Shown: positions 1 to 64,000 of the stretch, piece by piece
Numbering within the stretch: position 1 is the first letter of the stretch
How the letters are laid out: each line of letters begins with the position of its first letter
The notes under the pieces: generated by a model
Seen by the model: the letters and a program-made list of their open reading frames with translations, nothing else
Databases searched by the model: none
Told to the model about the DNA's origin: nothing
From: Caldilineaceae bacterium
Lineage (GTDB): Bacteria; Chloroflexota; Anaerolineae; Caldilineales; Caldilineaceae
Length of the DNA: 64,000 nucleotides
Assembly: GCA_022842065.1 (NCBI GenBank)
Contig: JALHQH010000031.1
Span: 5,245 to 69,244, forward strand
Direction: 5' to 3'
Made by a program: the position numbers and the translations under genes

Positions 1-135
1 TGTCATCCTGTCACCTTGTCATCCTGTCACCTTGTCATCCTGTCACCTTGTCATCCTGTCACCTTGTCATCCTGTCACCTTGTCATCCTGTCACCTTGTC
101 ATCCTGTCACCTTGTCATCCTGTCACCTTGTCATC
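1..135. repeat. 16-bp tandem repeat (two alternating octamers)
   Basis: About 8.4 copies of a 16-bp unit made of the octamers TGTCATCC and TGTCACCT run from the window edge to just past the murA stop codon. The complement contains ATGACAAG, an octamer that recurs at 21534-21583. The array may extend left of the window. Confidence 0.97.
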
Positions 136-136
136 T

Positions 137-1450
137 TTACCCTTCGACCCGTTTAATCTGCGCCCCTAAAAGCCGGAGTTTGTCGTCGATCTGTTCATAG
201 CCGCGATCAATTTGGCGGACATTGCCGATGGTGGTTACGCCATCGGCCGCCAGCGCGGCCAGGACCAGCGCCATCCCCGCGCGAATGTCGGGGCTGCTGA
301 CCTGCTGACCCACCAGCCGCCGTGGCCCAACGACGACGGCACGATGCGGGTCACAAAGGATGATCTGCGCGCCCATCGCGCTTAGTTTGTCGACAAAGTA
401 GAGGCGACTTTCGAACATCTTTTCGTGGATGAGGACGGTCCCGCGCGCTTGGGTGGCAGTCACCACGGCAATACTCATCACATCGGGGGGGAAGTGGGGC
501 CAGGGGCCATCGTCGATCTTGGGCACTGCCCCGCCGAAGTCGGCCTTGATGCAGAGATCCTGCTCATCTTCAATGACCAGGCTGTAGCGATCCTGGATGG
601 GCGCGGTTGGATCTTCCTCCAGATGCATGCGTACGCCTAGGCGCTGTTCAAAGACCATACGCAACATGCGCAGATGTTCGGGAATCACCCCGACAATGCG
701 CAGTTCGCCCGGGGTAATCGCGCCCAAACCAATGTAACTGCCAATCTCAACAAAGTCGGGGCTAACCACAAACTCTGCCCCTTGCAGCCGTTCTTGGCCG
801 TGGATCGTCAACGTGTTGGTGCCGATGCCCTCAATCGGGCAGCCCATCGCCACCAACAGCCGACAGACATCTTGAACGTGTGGTTCGCTGGCGGCATTGC
901 GCAGAATCGTCGTGCCTTTGGCCAGGGCGGCCGCCATAATCCCATTTTCGGTTGCGGTGACCGAGGCCTCGTCAAGCAGAATATCTTGTCCTTGCAGCCG
1001 TCCGGCGGCGCGTAGTTCAAATTTACCATTGTGAAAGAGCTGCGCGCCGAGCGCTTCAAAGACTTGAATATGGGTATCAATGCGGCGGCGGCCAATGTCG
1101 TCGCCCCCGGCATTCGAGAGCACACCAAAGTGTTGAAAGCGGGCCAGCAATGGCCCCATCATTGTCAGGGAGCCGCGGATCTGGCTGAAGAGCGCCGCGT
1201 CTGGGGTGGTGCTATCAACCTCGCTGGCATCAAGAGTAACACTGTCATTACGCCGCGTGACAGCCACCCCCAAACCAGAGAGTAGTTGCAACATGGTGCG
1301 GACATCGCCAATATCAGGAATATTATGTAACGTTACCGGCGCATCGGTGAGCAGACAAGCCGAGAGGAGCGGCAGCGTGGCGTTTTTGTTGCCAATGGGC
1401 CTGATCGAGCCTGCGATCCGGTGGCCACCTTCAATCACAAAAGAAGTCAT
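137..1450 (-). CDS. murA: UDP-N-acetylglucosamine 1-carboxyvinyltransferase (MurA)
   Basis: Catalyses the first committed step of peptidoglycan synthesis: enolpyruvyl transfer from PEP to UDP-GlcNAc in the cytoplasm. The protein has normal MurA length (437 aa) and the N-terminal GNKNA motif with the substrate-binding Lys. The active-site loop normally reads GGC-x-IGxRP-x-D; here it reads [13 protein letters not shown], so the catalytic Cys (E. coli Cys115) is Asp. This substitution is known to give natural fosfomycin insensitivity in some bacteria while keeping activity. An ATG at 1459 is also in frame, but AAAGGA lies 8-9 nt before the ATG at 1450, so that start is preferred. The gene stands alone, ending in a tandem repeat array. 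Confidence 0.95.
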
Positions 1451-1470
1451 AGGAAGCATCCTTTAAGGGT

Positions 1471-1502
1471 TGCAGAGTTGCAGAGTTGCAAAGTTGCAAA
1501 GA
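1471..1502. repeat. Octamer tandem repeat upstream of murA
   Basis: Four octamers in a row: TTGCAGAG twice, then TTGCAAAG twice. Related words in the opposite orientation follow at about 1550-1592. The rest of the 1451-1892 gap holds the gyrB promoter and a short direct repeat; no gene was seen. Confidence 0.85.
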
Positions 1503-1671
1503 GCAGGGGGACCATTGCATTGTAAACCATATCCCTTATAGTCCGATAACTCTGCACTTTGCCCCCTTGCCGCCCTGCAACTTTGCCCGATTGTAACGAT
1601 GGGATCTCAATTCGTCAATCTTGAACAACTTTCTACGGCGAACACGTGTTCTGATCTGCGCCACTAGAAAA

Positions 1672-1700
1672 TTCACTTTTTGCTGCGTTTGTGCTATAAT
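1672..1700 (+). promoter_or_regulatory. Putative sigma70-type promoter of gyrB
   Basis: A perfect -10 hexamer TATAAT (1695-1700) is preceded by TTCACT (1672-1677) with a 17-bp spacer. It points towards gyrB and leaves a leader of about 185 nt. Confidence 0.55.
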
Positions 1701-1784
1701 TTACGAAATAATTCATGCAGTATTCGTTTGGATTGATCAAGCGTTATCTATTTAGAACTTGATCACGGAAGATGAGCGGCGGCT

Positions 1785-1834
1785 GAGCTTCGTCCTGAGC
1801 TTCGTCCTGAGCCGGTCGAAGGGCTTGTCGAAGT
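1785..1834. repeat. GAGCTTCGTCCT direct repeat with GTCGAAG words
   Basis: The 12-mer GAGCTTCGTCCT occurs twice in tandem (1785-1808), followed by two GTCGAAG-containing words in the gyrB leader. It resembles the dispersed TCGAC/CTGAGC intergenic repeats seen in many bacterial genomes. No function is evident. Confidence 0.6.
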
Positions 1835-1892
1835 CAGCGGTCATCTTCCCTGCTTGTCAAGTGATTGTCAATTGCGTTTGTCTGGAGGAAAT

Positions 1893-4800
1893 GTGACCAA
1901 CGAAACAAAGCCTGAAGTTGTGTACGGGGCTGATCAGATCCAAGTGCTGGAAGGGCTGGAAGCTGTACGCCGTCGCCCTGGGATGTATATCGGCGGCACC
2001 GATGGGAAAGCCCTGCACCACATGGTGATCGAAGTGGTGGATAACTCGATCGATGAAGCCATGCAAGGGCGCTGTGATACCATTCGCGTAACGATCCACA
2101 AAGATGAAAGCATCTCGGTCGAGGATAATGGGGCCGGGATTCCAGTGGGTATCCACAAATTGACGGGGATCTCCGCCTTAACGCTGGTCATGACCAAGTT
2201 GCACGCCGGTGGTAAGTTCGGCGGTGGTGGCTATAAGGTCTCCGGTGGGTTGCATGGCGTTGGTGTCAGTGCGGTCAATGCCCTCAGCGAGTGGATGGAG
2301 ACCAAAGTCAAGCGCGATGGCAAGCTCTATCGCCAGCGCTTTGAGCGCGGCGTCCCGATGAGTGAAGTCGAGGTGATCGGCGAATCCGACCCTAACGCCA
2401 CGGGCACGATCCAGACCTTCCTGCGCGATGATACCATCTTCCAAGTGACCGACTATAGTTGGGAGACACTGGCCACCCGCTTCCGCGAGATGGCTTTTCT
2501 CACGCGCGGGGTGACGATTACCCTGGTCGATGAGCGCCCCGAATTGCCGCGCGAGATTAACTTTTACTTTGAGGGGGGCGTCAAGTCGTTTGTGCGCTAC
2601 CTCAACCACAATCGCACCGTGTTGCACGAGCCGATCTATGTCGATGCCGATGTGGAATCGACCCATGTGGAAGCCGCCATTCAATATACCGATGGCTTTT
2701 CCGATGCGATCTTTGCCTTTGCCAACACGATTATCACCCCGGATGGCGGCACCCACCTGACCGGTTTGCGTGCCGCAGTCACCCGCCTGATCAACGAATA
2801 TGCCCGCAAACAGGGTTTTATCAAGGACAACGACGACAACTTCACCGGCGACGATACGCGCCAGGGCATGACCGCCGTGGTCAGTGTCAAGGTTATCGAG
2901 CCGCAGTTTGAAGGGCAGAACAAACTCAAGCTGCTCAACAACGAAGTGCGCTACCACGTCGAAACGGCGCTGGCCGACGCCATGAGCAAGTGGCTGGAAG
3001 AGAACCCCCGCGATGCCCGCCAGATCATCGAAAAGTGTCGCATGTCCTTCCGGGCCCGTGAAGCGGCCCGCAAAGCGCGCGACCTGGTGATCCGCAAGAG
3101 CGCGTTGGAAAGCCTGACCCTCCCCGGTAAACTGGCCGACTGTTCCAGCCGCAACCCCGCCGAATGTGAGATCTACATCGTCGAAGGTGACAGCGCCGGT
3201 GGCACCGCCAAACAGGGCCGCGACCGCCGCTTCCAGGCGATTCTGCCCTTGCGCGGCAAGATTCTCAACATTGAGAAGACCAGCCTCGACAAAGCACTGG
3301 CCAACAAAGAGATCCAGGCGCTGATCACCGCGCTAGGCACCAACATTGGTGAAAACTTCGATGTTAAGGGGCTGCGTTACAACCGCGTGGTCTTGATGAG
3401 CGTCGATGCCGAAGAGACTTGTTTTGTGCGCAACCCTGCCGGACAGATCCAACAGGTCAAGATTGGTCCGTTTATTGACCGCTGTTTTGACGAGCAGGTT
3501 GATCCGGCCACCTATGGGGTGCTCTGTTTTGATCAGACCACCCATCAGGCGGAATTCAAGCCGATCAAGCAGGTGATTCGCCACCCGGTTGACGAAACAC
3601 TCTATGAAGTGCGCACGCTCTACGGACGCACTGTCCGCGTCACGGCTTCGCATAGCGTTTTTGTCTATGAGAATGGTGAAGTCATCCTCAAGCGTGGTGA
3701 TGAGATCCGCGCCGGTGATCTGATCGTGGCACCAGCCAACCTGCCCTTACACCAACCGCAGCCGGTTACGCGCATCGATCTGCTGACCGAATTACTGCAG
3801 CAAAAGGCGCGCTTAGGCAGCGATCTAATGATCTGGGGCGATGATGTCGTTGCCTTGCAGCAGGCCAAAATTCATGCCCGGCATAGTGAGAATGCCCAGC
3901 TAACCGAAGCGCGCGTGACCATTCCCGCCGCAGTGGGGGCACAGTTGGCAACGCAACGCCGGACATTGGGGCTGAGCCAAGCGGCGGTCTGCGCAGCGGT
4001 TGGGATCAAACAGCCGATTACCTTTTATGGCTGGGAAAAAGGCAAAAATCGCCCAACCCTAAGCCATTTCCAACGGTATGCAGAACTGTTGCAACTGGAT
4101 GAAGCTGCTTTAATGGCGCAGGTAGAAGTCGCGCCCTCCCAGTTGGAACGCGTTTGGGCGACCCAATATAATGGCTCCGGCCACAATCAAGTCCGCCCTT
4201 GGCTGCGCATCTCGCAGATGGAATTGGCCGATGCCGGTCGCGTCAATGGGGTCAAACTGGCACCAGAGCACTATGCCGATCAGGCGATCTATCGTTATCT
4301 GCCGGTCAATGAGCAGTTGATGACCCTGCTCGGCTTCTTCCTGGCCGAGGGCAGTTGCACTCAACGGGGCGGTGTGCGGTTGGCCTTTGGCCGCCGTAAT
4401 CGCGGGTTGTTGCCTGAGATCCGCCAAGCATTGGTTGACCTCTTTGGGGTTGAGCCAAGCTTCTACGCCGGCCGCGATGGGCGCGCTGATGAATTGCGCG
4501 TGGTCCATGCCGTCGTCTCCGCGGTCTTCCGCCTGGTCTTTGGGTTCGATGGCGTACGGGCTCATACCAAACGCATTCCCGACCTGGTCTACAATGTCAA
4601 TCCGGCACTACAGTTGGCTTTCTTACGTGGTTACCTGCTTGGTGATGGCACGGTTGGCAAGGGGCGCATCTCCTGGACTACCGCTTCGCCCGAATTGGCC
4701 AGTGGCTTGATGTATCTGCTTTTGGCGCACGGCGTCCTTTCTACCGTCAATGTGCGTGAGCCAAATGGTGAAAGCAGTGGTGAAGTGCGCGGCAAGCCGG

Positions 4801-5531
4801 TGATTACCCGCCATCCAGTGCATACCGTAACCGTGCTCGACTATCCGGCGCTGGCAAAGTTGGCACCGGTCTGGCGTGATCATCCCAACGGCGCGGCCTT
4901 GCAGGAGGATCTCGCGACCGGCAAGCGTGCGCAAAGTCCACGGGCGTTTACTGCCGTCGGGGCGGATCTGATTGCCTTGCCGGTGCGTACCGTCAAAGAA
5001 GTGACGGCCAGTAACGGCATGGTCTACGACTTCTCGGTGACTGAGCATGAAAACTTTATCTGTGGCATGGGTGGCCTCTGCGCTCATAATACTGACGCTG
5101 ACGTTGACGGAGCGCACATCCGTACGCTGTTGCTGACCTTCTTCTTCCGCTACATGGAAGCATTGGTCTCTGGTGGTCATCTCTATATCGCGCAGCCGCC
5201 GCTCTACCGGGTGGGCGTCACCCGCCAGGAAAACGGCAAAAATCGCCGTTCCAGCGACTATGTCTATGATGACACCTCGCTGACCAAACTGCGCCAGGAG
5301 CTAGGCGATGAGAATGTGCGCATCGAGCAGCGCTACAAAGGGCTGGGCGAAATGAACAACGAGCAGCTCTGGGAAACCACCATGAACCCAGAGAATCGCA
5401 CCATCCTCCAGGTGAGCATTGATGATGCCGCCGAAGCGGATCGCACCTTCGACATGCTGATGGGCAGTGAAGTGGCCCCCCGCCGCCGCTTTATCACCAC
5501 GCACGCCAACCAGGCGAAGCTGGATATTTAA
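1893..5531 (+). CDS. gyrB: DNA gyrase subunit B precursor containing an intein
   Basis: GyrB is the ATPase/TOPRIM subunit of DNA gyrase, which introduces negative supercoils. The 1212-residue precursor has the GHKL ATPase motifs at the N-terminus ([28 protein letters not shown]) and the TOPRIM EGDSAGG motif. It is interrupted by an intein of 564 residues (503-1066). The remaining exteins add up to 648 aa, normal for GyrB, and rejoin as [15 protein letters not shown], the conserved metal-binding DxD segment. A TTG at 1854 is in frame, but GGAGG lies 4 nt before the GTG at 1893 and the conserved protein begins there, so GTG 1893 is preferred. Confidence 0.95.
3399..5090 (+). other. GyrB intein (class 1, LAGLIDADG endonuclease) with embedded HTH
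   Basis: This in-frame 564-codon insertion removes itself by protein splicing. It starts with Ser ([13 protein letters not shown], block A), ends with LCAHN (block G, His-Asn), and is followed by Thr as the +1 nucleophile. Block F is visible as [14 protein letters not shown]. Two DOD-type endonuclease motifs are present: [10 protein letters not shown] (about 4325) and [10 protein letters not shown] (about 4625). Between the N-terminal splicing block and the endonuclease (about 3930-4110) lies a helix-turn-helix-like stretch ([14 protein letters not shown], then [12 protein letters not shown]) of XRE type, an unusual insertion. Confidence 0.92.
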
Positions 5532-5585
5532 TAATTAATGGAGAACAATTAATCATTAATGGTTAATTGTTCTCCATTAATTATT
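5530..5585 (+). terminator. Perfect 23-bp-arm hairpin after gyrB
   Basis: The arms at 5530-5552 and 5563-5585 are exact inverse complements and contain ATTAATGGAGAACAATTAA. A run of T follows, so it could end gyrB transcription. A sister copy with GGAAAAC lies at 35532-35585, so this is a repeat family as well as a terminator candidate. Confidence 0.7.
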
Positions 5586-6479
5586 TTTGTGGATGGCGTA
5601 CCGCCCACACCACGATCATTTGCTAATCAACTAGAGTGCGCATTGTCTTCTTCTTCTGGGGCCCTCAAACCTCAATCGACTGGGCGGCGGCAACCGAGTT
5701 TTGCTTCTGCGCTCACGCTTTTGCTGGCGTTACCCCTGCTCTGTTTTTTGCTATTGCCGCTATTAGCGCTCGTCTTACGCATTAACCTCTCCACCCTGCT
5801 GGCGAATCTGACCTTGCCCCAAGTCCTCCAAGCGATTGAATTAAGTTTAGTGACTAGTGTCTATAGCACCGTACTGGTCTTACTCTTTGGCACCGCGCCG
5901 GCCTATTGGTTGGCGCGCCGGCAGTTTCGCGGCCATGCCCTGATCGACACGTTGCTGGATCTGCCTATGGTGTTGCCACCGGCTGTCGCTGGCTTGGCCC
6001 TGCTTTTAGCTTTTGGGCGGCGTGGCTTGGTGGGCACTTATTTAACCGCACTGGGCATTGAGATTGCCTTTACCGCGACCGCCGTCGTGATGGCGCAAGT
6101 TTTTGTCGCTGCCCCCTTTTACGTCAAGGCCGCAATAGCCGGTTTTCGTGGCGTTGACCAGGATTTAGAGCAGGCCGCCGCGCTCGATGGCGCCAACCGC
6201 TGGCAGGTCTTTCAACATGTGACCATTCCCCTCGCCTGGCAGAGTCTCTTTGGCGGCGCGGTGATGACCTGGGCCCGTGCCCTGGGCGAATTTGGCGCCA
6301 CGATCATCTTTGCCGGTAACTTCCCCGGTCGCACGCAAACCATGCCCTTGGCGATCTACCTGGGCTTCGAACTCGATCTCAACATCGCGCTGACCTTGTC
6401 GGTGATCCTGTTGCTGGTGTCGTTTGGCGTGCTCTTTGTGGTGAAGGGGCTGTTGCGGCAGCGGGTGGGGGTGGTGTGA
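5559..6479 (+). CDS. ABC transporter permease, molybdate/tungstate (ModB/NifC) type
   Basis: A membrane subunit of a binding-protein-dependent importer with about six hydrophobic segments. The cytoplasmic EAA-like loop reads EQAAALDGANRWQVFQ, and GEFGATIIFAGNFPGRTQT is typical of ModB/CysT-type permeases. No ATPase or binding protein is adjacent, so the substrate is inferred only from family resemblance. The start is uncertain: ATG 5559 lies inside the gyrB hairpin and has no ribosome-binding site, while TTG 5643 or GTG 5589 would give a more normal N-terminus. Confidence 0.75.
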   Translation: MVNCSPLIIFVDGVPPTPRSFANQLECALSSSSGALKPQSTGRRQPSFASALTLLLALPLLCFLLLPLLALVLRINLSTLLANLTLPQVLQAIELSLVTSVYSTVLVLLFGTAPAYWLARRQFRGHALIDTLLDLPMVLPPAVAGLALLLAFGRRGLVGTYLTALGIEIAFTATAVVMAQVFVAAPFYVKAAIAGFRGVDQDLEQAAALDGANRWQVFQHVTIPLAWQSLFGGAVMTWARALGEFGATIIFAGNFPGRTQTMPLAIYLGFELDLNIALTLSVILLLVSFGVLFVVKGLLRQRVGVV

Positions 6480-6557
6480 GGGGTCATGTGAATTTTGTCT
6501 TAAGCAAACTTCAGGTATAATCAACTCGGTGTTGTCTGTGAATGATTAATTTGAAGA

Positions 6558-7559
6558 TTGTGTCCGACTAAACCCGTGACGTTGGCTTCTTTTCAATTTC
6601 CCTCTACACTTGACTCTTCATCAGCAGATCTGATTGCTGACTTCTTCATCCCTGCCCTCTCATCTGCTGTACGCTATGATCGCGGTGTTGGCTATTTTAG
6701 CTCTGGTTGGCTGCGAATTACAGCGCAGGGCATGATCGACTTTGCCGCCCACGGTGGTCGTGCCCGTTGGGTCACTAGCCCTATTTTGCAAGAGGCGGAT
6801 TGGCAGGCCCTTCAGCGCGGTGAACAAGCGCGCACAGATGCTGTGCTGCGCGCCGCCATTGCCGAGAATATCGCTGATCTGGCGGAGTCGCTGGCGCAAG
6901 ATACCTTATCCGCCCTGGCTTGGATGGTGGCGGATGGGGTGCTCGATTTTCGGCTGGCCTTGCCCACAAACAAGCTGACCGGCGGTGACTTTCACGACAA
7001 ATTCGGCATCTTTACTGATGCACAGGGCCATCAGCTTTCGTTCAATGGTTCCTATAACGAAAGTGTTCAAGGGACGCGCAATTACGAGTCGATCAAGATC
7101 TTCCGGGGCTCGGAACCGGCTTTTGCCCCATTGGTCCAAGCTGATGTGCAACGTTTTGAACGGCTATGGCATAATCAAGATCCGAATGTTGCCGTCTTTG
7201 CCTTGCCCGATGCCGCCCTGGCCCAGATTCTCCAGTTGCATAAAGCTGAACGGCCTTATGGGTTGCCCCCTTGGCTAGCCCCAGCACAGGTAAAAGAGCC
7301 GCCGACCGGCTATCGTCCCATCCAACCGCTGATCTCCCAAACACTGCGCTTGCGCGCCTATCAAACCACGGCGATTGATGCCTGGTTTGCCCACCAGTGC
7401 CGCGGGCTCTTTGAAATGGCGACGGGAACCGGCAAAACGATCACTGCACTGACCGCCTCGGCGCGTTTGTATCAGCGCGAGGGACGCTTGGCGGTGATTA
7501 TCACCGTACCTTATCAACATTTGGTTGATCAGTGGCAGGAGAAAGCTGGCGTCTTTTAA
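6558..7559 (+). pseudogene. PLD-nuclease/DEAD-box helicase, 5' fragment
   Basis: The N-terminal two thirds carry a phospholipase-D-like nuclease domain (HDKFGIF about residue 148, then NGSYNES), of the kind found on defence-associated helicases. A superfamily 2 helicase domain then begins (RAYQTTAIDAW, Walker A ATGTGKT). The frame stops two codons after the motif Ia region (YQHLVDQW), whereas such helicases continue for several hundred residues. The break coincides with a sharp change to A+T-rich DNA, so the gene was probably truncated by replacement of its 3' part. TTG 6558 is the assumed start; GTG 6576 is possible. Confidence 0.8.
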
Positions 7560-7611
7560 TAAAGCTGACCACAAATGGAAATTTTAAACAGCAATGGATA
7601 AAGGGGCTTAA

Positions 7612-8589
7612 ATGCTTCAGAAGTATATAGAATTATTTAGTAGATTGCGCGCTGACCGAAATGCTGACTGGCCAGAATCATCATTAGGCCGTTCGCCTTA
7701 TAAACCGCTATTACTGCTTGCGGTATTTGATTTAATTGAGAGTGGTGAAATCGATAGTAATCTGATCCGGTTGACAGGTGACTTAGGCGATATATTTAGG
7801 ATTTATTGTTCGATAGTACTTCCCAATGACTGGAAATGCAATATCGCGATGCCATTCTACCATCTTAGAAGAGATGGCTTTTGGCATTTACTTCCTAAAT
7901 CCGGCAAGGAATTTGTGCTCGAGTCTGAACGGCGACTTCAATCAATTACCCTACTCGAAGAAAATGTTCTTGGTGTACGTTTGGATGAAGACTTATATGA
8001 GCTAACCTGCGTAAAAGAGAATAGAGATATTTTACGCGCAGTTTTAATCCAAACTTATTTTGATCCCATAACTCAAACTAAACTTCTCGAACGCACTTTG
8101 ATCAACCTAGAGTCGTTTAAATACAGCCATAATTTAATCGAGCAAGCACTTCGCCCCGGCATTTTGAAAGAAAGAATATTGCCTGAAGTAACTTATTCTG
8201 CTGTTGCTCGAGACCAAGGATTCCGGCGAACAATAGTTTTAGTGTATGAACAACGTTGCGCATTTTGTGAGATCCGCATGATTACTGCAGATGGGCATAC
8301 AGTAGTTGATGCTGCGCATATTATTCCTAGGCATGTCTCTTATGATGATAACCCCGCTAATGGAATAGCACTTTGTAAACTTTGTCATTGGACGTTTGAT
8401 AAAGGTCTATTTTCTGTTTCGGGACAATATAAAATACTTGTATCTCCACAGATTAATCATGATCAAAACTTACCCAGATACCTAGTAGAGCTAGACAAAA
8501 AAGCAATTGCTATTCCTACTGAGGAAGCTTTCTGGCCTAGTAAACACTCATTCCAGTGGCATCGCGACAATAAATTCCGTAAGGTTTGA
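7612..8589 (+). CDS. Phosphorothioate-DNA-binding-type HNH endonuclease (type IV restriction)
   Basis: A 325-aa predicted endonuclease. The N-terminal half matches the sulfur-binding-domain family of ScoMcrA-like enzymes (SPYKPLLLLAVFDLIE at about 28-43, AMPFYHLRRDGFWHLL at about 79-94). The C-terminal half is an HNH domain with two zinc-type CxxC pairs (Cys216/219 and Cys255/258) and VVDAAHIIPR with catalytic His236. Known members cut DNA carrying phosphorothioate backbone modifications. AAAGGGG precedes the ATG. The gene is strikingly A+T rich relative to the window, which suggests transfer. It lies between a truncated helicase and a convergent DndC-like gene. Modified-DNA binding is inferred from family resemblance only. 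Confidence 0.85.
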   Translation: MLQKYIELFSRLRADRNADWPESSLGRSPYKPLLLLAVFDLIESGEIDSNLIRLTGDLGDIFRIYCSIVLPNDWKCNIAMPFYHLRRDGFWHLLPKSGKEFVLESERRLQSITLLEENVLGVRLDEDLYELTCVKENRDILRAVLIQTYFDPITQTKLLERTLINLESFKYSHNLIEQALRPGILKERILPEVTYSAVARDQGFRRTIVLVYEQRCAFCEIRMITADGHTVVDAAHIIPRHVSYDDNPANGIALCKLCHWTFDKGLFSVSGQYKILVSPQINHDQNLPRYLVELDKKAIAIPTEEAFWPSKHSFQWHRDNKFRKV

Positions 8590-8602
8590 GTGGATAGCTC
8601 GA

Positions 8603-9823
8603 CTATTTGATAGAGCCTAACAATAATGGCTGCTTAACTATTTCACCAGATCCAGTAACACTCAGCGCATCAATTAGTATGTCACCGGTAATTTCGCTAC
8701 CATCCCACTTTCTTGGCCATGTATTAGCAGACCAAAGTTCTTGAATTCTGTTTTTTTCATCTGTATTAATAAGATCTGCACTAGCGCGTTGTTGGATATC
8801 TAGTACCTTCTCTAAACCATATGCTCGTGCCTCCATTGTAAGTGGCCCGAGTCGCTGAATATTTCTACTTATTTTTCCATCTTTTCTAACCTCTGGTCCT
8901 GCTTTGCGTAAGCGGTTTCGTGCTAACTTTAGTTTTCTATAGAGCGGTTTTAGCTCTAGTAGTGGTGTCAAATATTGCCATTTTGGCCGTTTCACTAGGC
9001 GTTCTAGCGCTGTGTCATGGCTGATTAAGGGACACCCCATACAACCTGTTCTGATATCTTCTTCACCATAAAGCTCAGCGATGGCCGATACATCATAACC
9101 ATGTCTATCGTCAAAGTAAAGCCAATCGTAGATATGGCATAGACGCCAATGCAGAAGTGGTGCTAAGGTGTCAGTCACTGATTCAGGAGCCTCAATATGC
9201 ATCCAACCTTGGCCACACTCGCCTGAATCTTTCGAGCATGAAGCGGCTATGCGCGCATCACGGGCAGCACTCTCACCTAATCTTACGCCTGTTATCGTAA
9301 GGATTTTGTCCTTCTCAAAACTCATATATTTATATCTGCTAGTGCATTCATTTCGAGCCATTACGCCAAAGCCGAGGTCACATGCAATTTGGTATAATTC
9401 TGATACCATTGCATTTATTTTTAGTTGTGGTGTACACCATCTAAATACATTTGAAGAAGGTGGTACACCACAGCCAAGCATGTAAACGAAAAACCGGTCA
9501 TCTAGGGTTGGTGTCACGACCTTTGTGTGAATTCCTTCTTTGCTTAAAATCGATAACAACTGCAGCGCTGCTTGTTGCAGAGGGATCAACTCAAGCCTAG
9601 TATCAGCGTAAAGTATATGTAGCGATTCTGGAATCGGTATAAGTTTGTTTTTGATTGCCCATGCAATAAAAGTTACTGTGGCCGTTGAATCTTTTCCACC
9701 ACTGTAGGATATACACCAGTGACGATATTTATGACCGTAAGCTGTTAGGCTTTGTATACTCAACTCGATAGAGTCATCAAGCGTGGTTTTTAGCTCATCG
9801 AAAAAACTTAGTTGATTTTTCAT
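8603..9823 (-). CDS. PAPS-reductase-family PP-loop protein (DndC/SspD-like sulfurtransferase)
   Basis: The PP-loop SGGKDST (residues 41-47) binds ATP. Conserved Cys motifs follow (FRWCTPQLK, TGCMGCPL), as do GVRLGES and ARD, all shared with DndC-type enzymes of DNA phosphorothioation. It resembles the DndC encoded at 10625-12052 in plan but is clearly diverged and shorter (406 aa), so it may be an SspD-like or uncharacterised relative. The gene is A+T rich and convergent with the HNH gene, 13 bp apart. A 70-aa gene lies upstream on the same strand, probably in the same operon. No good ribosome-binding site is visible before the ATG. Confidence 0.8.
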   Translation of the reverse strand: MKNQLSFFDELKTTLDDSIELSIQSLTAYGHKYRHWCISYSGGKDSTATVTFIAWAIKNKLIPIPESLHILYADTRLELIPLQQAALQLLSILSKEGIHTKVVTPTLDDRFFVYMLGCGVPPSSNVFRWCTPQLKINAMVSELYQIACDLGFGVMARNECTSRYKYMSFEKDKILTITGVRLGESAARDARIAASCSKDSGECGQGWMHIEAPESVTDTLAPLLHWRLCHIYDWLYFDDRHGYDVSAIAELYGEEDIRTGCMGCPLISHDTALERLVKRPKWQYLTPLLELKPLYRKLKLARNRLRKAGPEVRKDGKISRNIQRLGPLTMEARAYGLEKVLDIQQRASADLINTDEKNRIQELWSANTWPRKWDGSEITGDILIDALSVTGSGEIVKQPLLLGSIK

Positions 9824-9987
9824 GATTTATTTGTAATGAGAATTGTCGAAAACAGAGTAAGATATCATGCCTTCAGGCGCGCCGAAATATGCCCGTAGAT
9901 AGACAAAAAAGCTTGCTAAATTTGGTTGATGCACTTAAGATGAAAAGTCTAGGTCTCGGAGAAGCTAGTGCTGATTTCGGGACTGTG

Positions 9988-10200
9988 TTAGGCGCGCTTT
10001 TTTACGTGCTTTTGATGTGCCCTAACGGATATTGTAGGAGCTTCTATCTGTAGATCTGATTTAGCAAGTGCTACATTGACAGAATGTAGGATCTCTTGTT
10101 GTTTGACTAAATTCTGGATCAAATGACCAATTGCCATTTCCACTGATAGTTGCTCTAATTTCCATTGTTTAAGCAGATCTTCAGGTGTGATAGTGCTCAT
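9988..10200 (-). CDS. Small protein of unknown function, first gene of the minus-strand operon
   Basis: A 70-aa predicted helical protein with a basic C-terminus (VRAHQKHVKKRA), preceded by a good ribosome-binding site (AGGAGA, 5 nt before ATG). No family is recognised. It starts just inside a divergent promoter region with two palindromic operators and precedes the DndC-like gene by 164 bp, so it is probably co-regulated with it by the XRE protein encoded opposite. Confidence 0.6.
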   Translation of the reverse strand: MSTITPEDLLKQWKLEQLSVEMAIGHLIQNLVKQQEILHSVNVALAKSDLQIEAPTISVRAHQKHVKKRA

Positions 10201-10245
10201 GGACTCTCCTAATATTTATCTTCAAAAGAATATAGTAACAAAATA

Positions 10246-10266
10246 TTGTTCGCTTATAACGAACAA
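10246..10266. promoter_or_regulatory. Palindromic operator 1 of the divergent XRE promoter
   Basis: Inverted repeat TTGTTCG-N7-CGAACAA with perfect 7-bp arms, 45 bp before the small minus-strand gene. The same arms and spacer length recur at 10301-10321, 55 bp away centre to centre. Confidence 0.8.
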
Positions 10267-10300
10267 AATTGTAGCACTAAAATATATTTACAGTCAAATT

Positions 10301-10321
10301 TTGTTCGCCTAAAACGAACAA
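10301..10321. promoter_or_regulatory. Palindromic operator 2 of the divergent XRE promoter
   Basis: A second TTGTTCG-N7-CGAACAA palindrome, extended to 9-bp arms (10299-10323). It lies 35 bp before the XRE gene. Paired operators beside a small XRE gene are the usual arrangement for an autoregulating controller protein. Confidence 0.8.
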
Positions 10322-10356
10322 AAAAACTATGTGTATTGAGATATTAGGACAATAGA

Positions 10357-10572
10357 ATGAAGCGGTTTGGTGAGAAGTTGAGAAGATTACGTCAGAAAAG
10401 TGGGCTGACGACGCGGAAATTAGCTACAATATTAGAGATGAAGTCTCACAGCCATGTTGCTGATATGGAAAGCGGAAGAAGCTATCCATCAGTAGAACTC
10501 TTACTTAAATTAGCAGATTTATTTCACGTTACTACTGATCAGTTATTGCGAGATGAATTAGAGGTTGAGTAA
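10357..10572 (+). CDS. XRE-family helix-turn-helix regulator (controller-protein-like)
   Basis: A 71-aa single-domain HTH protein (FGEKLRRLRQKSGLTTRKLA, then MESGRSYPSVELLLKLADLF), the size and fold of R-M controller proteins and phage-type repressors. It is transcribed away from the small gene/DndC-like operon, with two identical palindromes between them, so it probably represses or times both directions. AGGA lies 7 nt before the ATG. Regulation is inferred from layout. Confidence 0.85.
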   Translation: MKRFGEKLRRLRQKSGLTTRKLATILEMKSHSHVADMESGRSYPSVELLLKLADLFHVTTDQLLRDELEVE

Positions 10573-10624
10573 AGTGGAATAGTGAAAATTACCATGCGGA
10601 TTTGCATTACAACCTGCTGCAGAA

Positions 10625-12052
10625 TCATGGCGTAACCTCATCATTGCTGGCCTGGCGGCGCGCCATTTCGGCGTGAACTTCCTCACGGCTGCGCCAATCT
10701 TCATTAAAAATCTTTTCGACGCTCTTATGGATCGTTGACCGCCGACGCATCCCATAATGTTGCCACTCGGCATCGAGCAACTTTTGCACTAGTTTGGCGG
10801 GTACCCCATGCGCCTCGCCCAACTCAGCTAAGAGATTCGCTTCAAGCTGCCCTGGGGCATAGACATCGTTCTGTTCCCAGGCGATGCTTTGTCCAGTGAC
10901 TTGCTGGTAAATCGCCGGCAGTGAATCCCCCCAATCCTGGCGTTCCATGCGCCAGATGCGGCGGATCTCACGCAACTCATCGCTGCTGATCAACCGGAAT
11001 TCCGGATCATGGCCTTGGATTTCTTTTTGCGCTTTTAACAAGCGCCGTAACATCTCTTTCGAAAATTCCAGGGTATAAGTGCGATAGCGCAGCCGCCCAT
11101 CGTCGGTAATCTTGATGCGCCCATCACGCCCACGGAATTCGCGCTGTTGCGGCTTTACTTCGGGATCTTGGGTTGACGAAAGCCAATCGCGATAATCAAG
11201 GAGCGGTGCCATCCATTCCTCACCGGAATCGATCATCGCCTCCATTGATTTATCCTTGGTCACAACCGTACAGACCCAACAACCAAAGCGACTGCCACCA
11301 CAGGACGCCGTTTTGCTATCCACCATAAGGGGACATTCGCCATCCTGGGCAGAACGATAAAGGGCTGCCAGTTGGCGGTTATCCCCATGCCACGGGTTGG
11401 GCACTTGCAGCAGATAGGTCCAAATATCATCGGTCGTAAAATCTTCAATCGGCATATAAACCCAGGCCCCTGGCAATTGGCCGTGGCGCGCCAATTGATT
11501 GCCGGTAAATCGGTGCATCTCCAGTACTTGATCGCGTGTGGCACTTTCACCGCGACGGCTACCCAGGAGCAAAATAACTTCGCCATGTTCCGCCACCTTA
11601 CTAAGAATGAAGCGGTTAGATGGATTTATCTTTAATCTTTCGGTACACCACCGAAACCCACTGTTCGGGGCCGGATAACCACGGCCCAGCAAGTTGACCC
11701 AAAAAGTGTCATCCAGGATGGGGGATAGATTATGGGCTTGGAAGGGCAGCTGTTGTTTTTTTGCTTCGCGATTGATTAAATCAAGATTTTCGCGGTTGCG
11801 GTCGACAATAATGGGTGTCTCCACCAGTGTATCGGTTGAGATGATAAAAATCGGCTTGGTACGCTGCTCAACCGGCAAATCTGCTAAGGCATACCAAACC
11901 AACTGTAGTGCCGTTGTTGAATCTTTGCCGCCGCTATAACCGATGACCCAAGGAAAGTGATCGCGCAGATAGGTCTGGCGAATACTTTCATAAAGGTCAG
12001 GTAATTGGCCAAGGATAGATTTACTTTGAGTCGTATGAGTGTTGGTATTCAT
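10625..12052 (-). CDS. dndC: DNA phosphorothioation sulfurtransferase DndC
   Basis: DndC is the PAPS-reductase-like, iron-sulfur ATP pyrophosphatase that supplies sulfur chemistry for backbone phosphorothioation. Visible motifs are SGGKDST (residues 40-46), FRWCTERLKI, LLGSRRGESATRDQ and the Cys cluster SCGGSRFGCWVC. The length (475 aa from ATG 12052) fits DndC. An upstream in-frame ATG at 12133 would add 27 unconserved residues. DndA, DndB, DndD and DndE are not in the window, so it appears orphaned or works with the locally encoded genes. G+C is intermediate between the host and the A+T-rich segment ending at about 10610. Confidence 0.87.
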   Translation of the reverse strand: MNTNTHTTQSKSILGQLPDLYESIRQTYLRDHFPWVIGYSGGKDSTTALQLVWYALADLPVEQRTKPIFIISTDTLVETPIIVDRNRENLDLINREAKKQQLPFQAHNLSPILDDTFWVNLLGRGYPAPNSGFRWCTERLKINPSNRFILSKVAEHGEVILLLGSRRGESATRDQVLEMHRFTGNQLARHGQLPGAWVYMPIEDFTTDDIWTYLLQVPNPWHGDNRQLAALYRSAQDGECPLMVDSKTASCGGSRFGCWVCTVVTKDKSMEAMIDSGEEWMAPLLDYRDWLSSTQDPEVKPQQREFRGRDGRIKITDDGRLRYRTYTLEFSKEMLRRLLKAQKEIQGHDPEFRLISSDELREIRRIWRMERQDWGDSLPAIYQQVTGQSIAWEQNDVYAPGQLEANLLAELGEAHGVPAKLVQKLLDAEWQHYGMRRRSTIHKSVEKIFNEDWRSREEVHAEMARRQASNDEVTP

Positions 12053-12278
12053 CGCTAATATATATCGTGAAAAGTGGTTACTACTTGTAATGTTTGCTAC
12101 GAAGGGGAAATAAAGTTGCAAAGCTGAAATCAATAGATAGCCTGTACCAGGTAAACTATGGTATTATATGTCAAATTTAGTAAATGCAAAACAAACGTTC
12201 TGACAGAACAATGATAGCAAAAGTAAATCTAATGGAGAGATTATAGATAGACTATGTTTGTCTATTGCGGAGATTTGT

Positions 12279-12689
12279 ATGACACTTAATATAACCATTG
12301 AATTGCCATCGTTTGTCCAACAGCAAATGGAACGCAGGGCGCAGGCTGAAGCGCGTTCCGTCGCCGATTTGATTCGCGAACTTGTGTTGCAAAACTGGCA
12401 GACAAGCCCACGTTTACCTGACGATGTTGAAACAGAATTAGCAGCCTTACCTAACCTCTCGGATGAGGCGCTGTGGGTGTTAGCACGTACGACCTTGACT
12501 GCCGGTGAGCAAAGTACCTTAGCCACCCTTAATCACAAGGCGAAGACAACAAAACTCACGTTTGCAGAAGAAGCACGGTTGACGACGTTGCTTGAGCTGT
12601 ATGATCGCGCTTTAGTAAGACGTGCTCAGGCCGCAGTCATCTTACAGCAGCGCGGCCATAATCTGCAGAATCCAACTGTGTTGCAATAA
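12279..12689 (+). CDS. Conserved hypothetical protein paired with HNH nuclease
   Basis: A 136-aa mostly helical protein beginning TLNITIELPSFVQQQ. The N-terminus resembles the strand-helix start of ribbon-helix-helix proteins, and the C-terminal half has two leucine-rich helices. ATG 12279 has GGAG 6 nt upstream and is preferred over 12258. Its stop codon is one base from the next gene, so the two are translationally coupled. Such small-protein/HNH pairs recur in cyanobacteria and Chloroflexota, but their function is unknown to me. Confidence 0.7.
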   Translation: MTLNITIELPSFVQQQMERRAQAEARSVADLIRELVLQNWQTSPRLPDDVETELAALPNLSDEALWVLARTTLTAGEQSTLATLNHKAKTTKLTFAEEARLTTLLELYDRALVRRAQAAVILQQRGHNLQNPTVLQ

Positions 12690-12690
12690 A

Positions 12691-13116
12691 ATGAGTGGTT
12701 CATATATCTCTGCAGTACTCAGAAAAAGCATTGAAGATCGAGCGCTGCTCCGTTGTGAATATTGCCAAACACAGCAACTCATTATCGGTATGCCGCTCGA
12801 AATTGAGCACATTATCCCGACGGCCAATGGCGGTATTACGGAAGAAACGAATCTATGTCTTGCTTGTCCTCGTTGTAATCGATATAAATCTGTACAAACC
12901 GCGGCTATCGATCCTGAGACTGGCCACAAAGTAGCGCTCTTTCATCCGCGTCAGCAAAACTGGCATGAACACTTTATCTGGCAGGATAATGGAATTCGCC
13001 TTGTTGGGTTAACTTCAACCGGACGGGCAACGATCAATGCCCTACAAATGAACAATGATTTTGTGGTGCGTGCTCGCAAACTCTGGATCGAGCAAAACTG
13101 GCATCCACCCGAATAG
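12691..13116 (+). CDS. Small HNH endonuclease
   Basis: A 141-aa HNH nuclease: zinc Cys pair CEYC, core IEHIIPTANGG, NLCLACPRCN with the second CxxC, then YK. It matches the standalone HNH family of about 140-170 aa. It starts one base after the upstream stop codon. It could serve in defence or in a mobile-element context; no intron or transposon is visible around it. Confidence 0.88.
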   Translation: MSGSYISAVLRKSIEDRALLRCEYCQTQQLIIGMPLEIEHIIPTANGGITEETNLCLACPRCNRYKSVQTAAIDPETGHKVALFHPRQQNWHEHFIWQDNGIRLVGLTSTGRATINALQMNNDFVVRARKLWIEQNWHPPE

Positions 13117-13158
13117 TTAAAATTTATCATCAAAAAAGCAAGCGAAGCGAGGAATCCC

Positions 13159-14214
13159 ATGCCCAAAAACAAATACCCACCCATTCTCGACGGCCACAAT
13201 GATACGATTCTGGATATCCTGCGCGGTCGCGATTTTTTTGATGAGAGCGAACAAGGGCACATCGACTTTGGCCGCGCACAGGAAGGTGGACTGGGCGGCG
13301 GCTTTTTTGCCGTCTTTACCCCGTCGCCGAAGCCGATGGGGGGCTTCCCCGGCATGCAACAGGATGCGAGTGGGGGCTATTACATGCCCTTGCCCGACCC
13401 GCTGGAACATCGCTATGCGCTCAACTTTGTCATGCGCGCCCTACGTGGCCTCTATGACATCGAACGGCAGGGCAAAGGTAAAATCAAGATCGTGCGCAAC
13501 GCCGAGGAGTTGACCACCTGTCTCGATGACGGCACCTTTGCCATGATCCTGCACTTTGAAGGGGTCGAAGCGATTGACACCGACCTCAACGCCCTGCATC
13601 TCTTTTACCAGGCCGGTCTGCGCTCGGTGGGGATCACCTGGAGCCGGCCGACCGCCTTTGGCCACGGCGTGCCCTTCGCCTTCCCTGCCGGCCCCGATAT
13701 TGGCCCTGGGCTGACGGAGGCGGGCAAGCGGTTGGTCAAGGAGTGCAATCAACTGGGCATTATGATCGACCTCTCGCATCTCAACGAAAAGGGCTTTTGG
13801 GATGTGGCGCAGATCAGCGAAAAACCGCTAGTCGCCACCCACTCGAACGCCCATGTGCTCGCCGCGACCCCGCGCAACCTCACCGACAAGCAGCTTGACG
13901 CGGTCCAAGAGTCGGATGGGCTGGTGGGGATCAACTTTCATATCGGCTTCTTGCGTGAAGATGGCCGCTCTGACCTGGAAACGTCGCTCACCGAGATTGT
14001 GCGCCACGCCGCCTACATCGCTGACCGGATTGGCATCAACCATGTCGCGCTTGGCTCGGACTTTGACGGTGCCACCATGCCCCATGATCTCAAAGACGCC
14101 GCCGGTTTACCCAAACTGATGAAGGCCCTCAAGGATCATGGTTTTGACAAGAAGGCGCTGAAGAAGATTGCCAACGAAAATTGGCTGCGTGTGTTGCGCA
14201 AGACTTGGCAGTGA
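13159..14214 (+). CDS. Membrane dipeptidase family protein (peptidase M19)
   Basis: A zinc dipeptidase of the renal-dipeptidase TIM-barrel family, hydrolysing dipeptides, some with a D-residue at the C-terminal position. Metal ligands are visible in order: DGHNDT (HxD), HFEGVEAID (Glu), DLSHLNEKGFWD (His), ATHSNAH (His) and GSDFDGA (Asp). The 351-aa length is typical. No signal peptide is seen, so it is probably cytoplasmic. GAGGAAT precedes the ATG. It is a monocistronic gene followed by a long hairpin. Confidence 0.92.
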   Translation: MPKNKYPPILDGHNDTILDILRGRDFFDESEQGHIDFGRAQEGGLGGGFFAVFTPSPKPMGGFPGMQQDASGGYYMPLPDPLEHRYALNFVMRALRGLYDIERQGKGKIKIVRNAEELTTCLDDGTFAMILHFEGVEAIDTDLNALHLFYQAGLRSVGITWSRPTAFGHGVPFAFPAGPDIGPGLTEAGKRLVKECNQLGIMIDLSHLNEKGFWDVAQISEKPLVATHSNAHVLAATPRNLTDKQLDAVQESDGLVGINFHIGFLREDGRSDLETSLTEIVRHAAYIADRIGINHVALGSDFDGATMPHDLKDAAGLPKLMKALKDHGFDKKALKKIANENWLRVLRKTWQ

Positions 14215-14293
14215 AAACCGAACACGAATTGAGCTGATGAAAATCTCCTTCAATTCGCTCCCATTGCCTCAGGCTTTCATACACGACAGACAA

Positions 14294-14361
14294 TACAACA
14301 GATTCGGAAAACAGCAGATAAGACAGTCTACAAATATCTGCTGTTTTCCGAATCTGTTGTA
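14294..14361. repeat. Perfect inverted repeat, 27-bp arms
   Basis: The arms at 14294-14320 and 14335-14361 are exact inverse complements, with a 14-nt loop. It fills the gap between the dipeptidase and the next gene. It lacks a T-run, and its sequence is unlike the other hairpins of the window. Confidence 0.9.
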
Positions 14362-14503
14362 GTATTCCCACGTCCTTGCCAAGGCTACGCGCTGTGATCT
14401 TGCGCACACCCTCCTTATTGCCCACACAATAGCGTCGTCGCTAATTTCCGCTTATCTTTGCCTTAGCACAACGTGAAGAAGCGCGCAACAAGGAGCGACC
14501 ACC

Positions 14504-17317
14504 ATGAACCCAGTCCGAAGATTTCTACTGCTGCTAAGTATCTTTTCAATCCTATTCACCATGCTGCCGACGGTGGCCACTGCTGCCCCCCAAGCCCAGG
14601 CCGCCGTTGACCGTATCTTCCCCGCCGCCGATGTTGCCACCGCCGATCTTTCCGATGGCGCGACCGGTGAACTGGTCACTGCTGCCGGCGTCTTACCCTC
14701 TAGCCTCTATGACCCCGATGAAATTGAGTGGTCCTCGATTCGGGGCCTTTCCAGTAGCGCCTTTAGCGATCACTTCAATGCCATGAAGGGCGAGTACTTG
14801 ATGATGGACATTGAAGTGGATGAGATCGACGGCGAACAGCGGGTCTCTGCCGTTTGGCAGCGCAACACCGACAACCGTGGCTGGGCCGAACATCGTAACC
14901 TGAACACCGACGCCTTCCACGCGAAGTGGACTGAACTAAAAGACGCTGGCTATCGCTTGGTCGATCAAGAAGCCTATACGCTGGGTGGGCAGTGGTACTA
15001 TGCCGGCATCTGGGTCGAAAACAAAGAGAACCTGGCCTGGGCATCCTACCGCAACTTGACTACCGAAGAATTTTCGCAGCGGTTCGCCGAATTTCGCGAC
15101 GCCGGCTATTTGATAGTCGATGTCGAGGGCTATTCCACCAGCACTGGTCTACGTTATGCGATGATCTGGGTCAAGAACACGGAAAATCTGGCTTGGGCCG
15201 AATATCGCGACCTGAGCAGTGACGGCTTTGCCCAGAAATTTGAAGAACTGCGGGCGACCCATCGCATGTGGGATGTGGAATCCTACCGCCATAATGGGGT
15301 GCAGTACTATGCCGGCATCTGGGTCGAAAATAAGAATGGCCGCGGCTGGGCTGAATATCGCGATATGACCGAGACCGGCTATCGCAATCGCTGGTATCGC
15401 ATGCGCGATCTGGGCTATCGCTTGATCGACTTTAATATCTATCCCACTGCCGACGGCGAACGCTACGCCGGCATCTGGCGGCAGAACAGTGACCGGCCCG
15501 ATTGGTCGCTGCGTGAGGGGGTTGATAATCTGGCTCAAGCGCATTTGGACAGCTTCACTGTGCCCGGCCTGAGTGTGGCAATTGCCAAGGACGGCGTTAT
15601 TCAATATATGCGCGGCTTTGGTTTTCAGGAAGCCGATGAAGGCGTCTGGTACTCGGCGCGCACGCTCAATCGCTTGGCCTCGGTGGCCAAGACCGTGGGC
15701 GCGGTGCTGGCCTTGCGTCTCTGGCAGGATGGGGTGATCAACGATTTGGATGCCGCCAGCGATACCATCCTCGCCACCTTGCCGGCCCACCATACACATA
15801 CCGTGCGCCAGTTGCTTTCGAACCGTGCGGGTATCGGTCACTATCCTGAATACAACGTGCCGATCCAGCAGTACAACACCGCCTTGGCCGCATCGCAAGC
15901 CTTTTGGAATACGGACAGCAACCCAAATGTCGCCGGCACCCAACTCTTCTATGCGCCGGGGACGGACTGTGTTTACAGCACCCATGCCCATACAATTCTC
16001 GGCGCGGTGCTCGAAGCCGCCACCGGCGAAAACATCACCGACTTGGTGGAAGAGGAACTGAGCGTGCCCTTTAACCTGCCGACCTTGCAGACGGAAAATC
16101 GCACTGATGGCGATGACAACCGCAGCGCGATCTACAACAGCGCCAACGCCGATGTCCCCGCTGACAATATCAGTTGGAAGATCCTGGGCGGTGGGCTGGA
16201 GTCATCCGCCTATGACTTGCTGCGCTTTGGCATGAAAACCCTCGACGGCACGATCATCAACGCCGACACGCTGACCGAAATGCAACTGGCGCCCAACCCG
16301 ACCAATTGTAACGATCCCAACTGGGGCAACATGGGCAACTATGCCTTGGGTCTGCAAGTTGGCACGCAGAAAGGGACCACCGTGCTCTGGAAGGGGGGCA
16401 ATCAACTGGGGTCCAATACGCACATTCGTCTCTATCCGGATGAGAACATGGTCATCGTCGTTCTCGCCAATCGAAACGAGAATCACAGCACCGCGACCCT
16501 GGCCACCCAGATCGGCGACCTGATTTTGGACGCAGAAGCCGCCGCGGGTGACGATGGCGCACGTGGCTATGACTTTGGCGGGCTGCGTCACCAGGTGGCC
16601 GGTAGCCTGCAAGCGTATTTCAACCAGGCACGCCAACTGGTGCTGACCAACATCGGAGGGCGCGGGGCTGAACGATTGACGACCAAACTTGCCAATGTTG
16701 CCTTCTGGCAGAACGCGTTGGAAATGAGCTTCGACATGCAGGCGACCCAGCCTATGCAGACGCTCTTTACGGCAAAAAGCAGCGATGGCCAAGAACGCGC
16801 CACCCTACGTTTGCTCGCCACCCCGACCGGGCTGCAAGTGGGCGCAACCTTTGGGACAACTCCCTATCAGGTACAATATCTGCTTGACAACCTGATTCTG
16901 CACCAACCGGAAGCTGGCCCCGGCACGCCCACCGCTGCCGTCAACTGGGATGAGATCTGGTGTCTCATGGATCTGCCGCACGGCCTGCCCAGCGAGATCT
17001 GCCGGTTGACCATCGAATATGCGCAGCACCAGGACGGCACCTTGGCGTGGAATCTGCGCTTCGCCCAGCCACTCAGCACGACCGACGCCAGTGGCAAAAC
17101 AATCCGCTTCAACCGCGTGCGGCTGGTAAGCGACGGGGCGGGGTTGCAAGCCGCCGGCGTCGCCGATGCCCTGACCTTGGCCGAAATGACGATCACCCCG
17201 ACCAACATGGAAAGCTTAACCCTGGTTGCTGCTCAAGCCGGCGGGTCGGAACTGGTAGGGGCGGTGCCCGTGGTGGGGATAGCGGGGCGGGTCTTCTTGC
17301 CGCTGGTGTTGCGGTAA
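14504..17317 (+). CDS. Secreted beta-lactamase-fold serine hydrolase with N-terminal tandem repeats
   Basis: The 937-aa protein has a signal peptide (residues 1 to about 28). About five repeats of roughly 50 residues follow (68-345), each with words like YYAGIWVENK and GWAEYRDL; they match the tandem-repeat domain found in polyglycine-hydrolase-type proteins. The class C beta-lactamase/DD-peptidase domain has SVAK (Ser393, Lys396) and YST (Tyr491). A beta-rich tail ends in RVFLPLVLR, an ending I associate with secreted Chloroflexota proteins. It is probably a surface peptidase or esterase rather than a resistance enzyme. AAGGAG precedes the ATG. Confidence 0.85.
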   Translation: MNPVRRFLLLLSIFSILFTMLPTVATAAPQAQAAVDRIFPAADVATADLSDGATGELVTAAGVLPSSLYDPDEIEWSSIRGLSSSAFSDHFNAMKGEYLMMDIEVDEIDGEQRVSAVWQRNTDNRGWAEHRNLNTDAFHAKWTELKDAGYRLVDQEAYTLGGQWYYAGIWVENKENLAWASYRNLTTEEFSQRFAEFRDAGYLIVDVEGYSTSTGLRYAMIWVKNTENLAWAEYRDLSSDGFAQKFEELRATHRMWDVESYRHNGVQYYAGIWVENKNGRGWAEYRDMTETGYRNRWYRMRDLGYRLIDFNIYPTADGERYAGIWRQNSDRPDWSLREGVDNLAQAHLDSFTVPGLSVAIAKDGVIQYMRGFGFQEADEGVWYSARTLNRLASVAKTVGAVLALRLWQDGVINDLDAASDTILATLPAHHTHTVRQLLSNRAGIGHYPEYNVPIQQYNTALAASQAFWNTDSNPNVAGTQLFYAPGTDCVYSTHAHTILGAVLEAATGENITDLVEEELSVPFNLPTLQTENRTDGDDNRSAIYNSANADVPADNISWKILGGGLESSAYDLLRFGMKTLDGTIINADTLTEMQLAPNPTNCNDPNWGNMGNYALGLQVGTQKGTTVLWKGGNQLGSNTHIRLYPDENMVIVVLANRNENHSTATLATQIGDLILDAEAAAGDDGARGYDFGGLRHQVAGSLQAYFNQARQLVLTNIGGRGAERLTTKLANVAFWQNALEMSFDMQATQPMQTLFTAKSSDGQERATLRLLATPTGLQVGATFGTTPYQVQYLLDNLILHQPEAGPGTPTAAVNWDEIWCLMDLPHGLPSEICRLTIEYAQHQDGTLAWNLRFAQPLSTTDASGKTIRFNRVRLVSDGAGLQAAGVADALTLAEMTITPTNMESLTLVAAQAGGSELVGAVPVVGIAGRVFLPLVLR

Positions 17318-17330
17318 CACTGTAGCCCTT

Positions 17331-17375
17331 AAAAAATGAGCAGCCGGCGACGCAGTCGCCGGCTGCTCATTTTTT
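17331..17375 (+). terminator. Rho-independent terminator, 21-bp perfect arms
   Basis: The arms at 17331-17351 and 17355-17375 are exact complements around a 3-nt loop, with A6 on the left and T6 on the right, so it would work in both directions. The rest of the gap to 17701 shows only a weak 33-codon frame on the minus strand (17393-17494, GTG start). Confidence 0.92.
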
Positions 17376-17701
17376 AGGCAAGCGTGAGTTGATCAGCTTG
17401 CGCCTTCGATTCGAACCAGTTGCTGCCATTTGGCGCGCTTATCGACTTTCTGATCGGCGACATCTGGAGTGACCGTTTGTGTGGATTTCGCCACCTTTGT
17501 AGTAGGATTGACCTATTACCGTAGTTGCCCGACGGTGGTCTCAATGTGAGCTGATCCAAGCGCGAATCCAGACCGCGATCCATCTTGAACCTGATTACTG
17601 TGGCTGGGGTAGCATGAGCAGTGTAAAAGAGATCGCTGCGACGCGGTTGATGATGTCGTACTCTCTAATCTCATGACAGTGAAACCACAAAGAGGAAAAT
17701 A

Positions 17702-18916
17702 ATGAATCACCACGAGCAGCCCACATCGCAGCCTTACGCGCTGGTACAGGAAAAAGTTGAGCAGGCAACCCAAATTTTGCAAGAAATGGGGGTCGATCTC
17801 TGGCTGACCTTTGTGCGCGAATCGGCGGCGGCGGGGGATCCAATGCTCCCTTTTATCTACGGCCATGATGTGACCTGGCAAAGCGCATTTTTGATCACGC
17901 GCCAGGGGGCGCGCATTGCCATTCTGGGCCACTACGATGCTGAGAATGCGCGGCGCACCGGTGCCTATGATGAAGTGATCACTTACCACCAGGCCTTTAG
18001 CACTGCACTCGTGCCTGTGCTGCAGCGGCTTGATCCCCAACAGATTGCGCTCAACTACTCCACTACCGATGTCCATGCCGATGGGCTCAGCGTTGGGCTC
18101 TATCGGTTGCTTCAGGAGTATTTGCAAGGCACCCCCTATGCCAACCGCTTTGTGTCCGCCGAAGCGATCTGCGGGGCCTTGCGCGGGCGCAAAACGGCAA
18201 GCGAGATCAACCGGATTGCCACCGCGGTAGAGACCACGCTCGCGATTTATGAGCGGACTCTAGCTTATGCCCAAGTCGGGATGACCGAGCGCCAGATCGG
18301 TGACTTTATGCTGACTCAGGTTGATCAACAGCGTTTGGAGACGGCCTGGGAACGCGCCGGCTGCCCAGCGGTCAATAGTGGCCCGGACAAGTTTATCGGC
18401 CACGCCGGCCCGACGGAGAATCTGGTCCAACCGGGTCATCTGCTCCATTTTGACTTTGGGGTGCGTCAGGGGGGCTACTGTTCGGACATGATGCGGCTTG
18501 TCTACTTTTTGCGGGAAGGGGAAACATCCGCGCCCGCGGCGGTGCAGCAAGGGTTTGCTGTGCTACGGCGCGCCATCGACGCCACGAAAGCCGCGTTGCA
18601 GCCGGGGGCCTTGGGTAAGGATGTGGATGCCATTGCGCGCCAGATCATCACCGCTGCCGGCTATCCGGCCTATGGGTGGGCGACGGGCCATCAACTGGGC
18701 CGGGCGTGCCATGATGGCGGGGCACTCTTGGGTCCCGTTTGGGAACGCTATGGCGATAGCCCCAATCAACCAGTGGAAGTGGGCCACGTTTATACGATTG
18801 AGCCAGGATTCGACATTCCCGGCTATGGCCGCATGCAGTTGGAAGAGGATGTCGTGGTAACTGAAAATGGGGCCGTCTATCTTGGCCCACCCCAAACCGA
18901 ATTGATCTTAAAATGA
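17702..18916 (+). CDS. M24-family aminopeptidase (Xaa-Pro peptidase type)
   Basis: A metallopeptidase of the pita-bread fold, removing N-terminal residues next to proline or acting on related substrates. The N-terminal creatinase-like domain covers about 1-170. The catalytic domain carries metal ligands in HFDFGVRQGGYCSDMMR (two Asp), GHQLG (His), YTIEPG (Glu) and LEEDVVV (Glu). The 404-aa length is normal. GAGG precedes the ATG by 6-7 nt. It is a single gene, convergent with the LysM gene across a hairpin. The exact substrate cannot be told from sequence. Confidence 0.9.
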   Translation: MNHHEQPTSQPYALVQEKVEQATQILQEMGVDLWLTFVRESAAAGDPMLPFIYGHDVTWQSAFLITRQGARIAILGHYDAENARRTGAYDEVITYHQAFSTALVPVLQRLDPQQIALNYSTTDVHADGLSVGLYRLLQEYLQGTPYANRFVSAEAICGALRGRKTASEINRIATAVETTLAIYERTLAYAQVGMTERQIGDFMLTQVDQQRLETAWERAGCPAVNSGPDKFIGHAGPTENLVQPGHLLHFDFGVRQGGYCSDMMRLVYFLREGETSAPAAVQQGFAVLRRAIDATKAALQPGALGKDVDAIARQIITAAGYPAYGWATGHQLGRACHDGGALLGPVWERYGDSPNQPVEVGHVYTIEPGFDIPGYGRMQLEEDVVVTENGAVYLGPPQTELILK

Positions 18917-18920
18917 GTTG

Positions 18921-18960
18921 CTGCTCGTCACGCTGCAGCGGAATGCAGCGTGACGAGCAG
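18921..18960. terminator. Hairpin between convergent genes, 17-bp arms
   Basis: The arms at 18921-18937 and 18944-18960 (CTGCTCGTCACGCTGCA and its complement) flank a 6-nt loop, between the M24 peptidase and LysM stop codons. There is no T-run, so termination is likely but not certain. Confidence 0.7.
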
Positions 18961-18972
18961 GTACCTAAAGGC

Positions 18973-20082
18973 TCAAGGGCAATCCGGCGTAAAAGTCACC
19001 GGCACAAAGGTTTGATCAATCGGCGTACCATCGCGGGCGCTCACTTCATATGCGCCCACCAACAGTGGCTCAGCGCTTTCCGCGTCATACTCAATGCTGG
19101 CCGCGAAGTCGGCGTAGATGCCCAAATTGCCACCGGTGGTGTTGGTTTGTGTGATCACGTCGCCGGCCCGACTGCGCAGTTCGACAATCACATTGGCTTC
19201 AAAGGTATTCGAATAACCGCTGACGACGATGGGACTACAGACGGTTGCGCCGGCCGTCGGGCTGTTCAGATCGACAAAGCGTTGGCCAGGCAAGAGTTGG
19301 AGCGGCACCGTTACCTTGTTGATCTCATTCCCATCGGCCGCACTCGTTTCAAAAACCTCGAGTGTCGCGCTGATCTCTTCTATGACCGTAAAACGCAGAT
19401 AGCTCTCGAAGAAGGCAAACCCATCGACCGATCCGCCCAGTGTATAGCGCTCGGCCAGCACATTGCCATCGGCTGCGGTTAAACGCAAGTTGACATTGCC
19501 CTCAAACGTTTGTGAATAGCCTATCACTGCCAGCGGGCTGTGATAGGCGCTCGCTGCCAGCGGGGCGAAGAGCTCAATCGCATTTTCCGGCGCAGTCCAG
19601 GGGGAAATTGTGGTGGCCGTGGGTGTTATCGTGGCGGCGACTGTGACCGTAGCGGCAACCGTCGCCGTCGCCGTGGCTGCGGCTGTCGGTGTTGCGGTTG
19701 GCACCGTCGGGGTGAGGGTGGCGGTGGCGGCTGGGGTCGGCGGTGGCACGGTGCCGCCTTCCGTGGGGGTTGCGGTGGGCGTTACTGGAATCGTTCCGCC
19801 GGCGGTGGGGATCAACAGCGGCTGACCCACGTAGAGATAACCAGGATCAGCCAGATTATTCAACTGCACCAGCACTGCGACCGTCGTCTCAAAGCGGCGC
19901 GCAATGGCCGACAGATTATCCCCCCGTTGCACAACATAGGTGGTGGTAGCCCCATCATCCTGTTGAAATTGAACACCGGTGGCGGCCATGACGGCGGCAG
20001 TGTTGCCCCTACCCCAAAAGCTTGCTGATACCACCAGGCAAAAGAGTACAAGAAAGAGCCGACCGCGGTTGCTGCTGACCAT
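18973..20082 (-). CDS. Secreted LysM protein with two Gmad2-like domains
   Basis: A 369-aa exported protein. A signal/anchor segment (about 9-35) is followed by a LysM peptidoglycan/glycan-binding domain (YVVQRGDNLSAIARRF, about 49-92). A long T/P/A-rich linker follows (about 93-165), then two beta-sandwich domains (starting IELFAPLAASAYHSPLAVIGY and VDLNSPTAGATVCSPIVVSG) of the type found in spore-germination GerMN-associated proteins. It is probably a cell-wall-bound surface protein. AAGGAGG lies just before the ATG. The linker DNA is built of near-repeats of GCCACC/GTGGCG. Confidence 0.88.
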   Translation of the reverse strand: MVSSNRGRLFLVLFCLVVSASFWGRGNTAAVMAATGVQFQQDDGATTTYVVQRGDNLSAIARRFETTVAVLVQLNNLADPGYLYVGQPLLIPTAGGTIPVTPTATPTEGGTVPPPTPAATATLTPTVPTATPTAAATATATVAATVTVAATITPTATTISPWTAPENAIELFAPLAASAYHSPLAVIGYSQTFEGNVNLRLTAADGNVLAERYTLGGSVDGFAFFESYLRFTVIEEISATLEVFETSAADGNEINKVTVPLQLLPGQRFVDLNSPTAGATVCSPIVVSGYSNTFEANVIVELRSRAGDVITQTNTTGGNLGIYADFAASIEYDAESAEPLLVGAYEVSARDGTPIDQTFVPVTFTPDCP

Positions 20083-20252
20083 AATGAACCTCCTTGAAAA
20101 TTACACAAGCAAGCTATACTGCGGTTGAAATGGGAACCGAATTTTCTGCCTCAACCGAAACAGGGGTTCCCCTTCCGCGCGCACTATAAGAGACCGAAAG
20201 TATAGCGCAAAATGTCAGTTTTGCGTAAATAACTGATTTGTGTCACCATAAC

Positions 20253-20273
20253 TTTATCGAAATTTTATCGAAA
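20253..20273. promoter_or_regulatory. 11-bp-spaced direct repeat upstream of lhgO
   Basis: TTTATCGAAA occurs at 20253-20262 and 20264-20273, one helical turn apart, within the divergent gap between the LysM gene and lhgO. It could be a regulator site. No regulator is suggested. Confidence 0.35.
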
Positions 20274-20294
20274 GATTGATTTGTTGCTGAATAA

Positions 20295-21530
20295 ATGAGA
20301 AGGCAGGATACGGTGAGTTCACCTATTTATGATATTGCAATTATTGGTGGTGGCATTGTCGGGCTCGCGACGGCGCTGGCGTTAACCGAACGGCATGGGA
20401 TCGGCCTGATTGTCATCGAAGCCGAAGCGAAATTGGCTAGCCATCAGACTGGCAACAACAGCGGCGTTATCCACTCCGGGCTCTACTACAAGCCTGGTTC
20501 GCTAAAGGCACGCAACTGTGTGGAGGGGCGCGAAGCGCTTTACGCCTTCTGTGCCGAACATAACATTGCCCATGATCGCTGTGGCAAATTGGTAGTCGCC
20601 ACGCTACCAGAGGAGGTCGCGCGCCTGAACATGCTAGAAGAGCGGGGCCGCGCCAATGGGCTGGATGGGATTCGCCGCCTTCGACCCGAGGAATTGAAGG
20701 AGTATGAACCCCATGTGGCCGGCATCGACGGCATGTTTGTGCCCCAGACCGGCATCGTGGACTATGTGCAGGTCTCGAATAAGTATGCGGAATTGGCGCG
20801 CAAAAAGGGGGCGGCGATCCAAACGCAGACGCGCCTGCTGGGCTGCGTACGCGAACCAAATGAATTGCGCCTCACGACGAACAATGGCGAAATCCGCGCC
20901 CGCCATCTGATCAACTGTGGCGGTCTCCACTCGGATCGGGTGGCGCGCCTGTGTGGGGTAGATCCAAAACTCAAGATCGTCCCCTTCCGCGGCGAATATT
21001 ACGAACTGGTGCCCGAAAAGCATCACCTGGTCAAGAACCTGATCTACCCCGTTCCCGATCCGGCTTTTCCGTTCCTGGGGGTGCACTTTACACGCATGAT
21101 CCACGGCGGGATTGAGGCCGGTCCCAACGCGGTGTTAGCTTTCAAGCGTGAAGGCTATAAACGCACCAGCTTTCACCTCGGCGACGCGTTGGAAATTGGC
21201 ACCTATCCTGGCTTCTGGCAACTGGCGCGCAAACATTGGCGCATGAGTGTCGGCGAGTTTCATCGCTCTTTCAGCAAGCCGGCTTTTGTGAAAGCGCTGC
21301 AACGACTCCTGCCGGAATTACAGGAAGCGGATGTCCACGCCGCTGGGGCCGGCGTCCGCGCCCAAGCGCTCGAACCCAACGGCTCCCTGGTTGACGATTT
21401 CCGCATCATCGACAGCGCGCGCATGATCCACGTCCTCAACGCCCCTTCCCCTGCGGCCACCGCCTCGCTCAGCATTGGCCGCACGATTGCGAAGATGGCG
21501 GAGAAGGATTTCCATTTGGTGAAGGGGTAG
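20295..21530 (+). CDS. lhgO: L-2-hydroxyglutarate oxidase
   Basis: An FAD-dependent oxidoreductase of the DAO family that oxidises L-2-hydroxyglutarate (a side product of TCA enzymes) to 2-oxoglutarate, usually at the membrane. The N-terminal FAD fold is IAIIGGGIVGLATALAL. Family-specific HQTGNNSGVIHSGLYYKPGS is present, as are GIVDYVQVS and GVRAQAL near the C-terminus. The 411-aa length is typical. ATG 20295 has no clear ribosome-binding site; GTG 20313 has AAGGCAGGA upstream and is a reasonable alternative. Confidence 0.9.
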   Translation: MRRQDTVSSPIYDIAIIGGGIVGLATALALTERHGIGLIVIEAEAKLASHQTGNNSGVIHSGLYYKPGSLKARNCVEGREALYAFCAEHNIAHDRCGKLVVATLPEEVARLNMLEERGRANGLDGIRRLRPEELKEYEPHVAGIDGMFVPQTGIVDYVQVSNKYAELARKKGAAIQTQTRLLGCVREPNELRLTTNNGEIRARHLINCGGLHSDRVARLCGVDPKLKIVPFRGEYYELVPEKHHLVKNLIYPVPDPAFPFLGVHFTRMIHGGIEAGPNAVLAFKREGYKRTSFHLGDALEIGTYPGFWQLARKHWRMSVGEFHRSFSKPAFVKALQRLLPELQEADVHAAGAGVRAQALEPNGSLVDDFRIIDSARMIHVLNAPSPAATASLSIGRTIAKMAEKDFHLVKG

Positions 21531-21533
21531 AGG

Positions 21534-21583
21534 ATGACAAGGTGAAGGGGTGACAAGATGACAAGGTGAAGGGGTGACAAGGC
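21534..21583. repeat. Octamer repeat array (GTGACAAG/ATGACAAG/GTGAAGGG)
   Basis: Direct repeats of 8-bp words after the lhgO stop codon. ATGACAAG and GTGACAAG are the complements of the words at positions 1-135. Confidence 0.85.
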
Positions 21584-21645
21584 GCGCAAGTGTACTCACG
21601 CCGCGTGGTGAAGGGGTGACAAGGTGATCGGTGAGACGATAATAT

Positions 21646-21704
21646 CCAGTCACCCAGTCACCCAGTCACCCAGTCACCCAGTCACCCAGTCACCCAGTCA
21701 CCCC
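21646..21704. repeat. CCAGTCAC octamer array
   Basis: About 7.4 tandem copies of an 8-bp unit, ending at the stop codon of the minus-strand PLP enzyme. Confidence 0.95.
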
Positions 21705-22748
21705 TTACTTCACCTTCCCCCGCCCGGCCACCGGCCAGATCACTTCCACCTGCTCGCCGCGGTAGCCGACCAGTTCGTCGTGTAAGTTGAGCGCCATCTC
21801 TTGGTGTAGCGGGATCCAGGTGAGCCGTTCGCCAACCTGGAAGTGGTGGCTGGATTGGCTGACATCAACATGGCCATGTTCGACGGACATGCCATAGATT
21901 TTAATTTCTGGGTGTTCGATACAGTGACCATACGGCGTGGGCGGATAGCTGCAAAAGGTCTTCATGCCGCCGTCGATGATAATGCGGCCAGGTGCCGGCG
22001 TACTCACCACCGTGCAGATCACACGCAGGGGGCAGCGTTCATCACTCAGATCATCGCTGGTGCGAATGCGCGTCAAGCCCTCCCACAGATAGGAGCCGGC
22101 ACGATGTTCGGTGCAGCCCAAGGCCTTGGTAATGGCTTCGGCCCCGGTGCCGCCCCCACTCACTTCGTTGATCGGCAAACCAGCACGCCGAAATAAATCG
22201 ACCGTCTCCTCCAGAAACGGTTGTATTTCGGGCTTGCTGGGATAGGTCATAATTCCTTGCAAGTCGATGCCCGGCAGCTCGACAATCTGTTGTCCCAGTT
22301 CTAAAGCTGCTTGGGGCGATTGCACCCCACAGCGCTTGGCCCCTGTGTCCAACTCCAGCAGCACACGCACACTGCCTCCGGTGGTGCGGGCGACATCGGC
22401 AATGCCTTGCGCCGTGATCAGCGAATCGAGCGCCACCGTCATCTTTGCCCGCCGCGCCAGCCGCAACAGCCGATCGGCCTTGCTTGCGCCGACAATATTA
22501 TAGGGCAGGAGAATATCGGTCACCCCGCCGGCAACCATCACCTCCGCCTCGCCGACCTTCTGGCTACAGATGCCGATGGAGCCAGCGCGCAGTTGCATAT
22601 GGGCGATTTCGGGAATCTTGTTGGATTTGGTGTGGCTGCGCAGGGGGATGCCAACGGCGCGACAGCTGGCGTGCGTTTCATTAATATTACGTTCGAGCTT
22701 ATCCAGGTCACAGACTACCGCTGGGGTATCGAGATCGTGTAGGTACAT
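21705..22748 (-). CDS. PLP-dependent D-threonine aldolase / D-serine dehydratase-like enzyme
   Basis: A fold type III (alanine-racemase-like) PLP enzyme of 347 aa. The N-terminal barrel begins DLDTPAVVCDLDKLERNI, with the Schiff-base Lys in RSHTKSNK. Phosphate-binding SGGGTGA follows, and the C-terminal metal-binding HGHVD is characteristic of the DSD1/low-specificity D-threonine aldolase group. It acts on D-3-hydroxyamino acids; which one cannot be read from sequence. GAGGAGAG precedes the ATG. Single gene. Confidence 0.88.
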   Translation of the reverse strand: MYLHDLDTPAVVCDLDKLERNINETHASCRAVGIPLRSHTKSNKIPEIAHMQLRAGSIGICSQKVGEAEVMVAGGVTDILLPYNIVGASKADRLLRLARRAKMTVALDSLITAQGIADVARTTGGSVRVLLELDTGAKRCGVQSPQAALELGQQIVELPGIDLQGIMTYPSKPEIQPFLEETVDLFRRAGLPINEVSGGGTGAEAITKALGCTEHRAGSYLWEGLTRIRTSDDLSDERCPLRVICTVVSTPAPGRIIIDGGMKTFCSYPPTPYGHCIEHPEIKIYGMSVEHGHVDVSQSSHHFQVGERLTWIPLHQEMALNLHDELVGYRGEQVEVIWPVAGRGKVK

Positions 22749-22966
22749 GACGCTCTCCTCTAATTGGATGATGAGTGATTGGGAATAATAATTGGGATAA
22801 TGAGCAAGTTAATCGTCTGGCGGAAGGGGTAGAGACGCCGCCATTGGCAAGGTCGCCGGTCAAGTCGCGTGACGAGCCAGGTTGAAGAACGCGCTGGCTT
22901 TATTGTATCATGCCGGAGATGAACCACCAATCAGACAAAAATCACACATCACCCACTGGATAACCG

Positions 22967-23638
22967 ATGCGCATACCGACCGACGATCCCTTTGCCCAAC
23001 CAGCCTTGCTGACTACCTTTGCACTTCCTATCGCCGGCCGTCTCTGGCACATAACGGCGGTGCGCAATGCCGAGGCGCTGCAAAGTTTGGATCATACCCT
23101 GGACCGGCGGCCTCATGGTTACTTGCTGTGGGAATCGGCGATTGTCATGGCCGAACAGTTGGCACAGGAGACCACACTGGTACAGGGGAAACGCGTGCTG
23201 GAATTAGGTGCCGGGGTAGGATTGCCGGGGCTGGTGGCCAGCAGTTTAAGCGCACAGGTTTGGCAGACTGATCTATTGCCCGGCGCGTTAGCGCTCGCCG
23301 CGCACAATGCCCAGCAGAATGGGATTACCCATGTCGAATACTTTCAGGCCGACTGGCTGCAATGGAGCCACACGGGGCGTTATGACCTGATCCTTGGCGC
23401 GGAGATCACCTATGAAGAAGCGCTCCACTACTATGTGGAACGCATCCTCCATCGCAACCTCGCCCCCGGCGGCACCGTGCTGTTGAGTGATCCAGGACGA
23501 CCCCAGGCATTAAACTTTGTCACGCACCTGGAAGAGCATGGCTGGCAAGTGGCCCTTGACACCCAATCGATTACGGCGTTGTCAGAGCCGACCCGCCAGC
23601 TTGAAGTTGCGATCTGGCGCTGTCGGCGATCACGGTAA
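22967..23638 (+). CDS. Class I SAM-dependent methyltransferase (Methyltransf_16 type)
   Basis: A 223-aa methyltransferase with motif I VLELGAGVGLPGLVAS, the acidic residue in motif II (WQTDLLPGAL) and DLILGAEITYEEAL for motif IV. This is the pattern of the protein-lysine/nicotinamide methyltransferase-like family. The substrate is unknown. Single gene, no obvious operon partner. Confidence 0.85.
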   Translation: MRIPTDDPFAQPALLTTFALPIAGRLWHITAVRNAEALQSLDHTLDRRPHGYLLWESAIVMAEQLAQETTLVQGKRVLELGAGVGLPGLVASSLSAQVWQTDLLPGALALAAHNAQQNGITHVEYFQADWLQWSHTGRYDLILGAEITYEEALHYYVERILHRNLAPGGTVLLSDPGRPQALNFVTHLEEHGWQVALDTQSITALSEPTRQLEVAIWRCRRSR

Positions 23639-23667
23639 TGGGCAAACCCAGCGATGGGAGATGCTTC

Positions 23668-23711
23668 ATTAACAATTGATAATTGTCAATTGACAATTAT
23701 CAATTGTTAAT
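23668..23711. repeat. 44-bp perfect palindrome
   Basis: ATTAACAATTGATAATTGTC followed by its exact inverse half, with no loop, between the convergent methyltransferase and aldo/keto reductase genes. Related AACAATTGACAATT words recur at 44083-44118. Confidence 0.92.
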
Positions 23712-23747
23712 AGGGGCTGCGTCATGAGCAGCTACAGAGGCAAATTT

Positions 23748-24680
23748 CTAAGCCAGTATGGCGTTGACTGCCGTAAACTCTTCAGCCGTCAACAGCCAAT
23801 CGCCGGCCTTGGCATTCGCCTGGATCTGTTCGATTTTGGTCGCGCCGGAGATCACCGAGCTGACCTGGGGCTGGCCGAGCAGCCAGGCATGGGCTAATTC
23901 GCCCATGGTATGGCCGCGTTCCTCGGCCCAGGCGGTCATCTTTTCCACCTTATCATAGTTGGCGTCGGTCATATACTTTTGCACATAGGGACTATTCTCG
24001 CCGCGTGAGCCGGCGGGGGCCGCTTCGCCGCGCTTGTACTTGCCCGTGAGAAAACCGCCGGCTAGCGGGAAGAAGGGTAGAATCCCCACCTTGTGCGCGT
24101 TACAAAAGGGGACAATCTCCCGTTCCTGCTCGCGCTCAAACATGTGATAGTGATTCTGCACGCTGACGAAAGGGGACCAGCCGCGAAACTCAGCCAGCGT
24201 GTTGGCGCGGGCCAGTTGCCACGCCGCAAAGTTGGACGCCCCGATATAGCGGACCTTGCCGCTGCGCACCAGATCATCCAGGGCACGCAGGGTCTCTTCA
24301 ATTGGGGTGACATCATCCCAGCGGTGAATCTGGTAGAGGTCGATGTAGTCACTTTGTAACCGGCGCAGACTGGCCTCGACATTGTGCATAATGTGATAGC
24401 GAGAGGCCCCTTTGTCGTTGGTCCCGTCGCCGGTTTGCATACAAACTTTTGTTGCCAGCACAAATTTGTCCCACCGGCCAGCCAGCGCCACACCCAGGGT
24501 CTGCTCGGAGCGTCCCTGTTGATAGACATCGGCGGTGTCGATCAGATTAATCCCCAGGTCAAGTGCCGCGTCGATGATGTCGTTGACACCAGCTTGATCC
24601 ACCTTGCCGCCAAATTGATTGGTCCCCAGCCCAATCGCGGAGACGCGTACCCCGGCACTGCCTAACTGTCGATACTGCAT
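23748..24680 (-). CDS. Aldo/keto reductase
   Basis: An NADPH-dependent (beta/alpha)8 oxidoreductase of 310 aa. Catalytic residues: Asp/Tyr in NLIDTADVYQQGRSE, Lys in VLATKV, His in YQIHRWD. C-terminal cofactor-binding ISGATKIEQIQANAKA is present. It belongs to the YhdN/tas-like bacterial group with an unknown physiological substrate. A longer frame reaches ATG 24761, but the conserved start MQYRQLGSAGVRVS and an upstream GGAGC support ATG 24680. Confidence 0.92.
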   Translation of the reverse strand: MQYRQLGSAGVRVSAIGLGTNQFGGKVDQAGVNDIIDAALDLGINLIDTADVYQQGRSEQTLGVALAGRWDKFVLATKVCMQTGDGTNDKGASRYHIMHNVEASLRRLQSDYIDLYQIHRWDDVTPIEETLRALDDLVRSGKVRYIGASNFAAWQLARANTLAEFRGWSPFVSVQNHYHMFEREQEREIVPFCNAHKVGILPFFPLAGGFLTGKYKRGEAAPAGSRGENSPYVQKYMTDANYDKVEKMTAWAEERGHTMGELAHAWLLGQPQVSSVISGATKIEQIQANAKAGDWLLTAEEFTAVNAILA

Positions 24681-24809
24681 GAATTTGCTCCTTGCTCTAA
24701 ACTGCTGTTTGAATTTATACGCTGATGTGGCCGGCCGGTAAATGAATTCAACTGCTGACACGCAAAACCCGTTGATGGGAGTTAAGCAAATAATGGGGTA
24801 AAACGCTGA

Positions 24810-25042
24810 CCTCCTCCTATGTTAAGGGGAGGAATGGTTACCCCGGCAACCGCCCCTCCCCAAACTGGGGAGGGTTAGGGACACTGCGATTAAGGTAAGC
24901 GACCTCACCCCTGGGGTCCCATTGGGAACCTCTCCAAGTTGGAGCGGGGAGCAATTCTCCCCCGCTCCGGCGCGGAGAGGGGGTCAGGGGGTGAGGTCGA
25001 TCGGCCCCTTCTTACCTTAATCGCAGTGAGGGCTGGGGTGGG
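24810..25042. repeat. GGGGAGGGTTAGGG-type repeat split by a nested inverted-repeat element
   Basis: The outer unit (24810-24880, resuming at about 25029) is homologous, in reverse orientation, to 36818-36908: both share AAGGGGAGGAA and CTCCCCAA-CTGGGGAGGGTTAGGG. A separate inverted-repeat element sits inside it (24882-25028). No gene is seen from 24681 to 25102. Confidence 0.8.
24882..25028. mobile_element. MITE-like element with 18-bp perfect terminal inverted repeats
   Basis: The ends CACTGCGATTAAGGTAAG and its exact complement are 147 bp apart overall. Inner arms CGACCTCACCCC/GGGGTGAGGTCG add a second stem. AGGG flanks both sides and may be a target duplication. It has no coding capacity, so it is probably a non-autonomous element or REP-like unit inserted into an older repeat. 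Confidence 0.65.
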
Positions 25043-25102
25043 GTTCTTTTGCCGAACTTATTTCTTAATGTCCATCAACGGGTTGTAGCCACCTACTTTC
25101 GA

Positions 25103-26293
25103 TTATTCAGCCCGCAACTCATTAATATTTTCGCGTACCTTGAAGATCGCACGCGCGATGTCATCCATCTCGTCGGGTTCGGCGAGCAGCACGGCGTGAT
25201 GCATCCACGTTCCTTCGGTGGCACAGGCACGTTCAGTGGCGGGACAATCTAGGTAACGGCTGTAAGGCGGTGACAGCGGCGGCTGCTGGTAGAGCGGTAA
25301 GGTATAACCACTACCCAGCGGCACCCCTTCGGCCTGCAAGGCTTTGACAAAACGTTCACGCGACACCCCTTGCCAGGCTTCCGCATCATAGCGCATGATG
25401 AAGAGGTGATGGGCGTGCACTTCACAGCGGTCATCCCACCGTTGTGGCTCCAACCCATCCACTTCGGCGAGAATATTGTGCAGGCGGCGCGCATTTTCCT
25501 GCCGGCGCTGTAACTGCGCATCGAACCGTTCCAACTGTGCCAACAAAATGCCCGCCTGCCAGCCGGTCATACGCAGGTTACTGCCGGGGCTATTATGTTC
25601 ATACCAGGCCCCACCAGGACTGCGCCCCTGGTTGATGTAACTCCACAATTTGCCGGCCAGTGCCTCATCATTGGTCAGCAGAATCCCGCCTTCGCCCGCG
25701 GTCAGATTTTTGCTTGCCTGCAAGCTAAAGGAACCAATGTGGCCCAGCGTGCCGACCGGTCGCCCGTGCCAGGTGCTGCCGTGGGCATGGGCAGCGTCTT
25801 CGATTACGGCAATGCCATGTTTAGCCGCCAGCGGCAATAGCGCATCCATGTCCGCGGGGAGTCCCCCAAAGTGGACGGGAATGATCGCCTTGGTCCGCTC
25901 GGTAATCGCCGTCTCGACCAGGTTGATATCCAAGTTATAGGTTTCGGGATCAATATCGACAAAGACCGGGGTTGCGCCGGCCAGGCGGGCGGCGTTCGCA
26001 GTGGCAATAAAGGTATAGGGCGGCACAATCACCTCGTCGCCCACACCCACCCCGACCACGCGCAGGGCTGCTTCCAGGGTTAAGGTGCCATTGACCGCGG
26101 CAAAACAATGTTTGGCTCCGTGGAGCGCGGCAAACGCACGCTCAAATTCGCGCACCGCAGGGTTAAAGCCCCCCCACTCGCCTGATTCAAGAACCTGCTG
26201 CAAATGGACACGTTCGCTGTCGCCCCACTGTGGCCAGCGCGGCCACGGGGTGCTGCGCACCGGGGCATTGCCATGAATAGCTAGTTTACTCAT
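25103..26293 (-). CDS. DegT/DnrJ/EryC1/StrS-family aminotransferase
   Basis: A PLP aminotransferase or dehydratase of the sugar-aminotransferase family, 396 aa. The PLP Lys is in SLQASKNLTAGEGG, cofactor-binding VIEDAAHAHGS precedes it, and the N-terminal EFERAFAALHGAKHC is typical. It resembles the 3-amino-5-hydroxybenzoate synthase-like/StrS group, but no sugar-nucleotide genes lie beside it, so the substrate is open. AAAGGAG precedes the ATG. It stands alone, with a 283-bp A+T-richer gap before the divergent CHAT gene. Confidence 0.9.
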   Translation of the reverse strand: MSKLAIHGNAPVRSTPWPRWPQWGDSERVHLQQVLESGEWGGFNPAVREFERAFAALHGAKHCFAAVNGTLTLEAALRVVGVGVGDEVIVPPYTFIATANAARLAGATPVFVDIDPETYNLDINLVETAITERTKAIIPVHFGGLPADMDALLPLAAKHGIAVIEDAAHAHGSTWHGRPVGTLGHIGSFSLQASKNLTAGEGGILLTNDEALAGKLWSYINQGRSPGGAWYEHNSPGSNLRMTGWQAGILLAQLERFDAQLQRRQENARRLHNILAEVDGLEPQRWDDRCEVHAHHLFIMRYDAEAWQGVSRERFVKALQAEGVPLGSGYTLPLYQQPPLSPPYSRYLDCPATERACATEGTWMHHAVLLAEPDEMDDIARAIFKVRENINELRAE

Positions 26294-26576
26294 CTGTGCT
26301 CCTTTAGGTGTGACCGGCTGGTTGACTGCGGGATCGATTTACGTATAAACGCAAACGCCTGCGCCTGTACCCTAGCATTATGTCGTTTATTTGGCAAGCG
26401 CCGTGTACAGCAACGCTCGGCTACTTCTCAATCAACGCACCTGCGCTGGGTCCACCGTGTGCTGGCTCGTAGCAGAAAATGGTTTGAGTTTTGCTGCTAA
26501 TCCCTCTGATTGATCAAATCCCAGAAATGTTGTATCGTATCGGTATAAGCTAAAGGAAGATATCTGCTGTGCAAAA

Positions 26577-28685
26577 GTGGTGTACCAACCCATGACCCTC
26601 GCCTACCTGGATTTTGACCTGGAAATCGGCCCACCAACCGGCCAAAGTTACCCCGTCACGGTGCTCTACTCCCCGGCGGGCGAAGCACGCGCGACCATGC
26701 AATGGACCTTGGGCGAATTAGCGCTGGAGAACCGGCTCAAGGATTTGCAGATCGCGCTGCTCAGTTCGGGCGGGGTGCGGCGGACAGTCCTAACCCCATC
26801 TGAAACGGCGGTGCAACGTTTTGGGGTGGAACTCTTCGATCTGCTCTTTACCGGCGAGGTGCGCAACCGCTATGATGTGAGCCGGGAGCGCGCCCACCAC
26901 GCGGGCAAAGGATTGCGTATCCGGCTACGCAGTCAATCCGCGGCCTTGGCCAACTTGCCGTGGGAATATCTGCATGACCCGCGTTTGGGGCAATACCTCT
27001 GCCTTTCCCAGCAGACACCCCTCGTGCGTTATCTTGAATTACCCCAGCCGATCCAACCCTTGCTCGTGACGCCTCCCTTGCGCATCCTCGCCCTGATTGC
27101 TGCGCCAAGTGATCTGCCGCCCCTTGATGTGATGGTGGAACGGCAGCGGCTGGCACGGGCGATTGCGCCGCTCCAAGCGGCCAACTTGGTCGAATTGCAT
27201 TGGCTGGAGGGCGCGACGGGTCGTGACCTCCAGCGCGCCCTGCGCCGCGGCCAGTGGCAGATCTTCCACTTTATCGGCCACGGCGATTTTGACCAACGGC
27301 GCGAGGAAGGGCTGATCGCGCTCTGCGACGATGTGGGCAAGGCGCAACTCTTCACCGCCGGTGACTTGGGCGACCTTCTCGCCGACCATCGCACCTTGCG
27401 GCTGGCCGTGCTCAACGCCTGTGCCAGCGCGCAGGGCAGCAGCCAGGACCGTTTTGCCAGCACCGCGGCCACCCTGGTGCGCAGTGGGATTCCCGCCGTC
27501 ATCGCCATGCAACACGCGATTACCGACCGCGCCGCCATCGAATTTAGCCAAACCTTCTACGAGAGCCTGGCAGACGGCCTGCCCGTTGACGGGGCCGTGA
27601 GCGAAGCGCGCAAAGCGATCCGGCTGGGCGTGACCAACACGCTGGAATGGGGCACGCCGGTGCTCTATTCCAGCGCGATGGATGGGCGGTTGTTTAACGT
27701 GGAGACACGAGACACGAGAACCGAGACACGAGCGGGGGGGACACGCGCCCAAGGGGCACCCGCGAGACCGGGAGACAAGGATACACGAGAGACGCACCCA
27801 GGCAGCACCATTGGGGCAGACACAGCGCAACCATCACGCAGCACGCAGCACGAATCACGCTACCCCGCCACCACCATCCCCTTTGACTGGGTGACGATCC
27901 CGGCCGGCGAGTTTATCATGGGCAGTGACAAGGCCAAGGACGAAATGGCCTATGACGATGAACTACCCCAATTCCGCCTTTATCTGCCTGAATATCGGAT
28001 TATGCGGGGGCCGCTGACGGTGGCGCAATTCGCCCAGTTTGTGAAGGCGACGAAGTATCAGACGACGGCAGAAGAAAAAGGATCAGCGCGGAATTTGCAG
28101 CAGATAACGGGGAAATGGGAATATGTGGAGATTAAGGGCGCGGATTGGGCGCATCCCCGTGGTCCACAAAGCGATGTGAAACAGAAGGCTGATCATCCGG
28201 TCACTTGTATCTCGTGGTTCGACGCCCTGGCTTTCTGTGAATGGGCCAAGGTGCGGCTGCCCACCGAAGCCCAGTGGGAGAAAGCGGCGCGTGGCACTGA
28301 TGGGCGCATCTATCCGTGGGGTAATAACGCACCGGACAAAACTCTCTGTAATTTCAACATGAATGAGGGTGACACGACACCGGTCGGGAAGTATCCTAAA
28401 GGTGCTAGTCCGTATGGTTGCCTGGACATGGCTGGCAACGTGTGGGAGTGGACAAGTACCTTGTGGGGCAAAGATATTTCGACGCCAACATTTGTTTACC
28501 CCTATCAACCTGATGATGGGCGAGAAGATTTGAGTGCAGACAACAACAGGCAGCGGGTGGTGCGGGGCGGCTCGTTCGCTTACGCCGACAACGACGCGCG
28601 CGCGTCCTGTCGTAACAGGGGCAATCCCGACTACCGGAACGACTTCGTGGGGGTGCGGTTTCTGCTGTCCCCATCACTTCTGTAA
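26577..28685 (+). CDS. CHAT protease fused to FGE/C-type-lectin-like domain (putative hypervariable protein)
   Basis: A 702-aa fusion. Residues about 1-370 hold a caspase-like CHAT domain with the His-Cys dyad His235 (FHFIGHGD) and Cys282 (VLNACAS). Residues about 374-435 form a low-complexity linker coded by repeat-like DNA. Residues about 438-700 form a formylglycine-generating-enzyme-like domain (IPAGEFIMGS, RLPTEAQWEKAARG, YPWG, GNVWEW, RVVRGGSF). The FGE catalytic cysteines are absent. In the final 40 residues (660-696) nearly all exposed positions use NNC/NNT codons, as in DGR-mutagenised variable regions. It probably acts as a ligand-triggered protease. GTG 26577 is assumed; ATG 26592 is possible. 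Confidence 0.85.
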   Translation: MVYQPMTLAYLDFDLEIGPPTGQSYPVTVLYSPAGEARATMQWTLGELALENRLKDLQIALLSSGGVRRTVLTPSETAVQRFGVELFDLLFTGEVRNRYDVSRERAHHAGKGLRIRLRSQSAALANLPWEYLHDPRLGQYLCLSQQTPLVRYLELPQPIQPLLVTPPLRILALIAAPSDLPPLDVMVERQRLARAIAPLQAANLVELHWLEGATGRDLQRALRRGQWQIFHFIGHGDFDQRREEGLIALCDDVGKAQLFTAGDLGDLLADHRTLRLAVLNACASAQGSSQDRFASTAATLVRSGIPAVIAMQHAITDRAAIEFSQTFYESLADGLPVDGAVSEARKAIRLGVTNTLEWGTPVLYSSAMDGRLFNVETRDTRTETRAGGTRAQGAPARPGDKDTRETHPGSTIGADTAQPSRSTQHESRYPATTIPFDWVTIPAGEFIMGSDKAKDEMAYDDELPQFRLYLPEYRIMRGPLTVAQFAQFVKATKYQTTAEEKGSARNLQQITGKWEYVEIKGADWAHPRGPQSDVKQKADHPVTCISWFDALAFCEWAKVRLPTEAQWEKAARGTDGRIYPWGNNAPDKTLCNFNMNEGDTTPVGKYPKGASPYGCLDMAGNVWEWTSTLWGKDISTPTFVYPYQPDDGREDLSADNNRQRVVRGGSFAYADNDARASCRNRGNPDYRNDFVGVRFLLSPSLL
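28554..28664 (+). other. Candidate DGR variable region (VR)
   Basis: The last about 37 codons of the CHAT-FGE gene. At residues 667-673 the codons are TTC GCT TAC GCC GAC AAC, then GAC. Further on are AAC, GGC and TAC, then GAC TTC: bases one and two vary while the third is C or T, as expected if an AAC/AAT-rich template was adenine-mutagenised. A G+C-rich segment (GTGGGGGTGCGG) follows, as at the initiation end of known VRs. No template repeat or reverse transcriptase is in this window. Confidence 0.5.
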
Positions 28686-28722
28686 TCGGTCCCTCTGCCC
28701 GCTGCGCTCTGATCTATCTGCT

Positions 28723-28734
28723 CTCTGATCAGAG
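28723..28734. repeat. 12-bp palindrome downstream of the putative VR
   Basis: CTCTGATCAGAG is a perfect palindrome 38 bp after the CHAT-FGE stop codon; CTCTGATC also occurs just before it. DGR targets often have a hairpin here, but this one is short. Confidence 0.4.
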
Positions 28735-28862
28735 GTGCCGACACGCTGGGGGTTGCCTGCCGTGGCGTCACCAACATCAATTTCGCCGGGAGGCGGCGCG
28801 AATTTTTTTTGCTGGTGGGCAGTGCTGAATGCGGTCTGTGATATAATGAAGGTCAACTTGCC

Positions 28863-28898
28863 GGTGCATCGTTGTGGAAGTTTCCCTAACGATGCACC
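28863..28898. promoter_or_regulatory. Inverted repeat before the toxin-like gene (possible operator)
   Basis: GGTGCATCGTT and AACGATGCACC form perfect 11-bp arms around 14 nt, 31 bp before the 28930 start codon. It could be an autoregulatory operator of the toxin/antitoxin-like genes or a 5' hairpin. Confidence 0.5.
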
Positions 28899-28929
28899 AG
28901 TAACAACCCCGTCAAAATGGTAATCGGCG

Positions 28930-29244
28930 ATGCGCCAATGGCTTGTTCATGATCGTGATGGTCGTGAGATCTATTTAACCGAGGAGCAATGGGCACATAT
29001 CATTACTGGTCATCGCGAATTGCGCCATCATTTGGATGAGGTGCTGAATACGATTCGCCGTGGCCGGCGTCGGCAACAGCCGACTGATCCTCAGGCATAT
29101 CTCTATCGATTGCCTTGTGATCTATTGCCGCGCCCCTATAATGGGATTGCGGTGGTCGTTGTCTTTCGCTATACACAGGATGAAAACGGCCAGCCTATCC
29201 CCAATAATTTCGCCGTTACAGCTTGGGGCATTATGATGCGTTGA
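28930..29244 (+). CDS. Small putative nuclease/toxin (PBECR or DUF4258-like)
   Basis: A 104-aa basic protein. It has GREIYLTEEQWAHIITGHRE, typical of small RelE/EndoU/barnase-like nuclease families in which a conserved His follows an alpha-helix. A beta-strand core (GIAVVVVFRYT) is next, and it ends NFAVTAWGIMMR. It is followed 12 bp later by a DUF2283-like gene, a common partner of such toxins. Function is inferred from family shape and neighbour only. Confidence 0.6.
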   Translation: MRQWLVHDRDGREIYLTEEQWAHIITGHRELRHHLDEVLNTIRRGRRRQQPTDPQAYLYRLPCDLLPRPYNGIAVVVVFRYTQDENGQPIPNNFAVTAWGIMMR

Positions 29245-29256
29245 AGGTGAGCAGTC

Positions 29257-29664
29257 ATGAAGATTGAAAAATATGAGGTGCCATTAAGTAGTGGGCAAAC
29301 CGTTCCGTGCGAGTATGATGTAGAGGGCGATCTACTCGAAATTTACTTTGCGCGTGAGGAAGCAACGGCTGCCATTGAACTGACCGATAACATGGTCCTG
29401 CGTTTTGATTGGGAGAGTAATACACCCTTAAGCTTGAGCATTATTAGCTTTTCGACCTTGTTACAGCCCTCTGCCTATGGTGCCATGCACTTTGAATTGT
29501 TAGTCGACGAATGGCCAGATGAAGCCCAGGCTAAGATTCTTGCGATGTTACGGCGGACACCCTTAACCGAATTTTTAACGTTAAGCAGTTACACGCCGGC
29601 CCATGCCAGCCGATCGATTCCGACTACAACAGTAAAACAAATTCCGCAGTTGCTGGCTGCTTGA
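29257..29664 (+). CDS. DUF2283-like protein (putative antitoxin partner)
   Basis: A 135-aa acidic protein. The core YDVEGDLLEIYFAREE, NMVLRFDWES and PLSLSIISFSTLLQ matches the DUF2283 pattern of small proteins encoded beside DUF4258-type toxins. The C-terminal tail (about 105-135) is not part of that domain. AGGTGAG lies 6 nt before the ATG, and the gene follows the toxin-like gene closely enough to be co-transcribed. Confidence 0.65.
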   Translation: MKIEKYEVPLSSGQTVPCEYDVEGDLLEIYFAREEATAAIELTDNMVLRFDWESNTPLSLSIISFSTLLQPSAYGAMHFELLVDEWPDEAQAKILAMLRRTPLTEFLTLSSYTPAHASRSIPTTTVKQIPQLLAA

Positions 29665-29721
29665 TCGGTACGCAGAGAATGAGCATACCCTTCGACCAAA
29701 CCAACAACGGCGGGGAGCCAC

Positions 29722-30084
29722 TTGGCAGATACGCTGCTGGTTCCCCACACCGAAGCTGACTATCAGCGGCTGGTAGCGATGTTGGATGAACTGATCGATA
29801 CGGTCGGCGAAGCTGAGGATCACCCTCATGCCGGGTTGATGGAGGTTTTGGGTGCGTTGCTTGAAAGTTATGAAGATCGCCATGTCTCTGAAAGCGAAGG
29901 TGCTCCGTTGACAACGTTACGCCTGCTGATGGCTGATCATGGTCTGACTGCTGCGGATTTGCCTGAATTGGGCGATGCTGCGCAGGTGGCCGCAACGCTG
30001 TCCGGTACAGTTGCCCTAACGCCTACACAAATTCGATGGTTGGCCCAGCGTTTCCAGGTCGCGCCCGCGACTTTTCGTAAGTGA
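29722..30084 (+). CDS. HigA-type antitoxin / XRE-like regulator
   Basis: A 120-aa protein matching the HigA2-like antitoxin family: TEADYQRLVAMLDELIDTVGEAEDHP at the start, a helix LMEVLGALLESYEDRH, then an HTH-like C-terminal half (LRLLMADHGLTAADLPEL, LTPTQIRWLAQRFQV). It begins with TTG, 5 nt after GGGGAG. No HigB gene precedes it, so it may regulate the upstream toxin-like pair or be orphaned. Confidence 0.8.
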   Translation: MADTLLVPHTEADYQRLVAMLDELIDTVGEAEDHPHAGLMEVLGALLESYEDRHVSESEGAPLTTLRLLMADHGLTAADLPELGDAAQVAATLSGTVALTPTQIRWLAQRFQVAPATFRK

Positions 30085-30109
30085 GTAGATCAATTACAAA
30101 TGCCAACAG

Positions 30110-30132
30110 CAGTCGCTTATAAGCAGCGACTG
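30110..30132. terminator. Small hairpin after the HigA-like gene
   Basis: CAGTCGCT and AGCGACTG form 8-bp arms; the wider CAACAG/TTG flanks pair partly. There is no long T-run. Apart from this and the lysZ promoter, the gap 30085-30439 shows nothing. Confidence 0.45.
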
Positions 30133-30370
30133 TTGCTTCCATCCCAGTAGATCACGCTGCTTTTGCCCCCGACCCCGCGTCGATTTTCCAGCTCAACCGG
30201 TGCCGCATCACAACCATCCTCCCAAGTAATCCCTTTATTGTTGTCACTATCCCTTAACCCCTTGCGAGCAAAGCCCACCGACATAGATTAGAATACAGCC
30301 TGCGTAGGCAGGCTTTGTTTGTGTTGCACGTGGTTTCCAAGCACCGTGTGTTATCCTAAAACTCCCCTGT

Positions 30371-30399
30371 TTTGCCCCTGCGGAAAAGGATGTTATGAT
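30371..30399 (+). promoter_or_regulatory. Putative lysZ promoter
   Basis: -10 TATGAT (30394-30399) and -35 TTTGCC (30371-30376) with a 17-bp spacer, 40 bp before the lysZ ATG. Confidence 0.45.
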
Positions 30400-30439
30400 T
30401 TCTCGCTAGGACAAATCAAGCACTAGAAAGATAAACCAG

Positions 30440-31243
<804 letters not shown>

Positions 31244-31457
31244 CGTGCAATGCCTGTGTAACCGCTTAACCGGTTGATGAATCGTTAGCACATTACATTT
31301 TCCGGCAAACCGTGGACCGCCGTGGGCTGAAGCCTACGGCTAAGTGCGACGCCTGCTGAAGTGGGCTTTTGCTGCTCTGTAGCCCGCGGATGAAGGTTAA
31401 ACAATTGATTCGGTAAATCGCCCTGGGCTAAAGCCTGCCCAGGGGGCACCCAGCTAT

Positions 31458-31499
31458 AGAACAACGCCCCCTAAAGCGGGCTTTAGCCTGCGTTGTTCT
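31458..31499. repeat. Palindromic repeat with TAAAGC/GCTTTA core
   Basis: AGAACAACGC and GCGTTGTTCT form the outer arms, with CTAAAGCGGGCTTTAGCC inside. Similar GGGCTAAAGCC words lie at about 31425, and TAGCCC words appear through 31320-31520. The gap 31244-31638 is made mostly of such repeats; no gene is seen. Confidence 0.75.
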
Positions 31500-31638
31500 G
31501 TAGCCCCGCTCATTGATGGCGGGGCGGCTAGCATTTACCGGATTAAATTCCTAACATCCATCAGCGGGCGCTGTTCGCTAACCTGGCAATGAATCGCTGG
31601 GCGGTTTACGCCTTCAATGCCGAACCGACGAATGTTTC

Positions 31639-34113
31639 ATGGATCTACCTTTTGGTGGGCGACTCGCCCAGCGGCGCGGGCTTATTATCCTGACGCGGCT
31701 CTTTACATGGTTGGGCACTGGGCTGGTTGTGGCTTTCCTCTGGCTGGTGATTGCGCGCGCGGCACCAGTCAACGCGCAAACGCCGTGGCTCAACATCTGG
31801 CTGCAACTGCTGCTGGTCGGGTTGACTGGCACGCTCCTGTTGCTCTTTACCCGGCCCTTTTCCCCGCAACACCGTACTCATCTGTTGCTGCTTGTGCTGG
31901 GCCTCTTCTTTTTTGTCGGCCTGGCGCTGCGCCTCAAGAACACGCCGTTTACCGTGGGCGGCATTAACGGTGATGCCCGCTTTTATACCACCTATGTTAC
32001 CAAAATGGCGGCCTATGGCGGCTATGGCGACATGTTCTACCGCGATTTGCCCGCCTACTATCCGCCACTCTACTACTTTATCCTGGGGCGTGTCGCCGAT
32101 TGGTTCAACCTTGAACCCTTTCGGGTGATGAAATTTGGCTTGTTCGCTGTTGTATTAGGCTTGCCCTTTGCAACGGCGTGGCTCTGGCGGCGGCTGGTTG
32201 ATGTGCGCCTGGTTGGGGTGGGGGCGCTCGTGATGCTCGTCTATCCCGACTGGTTTAAGCCCAATGAGTGGATCGCCCTCGCCTGTATCATCCCCTGGTG
32301 GCTGCATTGGGTGGACAATCTGACCGGCTATCAACCCACCACACGTCGTGGTTGGTTACGCTGGTGGCTGGTCGGTGGCCTGATTGGTAGTATTATTTTC
32401 CAGATGTATTTCTTCTGGTTCTTTGTCGGCGGGGTGACGCTGCTGGTCAAGATTGGTTGGTGGCTCGGCTGGCGGCGGCAGGATCAGGTTTTGCGCCGGC
32501 GCGTGGTCAACGGCTTGCTGATGTTGGGGGTAACCGCCCTACTGAGCAGCATTTTCTGGGGCCCTTACCTCTACAGCATGTATACTACCGGCGGCTGGCA
32601 ACCTCTACAGAATCGCTTCTTTGGCGAAAGTAAGACGCCCTTACCCTTGCCCTTTCTCGAACAGAGTTGGCCGGCGGTGGTCTATGGGGGCGGTCTGCTC
32701 TACCTGATCCTCAACGCAGGGCAAGATCGGCTGGCGCGTGGTCTGCTCTGGTTGGTGGGTGGCTTTTATGCGTGGGTAGTGATCGGCTATGGGGCGCTGT
32801 TGGTCGAAATGCCACTGCTGACCTTTCGTTCTTACCCCTTTATCGAATATTTGCTGGGGCTGGCGGCTTTGCTGGCGCTCTTGCGCTTCTGGTATGGCGA
32901 CTATGGGCTAGCCCAGCTTTTCCCCCCAACTTTTCCGCGGCGGACGCTGGCGACGGTGCTCTTGATCTTTGTCGTGCTGATCTTTGCCAACGGGGTGATC
33001 AACGAATTGCTCACCCAGGAAAATGTGCAGGATAGTGTGGACGCCGTCTATCCGGCGGCCGAGTTGGCGGTGTTTGATACCCTTACCGGCGGTGATTATC
33101 AGGATCGCGTGGGGCTGGTGACCGACGGTTATCGTTCGGTACTCTTCTTTCGCCCGCTTTTTTCGTTTATGGCCTGGTCCGCCCATTTTAGCCACCCCGC
33201 CGGCCGCTTTCATGATCGCACCGCGTTTTTAGAAAAGCTGGCCCAAACCCATGACGGCTCGCTCTTTGCCGCGGCGCTGCGCCATAACGTCTATTCGCCC
33301 ATCGACTACATCCTGTTGCGCCGTGAAGGGGCGTATTGGTATCTAAACTATGTCGATGATAATTTCCCCGACCGCACCCTTGATCGCGCGATCTACTTTC
33401 CACAGGAACTTTTTGCCACTGCGTTTTTTACGACGAGCACCGTTGCCGACTATACTATGCTCAAGCCGGTGGCGGCGGTCGAACCATTGGCCGCCGTCGC
33501 CCAGGATGAGACAAATCTGGCGGACACAGCCAAAGCGGCGCGTACCTATCTATTAGCAACCCGTTTTGGTGACGATCTTGATCTGCCGGCGGTCGTCGCG
33601 TTGCAGACCCCAGCGGCTACCCAACTCGCCACAGCGGACTTGACCGTGCTGCCGGTTGAACTTTTACTGGATCTCTATGGCAGCGCTGACGCCACTTTGC
33701 GGACCAAGGTCGAAAGTGCGCTGGCAACTGCCTTAACCTTGCCCCAGCCGGTGACGTTGGTTGATGGGGCGGGGACGGCACAGTTGCGGCTACTTGGCTA
33801 CCGGTTACAACCAGTACCAACCGGCGGTGCCGATCTCGATCTCTATTTTGACGTGTTGGCCCCCCTCCCCCAAGCCTACACGATCTGGTTTCATGCATAC
33901 CGCGGCGAGGCGCAATTCAACTTTGACCATACCCCCACCTTGCCGACGACGGCGTGGCAACCCGGCTCGATCTATCGCGACCGTTATCACTTGGATCTAG
34001 CCTCCGGTGAATACCGTTTTGCTGTCGGCCTCTGGCAAAGTGAGCAGGACATCCGCTTGACGCAAGCGAACGGCGAATGGGGGATTGAACTGGGAACACA
34101 ACCGGTGCCGTGA
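31639..34113 (+). CDS. GT-C family membrane glycosyltransferase (AftA-like arabinosyltransferase type)
   Basis: An 824-aa integral membrane protein with about 10-12 hydrophobic segments up to residue 460, and a C-terminal extracellular part with no further membrane helices. The segment NGDARFYTTYVTKMAAYGG, followed by YRDLPAYYPPLYYF, resembles the AftA N-terminal catalytic loop of actinobacterial arabinosyltransferases that use decaprenyl-phosphate sugars. The acceptor and sugar here are unknown. It lies in line between lysZ and lysJ but separated by 395 and 162 bp, so co-transcription is uncertain. The start could be upstream of the chosen ATG. Confidence 0.7.
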   Translation: MDLPFGGRLAQRRGLIILTRLFTWLGTGLVVAFLWLVIARAAPVNAQTPWLNIWLQLLLVGLTGTLLLLFTRPFSPQHRTHLLLLVLGLFFFVGLALRLKNTPFTVGGINGDARFYTTYVTKMAAYGGYGDMFYRDLPAYYPPLYYFILGRVADWFNLEPFRVMKFGLFAVVLGLPFATAWLWRRLVDVRLVGVGALVMLVYPDWFKPNEWIALACIIPWWLHWVDNLTGYQPTTRRGWLRWWLVGGLIGSIIFQMYFFWFFVGGVTLLVKIGWWLGWRRQDQVLRRRVVNGLLMLGVTALLSSIFWGPYLYSMYTTGGWQPLQNRFFGESKTPLPLPFLEQSWPAVVYGGGLLYLILNAGQDRLARGLLWLVGGFYAWVVIGYGALLVEMPLLTFRSYPFIEYLLGLAALLALLRFWYGDYGLAQLFPPTFPRRTLATVLLIFVVLIFANGVINELLTQENVQDSVDAVYPAAELAVFDTLTGGDYQDRVGLVTDGYRSVLFFRPLFSFMAWSAHFSHPAGRFHDRTAFLEKLAQTHDGSLFAAALRHNVYSPIDYILLRREGAYWYLNYVDDNFPDRTLDRAIYFPQELFATAFFTTSTVADYTMLKPVAAVEPLAAVAQDETNLADTAKAARTYLLATRFGDDLDLPAVVALQTPAATQLATADLTVLPVELLLDLYGSADATLRTKVESALATALTLPQPVTLVDGAGTAQLRLLGYRLQPVPTGGADLDLYFDVLAPLPQAYTIWFHAYRGEAQFNFDHTPTLPTTAWQPGSIYRDRYHLDLASGEYRFAVGLWQSEQDIRLTQANGEWGIELGTQPVP

Positions 34114-34275
34114 GGATTAGAACGATAAGTGGCGGACTTACTATGCCAGAGCGGGCACGGAGAGCACAGCGCACACAGCGCCTACAACATTGCCCTTTAC
34201 CGCTCTGTGCTCTGCCTGCTCTGCGGTAATCACAATCCATAAGTCCTACAAATCAGTGGAAGCGAAGGAACAACC

Positions 34276-35463
34276 ATGCAGCAAACAATGGAACTCGATT
34301 ATGCCGCCATCGAGGAGCAGATTTTGGGCGGCACCACCCAACGGCGCGGCGACACCGTGATCGCCGGTGGTGAGGGCTGCTGGCTTTATGACACAACCGG
34401 ACGGCGCTATCTCGATCTGACCGCGGCGCAGGGGGTCGCCATGATCGGCCACTGCCACCCGCGCCTGAGCGCGATGTTGGCGGAACAGGCCCATCGGCTC
34501 ATTGCCTGCCCCAGTTTTCTCTACAATAGCACGCGCGCTGAATTTGCGGCGCGGCTGGTCGAAGTGCTGCCTGCCCACCTTCATCATGTCTTCCTGGCCA
34601 ACAGTGGGGCGGAGGCAATTGATGGCGCAATCAAGTTTGCGCGGTTGACCACGGGGCGCACCGGCTTGGTCGCCACCATGCGTGGTTTTCATGGGCGCAC
34701 CGTTGGCGCGGTCTCGTTGACCTGGGAACCAAAGTATCGCAAGCCCTTTGAGCCGTTGTTGGAGGTCAGCCATGTGCCCTACAATAATCTGGAAAAGCTT
34801 GACGCGGTGGTTACCGATCAGACGGCGATGGTGATGTTGGAAGTGGTGCAGGGCGAAGGGGGCGTCAACCTGGGGGATGGCGATTACTTGCGCGGGGCGC
34901 AGCAACTTTGCCGCGACCGCGGCGCGTTGCTCGTGCTTGACGAGATCCAGACCGGCTTTGGTCGCACGGGGCGCTGGTTTGGTCACCAACATTTTGATCT
35001 GCAACCCGATATCATCTGCATGGCGAAAGGGATTGGTGGCGGTTTCCCTATGGGCGCGATTGCCTATACCGAGCAGGTTAACAACGCGTTGTCGGCGGGG
35101 GCACATGGTAGCACCTTTGGTGGCAATCCATTGGCTTGTGCCGCCGGTTTGGCCGCGTTGGAAGTCTACCATGAAGAAAATCTAATCGAACGCAGCGAGC
35201 AGATGGGGACGTTGCTCGTTGAACAGTTGCGCGCAGCGATTGGTGACCGCACCATTGTGCGCGAGATTCGCGGCGTCGGTTTGATGATTGCGATTGAGCT
35301 ACGCGAAAAGGTCGGTCCCTACCTGAAAAGCCTGATGGAAGCGCATAGCGTAATCGCCTTACCGGCTGGGGCTAATGTGTTGCGCCTGCTGCCGCCCTTG
35401 ACCATCACCGAGGCTGAAATCGCGATTGGCGTCAAAGCCATCGCAGCAGTTTTACCTGCATAA
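34276..35463 (+). CDS. lysJ: [LysW]-aminoadipate semialdehyde/glutamate semialdehyde transaminase
   Basis: A class III PLP aminotransferase (395 aa) that aminates carrier-bound semialdehyde to lysine or ornithine. The PLP Lys is in [47 protein letters not shown] and [12 protein letters not shown] are typical of ArgD/LysJ. The assignment to LysJ rather than ArgD rests on the neighbours lysZ and lysK. AAGGAA precedes the ATG. Confidence 0.88.
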
Positions 35464-35484
35464 TCAACCATAGGCGCTAAGGGC

Positions 35485-35516
35485 GTAGGTGTCGACAAAA
35501 GCTTGTCGATACCTAC
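35485..35516. terminator. Hairpin after lysJ
   Basis: GTAGGTGTCGACAA and TTGTCGATACCTAC pair with one mismatch around a 4-nt loop, 22 bp after the lysJ stop codon. Confidence 0.5.
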
Positions 35517-35531
35517 GTTGCGGACGCCTCA

Positions 35532-35585
35532 AATAATTAATGGAAAACAATTAATAATTAATTATTAATTGTTTTCCATTAATTA
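35532..35585. repeat. 54-bp perfect palindrome between lysJ and lysK
   Basis: Each half is 27 bp (AATAATTAATGGAAAACAAT and onward) with no loop. It is the same family as the hairpin at 5530-5585 (GGAGAAC instead of GGAAAAC). Confidence 0.93.
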
Positions 35586-35608
35586 TTAATTAGATCCTAA
35601 AGGCAACC

Positions 35609-36910
35609 ATGAGTTTGGTAACCAAAGAACGGGCTGTTGACCTGTTGCAAGGATTAGTGGCAATCCCTTCACTATCACGAAATGAGCAGGCGGCCAGCCA
35701 ATGGTTGGTGGCGCAGATGACTGCGTTAGGCTATACGCGTGCCTATGTCGATGACGCTGGGAATGCGGTGGGTGAACTTGGCCAGCCCGATGCTGCGCAG
35801 ACGGTGGTCCTGCTCGGCCATATTGACACCGTACCCGGCAACATCCCCGTGCGGATTGAAGGCACCGGTGACGAAGCCTTGCTCTATGGCCGCGGCACGG
35901 TTGACGCCAAAGGTCCACTGGCAACCTTTGTGATGGCTGCTGCAAAAGTGGGCGCAGCTTGGGCTGAAAAGAACGATTTGCGCGTAGTCGTTGTGGGCGC
36001 GGTGGAGGAAGAAGCTGCCACCAGCAAAGGGGCACGGGCCATTCGTGACCGTTTTAATGGGCAACAGGAGGGAGTGCCGGTTGCCTGTGTGATCGGTGAG
36101 CCAAGCAGTTGGCAACGGGTAACGCTGGGTTACAAGGGGCGTATTCTGGTCGAGTTAGAAGCTAGCCAACCAATGGCACACACCGCTGGCCCAGATGCTG
36201 GCGTGGCCACCGTCGCTGTTGATCTGTGGAACTGGATCAGCGCCTATGCCGAGCGTTTTAACGAAGGCCGCGAGAAGACCTTCGACCAACTGTTACCCAG
36301 TTTGCGCGTAGTCAAAACGTCGGTTGATGATGGCATGCAAGAGCGCGTGACCGCCCAGATCGGCATTCGCCTGCCCTTGGATTTTGACGCCGACGCTTTT
36401 ACCCAGCAAGTAATCGCTTGGGGAACCGAACGCGTTGGTGCCGAATCACGAATCACGCATCACGCATCACCAATGACCGATCTGCAACTTAATGGTCCCT
36501 TGACAACACTCAAGCTCTATTTCCATGCCCATGAGCCGGCCTGGCGCAGTGACCGTAACAATCTACTCGTACGTGCCTTTCTGGCGGCCATCCGCGAAGT
36601 GGCACCCACCAGCCGGCCTAGTTTTGTGGTCAAGAGCGGCACCAGTGACATGAATGTAGTCGGGCCGGCATGGCATTGCCCGATCCTCGCCTATGGGCCG
36701 GGGGACAGCAGCTTGGATCATACCCCCAACGAGCATGTTAATCTGCACGAATATTGGCAAGCTGTCCTTGTTCTAACCCAAGCACTGCATAATTTACCAG
36801 CGTTGGTAACTACCAAGCCACCCTACCCTAACCCTCCCCAGCTTGGGGAGGGAACAGTTGGCCCCGAGACCGTTCCTCCCCTTACCAGGGGGAGGTTAGG
36901 AGGGGGTTAG
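35609..36910 (+). CDS. lysK: [LysW]-lysine/ornithine hydrolase (M20 peptidase), with repeat-derived tail
   Basis: An M20 metallopeptidase that releases lysine or ornithine from the carrier protein. Zinc and catalytic residues are seen in [32 protein letters not shown] and [24 protein letters not shown] and [10 protein letters not shown] follow. The last about 34 residues ([15 protein letters not shown] and onward) are encoded by a copy of the GGGGAGGG repeat at 36818-36908 and are not part of the family. A short ESRITHHAS stretch at about residue 286 is encoded by ATCACGC heptamers. The enzyme core looks intact. Confidence 0.88.
36818..36908. repeat. GGGGAGGGTTAGGG-family repeat, inverted copy inside the lysK 3' end
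   Basis: This is the reverse-orientation homologue of 24810-24880. It reads through in frame and supplies the lysK C-terminus and stop codon. The following gap, 36911-37290, holds no recognisable gene; only promoter-like A+T-rich stretches (TTGTTATAAAT near 36923) are seen. Confidence 0.8.
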
Positions 36911-37290
36911 TAGTTACCTGTATTGTTATAAATAGTGATTTCGTATAATCATTCTTGGTGGTAGATCGCTCACCTGAGATAAATCGTATAGTCATCGTTT
37001 TGCAAGTTTGAAATGCGAAAACTGACTCTTGCGCATTGAAAAATGCCATGTTATAATCGCCAGCAATAGACCAATCCGCGCCGAGCCACGCACGGCATTG
37101 ATCAGCAACCGTCGCTCTTTTGTCAGCTCTTTATATTTTACTGGTGCCGAGTGGATCAAGCCTCCCATATCGGTGCCTAAACGTACTCTATACTCTTCTG
37201 GCAGCATAGCCCTTCACGCTGCAACCATTTTGCCTCAATCATCTTGGTTAGCAGATCTGAACGGCACCACGATCAAAGGAGAATGCATTC

Positions 37291-39237
37291 ATGTCAGCGC
37301 TAACGAAGGAAACACTTCGTTTGCTGTGGACGGGGCGAGCAGCGCAGTGGTTAAGCGCACGTTCCCCACGCACACGCCGAACAAAGGGTCTTGCAATTGT
37401 TCTGCTGCTTATCACCGGTGTGATGGCTTTTGCTGTTTGGCCGCGCACCACGGTCGCCTCCGATGTCAATGTCTTGCACAATGGTGGCTTTGAAAATGGT
37501 TTTGGCACACAACCGGGCTGTGGCGCGGTGGGCACTGGTTGGAGCTGTTTTACCAATGGTGGCGCGGCCAACTATGGTTTCTATGACGACCAATGGGGGC
37601 CGGTGATTGCCGATGGTGGCCATAGTCAGCTCATCGAGATCAACACCAAAGGCATTGCGGCGCCAGATCATGACCGCTATGCCGGCTTCTATCAGACCGT
37701 CAAGGTGATTGACTGGGCTGAGTATAATCTGAGTCTGAAAGGGATGATTCGCACCACGCTGATGGATGGCGATCCCTGGCGTTATCGTGTACAGGTGGGG
37801 TGGACCAATGGCAACTATGCCGATTGGAGTCGCGTTTCTAATTGGGTGGATCTCGGTTGGGACACCTACTATGAGCGTGAGTCCCCCGGCGGCTTTAGCA
37901 GCTATGCCACCAAGATTATGGCTGAGGATGATTACCTCACGATTTATGTGCGGGTCTGGAAGAAGTGGGGCGTGCCTGGTGAAGAGATCGATGTCAACTT
38001 CGACACGATCGCGTTAACCGGCCCGGCCCCTTATCGACATGATGGCGGTCATAAGCCTGGTTGGGGTAAGGGCGGTCCTGTTGGTCCAGCCCCGGATCAG
38101 CCGGCAGTGCAACCCGTTCCTGGTCAACCAACCGCCGTTCAGCCTGCACCCGCTGTTCCAAGCGGGGGCGCTTGCACCAGCAAGGAATTGATCTATAATG
38201 GCGGCTTCGAGCAAGGCTTCAACCCAACGGCCATCGGCCATGTGGGTAAGAGTTGGGGCAACTTTACCAATGGCGGTGCGGCCAACTATGGCTTCTATGA
38301 TGACCAATGGGCTCCTGTGATCGCTGAGGGTGGCCATGCCCAACTGATTGAGATCAACAGCAAGGGCGTCTACCCGGCTGATAACGACCGCTATGCCGGT
38401 ATCTATCAACGGGTTGGCTGGCTAAAGGCAGGGCAGAGTTATGAGTTGACGATCAAGGGCATTCTGCGCGGGGCCGGCAATGAAGATGATCCCTACCGTT
38501 TTGAGGCGCAATGGGGTTACAATAATGGCAACGACACCGACTGGAATCACGTCACCAACTGGACCACGGTTGACTTTGGCGAAATCCAGAGTCGGACCGA
38601 ACCAAGTGGTGTACGCAGCTACACTGTGCGCTTCACTGCACCCTCTTCGGACCTTGTGCTCTTTATCCGCGGTTGGAAGAAGTGGGGCATCACCGAAGTG
38701 GAAATGGATCTGAACCTGGATGCGATTAGCCTGCGGGGCTGCGCGGAGGGTGGTTCGCCTCACCAACCACCGCCACCGGCTGGGCATGACTGTGTCTATA
38801 AGGTTAAGCCAGGTGACGTGCTGAGTGTGATTGCGCAGCGCTATAACATCAGTGTCCACGATCTGATGTATGCGAATAACATCGGCAACCCGAATCTGAT
38901 CTACGTGGGTCAAGTACTGAAGTTGCCTGGCTGCGCGGCGCAACCGGCACCGGCCCCAGCACCAGCCCCCGCATGGTCAGAGCCAGCGACCAAACCCGCG
39001 CCAGGGCCGGATGCAGATAAGCCGGCGACTGAGCCAGCTCCTGGGCCAGATGCCGATCAGCCAGCCACTGAGCCCGTCCCTGGGGCCGGTACCCAGCGCA
39101 TTCACACCGTCAGTCCCGGCCAGACCCTTAGCTATATCAGTGGGCTCTACGGCGTCGACATGAACACGCTGGCGCAGGTGAACAACATTGCCAATGTGAA
39201 CCATATCTACGTGGGGCAGCAGTTGGTGATTCCGTAG
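37291..39237 (+). CDS. Secreted protein: duplicated jelly-roll domain plus two LysM
   Basis: The 648-aa protein has an N-terminal membrane/signal segment (about 30-56). Two copies of a domain of about 190 residues follow (about 60-250 and 295-490). Both start NGGFE-x-GF and share [13 protein letters not shown] and an HxQLIEIN-x-KG core, like carbohydrate-binding modules of the CBM4/9/16/22 fold. Two LysM domains follow ([18 protein letters not shown] and [19 protein letters not shown]), separated by a P/A/D-rich repeat linker. It is probably a wall-bound, glycan-binding surface protein. AAAGGAG precedes the ATG. Confidence 0.85.
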
Positions 39238-39286
39238 CGATTGCTGATGGCATCGTCGCCATGCGCGAACTGTAAAATCCTGATTA

Positions 39287-39324
39287 AAAACAAAACCCGT
39301 TCCCATGGGAACGGGTTTTGTTTT
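39287..39324. terminator. 38-bp perfect palindromic terminator
   Basis: AAAACAAAACCCGTTCCCA and its exact complement, flanked by A- and T-rich ends: a bidirectional terminator for the LysM gene and the convergent amidohydrolase. Confidence 0.88.
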
Positions 39325-39377
39325 GCCCTCCGCTTGTCTCGAACTGCTCGTTAGGGATCGTCAGCGCCCTGAACCAT

Positions 39378-39443
39378 AGGTGACTGTCACTGGCCGAAAA
39401 TAGTCTGTTCAACGACGATTTGTGTGGCCAGTGACAGTCACCT
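39378..39443. repeat. Inverted repeat, 18-bp arms
   Basis: AGGTGACTGTCACTGGCC and its exact complement, 30 bp apart, next to the amidohydrolase stop codon. Confidence 0.85.
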
Positions 39444-39448
39444 TGTGA

Positions 39449-40840
39449 TTATCCCAACCCCGCCCGCGCTAATAAACCCCGCGCTGCCCGGTTATGGCGC
39501 TCCACCAAGGGTATCAATTCCATCGTGGTTAAATGCCCTTCCTGCACCAGGATCTTGCCGTTGACAATCGCCAGATCCACCGTTTGTGGCGCGCAGAAGA
39601 TGATCGCCGCCACGGGATCGTGGACTGCGCCGCCTGCATAGCCAATCGCGTTGAGATCAAAGGCGATCAGGTCGGCGGCCATGCCGGGGGCCAGCGCGCC
39701 AATGTCATCACGGCCCAGCACGGCGGCCCCGCCCAGGGTGGCAACTTCCAGGGCTTCGCGTGCTGTGAGGGCCCGTGGATTGCCGAGCACCCGTTGCAAC
39801 AGCAGGGCTTGGCGCGCTTCCGCCGCCATGTGGCTGCTGTCGTTGCTGGCACTGCCATCAACGCCCAGCCCAACCGGCACGCCGACATCCAACATGTGGC
39901 GTAGGGGGGCGATGCCACTGGCTAAGCGCATATTGCTACTGGGACAATGGGCAATACCGGTGCGGCTGCGCGCAAAATCCTCGACTTCCGCCTCATCAAG
40001 ATGGACACAGTGGGCATGCCAGACATCATCACCGGTCCAGCCCAGCGCTTCGGCGTAGGCCCCTGGGCGCTGCCCAAAACGCGCCAGGCAGAATGCTTCC
40101 TCATCTTTTGTCTCTGCCAAGTGCGTGTGCAGATGGACATTCATCGCGGCCCCAAAGCTGCGCGCGAGCAGGGCACTTTCGCGCATCAGGTCAGGGGAGA
40201 CGCTAAAGGGGCTACAGGGGGCGAGCACCACGCGCTGCATGGCAAAGCGACCCTGATCATGGAAAGTTTCCACGACGCGCCGCGAATCAAGTAAGATCGC
40301 CGCTTCACTTTCGGTGACACGGTCGGGGGGTAGACCACCCTGGCTTTCGCCCAGGCTCATGCTGCCACGGGCACCATGGAAGCGCACGCCCACCGTCGCC
40401 GCGGCGGCAAATTGATCATCCAGCCGGGAGCCATTCGGCCAGAGATAGTGGTGATCGCTACTCGTCGTGCAGCCACTGAGCAATAGTTCGGTGAGCGCTA
40501 ACTGCGTACTCACTTCAACATCTGCCGGTGTTAACTCGGCCCAGATCGGGTAGAGGGTTTTGAGCCAGTCAAAGAGCACCGCATCCTGCGCCGCCGGAAT
40601 GACCCGGGTGAGGGTCTGATAGAAGTGGTGGTGGGTGTTGATCATGCCGGGCATCACGAGTTTACCGCGCGCGTTGATCACCTTATCCATCTGCGCCAGC
40701 GCGGCGGCGGGCACTTCGCTGGTGGGGCCAACCCAAGTGATCTGCTGATCTTCGATCAAGAGGGCCCCGTCACGCAATTCACGGCGGCTGGCATCCATGG
40801 TCACCAGCATCTCTGCGTGTTGAATTAATAATGTTGTCAT
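39449..40840 (-). CDS. Amidohydrolase, 8-oxoguanine deaminase / TrzN-AtzB-like
   Basis: A 463-aa metal-dependent deaminase of the amidohydrolase superfamily. Motifs: PGMINTHHHFYQTL (HxH), HLHTHLAETKDE (His and Glu), HAHCVHLDEAE (His), GLGVDGSASND (Asp). HLHTHLAE, HCPSSNMRLASG and the C-terminal layout match 8-oxoguanine deaminase and hydroxyatrazine ethylaminohydrolase relatives. The substrate is probably a purine or pyrimidine derivative. A longer frame to 40906 exists, but AAGGAG lies 5 nt before ATG 40840. Confidence 0.85.
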   Translation of the reverse strand: MTTLLIQHAEMLVTMDASRRELRDGALLIEDQQITWVGPTSEVPAAALAQMDKVINARGKLVMPGMINTHHHFYQTLTRVIPAAQDAVLFDWLKTLYPIWAELTPADVEVSTQLALTELLLSGCTTSSDHHYLWPNGSRLDDQFAAAATVGVRFHGARGSMSLGESQGGLPPDRVTESEAAILLDSRRVVETFHDQGRFAMQRVVLAPCSPFSVSPDLMRESALLARSFGAAMNVHLHTHLAETKDEEAFCLARFGQRPGAYAEALGWTGDDVWHAHCVHLDEAEVEDFARSRTGIAHCPSSNMRLASGIAPLRHMLDVGVPVGLGVDGSASNDSSHMAAEARQALLLQRVLGNPRALTAREALEVATLGGAAVLGRDDIGALAPGMAADLIAFDLNAIGYAGGAVHDPVAAIIFCAPQTVDLAIVNGKILVQEGHLTTMELIPLVERHNRAARGLLARAGLG

Positions 40841-40983
40841 AAAACTCCTTGGATATAAGATTTTAGCTACAAGCAGCGCTGCACTTCGTGTCCAACGATA
40901 ACGCACACAATATCACCACTTTTATGTTGGCTATGTTTGTTGCCATTGATGGCAACAAACATAGTTGACGCAACTCCTAAACT

Positions 40984-41039
40984 TTAATGGTCTGTCTGTG
41001 GTGTTAATAAATGTTAATAGAATCCCGTTGGCGTTAACA
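40984..41039 (+). promoter_or_regulatory. Pho-box-like TTAA(T/C)A repeats before the response regulator
   Basis: TTAATG (40984), TTAATA (41004), TTAATA (41014) and TTAACA (41034) all sit on a 10-bp register. The same word type at 10-11 bp spacing precedes the sensor kinase and pstS genes. It suggests autoregulation by the response regulator. Confidence 0.5.
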
Positions 41040-41198
41040 AAGGCAATGCAATGACCCGCGTAATGCGCGTAATGCCTGCGTACCGATTTTGCAACCACCT
41101 TGGCAAAGTCTATACTCAATGGCGTCTGCCGTCTATTTTGCAGGCCTGCCTGTATGATTTGCAGGGCAGGAAACTGTTGGAGCATGAGGTAAGATCAG

Positions 41199-41246
41199 AT
41201 GAATATGGGTCAGCAACGCGAGCAGCAGAAACAGGTGCGGTTATGA
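41199..41246 (+). CDS. Candidate 15-aa leader peptide overlapping the response regulator
   Basis: The frame ATGAATATG...TTATGA encodes a Gln-rich 15-mer ([15 protein letters not shown]). It has GAGGT 8 nt upstream, and its stop codon overlaps the regulator start (ATGA). It could couple translation of the regulator. There is no family evidence; it may be chance. Confidence 0.35.
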
Positions 41247-41977
41247 GTGCAATGGCAAGTCCCAAAGTCTTAGTCGTAGAAGATGAACCGGCGCTCTTAG
41301 ATACGCTCGAATATAATCTCGCCAAGCAGGGCTATGCCGTTAGCCTGGCCAAAGATGGCCTCACCGCCCTAACGTTGGCGCGCCAGATCAAGCCGGATCT
41401 GATTCTGCTGGATGTCATGTTGCCGGGCATGGATGGCTTTGAAGTCTGTCGCATCCTCCGCCAAGAGATGAGCGTGCCGATTCTGATCCTCACCGCCAAA
41501 GCGGAGGAAGTGGACAAGGTGGTTGGGCTGGAAGTGGGGGCCGATGATTATCTGAGCAAGCCGTTCAGCATGCGCGAATTGATGGCGCGCGTCAAAGCGA
41601 TGTTACGCCGCGTGCGCTTGGTCCGTGAAGAGATGACGACAGCACAAGCCGAGCAGATGCAGAGCGAATTCCCCATCGAACGGCTGCTCTTTGGTGAATT
41701 GGTGATCGACCTCAGCCGCCGCGAAGTGACTTTTCAAGGCGAGACCTTTCACTTGAAGCCAAAGGAATTTGACCTACTGGTCTTTATGGCGCGTAACCGG
41801 GGCATCGTCCTCAGCCGCGATCTGATCCTGGAGCGGGTCTGGGGTTGGGACTATGATGGGGGCAGCCGCACGGTGGATGTCCATGTGCGCTGGCTGCGTG
41901 AGAAGGTGGAAAAAGATCCGGCCAATCCATTGCGTTTGGTGACGGTGCGTGGGATTGGCTATCGCTTTGATGGGTAG
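41243..41977 (+). CDS. phoB: OmpR/PhoB-family response regulator
   Basis: A two-component regulator of about 244 aa: receiver domain with acidic pocket (VVEDEPAL), phospho-acceptor Asp57 ([10 protein letters not shown]) and Lys in YLSKPFS. A winged-helix DNA-binding domain follows ([37 protein letters not shown]). The neighbouring sensor kinase and pst operon support a PhoB/PhoP role in phosphate starvation. An open frame continues upstream to 41051, but residues before ATG 41243 are unlike a receiver domain. Confidence 0.9.
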
Positions 41978-42054
41978 CCATAATCGACACCTTCTCTTCG
42001 TCCAAACCTAACCTTTACCTAACGGCCGGCTCCCTAAGGGTGACGGCTGTCGTT

Positions 42055-42082
42055 TTAATTAAACATTAACAAACTGTTAAAC
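42055..42082 (+). promoter_or_regulatory. Pho-box-like repeats before the sensor kinase
   Basis: TTAATT (42055), TTAACA (42066) and TTAAAC (42077) are spaced exactly 11 bp, about 140 bp before the kinase ATG. Confidence 0.55.
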
Positions 42083-42222
42083 AAATTCATTATGCAACCT
42101 TAACGCATCGGGCATAACCTTTGCGTTTACTGCCTTGATTGCTGCACTAAGTTACGCAAAGCAGTTGTTACCTGTTGTGTCTCTTGCTCGCGTTGACGGA
42201 TTGGTCAGACCGGAGGATTGAA

Positions 42223-44100
42223 ATGGCCCAGAATTTCGGTGTTACTTGGCCAAAGCGTGCCGATTGGCAACAGCTAGGGGCTAAAGTACGCCATGTGCTG
42301 GCCGTGCCGCAGCTACATTGGCGTACTGCCTTCACCGCTGCGCTGATCATTTTAGTGTTGATGGTCGGCTTGGCCTTCTTTCAAGCCTTCCGGGTCCAAC
42401 AATGGTATTTGGCGCGTACCGCCACGGAATGGCAGGTGCAGACGGCGCGGCTGGCCAGGCAATCGTCTTTACTGGCGCCCTGGGCTGAACATCTGCGCGT
42501 GGCGACACCGGCGACACAAGTACACTTAACCCTGCTGTTACAAGAGTGGGCCGCGCTCTTTAATGCCGAACTGACACTGGTTGACCCCCGTGGTGTGGTG
42601 CAAACAACCACCCTTGCTGAGTCACCAACGCGCGCACTGCTGCATTTGCCGGAGATTGCCCAGGCATTGGCTGGTAATCTCCAGACACAGGTCCGTGATG
42701 AGGAAAGCTCCGGGCGGGAGTTTTTGTGGATCGCAACCCCCTTAACCAATGCCGGCGTAGTCACGGGCGCGCTCCAACTGCGGGTGCCGCTACGTGAGCA
42801 GGTGCAGATCGGGGCCTTGGGGCGTGGTCTTTTGCTGCCACCGGTGCTGCTGGTTGCCCTGGCCATCATTGCCATGATGATCGTGCAAGCAGAACAAGCT
42901 GCCTATACCTTACGCCGCTTAGCCACGGTGGCCGAACGGATTGCCGCCGGCGATCTGGGCGCCCGTACGCTTTCCCTCAGTGGTGGTGAAGTTGGTCAAT
43001 TTGTGCGCGCCTTTAACCGCATGGCGGATAAGTTGCAAAAACAGATGGCCAAACGCGCCCGTGAGAAGGATCGGCTCAACACGGTGCTGCAGGTGATGAC
43101 TGATGGCGTCCTGATCCTCAACCGCCATGGTAGTGTACGCCTGCTCAACCCTGCTGCTGCCCAAATCTTGAAGACGACGCCGGAACGTGCGCTCAAACGT
43201 TCCTTTGTGCAGGCGGTGCGCGACCACCGCTTTGTTGAGGTCTTCCAACGTTGTCAACAGACCGGCCAAGGGGAGAGCGCGATTTTGGAGCTGGACGGCG
43301 AGCGCTTTATGCGCATGATTGTCACCCCACTTTTGAAGGGTAACAATCGCGGGCACTTGGTCGTTGTACAGGATCTGACGCGCTTGCATCAATTACAAAC
43401 CATGCGCCGGGATTTTGTTAGCAACATCTCCCACGAATTGCGGACCCCGCTGGCTTCGTTGCGCGCCCTGGTTGACACGCTCAATGACGGTGCCCTGGAT
43501 GATCCGGTGGCAGCGCAGCGCTTCCTCAAACATATGGAGGTCGAAGTCGATGCCCTGACCCAAATGGTGCAGGAATTGCTGGATCTATCACGCATCGAGT
43601 CTGGTAACGCTGTGTTACAACTGGCGGCCGTGCCGGCCGCGGCGGTCATTACCCACGGCGCTGAACGACTACGCACCCAGGCCGAACGGGCTGAAATTGA
43701 CTTGCAGATCAACGTTGATGCAGCGTTCCCTGATCTGCGGGTGGATGTGGGGCGCGTTGAACAGGTGCTCACGAATCTGATTCATAATGCAATCAAATTT
43801 ACCCCACCTGGCGGTACTATCACTATTTCGGCCCTTGTGCGCGAGGGTGACAGCATTGTCATCAAAGTCGCTGACACTGGGGTCGGCATTGCGTATGAGG
43901 ATCAGCCACGCATCTTTGAGCGCTTCTTCAAGGCTGATCGCGCCCGTTCGGGGGGCGGCACCGGTTTGGGCTTGGCGATTGCCAAACATATTGTCCAAGC
44001 ACATGGTGGTCGCATCTGGGTCGATAGCAAACCCAACAAAGGCAGCACCTTCTACTTTACGCTACCCATTGCGAATAACACATTAACAGTTGACAATTAA
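42223..44100 (+). CDS. phoR: PhoR-type membrane sensor histidine kinase
   Basis: A 625-aa kinase. Membrane helices lie at about 40-62 and 215-240 (LLLPPVLLVALAIIAMMIV), flanking an extracellular sensor region. HAMP follows (LATVAERIAAGDLGAR), then a PAS domain (DGVLILNRHGSVRLLNPAA). HisKA has SNISHELRTPLASLR, and the HATPase has NLIHNAIKF, DTGVGI and GGTGLGLAIAK. GGAGG lies 7 nt before ATG 42223; an upstream ATG 42175 lacks one. The pst genes follow, so phosphate sensing is likely. The last residues (NTLTVDN) are encoded by an intergenic-type repeat. Confidence 0.9.
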   Translation: MAQNFGVTWPKRADWQQLGAKVRHVLAVPQLHWRTAFTAALIILVLMVGLAFFQAFRVQQWYLARTATEWQVQTARLARQSSLLAPWAEHLRVATPATQVHLTLLLQEWAALFNAELTLVDPRGVVQTTTLAESPTRALLHLPEIAQALAGNLQTQVRDEESSGREFLWIATPLTNAGVVTGALQLRVPLREQVQIGALGRGLLLPPVLLVALAIIAMMIVQAEQAAYTLRRLATVAERIAAGDLGARTLSLSGGEVGQFVRAFNRMADKLQKQMAKRAREKDRLNTVLQVMTDGVLILNRHGSVRLLNPAAAQILKTTPERALKRSFVQAVRDHRFVEVFQRCQQTGQGESAILELDGERFMRMIVTPLLKGNNRGHLVVVQDLTRLHQLQTMRRDFVSNISHELRTPLASLRALVDTLNDGALDDPVAAQRFLKHMEVEVDALTQMVQELLDLSRIESGNAVLQLAAVPAAAVITHGAERLRTQAERAEIDLQINVDAAFPDLRVDVGRVEQVLTNLIHNAIKFTPPGGTITISALVREGDSIVIKVADTGVGIAYEDQPRIFERFFKADRARSGGGTGLGLAIAKHIVQAHGGRIWVDSKPNKGSTFYFTLPIANNTLTVDN

Positions 44101-44118
44101 CAACTGTCAATTGTTAAC
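44083..44118. repeat. AACAATTGACAATT-type imperfect inverted repeat
   Basis: TTAACA (44083) and TGTTAA (44112) enclose TTGACA/TGTCAA. It is related to the palindrome at 23668-23711 and overlaps the kinase stop codon. Confidence 0.65.
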
Positions 44119-44192
44119 GCGTCACGCCACTGCGCGCTGATTTAGCGCGTCCTCACTCTTTGCCCGCTCCAATTACTAGGCAAAATCCCAGA

Positions 44193-44230
44193 TTAACAAC
44201 CCTTTACACAAGATTAACAATCTGTTAATA
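44193..44230 (+). promoter_or_regulatory. Pho box before pstS
   Basis: TTAACA (44193), TTTACA (44203), TTAACA (44214) and TTAATA (44225) form four direct repeats at 10-11 bp spacing, as in PhoP/PhoB boxes. A -10-like TATAGT follows at 44261-44266. Confidence 0.7.
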
Positions 44231-44383
44231 CTAGCGTATGCCCTGTTAACCAAGCGCCCTTATAGTAAAGCCGTCAGATTTTTGAGAAATCTGGCGGTTA
44301 CAGTCGTAGTCTGCGGTATCAGCTAGTATAAAACGGCTGATGCCGTTAAATGAAAACCAGAAAACTTAAGGGAGAATACTCAA

Positions 44384-45490
44384 ATGCGTCGATTAACAAT
44401 GGTCTTGTTGCCGATGGTGTTGCTGGCACTGTTGCTGGCCGCCTGCCCAGCTGCTACGCCAGCCGAACCGGCTGCCGCCCCCACGGAAGCCCCTGCTGCC
44501 GAAGCCCCTGCTGCCAGCGAAGCGATGACCGATACGGAAACGATGACAGACACCGCTGCGATGACAGACACTGGTGCCATGACTGACACCGCCCCAATGG
44601 CCGACGTCACGTTGCCGGAAGTGAATCCGCTCGAAGTGACCGGCGATATCATTACGGCTGGTTCCTCCACCGTATTCCCGTTGACCGAGGCGATGGCCAA
44701 TCGCTTCATTGACGAAGGTTACGCCGGCAATATCACGATTGACAGCGTCGGCACCGGTGCCGGCTTTGAGCGCTTCTGTGTCTCCGGCGAGACGGATATC
44801 TCCAACGCCAGCCGCGCTATCGAAGAAGATGAAGTTGCCAGTTGCGCCGCCATCGGTCGCGAACCAATCGAATTCCGCGTCGGTACGGATGCCCTGGCCG
44901 TGGTGGTCAATCCTGAGAATACCTGGGTCACTGATCTGACCGTGGAACAAGTCGCCCAACTCTTCTCGACTGATGTCGTCAACTGGTCGGATGTTGATCC
45001 GAGCTGGCCGGCGGAACCGGTGTTGCGCTTTAGCCCCGGCACCGACAGCGGCACCTTTGATTACTTTGTCGAAGCCGTGATGGAAGAGACCTTTGGTGAC
45101 GAAGGCGCGGCCAAGCTGTTGGATGCTGGTAACCTGCAACTGAGTGAAGATGACAATGTGTTGTCACAGGGTGTTGCCGGTGAAAAGAATGGCATTGGCT
45201 ACTTTGGTTACGCCTTTTACGAAGAAAATGCCGGTAACCTCAAGTTGGCGACGATCAATGGCGTTGAAGGCAATGCTGAAGATGTCGAAAACGGTACCTA
45301 TCCGTTGGCTCGCCCGCTCTTCATCTACTCCGATGCTACGGTAATGACCGAGAAGCCGCAGGTTGCTGCCTTCATCAACTTCTACCTGACCTATGTGAAT
45401 GAAGAGGTCATTGAAGTCGGTTATTTCCCGGCCTCAGCCGAGACCTTGACTGAGGCTAAGAGCCACTGGCTTACCGTAGTGGGCGAATAA
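44384..45490 (+). CDS. pstS: Phosphate-binding lipoprotein PstS
   Basis: The periplasmic/extracellular phosphate receptor for PstCAB. It has a lipoprotein signal with the Cys in LLLAAC (residue 21). A spacer of MTDT repeats and A/P-rich sequence runs to about residue 85. The binding fold carries phosphate-contacting motifs AGSSTVFPL, SNASRAI and GTDSGTFDYF. The second lobe has GIGYFGYAFYEENAG. GGGAGA lies 9 nt before the ATG. It is the first gene of the pstS-C-A-B-phoU operon and has a Pho box upstream and a partial terminator downstream. Confidence 0.95.
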   Translation: MRRLTMVLLPMVLLALLLAACPAATPAEPAAAPTEAPAAEAPAASEAMTDTETMTDTAAMTDTGAMTDTAPMADVTLPEVNPLEVTGDIITAGSSTVFPLTEAMANRFIDEGYAGNITIDSVGTGAGFERFCVSGETDISNASRAIEEDEVASCAAIGREPIEFRVGTDALAVVVNPENTWVTDLTVEQVAQLFSTDVVNWSDVDPSWPAEPVLRFSPGTDSGTFDYFVEAVMEETFGDEGAAKLLDAGNLQLSEDDNVLSQGVAGEKNGIGYFGYAFYEENAGNLKLATINGVEGNAEDVENGTYPLARPLFIYSDATVMTEKPQVAAFINFYLTYVNEEVIEVGYFPASAETLTEAKSHWLTVVGE

Positions 45491-45532
45491 CGACAGACAG
45501 TCATTGTAGTTATACTTGGCTCTGTCACAAAT

Positions 45533-45581
45533 TAACACTTTGTCCAGTGTAAAAAATGTTAGTTTGTGACAACCGCCAGTA
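45533..45581. repeat. Inverted repeat between pstS and pstC
   Basis: 15-bp arms (TGTCACAAATTAACA and TGTTAGTTTGTGACA, one mismatch) around 19 nt. It could stabilise the pstS mRNA 3' end or bind a regulator. Confidence 0.65.
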
Positions 45582-45607
45582 TAGACCTGGCAATGTTGAC
45601 TGATTTA

Positions 45608-45631
45608 GGGAGGGGGCAACCCCTCCCTTTT
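45608..45631 (+). terminator. Intra-operon terminator after pstS
   Basis: GGGAGGGG-GCAA-CCCCTCCC followed by TTTT. It probably lowers transcription of pstCAB relative to the binding protein, as is usual in such operons. Confidence 0.88.
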
Positions 45632-45659
45632 GGCATAATTTTAAGGTATTGTACAGCGT

Positions 45660-46673
45660 ATGGAGAGTAAAAAGGTGGAAAGTAATTTATCCGTATCAGG
45701 AACGATCGTCGGCGAATTAGCCACTACACCCACCCGTGTAAATTTGCATAGACGGTTGCGGATTGGTGAGCGGGTCATTCAACTATTGCTCTTTCTGTGT
45801 GGCGCCATCTCTGTGCTGACGACGGTCGGGATTTTATTTGTGTTAGGCCGTGAGTCATTTCTTTTCTTTCAACTGCCGGAAGTGACGCTGCTGGACACGA
45901 TCACCAAAGTAAAATGGCAGCCCGCGATTGGGGAATTTGGCATCTGGCCATTGGTTATTGCTACCTTAACCACCAGCTTTGTTGCCATGCTGATTGCATT
46001 GCCGTTGGGGTTGATGATCGCTATCTATCTTAGCGAATATGCTTCGGCGCGGGTGCGCGGCATCTTAAAGCCAATCCTCGAAGTGCTCGCTGGGATTCCG
46101 ACCATCGTTTATGGCTATTTTGCCTTAACCTTTATGACGCCGATTCTGCGCAATCTCTTTGGCACTGATCTGGTTGAGATCTACAACACCGCTTCGGCCG
46201 GGATTGTCATTGGCATTTTAATTCTCCCACTGGTGACCTCCATGAGTGAAGATGCCCTCTCTGCCGTGCCGCGTGCCTTGCGCGAAGCGGCCTATGGGTT
46301 GGGGGCCACCAAACTCGAATCTTCGGTGCAGATTGTGTTGCCCGCTGCGCTATCGGGGATTGCGGCGGCGATCATTGTGGCCATCTCCCGCGCGATCGGT
46401 GAAACCATGGTCGTTGCGGTGGCGGCTGGGGCTGGCCCGCGTAATTTTAACAGTTGGGGCGAAGCGCTGGATGGGTTGGCAATCGCCAATCCGTTTAAGG
46501 CCGCCGAAACCATGACCGGTCACATTGTGCGGATTAGTGGCGGTGATTTGAGCTACGATTCAATCGACTATGCCAGCCTCTTTGCGATTGGTCTGTTGCT
46601 CTTCTTTATGACCTTAAGCTTAAACATTATCAGCCGCATCATCGTTGCCCGATTCCGCGAGGAGTATGATTGA
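45660..46673 (+). CDS. pstC: Phosphate ABC transporter permease PstC
   Basis: One of the two membrane subunits of the phosphate importer, 337 aa with six predicted helices. Typical stretches are [51 protein letters not shown] (EAA loop) and [18 protein letters not shown] 45660 has no clear ribosome-binding site; GTG 45675 has GGAGAG 6 nt upstream and is plausible. The stop codon overlaps the pstA start (TGATG). Confidence 0.93.
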
Positions 46674-48784
46674 TGGCAAACCAATTACCCGTAACCCCAC
46701 CCACTGCCACCGACTATCCAGTTGGGGAGCAGATGCAGCAACAGGTGACCACCCGTCGGCGCCGTGGCTTTATGTGGCAGAATGGCTTTATGTTGGCGAC
46801 AATGGTCGGCATTATTGCCCTGATCGCCCTGCTCTATAACATTATCAATAGCGCGTTCGGTTATGTCGCCATTCAAAATGAAATTGATCCGGAAGCCATT
46901 GTCCTGACGGCCGAAGAGGAACGCTTATTGGCGGCACCGAATCTGGTTTCCAGCGAGCAAGATGAAGATCTCGTGGCCGGCATTATTGACAATCCTTATG
47001 CGATTGGCTTTTTTGGTTATGCCTACTATCAAAATCAGGGTGATGGTCTGCAGGCCTTGACGGTCGAGGGTGTTGCACCGAGTGCCGCCACCGTCAACAG
47101 TGAAGAATATCAGCTTGCGCGACCGCTTTACCTCTATGCGGATGCCACCAGCATGGCCGACAAGCCGGCCGTCGCCGCCTTTTTGGACTATTATGTGGCG
47201 AATGTGGACAATGTGATCGAGGATGTGGGTTATTTTGCGGCCCCGGCGGCAACGCTTCAGGAAAATCTGGCTGTTGTACCAGGTGACGGCACTGCGCCGA
47301 CGGCAGTAACCGGTGACATTGCTATCGCCGGCAGTTCGACTGTCTATCCTTTGACGGCGCGCCTGGCCGAACAATTTACGGCTGAGGGCTTTACCGGTGC
47401 GCTGACGATTGATAATATCGGCACTTCGGCCGGCCTTGCCCGTTTCTGTGACGGCCAGGGGGTCGATATTGCCAATGCCAGTCGCGCCATTTCGCGCGGT
47501 GAAAGCGAACTGTGTGCGAAGAATCGGCGTACGCCTGTTGAATTGCGCGTCGGCACGGATGCCCTAGCCGTCGTGGTCAGTGCCCAGAATGAATTCCTTT
47601 CGGCGGTCACCCTGGAGCAACTGCGCCAGATCTTCACCACGGCCGAAACCTGGGCGGATGTTGATCCATCGTGGCCCGCCGAACCAATTGTCCGTTATGT
47701 GCCTGGGCTCGACAGTGGCACCCTCGACTTTTTTGTGGAAACTGTGTTTGACCGTACCTTGGCCGATTTGCCCAAGGCGACCTTGGTTGAGATTCTGGAA
47801 GACAATGTATCTGCCGGTCTACTCCGCCGTTTTGAGAGCGACCAACCCTTCGCCGAGCGCACCCAGGAAAATGTCTATGATCTGGTGCTGGAACGGGTGG
47901 TCAATCCCGTGGTTGTCAGATCTTGGACCTTGCGCGAATCGTTGCTGATGAAGCCCGATATTGAAGCGGAAGCGGCCACGATTCAAAATGGTGAACTCTC
48001 CTTTCGGAGTTGGTTGACGTTGGATTTCCTGACCGATACGCAATCGTCCTTGCCGCAACAATCTGGCGTGCGTACCGCTATTTTTGGTTCGCTGTGGGTG
48101 ATTCTGATCACGATTTTGTTTTCGCTGCCGATTGGGGTGGGAGCGGCTGTTTATCTGGAAGAATACGCCGATGATAATTGGCTCAACCGGCTGATCGAGA
48201 CCAACATTAACAACCTGGCCGGCGTGCCTTCGATCATCTACGGTCTGTTGGGATTGGCCGTCTTTGTGCGTTTGCTGGAACCATTTACCAGCGGCAATCT
48301 CTTTGGTGTCGTTGATGCCACCACGGCTAATGGCCGCACGGTCATCTCGGCCGGCTTAACGCTTGGCCTCCTGATCTTGCCCTTGATCATCATCAATGCC
48401 CGCGAGGCCATCCGCGCTGTGCCTTCCTCCCTGCGTCAGGCCAGCTTGGGGTTGGGTGCAACCCAGTGGCAGACGATTTGGAATCATGTTTTACCCAACG
48501 CGTTGCCCGGCATTCTAACCGGTGCCATTCTTTCGGTCTCGCGTGCGCTGGGTGAAACTGCCCCCCTGGTTGTGATTGGGGCCTCGACCTTTATTGTGGT
48601 CGATCCGGATGGCCCTTTTTCAAAATTCACCACCTTGCCGATTCAGATCTATCAATGGACTTCGCGCCCGCAAGATGAGTTCCGTAATATTGCCGCGGCG
48701 GCGATTATTGTCTTACTTGTCTTGCTACTCACCCTCAATGCCAGTGCGGTGATCTTGCGCAACCGCTATACCAGGAGAGTTTAA
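46673..48784 (+). CDS. pstA: PstA permease with inserted, circularly permuted PstS-like domain
   Basis: 703 aa, more than twice the usual PstA. Helix 1 (about 40-62) is followed by an extracytoplasmic region of about 400 residues. There, the second half of a PstS fold comes first ([26 protein letters not shown], about 105-200). The first half follows ([26 protein letters not shown], about 213-365), in the reverse of PstS order, with phosphate-contacting motifs kept. The remaining helices and permease loop ([44 protein letters not shown]) are normal PstA. The start overlaps the pstC stop codon, with GGAG upstream. Confidence 0.92.
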
Positions 48785-48786
48785 TC

Positions 48787-49608
48787 ATGAGTGAATATGT
48801 CAAGGAATTCAAACCGGCGAGTGCTTCAACGTCAACCGAGCAGGAACGTTATGCTATTGAGGCACACAAGCTCAACATCTTTTACGGCAAGTTTCATGCT
48901 GTACGTGATGTCGATCTCAAGATCGAGACCCGCAAGATTACGGCCATGATTGGGCCATCGGGCTGTGGCAAAAGCACCGTGTTGCGCTGTTTCAACCGCA
49001 TGAACGATCTGATCAGCAGCGCGCGCATCGAAGGCGAAGTGCTCTACAACCATCAAAATATCTATGCGTCGAATGTCGATCCAGTCGAAGTGCGGCGCCG
49101 AGTGGGCATGGTCTTTCAAAAACCAAACCCATTCCCCAAGAGCATCTATGAGAACATTGCCTGGGGCGCACGCGTTAATGGCTTCAAAGGCAACATGGAT
49201 GACTTGGTCGAGCAATCCCTGCGTAATGCGGCGCTGTGGGACGAAGTCAAAGAGAAGCTGCAACAGAGCGCCCTTGGCCTCTCCGGTGGTCAACAGCAGC
49301 GGCTCTGTATTGCGCGCACGATTGCCGTCAAGCCGGATATTATCCTCATGGATGAACCGTGTTCGGCTTTGGACCCCATTGCGACGCTGAAGATCGAAGA
49401 CCTCATGCGCGAATTAACTGCGCAATATACGATCATTATCGTTACGCACAATATGCAACAGGCCGCCCGCGTCTCGGACTATACGGCCTTTTATATGGTT
49501 GATGATAGCCGCACTGGGCACCTGGCCGAGTTTGGCGTCACCAAAGAGATCTTTACCAATCCCAAAGATAAGCGCACGGAAGATTACATTACCGGCCGCT
49601 TCGGGTAA
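48787..49608 (+). CDS. pstB: Phosphate ABC transporter ATPase PstB
   Basis: The cytoplasmic ATPase that powers PstCA. Walker [10 protein letters not shown] (about 56-64), signature LSGGQQQR, Walker [13 protein letters not shown], and the H-loop ([16 protein letters not shown]). The 273-aa length is normal. It starts 2 bp after pstA. Confidence 0.97.
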
Positions 49609-49670
49609 TTGTTGTGCTATAAGGCACCCCATTTATCGCTCGCGCCGGACGTAAAATATGGAGACAAGCC

Positions 49671-50351
49671 ATGACAAGATTACACTATGCAAAAGAACTG
49701 CAACGGCTACAGGATGAGTTGCTGTTAATGGGCAGCATGGTCAGCCAGGCGCTGAGCGAAGCGCTGAGTGCGATGAAGCGCCAAGATATCGCCGCGGCGC
49801 AACGGCTGATTGAATATGATCGGTTAGTCAATCAAAAGCGCTATGCCTTGGAAGATGGGGTGCTGACGCTGATTGCAACGCAGCAACCGATGGCGCGCGA
49901 TATGCGCTTTTTGGCCGCAGTCCTCGATCTGGCCTCGGAGCTGGAGCGGATTGGCGACTATGCCAAGGGCATTGGCCGCATTACGATTTTCCTGGGCAAA
50001 GAGTCGGCCGTGAAACCGCTGATCCATCTGCCGCAGATGTGTACCATTGTGGTCGAAATGTTGCGCGACGCCCTTGACGCCTTTATCAACCAAGATATCA
50101 CCGCCGCCCGCCAGATCCCGCTGCGCGATGATCAGGTGGATGAGTTATATAACACAGTTAATGGCGAGTTGATGCAATTAGTGATCGCCAATCCCTCGAT
50201 CATGGATCGGGCCAATTACTATTCCTGGGCTGCCCACAATTTAGAGCGCGCGGCCGACCGGGTTGTCAACATTTGTGAGCGCATTATCTATACCGTAACT
50301 GGTGAATTTGTCGAGATGGATAGCGAAGAGTCCACCGCCAGTATTATGTAA
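49671..50351 (+). CDS. phoU: Phosphate signalling regulator PhoU
   Basis: A 226-aa helical protein with two PhoU repeats (about 1-110 and 115-215), including MARDMRFLAAVLDLASELERIGDYA and NLERAADRVVNICER-type metal/contact motifs. It dampens the PhoR-PhoB signal and Pst transport when phosphate is plentiful. It is the last gene of the pst operon, with GGAGA before the ATG and a strong terminator after it. Confidence 0.95.
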   Translation: MTRLHYAKELQRLQDELLLMGSMVSQALSEALSAMKRQDIAAAQRLIEYDRLVNQKRYALEDGVLTLIATQQPMARDMRFLAAVLDLASELERIGDYAKGIGRITIFLGKESAVKPLIHLPQMCTIVVEMLRDALDAFINQDITAARQIPLRDDQVDELYNTVNGELMQLVIANPSIMDRANYYSWAAHNLERAADRVVNICERIIYTVTGEFVEMDSEESTASIM

Positions 50352-50384
50352 CGCCTGTTGACGTGCATGGTAAAGACTAACCCC

Positions 50385-50434
50385 GCCAATCAAAAGGTCG
50401 GCAATGGATACCCATTGCCGACCTTTTGATTGGC
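50385..50434. terminator. Terminator of the pst operon, 23-bp perfect arms
   Basis: The arms at 50385-50407 and 50412-50434 pair exactly around ATAC and include AAAAGG/CCTTTT near the base. It lies between phoU and the convergent hybrid kinase. Confidence 0.88.
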
Positions 50435-50527
50435 CCATCATTACGATGTGCGTACAGCTTTATTAAAAAGCGGCTAGCTCTACGAAAAGATAGCCTGAAT
50501 GGTTCGCGCCCTGATAAAGCATTAACC

Positions 50528-51697
50528 TTAAGCGAACGGTAGCATTTTTTCGCCTGCCACGTCCGCATAATCGCCAAGCGGACAGAGATCCACTGTAAAG
50601 ATCGCGCCACCGTTTGGGTTATCGCGCACACTAAGTCGACCTTCATGCGCTTCGGCCACCAGACGACAGAAGGCTAGGCCAATGCTTGTATTGGGCCGGC
50701 TGGGGTAATGTAAGTCATTATTTTCCAGTTGGGCAAAGAGCTGCTCAATCATCAAGGCTGGTACGGCCGGACCTTGGTCTGCTACTTCCAATTGTAAAGA
50801 ACTGGCTGCAGCCTGTCCGTACTGCGTGAGCTTGACTGTCACTGTGCTGCCTGCTGGGGTAAATTTCACCGCATTGCCAATCAAGGTGTCAAACAACCGT
50901 TGGACGAGTGCGCTATCTACCAACAGGGTGCAATGCGCATCCAATTTTTCTAGTACTAATTGAATATTTTGTGAGGAGGCTGCGCGTTGGTGCTTTTGGA
51001 TCGTCTCAGTTAAGATCATACTCAGATCGGTCAACTGCTGCCGTAACACCAAGCGTCCCCGCTGCATACGCGACAGAATCAGCATATCATCAAAGAGCTT
51101 GCCCAAGCGCAATGCCTCATTTTGGATCATCTCCACCTGATTCATCTGTTCCGGCGGTAGCTGCAATTTGCGCTGCATTACCTGTGAATAGAGCAAGATC
51201 GAGCTCAGTGGATTACGCATGTCGTGGACAATCATGCGCGAGAAGAGTTCGCGCATTTGCAGCGCCTGGTCGAGTTCATCATACTGGTGTTTAATTCGTA
51301 ACATGGAGCGGACCCGGGCACGCAATTCGGCACCGTTGACTGGCTTGGAAATAAACTCATCCGCCCCCGTATCCAACCCGGTGACCAGATAGTCAACATC
51401 ATCGAGCGCCGTTACCATGATAATCGGCACATGACGATAGTGGTCGGAATGTCTGATCCGGCTACAGACATCGAAGCCATTCATCCCTGGCATCATTAGA
51501 TCGAGCAGGATCACATCTGGGTTCAATTCGTCCATATGTTTGAGTGCATCAACACCGCTGCTTTTAAAAAGCAGATCATAGCCCTCAGGATAGAGCTGTG
51601 CTGCAATCGTGTCCTGCACACGCGGATCATCGTCGACCACTAAAATGCGGGGTGGTTTAGTGGTGGTCTGTTGAGAAGTGACAGTAGACGAATTCAA
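50528..51697 (-). CDS. Response regulator-histidine kinase hybrid (REC-HisKA-HATPase)
   Basis: A 389-aa cytoplasmic protein. The N-terminal receiver has VVDDDP and phospho-acceptor Asp66 (ILLDLMMPG). The kinase follows, with His158 in MIVHDMRNPLSS, an N-box (DTLIGNAVKFTPAG) and a weak G-region (VADQGPAVPA, then IGLAFCRLVAEAHEG). The G1 motif lacks the usual DxGxGI glycine pattern, so ATPase activity may be reduced. There is no membrane segment; input comes through the receiver. It is transcribed towards the pst operon terminator. The partner regulator is unknown. Confidence 0.87.
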   Translation of the reverse strand: MNSSTVTSQQTTTKPPRILVVDDDPRVQDTIAAQLYPEGYDLLFKSSGVDALKHMDELNPDVILLDLMMPGMNGFDVCSRIRHSDHYRHVPIIMVTALDDVDYLVTGLDTGADEFISKPVNGAELRARVRSMLRIKHQYDELDQALQMRELFSRMIVHDMRNPLSSILLYSQVMQRKLQLPPEQMNQVEMIQNEALRLGKLFDDMLILSRMQRGRLVLRQQLTDLSMILTETIQKHQRAASSQNIQLVLEKLDAHCTLLVDSALVQRLFDTLIGNAVKFTPAGSTVTVKLTQYGQAAASSLQLEVADQGPAVPALMIEQLFAQLENNDLHYPSRPNTSIGLAFCRLVAEAHEGRLSVRDNPNGGAIFTVDLCPLGDYADVAGEKMLPFA

Positions 51698-51863
51698 AAT
51701 GAACTCCTATTAAATGGTCGATTCGCCTGATGGGTTGCTTACACTAATTGGCCTTTGGAGCGCCGCGACTGATACTGCGGCAAATCGTACCGTTTCGTTA
51801 ATTTATGTTATGGAAAGGCCCAAAGTTTGCACATTGACGATAGATTATTCAGTAGACCGCAAG

Positions 51864-51998
51864 GTAGTCTGCATCCTCATAGAGATGACACTTAAACTTG
51901 GCACAATCTCACCCTATTGCCTTCTGCGGTAGATTGTGCCAAGTTTAAATAATGTGTCTATCAGATGCAGACTACTGTTCGCATCTGAGGATGCGAAC
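51864..51998. repeat. Nested long stem-loops (112-bp imperfect palindrome plus hairpin)
   Basis: The outer arms GTAGTCTGCATC (51864) and GATGCAGACTAC (51964) enclose 18-bp perfect arms (51892-51909 and 51931-51948). A second hairpin, GTTCGCATC/GATGCGAAC, follows at 51977-51998. The rest of the 51698-52240 gap is A+T rich with no gene seen. A MITE-like or REP-like element is possible. Confidence 0.8.
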
Positions 51999-52240
51999 TA
52001 CACGTTGCGCTCTACTGATTATGTAATCCTTATTAATCGTGCAATACTTGTGTTCTAGTGTAGCATAGAAAAAAGTGACTGTTTAGCGTGTTAATGCGTA
52101 TTATCACTAGTCCTTTAGGGCTATATGCTCAGCGCTGGGGCAACCCATTGACATGATTAAAGTATAAAGCGTAAAATAAGAAACGTAAAGTTTTCGTAAG
52201 GTTAGAATTGTCATCGCCTATCGGCAGAGAGGTGGTTTGC

Positions 52241-53560
52241 GTGCAATTGACTCGCCGTGCCTGGATCTTACTGGCTTTGAGCGCACTACCTCTGGCCCTA
52301 ATCGGGTGGAGCGAATGGTTGCGCTGGGGTGTTGTACTCTGGCTCTTGTTGATCTGCGCCCTATTACTTGCCGATTGGCGCTTGGGTGTACAACCCGACG
52401 AGTGGCGTATTAATCGTCAGCATGAGCAACGGCTCTCACTGGCAGTGCCCAATGCCATCGTCTTGGTGGTGCTGCTCCGCCGCAACAGCCGTTCATTGCG
52501 CTTTTGGGTGCGCGACACTCCGCCCCCCACTTTCCACCTGGCGGAACATCTACGCATTTTATCAGCAACCATTACCGGACGAGAACCGATCCAACTCGCC
52601 TATGTCATTTACCCGCCACGGCGCGGTGACTATCACTTTGGTGACATTTACCTGCGTTGGGAGAGTGGGTTGCGGCTCTGGCACCGGCAAACCCGTCTGC
52701 CCGCGGCTGCCAGTGTCAAGGTCTACCCCAATCTAGTCGATGTGAAGAAGTATGATCTACTCTTACGCCGCAACCGCCTCTGGGAATTGGGGGTCCGTAA
52801 TCTGCACATCTTGGGCGCCGGTGCCGAATTTGAGCGGCTGCGTGATTACCAGCCGGATGATGAGTACCGACGCATTAATTGGAAGGCAACGGCACGGCTT
52901 GGTAAACCCATCAGCATTGAGTATGAGACGGAGCGCAGCCAGCAGATCATGGTGCTGTTGGATGTGGGGCGGATGATGCGTAGCCCCGTGGGTGAGGTGG
53001 CCAAGTTGGATTATGCGATCAACGCGGTCTTGTTATTGGCGTATGTCGCTGCGCAGAAAGGGGATAAAGTCGGGCTGCTGGCCTTTGCCGATGATGTCCA
53101 ACTCTGGGTCGCGGGGCGCAGCGGCAAGGGCCAATTTCACCGGCTATTAGAGCAGCTCTATGCGCTGGAAAGTACAGCGGTTGAGTCAGATTACAACCGT
53201 GCCTTCACCTACTTCGCCGCCAAGCAGCACAAACGTAGCCTTGTGCTCGTTTTCACTGATTTGACGGGCAGCATCAGCACGGAAACATTGGTTGCCCAAA
53301 TGGGCCGGCTACGCCGTGGTCATTTGCCCTTGTTGGTGACCATGCGCGATCCCACCGTGCAACAGTTGGCGCAACAAGCGGTGATCGACAGTGGTACCCT
53401 CTATGAGCGCACAGTGGCCGAAGGCTTGTTGGCGGAGCGGCAGCTTGCCCTCGAACAGTTACAACAACGCGGCGTCCTCACCCTCGACGCCCCCGCCGAC
53501 CAGCTCAGCATTGCTGTGATCAACCGTTATCTGGCCTTAAAGGCGCGCAGTCGGATTTAG
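52241..53560 (+). CDS. DUF58-domain protein (vWA-like)
   Basis: About 439 aa. Two N-terminal membrane helices (about 4-45) are followed by a beta-rich part and a DUF58/vWA-like domain with the signature GAGAEFERLRDYQPDDEYRRINWKATAR. A MIDAS-like LLDVGRMM follows, then DKVGLLAFAD. Such proteins usually sit beside a MoxR AAA+ ATPase and a transglutaminase; neither is here. GTG 52241 has GAGG 8 nt upstream and is preferred to TTG 52208. Its role is unknown, perhaps chaperone-like assembly at the membrane. Confidence 0.85.
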   Translation: MQLTRRAWILLALSALPLALIGWSEWLRWGVVLWLLLICALLLADWRLGVQPDEWRINRQHEQRLSLAVPNAIVLVVLLRRNSRSLRFWVRDTPPPTFHLAEHLRILSATITGREPIQLAYVIYPPRRGDYHFGDIYLRWESGLRLWHRQTRLPAAASVKVYPNLVDVKKYDLLLRRNRLWELGVRNLHILGAGAEFERLRDYQPDDEYRRINWKATARLGKPISIEYETERSQQIMVLLDVGRMMRSPVGEVAKLDYAINAVLLLAYVAAQKGDKVGLLAFADDVQLWVAGRSGKGQFHRLLEQLYALESTAVESDYNRAFTYFAAKQHKRSLVLVFTDLTGSISTETLVAQMGRLRRGHLPLLVTMRDPTVQQLAQQAVIDSGTLYERTVAEGLLAERQLALEQLQQRGVLTLDAPADQLSIAVINRYLALKARSRI

Positions 53561-53567
53561 GGAGTAG

Positions 53568-53689
53568 GTAGATCAGTAGATCAGTAAATCGGTATAATTG
53601 CGATTTACTGATCTACTGATCTACTGATCTACTGATCTACTGATCTACTGATCTACTGATCTACTGATCTACTGATCTACTGATCTACT
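53568..53689. repeat. TACTGATC octamer array with inverted copies
   Basis: About 10.5 tandem copies of TACTGATC (53606-53689) are preceded by three inverse copies (53568-53591). The whole can fold into a long hairpin between the convergent DUF58 and prenyl synthase genes. Confidence 0.95.
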
Positions 53690-53698
53690 ATCCCCACT

Positions 53699-54733
53699 TC
53701 ACGCCTGCCGCTCTAACAACCCCTCGGTCAACGCCCAAAGCATGGTCTCCGGGGTGCGGTCGCCAAAGACTTCCTGCAGGGCCGCCACTGCGACTTCATG
53801 TTGCTGGCGCATGGCCTGGTCGGCATGGGCGCGCGCGGCAGCCTGATCGAGTAGGGTATAGGCTAAGGGGAGCTGCTCTGCGTTAAAGTTGGGACCGAGG
53901 AGGGTTTCAAACTGTTCGCCCACATAAGGGTGGTTAAGGGTGTGGAGAATGGGCAGGCTCTTCTTGCGGCGCAGGAGATCGTTACCCGCCGCCTTGCCCG
54001 TGACCTGGGGATCACCCCAAATGCCCAAAATATCATCCTGAATTTGAAAAGCAAGTCCACTGGCTATTCCAAAGCGTTGTAATGCCTCGATCTGGGTCGC
54101 GTCGGCCCCGCCAATAATTGCCCCAATCGCCACACTGGCTCCTACTAATGCCGCAGTTTTGCCTTGAATCATCCGCATATACTCGGCGACGGTGACATTC
54201 GTGCGCGTTTCAAAGCCCATATCCAAATGCTGCCCTTCGGTGAGGGCCAGGCAGGTCTGCGTAAAACGTGCCAACGCGTCCAGCGTGGTCGGCGCGCTGA
54301 CTCCGCGCCGGGCGAGCCGCTGCATGGCGGCAAAGGCCAGGGTAAACATGGCATCGCCGGCGTTGATCGCTTGGGGGGCACCCCAGACTTTCCACAGGGT
54401 GGGGCGGTGACGACGGGTTTCATCACCATCCTCAATATCATCATGAATCAGCGAAAAGTTGTGTAACAGCTCAATTGCGGCCGCAGCGGGCAAAGCCTGA
54501 ATCGGCTCACCGCCGGTCTCGGTCGCGGCCATGAGACAGAGCATCGGGCGTAACCGTTTTCCGGCCGGGTAGTTCTGGGGGCGCAGCAGTTCATCGGCCC
54601 AGCCCAGATGGTAGTGCAACATGCCGTAATGGACGGCAACCGCAGCTTCGTCGTTAAAAAGTAATTCGCGCATCTCCCCTTCGACCCGCGGTAACCAGTG
54701 GCCGAGAAAGTGGCTGAGTTCGGTGCTAGACAT
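53699..54733 (-). CDS. Polyprenyl (geranylgeranyl-type) diphosphate synthase
   Basis: A 344-aa trans-isoprenyl diphosphate synthase. The first Asp-rich motif is [14 protein letters not shown] and the second is [23 protein letters not shown] carries the substrate Lys/Arg. It condenses IPP onto allylic diphosphates; chain length cannot be fixed from sequence, GGPP being most likely. GGAG lies 8 nt before ATG 54733; residues encoded upstream are not conserved. It lies 20 bp after the IPP isomerase gene and is surely co-transcribed with it. Confidence 0.92.
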
Positions 54734-54753
54734 GATGAATTCTCCGTGCTTGC

Positions 54754-55794
54754 TTATGTTCGTTCGACCAGTACCCCTGGCTGGCGTAAGGCCTCGACGG
54801 TGGCGGCACCGCTGCAAAACATGGCCACGCGTAGTTCAGTGCTTAGTAGCTCCATCTCTGCACAGACTGCCTCCGCTGACTCAACGGCACACTTGAGAAA
54901 AGGCGAAGCCAACCCAACCAGATCGGCACCCAGGGCGACACATTTTGCCACATCCTGGCCGGTACGGATGCCACCGCTGGCAAAGATCGATACCTGGGGT
55001 TTTTCCAATTCGGCGCGCACCTGGCGCACGGCCAGCAGGCTCTCGGCGGTCGGAATGCCCCAATCAGCGAAGGCCCCCGCCAACCGCCGTAAATGTTCGG
55101 TCGGTGCGCGATGCATTTCCACCTGGCTCCATGAGGTGCCGCCCGCACCGGCCACATCAATTGCACTGACGCCAGCTTCGATCAGGCGGCGTGCCACCGC
55201 GGCGCTAATGCCCCAGCCCACTTCTTTAATGATCACCGGCTGTGTCAGTTGCGTACAGACCTGCTCGATCTGTTTGAGCAGCCCCCGCCAATTTAGATCG
55301 CCGCCCGCTTGGACCACCTCTTGGAGGGGGTTAAGATGAAGGATCAGGGCATCGGCCTCGATCATCTCCATGGCGCGCCGGCAGTGTTCAACGCCATAAC
55401 CATAGTTTAGTTGGACGGCCCCTAAATTGGCAAAGAGCAGAATCGACGGGGCGAGATCACGCACGCGGAAGGTGCCGGCGCTGTCCGAACGTTCCAAGCC
55501 GGCGCGCTGACTGCCAACCCCCATCGCTAGCCCTTGTGCTTCGGCCGCAATGGCCAGATTCCGGTTGATCGCCTGGGCTTCCGCCGTGCCGCCGGTCATG
55601 GAGCTGACCAGAATCGGGGCCGTGACCCGCTTGCCAAAGAGCCACACACTTGGATCGATTTCGGGTAACGCCAATTCCGGTAGAGCCTGGTGCATAAAGC
55701 GAAAGCGCTCCAACCCTGTGGTCGTGCTGGGAAAGCTCACATTTTCTTCGAGGTTGATACGGATGTGATCCGCCTTGCGTTGATCAATAGACAA
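54754..55794 (-). CDS. fni: Type 2 isopentenyl-diphosphate delta-isomerase
   Basis: An FMN/NAD(P)H-dependent enzyme (IDI-2) that interconverts IPP and DMAPP, 346 aa. Motifs: [16 protein letters not shown] at the N-terminus, [47 protein letters not shown] and [17 protein letters not shown] 55794 has GAGG 6 nt upstream and begins at the conserved SIDQRK; the frame continues to ATG 55896 but that extension is not conserved. It is the first gene of the isoprenoid pair. Confidence 0.93.
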
Positions 55795-55974
55795 AGAAAC
55801 ACCTCTTGTTGTCAATTTTTGCCAATTTATGATGTCGGACTTAACCAGCGTACACGAGCGGGTTCCTTGGTCGCTGCGGTTGCACAAGCGCTGCACACGA
55901 TTGATGCTCCGTAGACCACAGCCGTGCGCTACGGGGTACCCAGCGCGTTGTGGTGTACTAATTATGGAGTTCTG

Positions 55975-56091
55975 ATGAACAAAAAATTTCGGCGTAATTA
56001 TTTCGTACGTTTTGCGTCATGTAGATTAGATGGCTGTCCACATGGATTTGCACTCCAGCTTATGCCTTTTGAGCCAATCATTCAGTATTGA
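55975..56091 (+). CDS. Possible 38-aa small protein
   Basis: A frame with a good ribosome-binding site (GGAG, 5 nt before ATG) encoding a peptide that starts [18 protein letters not shown] and has two CxxxxC-spaced cysteines. There is no homology knowledge. It lies in the long gap 55795-56586, where nothing else coding is convincing. Confidence 0.25.
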
Positions 56092-56586
56092 CTCTCCCTT
56101 GTGCGCGTTGTTTGTACTGCATTGTATCGAAAGTGTCCTTGCTTTGAAAACACCAAGGCGCGTGGACAGTTAGTGCCGTGCCGGAGCATGACGCATGGGG
56201 AAACTGTGTAAACCGTTGTGTGTTGCAACTGTTTTGAATCATCAAGATTTGTGCGTATCTGTTTGCTCGCGCATTGTTCTCCTATACTGGGCCAGCCTGG
56301 TCGGTGTCAAACATCTGCTGGGTGCTGCCCGTATAACTTGCATCCAAATCGGCGATCCTGCTCCTTGCATAAATCGACACAAGCGATGGGCGCGACTCAA
56401 CCATTACCTAACGCCGGCAACGTATGGTTGGGCACGTCTTTTGCGCTGTGTCACACACAACGGCTCAGCTATGCAGCGTGTAAATGCGAAACACACGGTG
56501 CATTCAATGACGCGATTCATGCCTGCGGCTGATATGCGTCACCAATTTAATACATCAACTCAGTTTGTTTGATAAAGGAGTCACTT

Positions 56587-58110
56587 ATGTCTTTCCGAAT
56601 GTCAGCGAGATGGCATTCCCTGCCTGTGCGCTTGACGACTGCGCTCATCTTGGCAGTGCTGTTACTCTTACCGGTGGCTACGGCCTACGCCGGTGATGGG
56701 GGCGATAGTCCTGTCACCCCCACCAATAGTGACATCTGTGTCGAGGGGACCGCAATCAATCATGAGGAAGAGCCACTGGAAGATGGCCGCATTGTCACCG
56801 CGACCATGGGCGGCACATCGATTGCCGCGGTTGTGGATGAAGATGGCGAATTTGAGTTTGAAGATGGTCTCACCCCAGGCCGTTGGACCTTCACCATCGA
56901 CGTTGTCAAGGAAGGCGAAGAGTGGGAGGCCGTTACCCCCGCTTCTTTCGATATCAATTTGGAATATGGTCAGGATGACTGCTACCAGATCCGTTTCAAA
57001 TTGCGCCGTCTGATCACCATCATCGCCATCAAGATCGATGAGGATCACAACCGTTTAGCCGAATGGCGCATTACGGCCAAGCCCGGTGCCGGCAATTCCT
57101 TTGCGATCAACTATGAAGAGACCACTGACAGCAATGGCGAAGCCATCTTCCGCCTGACCGAAGGCAACTGGATCTTTAGCGAAGCGCCGCCGGAAGATGA
57201 CAAAGATCTGGCCTACACGCCCGTCGTGCCTTTGACCGGCGCCCAGGCATTGAAAGTCGAAGCACCCGGCCCCTATGAAATTCGCTTTAAGAATCGCCTG
57301 AATGTGGCCGGTTGTATTAATGTGTTAAAACAGGATGTACCGCCTGCTAGCTCCAATGATACGCCCTTCCCGTTGCAAGGGTGGCGCGTTTTCCTCTACC
57401 GTGCCGATGGGTCACTGGTGACCAGCGGCTTGACGGGCGCTGATGGTGAAATCAGCTTTGAAGATCTACCCTACGGCCCCTACACCGTGGTCGAAGAGGA
57501 ACGGGTCGGTTGGGCCGCCGCAACGGCCAACAGCTATGATGTCGAACTTTCGCCGGCCAACAGCAGCTGTGTCCAGGTGACCTTCGACAATGCACAAGCT
57601 GATCCTGAGTATTGTATCGAAGGGCGCAAGATCGATGCCAATGGCTCGATCGGCCTGCCCGGCTGGACGATTTCGGCCTCGCCTCTGGACAAGGGTGACG
57701 AAGAACCCGCTGATGTGGTGACCGATGGCTTGGGGATGTATAAGTTTACCTTCTCTGGCAATGACTACCGGGTCCCTGGTTCCAGCTATCGCATTTGCGA
57801 AGATTATGAAGATGTGGATGGCTGGGTGCCCGTCTCGGCGACCTGTTACACGGTGAAGATCCCCACCGCGGCCGGTTCCTGCGCCGTTGTGCCGGACTTT
57901 GTCAACAAGCAGGTGGGCCACAGTGGCTCGACCAGCAGTTCCAGCAGTAGTAGCTGCCGGCTGACCCATGTGGTGACAAAGGGTGATAGCGTCTACGGCG
58001 TCGCCGCCAAATATGGTGTCTCTGCCAGTACCATGCTCAATGCAAACTCGTGGGTGCGTAACAACAAGAATCTTTACATCTATGTGGGGCAAAAGCTCTG
58101 CGTGCCGTGA
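56587..58110 (+). CDS. Secreted protein with Cna-B/SpaA-like repeats and C-terminal LysM
   Basis: A 507-aa exported protein. A signal peptide (about 1-34, ending AYA) is followed by about four beta-sandwich repeats. Each starts near a Cys-x-x-G or INVL strand and ends in a segment like YEIRFKNR, VQVTFDNA or VVPDFVNK, as in Cna-B/prealbumin-type repeats (WTFTIDVV, GWRVFLYRADG, GPYTVVEEE, GWTISASPL). A Ser-rich linker and a LysM (THVVTKGDSVYGVAAKYGV) close it. It is a wall-attached surface protein; isopeptide residues were not checked. AAAGGAG lies before ATG 56587. Confidence 0.85.
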   Translation: MSFRMSARWHSLPVRLTTALILAVLLLLPVATAYAGDGGDSPVTPTNSDICVEGTAINHEEEPLEDGRIVTATMGGTSIAAVVDEDGEFEFEDGLTPGRWTFTIDVVKEGEEWEAVTPASFDINLEYGQDDCYQIRFKLRRLITIIAIKIDEDHNRLAEWRITAKPGAGNSFAINYEETTDSNGEAIFRLTEGNWIFSEAPPEDDKDLAYTPVVPLTGAQALKVEAPGPYEIRFKNRLNVAGCINVLKQDVPPASSNDTPFPLQGWRVFLYRADGSLVTSGLTGADGEISFEDLPYGPYTVVEEERVGWAAATANSYDVELSPANSSCVQVTFDNAQADPEYCIEGRKIDANGSIGLPGWTISASPLDKGDEEPADVVTDGLGMYKFTFSGNDYRVPGSSYRICEDYEDVDGWVPVSATCYTVKIPTAAGSCAVVPDFVNKQVGHSGSTSSSSSSSCRLTHVVTKGDSVYGVAAKYGVSASTMLNANSWVRNNKNLYIYVGQKLCVP

Positions 58111-58111
58111 A

Positions 58112-58152
58112 GCGTGAAACGTAAAGTGTAAAACGTGAAGCGTGAAGCGGTA
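58112..58152. repeat. Heptamer repeats (GCGTGAA/ACGTGAA)
   Basis: Degenerate 7-bp tandem words follow the LysM gene. Similar short tandem words (CCCCGCGACC) run from about 58226 to 58275, before the glycosyltransferase start. Confidence 0.7.
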
Positions 58153-58321
58153 GTGTGTGTTGTTTGACCAAAGGGGGGCAGTCTAACCACTGTCTCCCTT
58201 TGTTATTGGGCGACCTCATGCCGCTATGACCCCGCGACCACACAACCCCGCGACCTCACGACCCCGCGACTCTGCCTCCTCCCGACTTTCCTCCCCTGCT
58301 TCTTTGCGTTACAATCTGCTC

Positions 58322-59560
58322 ATGCACATCGGCGTATTGACTCACAACTATCCGCGGTTCCAGGGCGACTTTAGTGGCACCTTTATTGAGGCTCTCTGCC
58401 AGGAATTAGCCCGTCAGGGCGAGACCGTGACAGTCTGGGCACCCTATGATCCGGCTTTTGCTCTGCCTGGCCCAGCCCCCGCTCACAGCAGCACAGGGGT
58501 TACGCTGCGGCTCTATCGTTATGCCCCAACTGACAACTTACACACGCTTGGCTATATGCGCTCGATGCAGTCCGACCTAGTGTTGCGTAGCAGTGGCTAT
58601 CTGTTGGGGCCGGCGATGTTGGCGGCGGGGGCAGCCAAGATTGTGCGGGATGCACGCCGGCACCCCCCCGATATTTTGCATGCCCACTGGTTACTGCCCA
58701 ATGGCTTTAGCGGTGCCCTTGCCAGCCGGCTACTGGGGATTCCTCTGGTCATCTCGGTCCCTGGCTCCGACGCCCAAGTGGCCAACGCCAACCCCATCTT
58801 TCGGACCATGGCCCGTTTTGCCATGCGGCAGGCCGGCTTGATGACTGCCAACAGCGCTGATCTGCGCGATGGGGTGGGGGCACTCGATCCCGCGATCCTG
58901 GCTAAATTTGACCTGATTATTTATGGCACTGATCCCAATGCCCTGAGGCCGGATGCGACCGGTGTTGATGCACTGCGCACCGAACTGGGGCTAACAACGG
59001 ACACCTTTGCTGTGCTCTGTGTGGGCCGCATGGTCTACAAAAAAGGCTTCGATACTTTGATCCATGCCTTGGCCACCCCTACGCTACAGGCGCGGAATGT
59101 GGTTGGCCTCATGATCGGAACCGGGGATCAACAGGCCGCCTGGCAGCAGTTGGCTCAGGAGATGGGTGTCGCTGATCGACTGCGCTGGATCGGCAACGTG
59201 CCCAAAGACAAAATCAGTCGCTACTATAATGCGTGTAATGTGCTGGTCAACCCTGCGGTACGTAAGCCGATTGATGGGCTCAATGTCTGCGTCCTTGATG
59301 CGATGAGTTGCGGGAAACCGGTGGTTGGCTCTATGGTGGCGGGCAACCCCCTCGCCATTGTTGATGGCGAATGCGGCTATCTGGTGCCGGAAGCCGATCC
59401 GCCGGCGTTGGCCACCGCGCTGGCGCGCCTAGCCGATCGGCGCGATCTACAGCAGCAAATGGGCCAAGCCGCGCGGCGGCGCATTGAGCAGGAATTGGGC
59501 TGGCCACCATTGGCACGCCGCTATATTGATCACTTCACCCGCTTGATTGCGCAGCGGTAA
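58322..59560 (+). CDS. Glycosyltransferase family 4 protein
   Basis: A 412-aa retaining GT-B glycosyltransferase. The N-terminal domain starts IGVLTHNYPRFQGDFSGTF. The C-terminal donor-binding domain has VLCVGRMVYKKGFDTLIHAL and the EX7E-like region ending in VLDAMSCGKPVVGS. Donor and acceptor are unknown. The frame opens at 58226, but that stretch is encoded by CCCCGCGACC-type repeats and ATG 58322 starts the conserved fold. It heads a sugar/surface cluster through 64000. Confidence 0.9.
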   Translation: MHIGVLTHNYPRFQGDFSGTFIEALCQELARQGETVTVWAPYDPAFALPGPAPAHSSTGVTLRLYRYAPTDNLHTLGYMRSMQSDLVLRSSGYLLGPAMLAAGAAKIVRDARRHPPDILHAHWLLPNGFSGALASRLLGIPLVISVPGSDAQVANANPIFRTMARFAMRQAGLMTANSADLRDGVGALDPAILAKFDLIIYGTDPNALRPDATGVDALRTELGLTTDTFAVLCVGRMVYKKGFDTLIHALATPTLQARNVVGLMIGTGDQQAAWQQLAQEMGVADRLRWIGNVPKDKISRYYNACNVLVNPAVRKPIDGLNVCVLDAMSCGKPVVGSMVAGNPLAIVDGECGYLVPEADPPALATALARLADRRDLQQQMGQAARRRIEQELGWPPLARRYIDHFTRLIAQR

Positions 59561-59567
59561 ATCAGAT

Positions 59568-59630
59568 TAGGACGTACGCAGTCCTCGCCGGCTGAGCTTG
59601 ACGCAGCCAGAGAGGGCTGCGTACGTCCTA
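59568..59630. repeat. Inverted repeat, 14-bp arms
   Basis: TAGGACGTACGCAG and CTGCGTACGTCCTA enclose 35 nt between the glycosyltransferase and epimerase genes. Confidence 0.85.
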
Positions 59631-59643
59631 CAGCGTAAGGAAT

Positions 59644-60639
59644 ATGATGACCCATCTCGCCTATTACACCGACCGCAGTGTGCTTATTACCGGCGGTCTC
59701 GGTTTTATTGGCTCCAACCTGGCGCGGCGGCTGGTTGATCTGGGGGCACAGGTCACTGTGGTTGATTCGCTGATCAGCGATTATGGGGGCAACCGTTTTA
59801 ACCTGGCCGGCTATGAGGATCGCCTCCACATCAACATTGCCGATGTGCGCGACCCCTATTCCATGCGCGCACTGGTCCAAGGGCATGAATTACTCTTCAA
59901 TCTTGCGGGGCAGGTCAGCCATATCGATTCGATGACCGATCCCCTCGCCGACCTGGAGATCAATGCCCGCGCCCAACTTTCGATCCTAGAAGCCTGTCGC
60001 CATGAAAATCCCCAGATCAAAGTTGTCTATGCCGGCACGCGCCAGCAATACGGTAAGCCCCACTATCTGCCGCTTGATGAAAACCATCTGCAACATCCCA
60101 CTGATGTTAATGGGGTCAACAAGTTGGCCGGCGAGTGGTATCATATTGTCTATTACACCGCGTATGGGCTGCGCACCAGTTCGCTGCGTTTGACCAACAC
60201 CTATGGTCCTCGGCAATTGCTCAAACATAACCGGCAGGGTTTTATCGGCTGGTTTATCCGCCTGGCGGTGCAAGGGCAGCCGATCCCACTCTATGGCGAT
60301 GGTCAACAGCGCCGTGATCTGACCTACATTGATGATGTGGTTGACGCCTTTTTGCGGGTCGGGGCGCATGAAGAGACCAACGGGCAGGTCTACAACCTGG
60401 GTGGCCAGCATCCGGTTTCCCTGTACGAGTTGGCCAATTTGATCGTAGAGATTGCCGGCCAGGGCCAGGTCACCTTGGTCCCTTGGCCGGCTGATCGCAA
60501 GCAGATCGACATCGGTGATGTTTACTCCAGTTATGCTAAAATAGAACAAGCCCTTGGTTGGCAACCTACTACCGATTTGCAGACCGGGCTAGCGCAGATG
60601 ATTGATTATTATCGGCGTTATGGACAACACTATTGGTAA
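59644..60639 (+). CDS. NAD-dependent epimerase/dehydratase (extended SDR)
   Basis: A 331-aa nucleotide-sugar modifying enzyme. Rossmann motif LITGGLGFIGSNLARRL, then NLAGQVSHIDSM. The YxxxK position reads DVNGVNKLAGEWY: the Lys is kept but the catalytic Tyr is Asn. TNTYGPR and RRDLTYIDDVVDAFL are typical of GDP-mannose/UDP-sugar SDRs. I recall related proteins with the same DVNG-x-NK motif, so this is probably a subfamily trait rather than decay. AAGGA precedes tandem ATGs. The neighbouring GT4 and DegT genes suggest surface-sugar synthesis. Confidence 0.87.
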   Translation: MMTHLAYYTDRSVLITGGLGFIGSNLARRLVDLGAQVTVVDSLISDYGGNRFNLAGYEDRLHINIADVRDPYSMRALVQGHELLFNLAGQVSHIDSMTDPLADLEINARAQLSILEACRHENPQIKVVYAGTRQQYGKPHYLPLDENHLQHPTDVNGVNKLAGEWYHIVYYTAYGLRTSSLRLTNTYGPRQLLKHNRQGFIGWFIRLAVQGQPIPLYGDGQQRRDLTYIDDVVDAFLRVGAHEETNGQVYNLGGQHPVSLYELANLIVEIAGQGQVTLVPWPADRKQIDIGDVYSSYAKIEQALGWQPTTDLQTGLAQMIDYYRRYGQHYW

Positions 60640-60673
60640 ATATGTGTTTGCGCGAATGGAATGAGGTGATACC

Positions 60674-61321
60674 ATGATCCTGTTACCCGAAGCAGCCGTT
60701 CCCGCACAGCAAACAGAACGGTTCGGGATGACGGATACATCGTTAGTCGTGCAATTTGATCCGGTCATTCAGATGGATGATGAGCAATTTTTTGAATTTT
60801 GCCAGATTAATCGCCATTTACGCATTGAGCGCACCGCACATGGAGAAGTAATCATGATGCCCCCGGCAGGTGGAGAAACTGGTAGTCGAAATGCAAATTT
60901 AACCATACAAGTTGGGCTATGGGCTAAGCATGATGGCAACGGCATTGCTTTTGATTCTTCGACGGGCTTTACACTACCAAATGGTGCTACCCGCTCGCCA
61001 GACGCTTCATGGGTATTACGGTCGCGGCTCTCTACCCTCTTGCCCGAACAAAAAACAAAGTTTCTGCCCCTTTGCCCGGATTTTGTTGTGGAATTAGCGT
61101 CGCCAACGGATCGTGTACGTACATTGCGCGACAAAATGACCGAATATATCGCCAATGGTGCGCAACTGGCTTGGTTACTTTTGCCGGAAACGCACGCGGT
61201 TCACATCTATCGTCCGCATGTACCGGTTGAAGTATTACAAGCAGTCGGTCTGATTAAAGGTGATCCCATCCTACCCGGCTTTTCACTCGATCTTACTGAT
61301 ATCTGGGAGCCTGGTTTTTAA
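60674..61321 (+). CDS. Uma2 family endonuclease-fold protein (DUF820)
   Basis: A 215-aa PD-(D/E)xK-fold protein of the Uma2 family, very abundant in cyanobacteria and Chloroflexota. The acidic residues lie in RSPDASWV and DFVVELASPTDRVRTLRDKMTEY. Nuclease activity is inferred from the fold; the biological role is unknown. It overlaps nothing and is followed one base later by the aminotransferase gene, so they are translationally coupled. G+C is lower than in its neighbours. Confidence 0.9.
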   Translation: MILLPEAAVPAQQTERFGMTDTSLVVQFDPVIQMDDEQFFEFCQINRHLRIERTAHGEVIMMPPAGGETGSRNANLTIQVGLWAKHDGNGIAFDSSTGFTLPNGATRSPDASWVLRSRLSTLLPEQKTKFLPLCPDFVVELASPTDRVRTLRDKMTEYIANGAQLAWLLLPETHAVHIYRPHVPVEVLQAVGLIKGDPILPGFSLDLTDIWEPGF

Positions 61322-61322
61322 C

Positions 61323-62453
61323 ATGTCATCAATACCTGTCATTGATCTGCACGCCCAATATATTGCCCTCAAAACCGCAATCGACACGGCCACCCAACGC
61401 GTGCTTGCCAGTGGTTGGTATATTTTGGGCAAAGAAGTGGCTGCCTTTGAAGCCGAGTTTGCCGCCTATTTGACGGACGATGACCCTCGTCCGTCATCCG
61501 CCGTCAGTTGTGTTGGCGTCAATTCGGGCACAGATGCCTTGCAACTGGCGCTGCGTGCTTGCGCTGTTGGGGTCGGTGATGAGGTGATCACCGTTTCACA
61601 CACGGCCGTGGCAACGGTGGCGGCGATCCGGTTGACGGGGGCGACGCCGGTCTTGGTCGATATTGATCCGGCCACCTATACAATGTCACCGACGGCACTG
61701 GCTGCAGCCATGACTGAACGGACCAAGGCGATCATCCCGGTGCACCTCTACGGTCATCCTGCTGCATTAGGGGAGATTCTGGCCCTGGCCGCGCAGGCCG
61801 GCGTGCCGGTGATTGAAGATTGTGCCCAGGCCCACGGTGCGCGCTATCAAGGGCAGCGGGTGGGTACGCTGGGTGATCTCGGCTGCTTTTCTTTTTACCC
61901 CACCAAAAATCTAGGGGCACTCGGTGATGGCGGTGCCGTGGTTAGCCGCAACCCGGCTTTGATTGCCAAAGTGCGCAGCCTACGCGAATACGGCTGGACG
62001 GCCCAAGCCCGTTATATCTCGCAGACCGAAGGGTTAAATAGCCGGTTGGATGAAATGCAGGCCGCCATTTTACGTGCTAAATTACCCTATCTGGACGAAT
62101 GGAATGCGCAGCGCCGGCAACTTGCGGCCTGCTATACTGCCTCCTTGCCGGTCACAGTTGTGCGTCCCATCGAGCAACCGGATTGTCATCATGTCTACCA
62201 TCTCTATGTAGTGCGCCTGCCCCATCGTGACACCGTACGCCAAAAATTGGCCGCAGCCGGCGTGAGTAGTGCTATCCACTATCCAGCCGCAGTCCACCAG
62301 CAGCCGGCCTATCAGTCGGCGCCCATTGTTTGCCACCCGCTGCCCCATACCGAGCAAGCCGTGGGTGAGATTCTTTCCCTGCCACTCTATCCACAGTTAG
62401 CCATGGCGCAGGCGCACCAAGTGGTGACTGCCCTCTGTGCTGCCCTCGCCTAG
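61323..62453 (+). CDS. DegT/DnrJ/EryC1/StrS sugar aminotransferase
   Basis: A 376-aa PLP enzyme that aminates keto-sugar nucleotides. IPVIDLHAQYIALK starts the family N-terminus. The PLP Lys is in SFYPTKNLGALGDGGAV, VIEDCAQAHGA binds the cofactor, and LNSRLDEMQAAILRAKL is the family signature. It resembles 3-oxo-glucose/FdtB-like or WecE-like members. ATG 61323 follows the Uma2 stop codon by one base; a longer frame starting at 61260 overlaps Uma2 and is rejected. Together with the SDR and GT4 genes it suggests synthesis of an amino-sugar for the cell surface. Confidence 0.9.
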   Translation: MSSIPVIDLHAQYIALKTAIDTATQRVLASGWYILGKEVAAFEAEFAAYLTDDDPRPSSAVSCVGVNSGTDALQLALRACAVGVGDEVITVSHTAVATVAAIRLTGATPVLVDIDPATYTMSPTALAAAMTERTKAIIPVHLYGHPAALGEILALAAQAGVPVIEDCAQAHGARYQGQRVGTLGDLGCFSFYPTKNLGALGDGGAVVSRNPALIAKVRSLREYGWTAQARYISQTEGLNSRLDEMQAAILRAKLPYLDEWNAQRRQLAACYTASLPVTVVRPIEQPDCHHVYHLYVVRLPHRDTVRQKLAAAGVSSAIHYPAAVHQQPAYQSAPIVCHPLPHTEQAVGEILSLPLYPQLAMAQAHQVVTALCAALA

Positions 62454-62468
62454 TTGCGTCCACTGCCT

Positions 62469-64000
62469 ATGTCACGCCATTCATTAGCAACCCTGCGCCC
62501 TGCCTTGGACCTTTATCGCCTGCTGCTGCTATTGGCGATGCTGCTCTATGTGCTTGTCTTTACGCGTCTGGCCTTTGCCCTGCACACTGGCATGCGGACC
62601 CACCGTTCCGACTTGGGCCAAATTGCCCAAGCTGTCTGGAATAGCAGCCGCGGGCGCTTTGTGGAAATGACCGACAATGGCTTTGTCGCCACCCGCCTGA
62701 CCGACCATGTTGAGCCGATCTTAGCGTTGATTAGTCCACTGTTTTGGTTTTGGACCGATGTCCGTGCGCTTTTACTGTTACAGGTCATCGCGGTCGCGCT
62801 GGGTGCTGTGCCCCTCTATGCACTGGCACTCTCGCGGTTGGAAGCCGTGCTTTCCGCAAAAGAACGTACCCAGATCTGGATCGTTGAACCGCTACGCCAA
62901 TTAACACGGCCCGTGGCCCTGGCGTTGGCGCTGGCCTATCTGTGCGCCCCGCAACTGCAGTCGGCCTTACTCACCGAATTTCATGCGGCCCCACTGGCTG
63001 TGCCGCTGATCCTCTGGGCTTTTTGGGCGATCGAGCGCGCCCGCTATGGCCAATTTACGCTGGCCGCCTTGCTGCTGGCCGGCGTCAAAGAAGAGATGGC
63101 CCTGTTGGCCGCTGCGCTTGGCGTTTGGTTGCTCTGGCGTTTATGGCTGACGCGCGCACAATCGCGCGTTGACGAGTCACCACGCCCCGCGCCGAGTGGC
63201 CCAAGTTGGGCGGTGGCCATGCGTCTTGCTACCCCCTATCTCGTCGCGCTGGGGGTGATCGGCCTGAGTCTCGGCTGGTTCTATGTCGCGACCTTCGTGA
63301 TTGTGCCGACCCATGCAGTGCAAGTTTACGATACCGCCGCCAGTGTCTACTTTAACCGCTATGGTGCGCTTGGCGATTCGCCGGTTGATATTGGCTTGAG
63401 CTTTTTCCGCCGTCCACAACTGGTCTGGCAAATTGCTACGGAAGGGGTGCGGCTGCACTATCTGTGGGGGTTGCTGGCTCCGTTTGGTTTGCTGAGCCTG
63501 CTGGCCCCGGAGCTGATTTTGCTGGCACTGCCCTTGTTGTTGGCAAACCTGCTCAGTGCCTATCCGGCCCAGTATTATGGCGACTTTCATTATAGCGCGC
63601 CCCTTGTGCCTTACCTGGCCGTGGCGGCCGCCTATGGGCTAGGCCGGCTCTGGCAGTGGGTTGATCGCCAGACCGCGCATAGTTCGGCCAGTTACCAACA
63701 TTTGCCCGCAGCGCATACGTTGACCATGGCGCTGGCGGCGCTCTGGACCAACGCCCGGACCGCGTTGCGCCCCCTGGCCACGCTCTTGTTAATCCTCTGG
63801 CTGCTGGGCTGGGCCTTATTGTTTTATCGGGAGCAAGGGCGGGGGCCGCTGGGTGGACGGTACGATCCGCCACCGATTACGACCCATCATCGGCTGCTGC
63901 CATTTTTTGTCGCCCAAGTACCGGCCGACGCTGCGGTAACGGCGACGGCCGCCGTTCATCCTCATGTTAGCCTGCGCCGCTATGTCTATCAGTTCCCCCT
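62469..64000 (+). CDS. DUF2079 membrane protein, 3' end beyond the window
   Basis: At least 510 residues with many hydrophobic segments; no stop codon before the window edge. Family hallmarks: an N-terminal helix, then HTGMRTHRSDLGQIAQAVWNSSRG, RLTDHVEPILALISPLFWF, LLLLQVIAVALGAVPLYALA and YYGDFHYSAPLVPYLAVA. DUF2079 proteins are GT-C-like membrane proteins of unknown activity, common in Chloroflexota and cyanobacteria. The gene lies 15 bp after the aminotransferase and is probably in the same operon. Confidence 0.85.
   Translation, partial: MSRHSLATLRPALDLYRLLLLLAMLLYVLVFTRLAFALHTGMRTHRSDLGQIAQAVWNSSRGRFVEMTDNGFVATRLTDHVEPILALISPLFWFWTDVRALLLLQVIAVALGAVPLYALALSRLEAVLSAKERTQIWIVEPLRQLTRPVALALALAYLCAPQLQSALLTEFHAAPLAVPLILWAFWAIERARYGQFTLAALLLAGVKEEMALLAAALGVWLLWRLWLTRAQSRVDESPRPAPSGPSWAVAMRLATPYLVALGVIGLSLGWFYVATFVIVPTHAVQVYDTAASVYFNRYGALGDSPVDIGLSFFRRPQLVWQIATEGVRLHYLWGLLAPFGLLSLLAPELILLALPLLLANLLSAYPAQYYGDFHYSAPLVPYLAVAAAYGLGRLWQWVDRQTAHSSASYQHLPAAHTLTMALAALWTNARTALRPLATLLLILWLLGWALLFYREQGRGPLGGRYDPPPITTHHRLLPFFVAQVPADAAVTATAAVHPHVSLRRYVYQFP

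What the first reader, a model, noticed from the sequence alone, without database searches (positions are those of the whole stretch)
46673..48784. PstA permease carrying a circularly permuted PstS phosphate-binding domain
The 400-residue insertion after helix 1 of PstA aligns by eye with the PstS encoded at 44384-45490, but with the two halves swapped: the GYFGYA.YE half precedes the AGSSTV/NASRAI/DSGT half. The phosphate-contacting motifs are retained, so the permease may have a tethered receptor in addition to the lipoprotein PstS. I know of no described example of this arrangement.
Basis: partly seen in the sequence, partly recalled or inferred. Interest (0 to 1): 0.85.

Follow-up and report, generated by a model that had tools for sequence, protein, structure and literature searches.

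The report
Phosphate receptor rearranged inside a permease
In many Chloroflexota bacteria one of the two membrane subunits of the phosphate importer carries, spliced into an outer loop, a complete phosphate-receptor domain whose two halves are in swapped order, an unusual layout that an earlier head-to-tail doubling of the receptor gene would explain.

The parts
46673..48784 (+). pstA with inserted permuted PstS domain (703 aa from the ATG; 704 aa from the TTG at 46670; residue numbers here count from the TTG)
   Evidence: TIGR00974 PstA above cut-off (258.2 vs 193.45 bits, residues 449-700), PF00528 and PF12849 above gathering score
46781..46855 (+). TM helix 1 of PstA, about residues 38-62; N-terminus inside by the RRRRR segment before it
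   Evidence: helix 19-61 in the model; the limits of the TM part and the positive-inside reading are inference
46904..47764 (+). inserted, circularly permuted PstS domain (residues ~79-365)
   Evidence: boundaries from comparison with insert-less PstA; fold
46922..47263 (+). C-terminal half of PstS, placed first (residues 85-198; GFFGYAYY motif)
   Evidence: 45% identity to PstS 244-357
47264..47311 (+). internal linker joining the old C-terminus to the old N-terminus of PstS
   Evidence: PstS tail traces in 47 of 61 linkers, lead traces in 21 of 61
47297..47752 (+). N-terminal half of PstS, placed second (residues 210-361; GSST, IGT, NASR, DSGT motifs)
   Evidence: PF12849, 50% identity to PstS
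47765..48061 (+). PstA's own extracytoplasmic loop between TM1 and TM2 (residues ~366-464), not part of the insert
   Evidence: present in printed insert-less PstA of Chloroflexota and Spirochaetales
48062..48781 (+). PstA permease core (BPD_transp_1)
44384..45490 (+). free PstS, normal order
   Evidence: TIGR02136 248.7 bits, above cut-off 206.6
45660..46673 (+). pstC, no insert
   Evidence: TIGR02138 245.8 bits over 1-295 of 296
48787..49608 (+). pstB (ABC ATPase)
   Evidence: PF00005; pstB by operon context
49671..50351 (+). phoU
   Evidence: PF01895
42175..44100 (+). sensor histidine kinase (HAMP, PAS, HisKA, HATPase_c), PhoR-like by position

Best explanation
The PstA subunit carries a covalently tethered PstS domain that most likely binds phosphate and serves as an auxiliary receptor at the mouth of the importer, alongside the lipoprotein PstS of the same operon. 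It arose once, by permutation through duplication: a head-to-tail PstS-PstS gene supplied a C-half/linker/N-half segment, which landed in the TM1-TM2 loop of PstA and was later lost, exchanged or decayed in some lineages. Shown: order, predicted fold, conserved phosphate-contact residues, purifying selection, coexistence with free PstS where checkable, spread. Inferred: origin route, extracytoplasmic placement, phosphate binding, hand-over to the pore.
Against: No binding or transport data. Several residues that are 97-100% conserved in free PstS are changed in most inserts (G125, E129, R130, E136, N258; F225 is L or M in 65 of 65), so the tethered domain may not dock on the permease as free PstS does. 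The insert evolves faster than the permease core. The insert label is scattered on the permease tree (one clade rejected, AU p 0.013). The single-origin tree is a quick one without bootstrap, and its long outgroup row joins inside the inserts, flagged as a long-branch join. The extant tandem copies lie in the free-PstS clade and are near-identical to each other where measured cleanly, so they are analogues of the intermediate, not the ancestor. The lead trace of the linker is weak (21 of 61).
Confidence: 0.55

Rival explanations
1. The tethered domain is a phosphate sensor or gate: phosphate-dependent closing changes the TM1-TM2 loop and sets transport rate or the signal through PstB/PhoU/PhoR, and the cargo itself comes from free PstS.
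For: Contacts kept in 64 of 65 inserts while other free-PstS invariants are lost; free PstS present in 9 of 9 checkable loci; a histidine kinase and phoU flank the operon; pstSCAB and phoU are needed for phosphate signalling in E. coli (PMC4423584, passages).
Against: No interaction evidence; many relatives with the same operon type do without the insert.
Confidence: 0.25
2. The domain is a docking scaffold that holds free PstS or the loop, comparable in position to the MalF P2 loop (recalled), and its phosphate site is incidental.
For: It sits in the TM1-TM2 loop beside an already enlarged PstA loop.
Against: A scaffold does not explain retention of all seven phosphate contacts in 64 of 65 inserts.
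Confidence: 0.1
3. Decaying relic of a fusion without present function.
For: Two Caldilineales loci (L042, L047) hold a shrunken insert in which the C-half and the motifs are gone; the insert label is scattered on the permease tree, as losses would make it.
Against: dN/dS well below 1 in 11 of 11 pairs; contacts kept in 64 of 65.
Confidence: 0.06
4. Assembly or frameshift artefact joining pieces of pstS to pstA.
For: None found for the window; one relative (L056, the same genome as L169) is frameshifted inside the insert.
Against: 120 full-length homologues listed, from several sources; matches without internal stops in 6 of 46 and 28 of 56 genomes of two orders, besides the frameshifted one.
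Confidence: 0.005

Closest known systems
PstS2 (SP_2084) of Streptococcus pneumoniae, PDB 4h1x
   Different: By its deposited name a separate phosphate-binding protein, not part of a permease; its cut appears to lie before the DSGT segment, that of the insert after it, so the permutations look independent (inference)
Importers with covalently linked binding domains: GlnPQ and OpuA of Lactococcus lactis
   Same: Binding domain covalently linked to the transmembrane subunit (PMC8025302 and PMC2861598, passages)
   Different: There the domains are attached at a terminus (N-terminal in GlnP; C-terminal in OpuA, recalled) and no free binding protein is part of the system (recalled); here the domain is inserted between TM1 and TM2, is permuted, and coexists with free PstS
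Tp0684 (MglB-2) of Treponema pallidum
   Same: Binding protein with circularly permuted topology, glucose-binding by the paper's title (PMC4990184, passages)
   Different: Sugar-binding, another structural class, separate lipoprotein
Ordinary PstS and PstA (TIGR02136, TIGR00974)
   Same: Sequence families of the two parts
   Different: Separate proteins, PstS in normal order
Tandem PstS-PstS proteins of Herpetosiphon, Roseiflexus and other Chloroflexota
   Same: Contain the same C-half/linker/N-half stretch across the junction
   Different: Free proteins with four halves; copies 98.5-100% identical in three of four measured loci, the fourth (L013) not comparable because one copy holds a run of unknown residues (161 of 201)

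Membership tests
PstA permease | TIGR00974 equivalog score above cut-off | tested here: met
   258.2 bits vs 193.45, residues 449-700
PstA permease | pstSCAB-phoU operon position | tested here: met
   pstS, pstC, pstA, ABC ATPase, phoU in order on the + strand
PstS phosphate-binding protein (insert) | PF12849 gathering score | tested here: met
   112.4 bits vs 27 for the whole PstA protein
PstS phosphate-binding protein (insert) | TIGR02136 whole-protein score above cut-off | tested here: not met
   187 bits vs 206.6, in two stretches; free PstS of the window 248.7
PstS phosphate-binding protein (insert) | N-half before C-half in the chain | tested here: not met
   order swapped
PstS phosphate-binding protein (insert) | bilobal PstS fold | tested here: met
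PstS phosphate-binding protein (insert) | phosphate-contact residues | tested here: met
   seven positions, 64 of 65 inserts with S/T exchange allowed (contacts from PMC12421899)
PstS phosphate-binding protein (insert) | own export signal or lipobox | tested here: not met
   by reading: the domain lies inside PstA after TM1 and has no free N-terminus (sequence)
PstS phosphate-binding protein (insert) | binds phosphate | not testable with these tools
   needs a binding assay
Importers with covalently linked binding domain (GlnPQ/OpuA type) | binding domain on the same chain as a transmembrane subunit | tested here: met
   single open frame in the window; 46 ORFs with order C-half, N-half, PstA core in 169 loci (some genomes twice, 35 distinct)
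Importers with covalently linked binding domain (GlnPQ/OpuA type) | binding domain attached at a terminus of the transmembrane subunit | tested here: not met
   inserted between TM1 and TM2
Importers with covalently linked binding domain (GlnPQ/OpuA type) | linked domain delivers substrate to the pore | not testable with these tools
   needs reconstitution

The most novel reading that the evidence does not exclude
A phosphate importer with two receptors of different kinds: a free lipoprotein PstS and a permuted PstS built into the permease, which does not dock like PstS but gates or senses from within the PstA loop. It was made by permutation through duplication, and stand-ins for each step (insert-less permease, tandem PstS, permuted insert, shrunken insert) survive in one phylum.
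Probability: 0.35. Interest if true: 0.78.

Novelty: new variant of a known kind. Interest (0 to 1): 0.62.

Why it matters
It joins two rare events in one protein, circular permutation of a binding protein and its insertion into a permease loop, and the phylum still holds plausible stand-ins for the steps on the way. It offers a natural test of whether an importer can use a built-in receptor that is wired differently from its free one. It is also easy to overlook: where the sources give a name, these proteins are called plain phosphate permease, and the curated whole-protein PstS model stays below its cut-off on the window protein.

Tried and rejected
Misassembly or frameshift: rejected. Two unrelated half-domains instead of one domain: not supported, since one compact model is predicted (pTM 0.86) and the two halves together cover PstS. 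A 400-residue PstS insert: reduced to ~287 residues. Independent recent insertions from each genome's own pstS: not supported, since inserts and free PstS separate on one branch. A single clade of insert-bearing permease cores: rejected at p 0.013, so losses or transfer must be added; 55 of 122 inner branches of that tree are open. Presence in Spirochaetota (0 of 198) and Actinomycetota (0 of 296) at E 1e-55: none seen; the tool warns that an empty answer alone shows little, but the same query rings in Chloroflexota. Published description: the listings show no paper on a PstS domain inside PstA or on a permuted PstS; two searches showed 20 of 52 and 20 of 237 papers, and most subscription journals are not held. 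I recalled that OpuAC is permuted relative to ProX; PMC2861598 does not use the word, so this is not used.

Not explained: the class sample has 30 of 396 genomes with the insert but the phylum sample only 1 of 400, L001's own. How the samples are drawn is not told, so no frequency for the phylum is claimed.

Dropped before counts: the linker count uses 61 distinct linkers out of 75 names (29 rows of A1 and 46 ORFs), duplicates merged and rows without the flanking motifs left out; the domain tree left out rows with halves that were too short, and removed unknown residues; the one insert that misses a contact, L011, has unknown residues next to it; the permease tree left out ORFs with under 230 residues of core, and the clade test also left out 2 shrunken, 2 undetermined and 4 long-branch rows; dN/dS used 12 chosen insert pairs, 11 with finite dS, several sharing a member, and 9 free PstS pairs. 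The alignments A1 and A2 use 29 of 120, and 61 of 120 plus 12 loci and the window, of the proteins found.

Full report
What is there. The window holds a phosphate operon on the + strand: a PhoR-like histidine kinase (42175-44100), pstS (44384-45490), pstC (45660-46673), pstA (46673-48784), pstB (48787-49608) and phoU (49671-50351). PstA is 703 aa from the ATG at 46673, which overlaps the pstC stop; the PstA chains of the solved E. coli complex are 296 aa. Residue numbers below count from the TTG at 46670 (704 aa). The C-terminal part scores as PstA above the curated cut-off (258 vs 193 bits), and residues 208-362 score as a phosphate-binding domain (PF12849, 112 vs 27 bits for the protein).

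The swap is real. Against the window's own PstS, PstA 210-396 matches PstS 82-262 at 50% identity (E 1e-55), and PstA 85-198 matches PstS 244-357 at 45% (E 9e-28). A profile built from 89 free PstS domains hits the natural insert in two pieces in swapped order (218 and 138 bits), and hits the same residues put in PstS order (in a script) as one domain from profile position 1 to 265 of 266, 361 bits; the window PstS scores 455. The summed score of the natural order is 356, so the order costs little in total score and shows in the coordinates.

Boundaries. Insert-less relatives run from TM1 through ...DPxxLxVDGVPLEELPKExLVxILExNVSxGL... into the rest of the loop. In the window the same flanks are separated by residues ~79-365.

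Phosphate site. CpPstS (9JWY) contacts phosphate through Ser32, Ser33, Thr34, Thr61, Ser83, Gly174 and Thr175 (PMC12421899, passages). The alignment printed maps these (chain index plus 22) to insert S222, S223, T224, T252, S271, G350, T351. One search scored a set of S222, S223, T224, S271, R272, S349, G350 and T351, with S/T exchange allowed at three of them: complete in 64 of 65 inserts and 110 of 113 free PstS rows; at the T252 column all 65 inserts and all 113 free rows have T or S. The exception is L011, which has unknown residues next to the site. Of 65 columns conserved at 97% or more in free PstS, inserts keep the PstS residue in 81% on average, against 51% for columns of 60-97% and 27% for columns under 60%. 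The strongest departures lie away from the contacts: G125, E129, R130, E136, N258 and F225 (L or M in 65 of 65). I read these as candidates for permease docking or lobe contacts; this is inference.

Selection. In 11 insert pairs with finite dS (12 tried, several sharing a member), dN/dS is 0.07-0.40 for the two halves and 0.016-0.134 for the permease core; 9 free PstS pairs give 0.017-0.285. The domain is under purifying selection, less strict than the permease core.

Spread. The 120 matches listed, of 2262 at E 1e-10 or better, are all full-length; organism names, where given, are Caldilineaceae, Chloroflexi, Chloroflexota or Anaerolineae. In whole genomes, judged by match span and frame length: 6 of 46 in the order of L001, 29 of 56 in the order of L004 (one frameshifted, one incomplete), 30 of 396 sampled from the class of L001 (E 1e-62 or better), 1 of 400 sampled from the phylum (E 1e-40; at most five candidates scored per genome), 0 of 198 Spirochaetota and 0 of 296 Actinomycetota (E 1e-55). 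The class and phylum samples disagree more than I can explain. Free PstS lies upstream in 9 of 9 insert loci with at least 2.8 kb upstream; the other 37 of 46 ORFs were not judged there.

Origin. The permuted query aligns without a break across the middle of PstS-PstS single ORFs: Herpetosiphon geysericola 17-297 at 52%, E 8e-72, and 12 of 400 genomes of the phylum sample with that one included, whose ORFs read N-C-N-C. Tandem copies are 100%, 99.3% and 98.5% identical at the protein level in three of four measured loci; in the fourth, L013, one copy holds a run of unknown residues and 161 of 201 positions agree. Linkers inside the inserts keep the PstS tail above the 95% level of shuffled linkers in 47 of 61 and the PstS lead in 21 of 61, where 3 are expected. 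In a quick tree of 179 domains, 113 free and tandem PstS form one side of a branch with SH-aLRT 100 and the 65 inserts the other, together with one very long outgroup row whose join inside the inserts is flagged as a possible long-branch error. On the permease-core tree the insert label needs 11 changes, at least 3 forced by starred branches, and one clade is rejected (p 0.013). One old origin followed by losses, decay (L042, L047) or exchange fits best. Extant tandems are not the ancestor; they show that such doublings recur in the phylum.

How it works. TM1 is preceded by an arginine run, so the insert should face outside (inference). The simplest reading is a second phosphate receptor fixed to the importer, beside free PstS. 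Because other PstS-invariant residues changed while the contacts stayed, a sensor or gate is the main rival. Nothing here shows binding or transport.

Known relatives. Binding domains linked to permeases are known in GlnPQ and OpuA (PMC8025302, PMC2861598; passages), permuted binding proteins in Tp0684 (PMC4990184; passages) and, by sequence and structure, 4h1x. Ten literature searches listed nothing on the combination; passages of PMC6588880 and PMC3654945 for the terms asked showed no relevant case. I therefore class it as a new variant of a known kind.

Noticed in passing
L027 4387-6384, L024 4363-6381, L003 3354-5456, L013 3465-5288, L082-L093: Single-ORF PstS-PstS tandems in Chloroflexota, with near-identical copies in three of four measured loci, which suggests recent doubling or gene conversion; the tandem label needs 9 changes on the PstS tree, at least 7 forced by starred branches.
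   Followed up: partly
L042 3916-5625 and L047 7432-9144: Caldilineales PstA with a shrunken insert that keeps only part of the N-half and none of the phosphate motifs.
   Followed up: partly
PDB 4h1x (S. pneumoniae SP_2084): Sequence comparison shows this solved PstS2 to be circularly permuted relative to other PstS; none of the 20 papers shown (of 52) holds the words circular permutation.
   Followed up: partly
insert-less PstA, e.g. L061 7893-9137, L026 7775-9076: PstA of Chloroflexota and Spirochaetales has an enlarged TM1-TM2 extracytoplasmic loop of about 100 residues of unknown role.
   Followed up: no
L004 1368-4184 (- strand) and L007 1342-4137 (- strand): A second, diverged set of pstS-, pstC- and pstA-like genes lies divergently next to the insert-bearing operon.
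   Followed up: no
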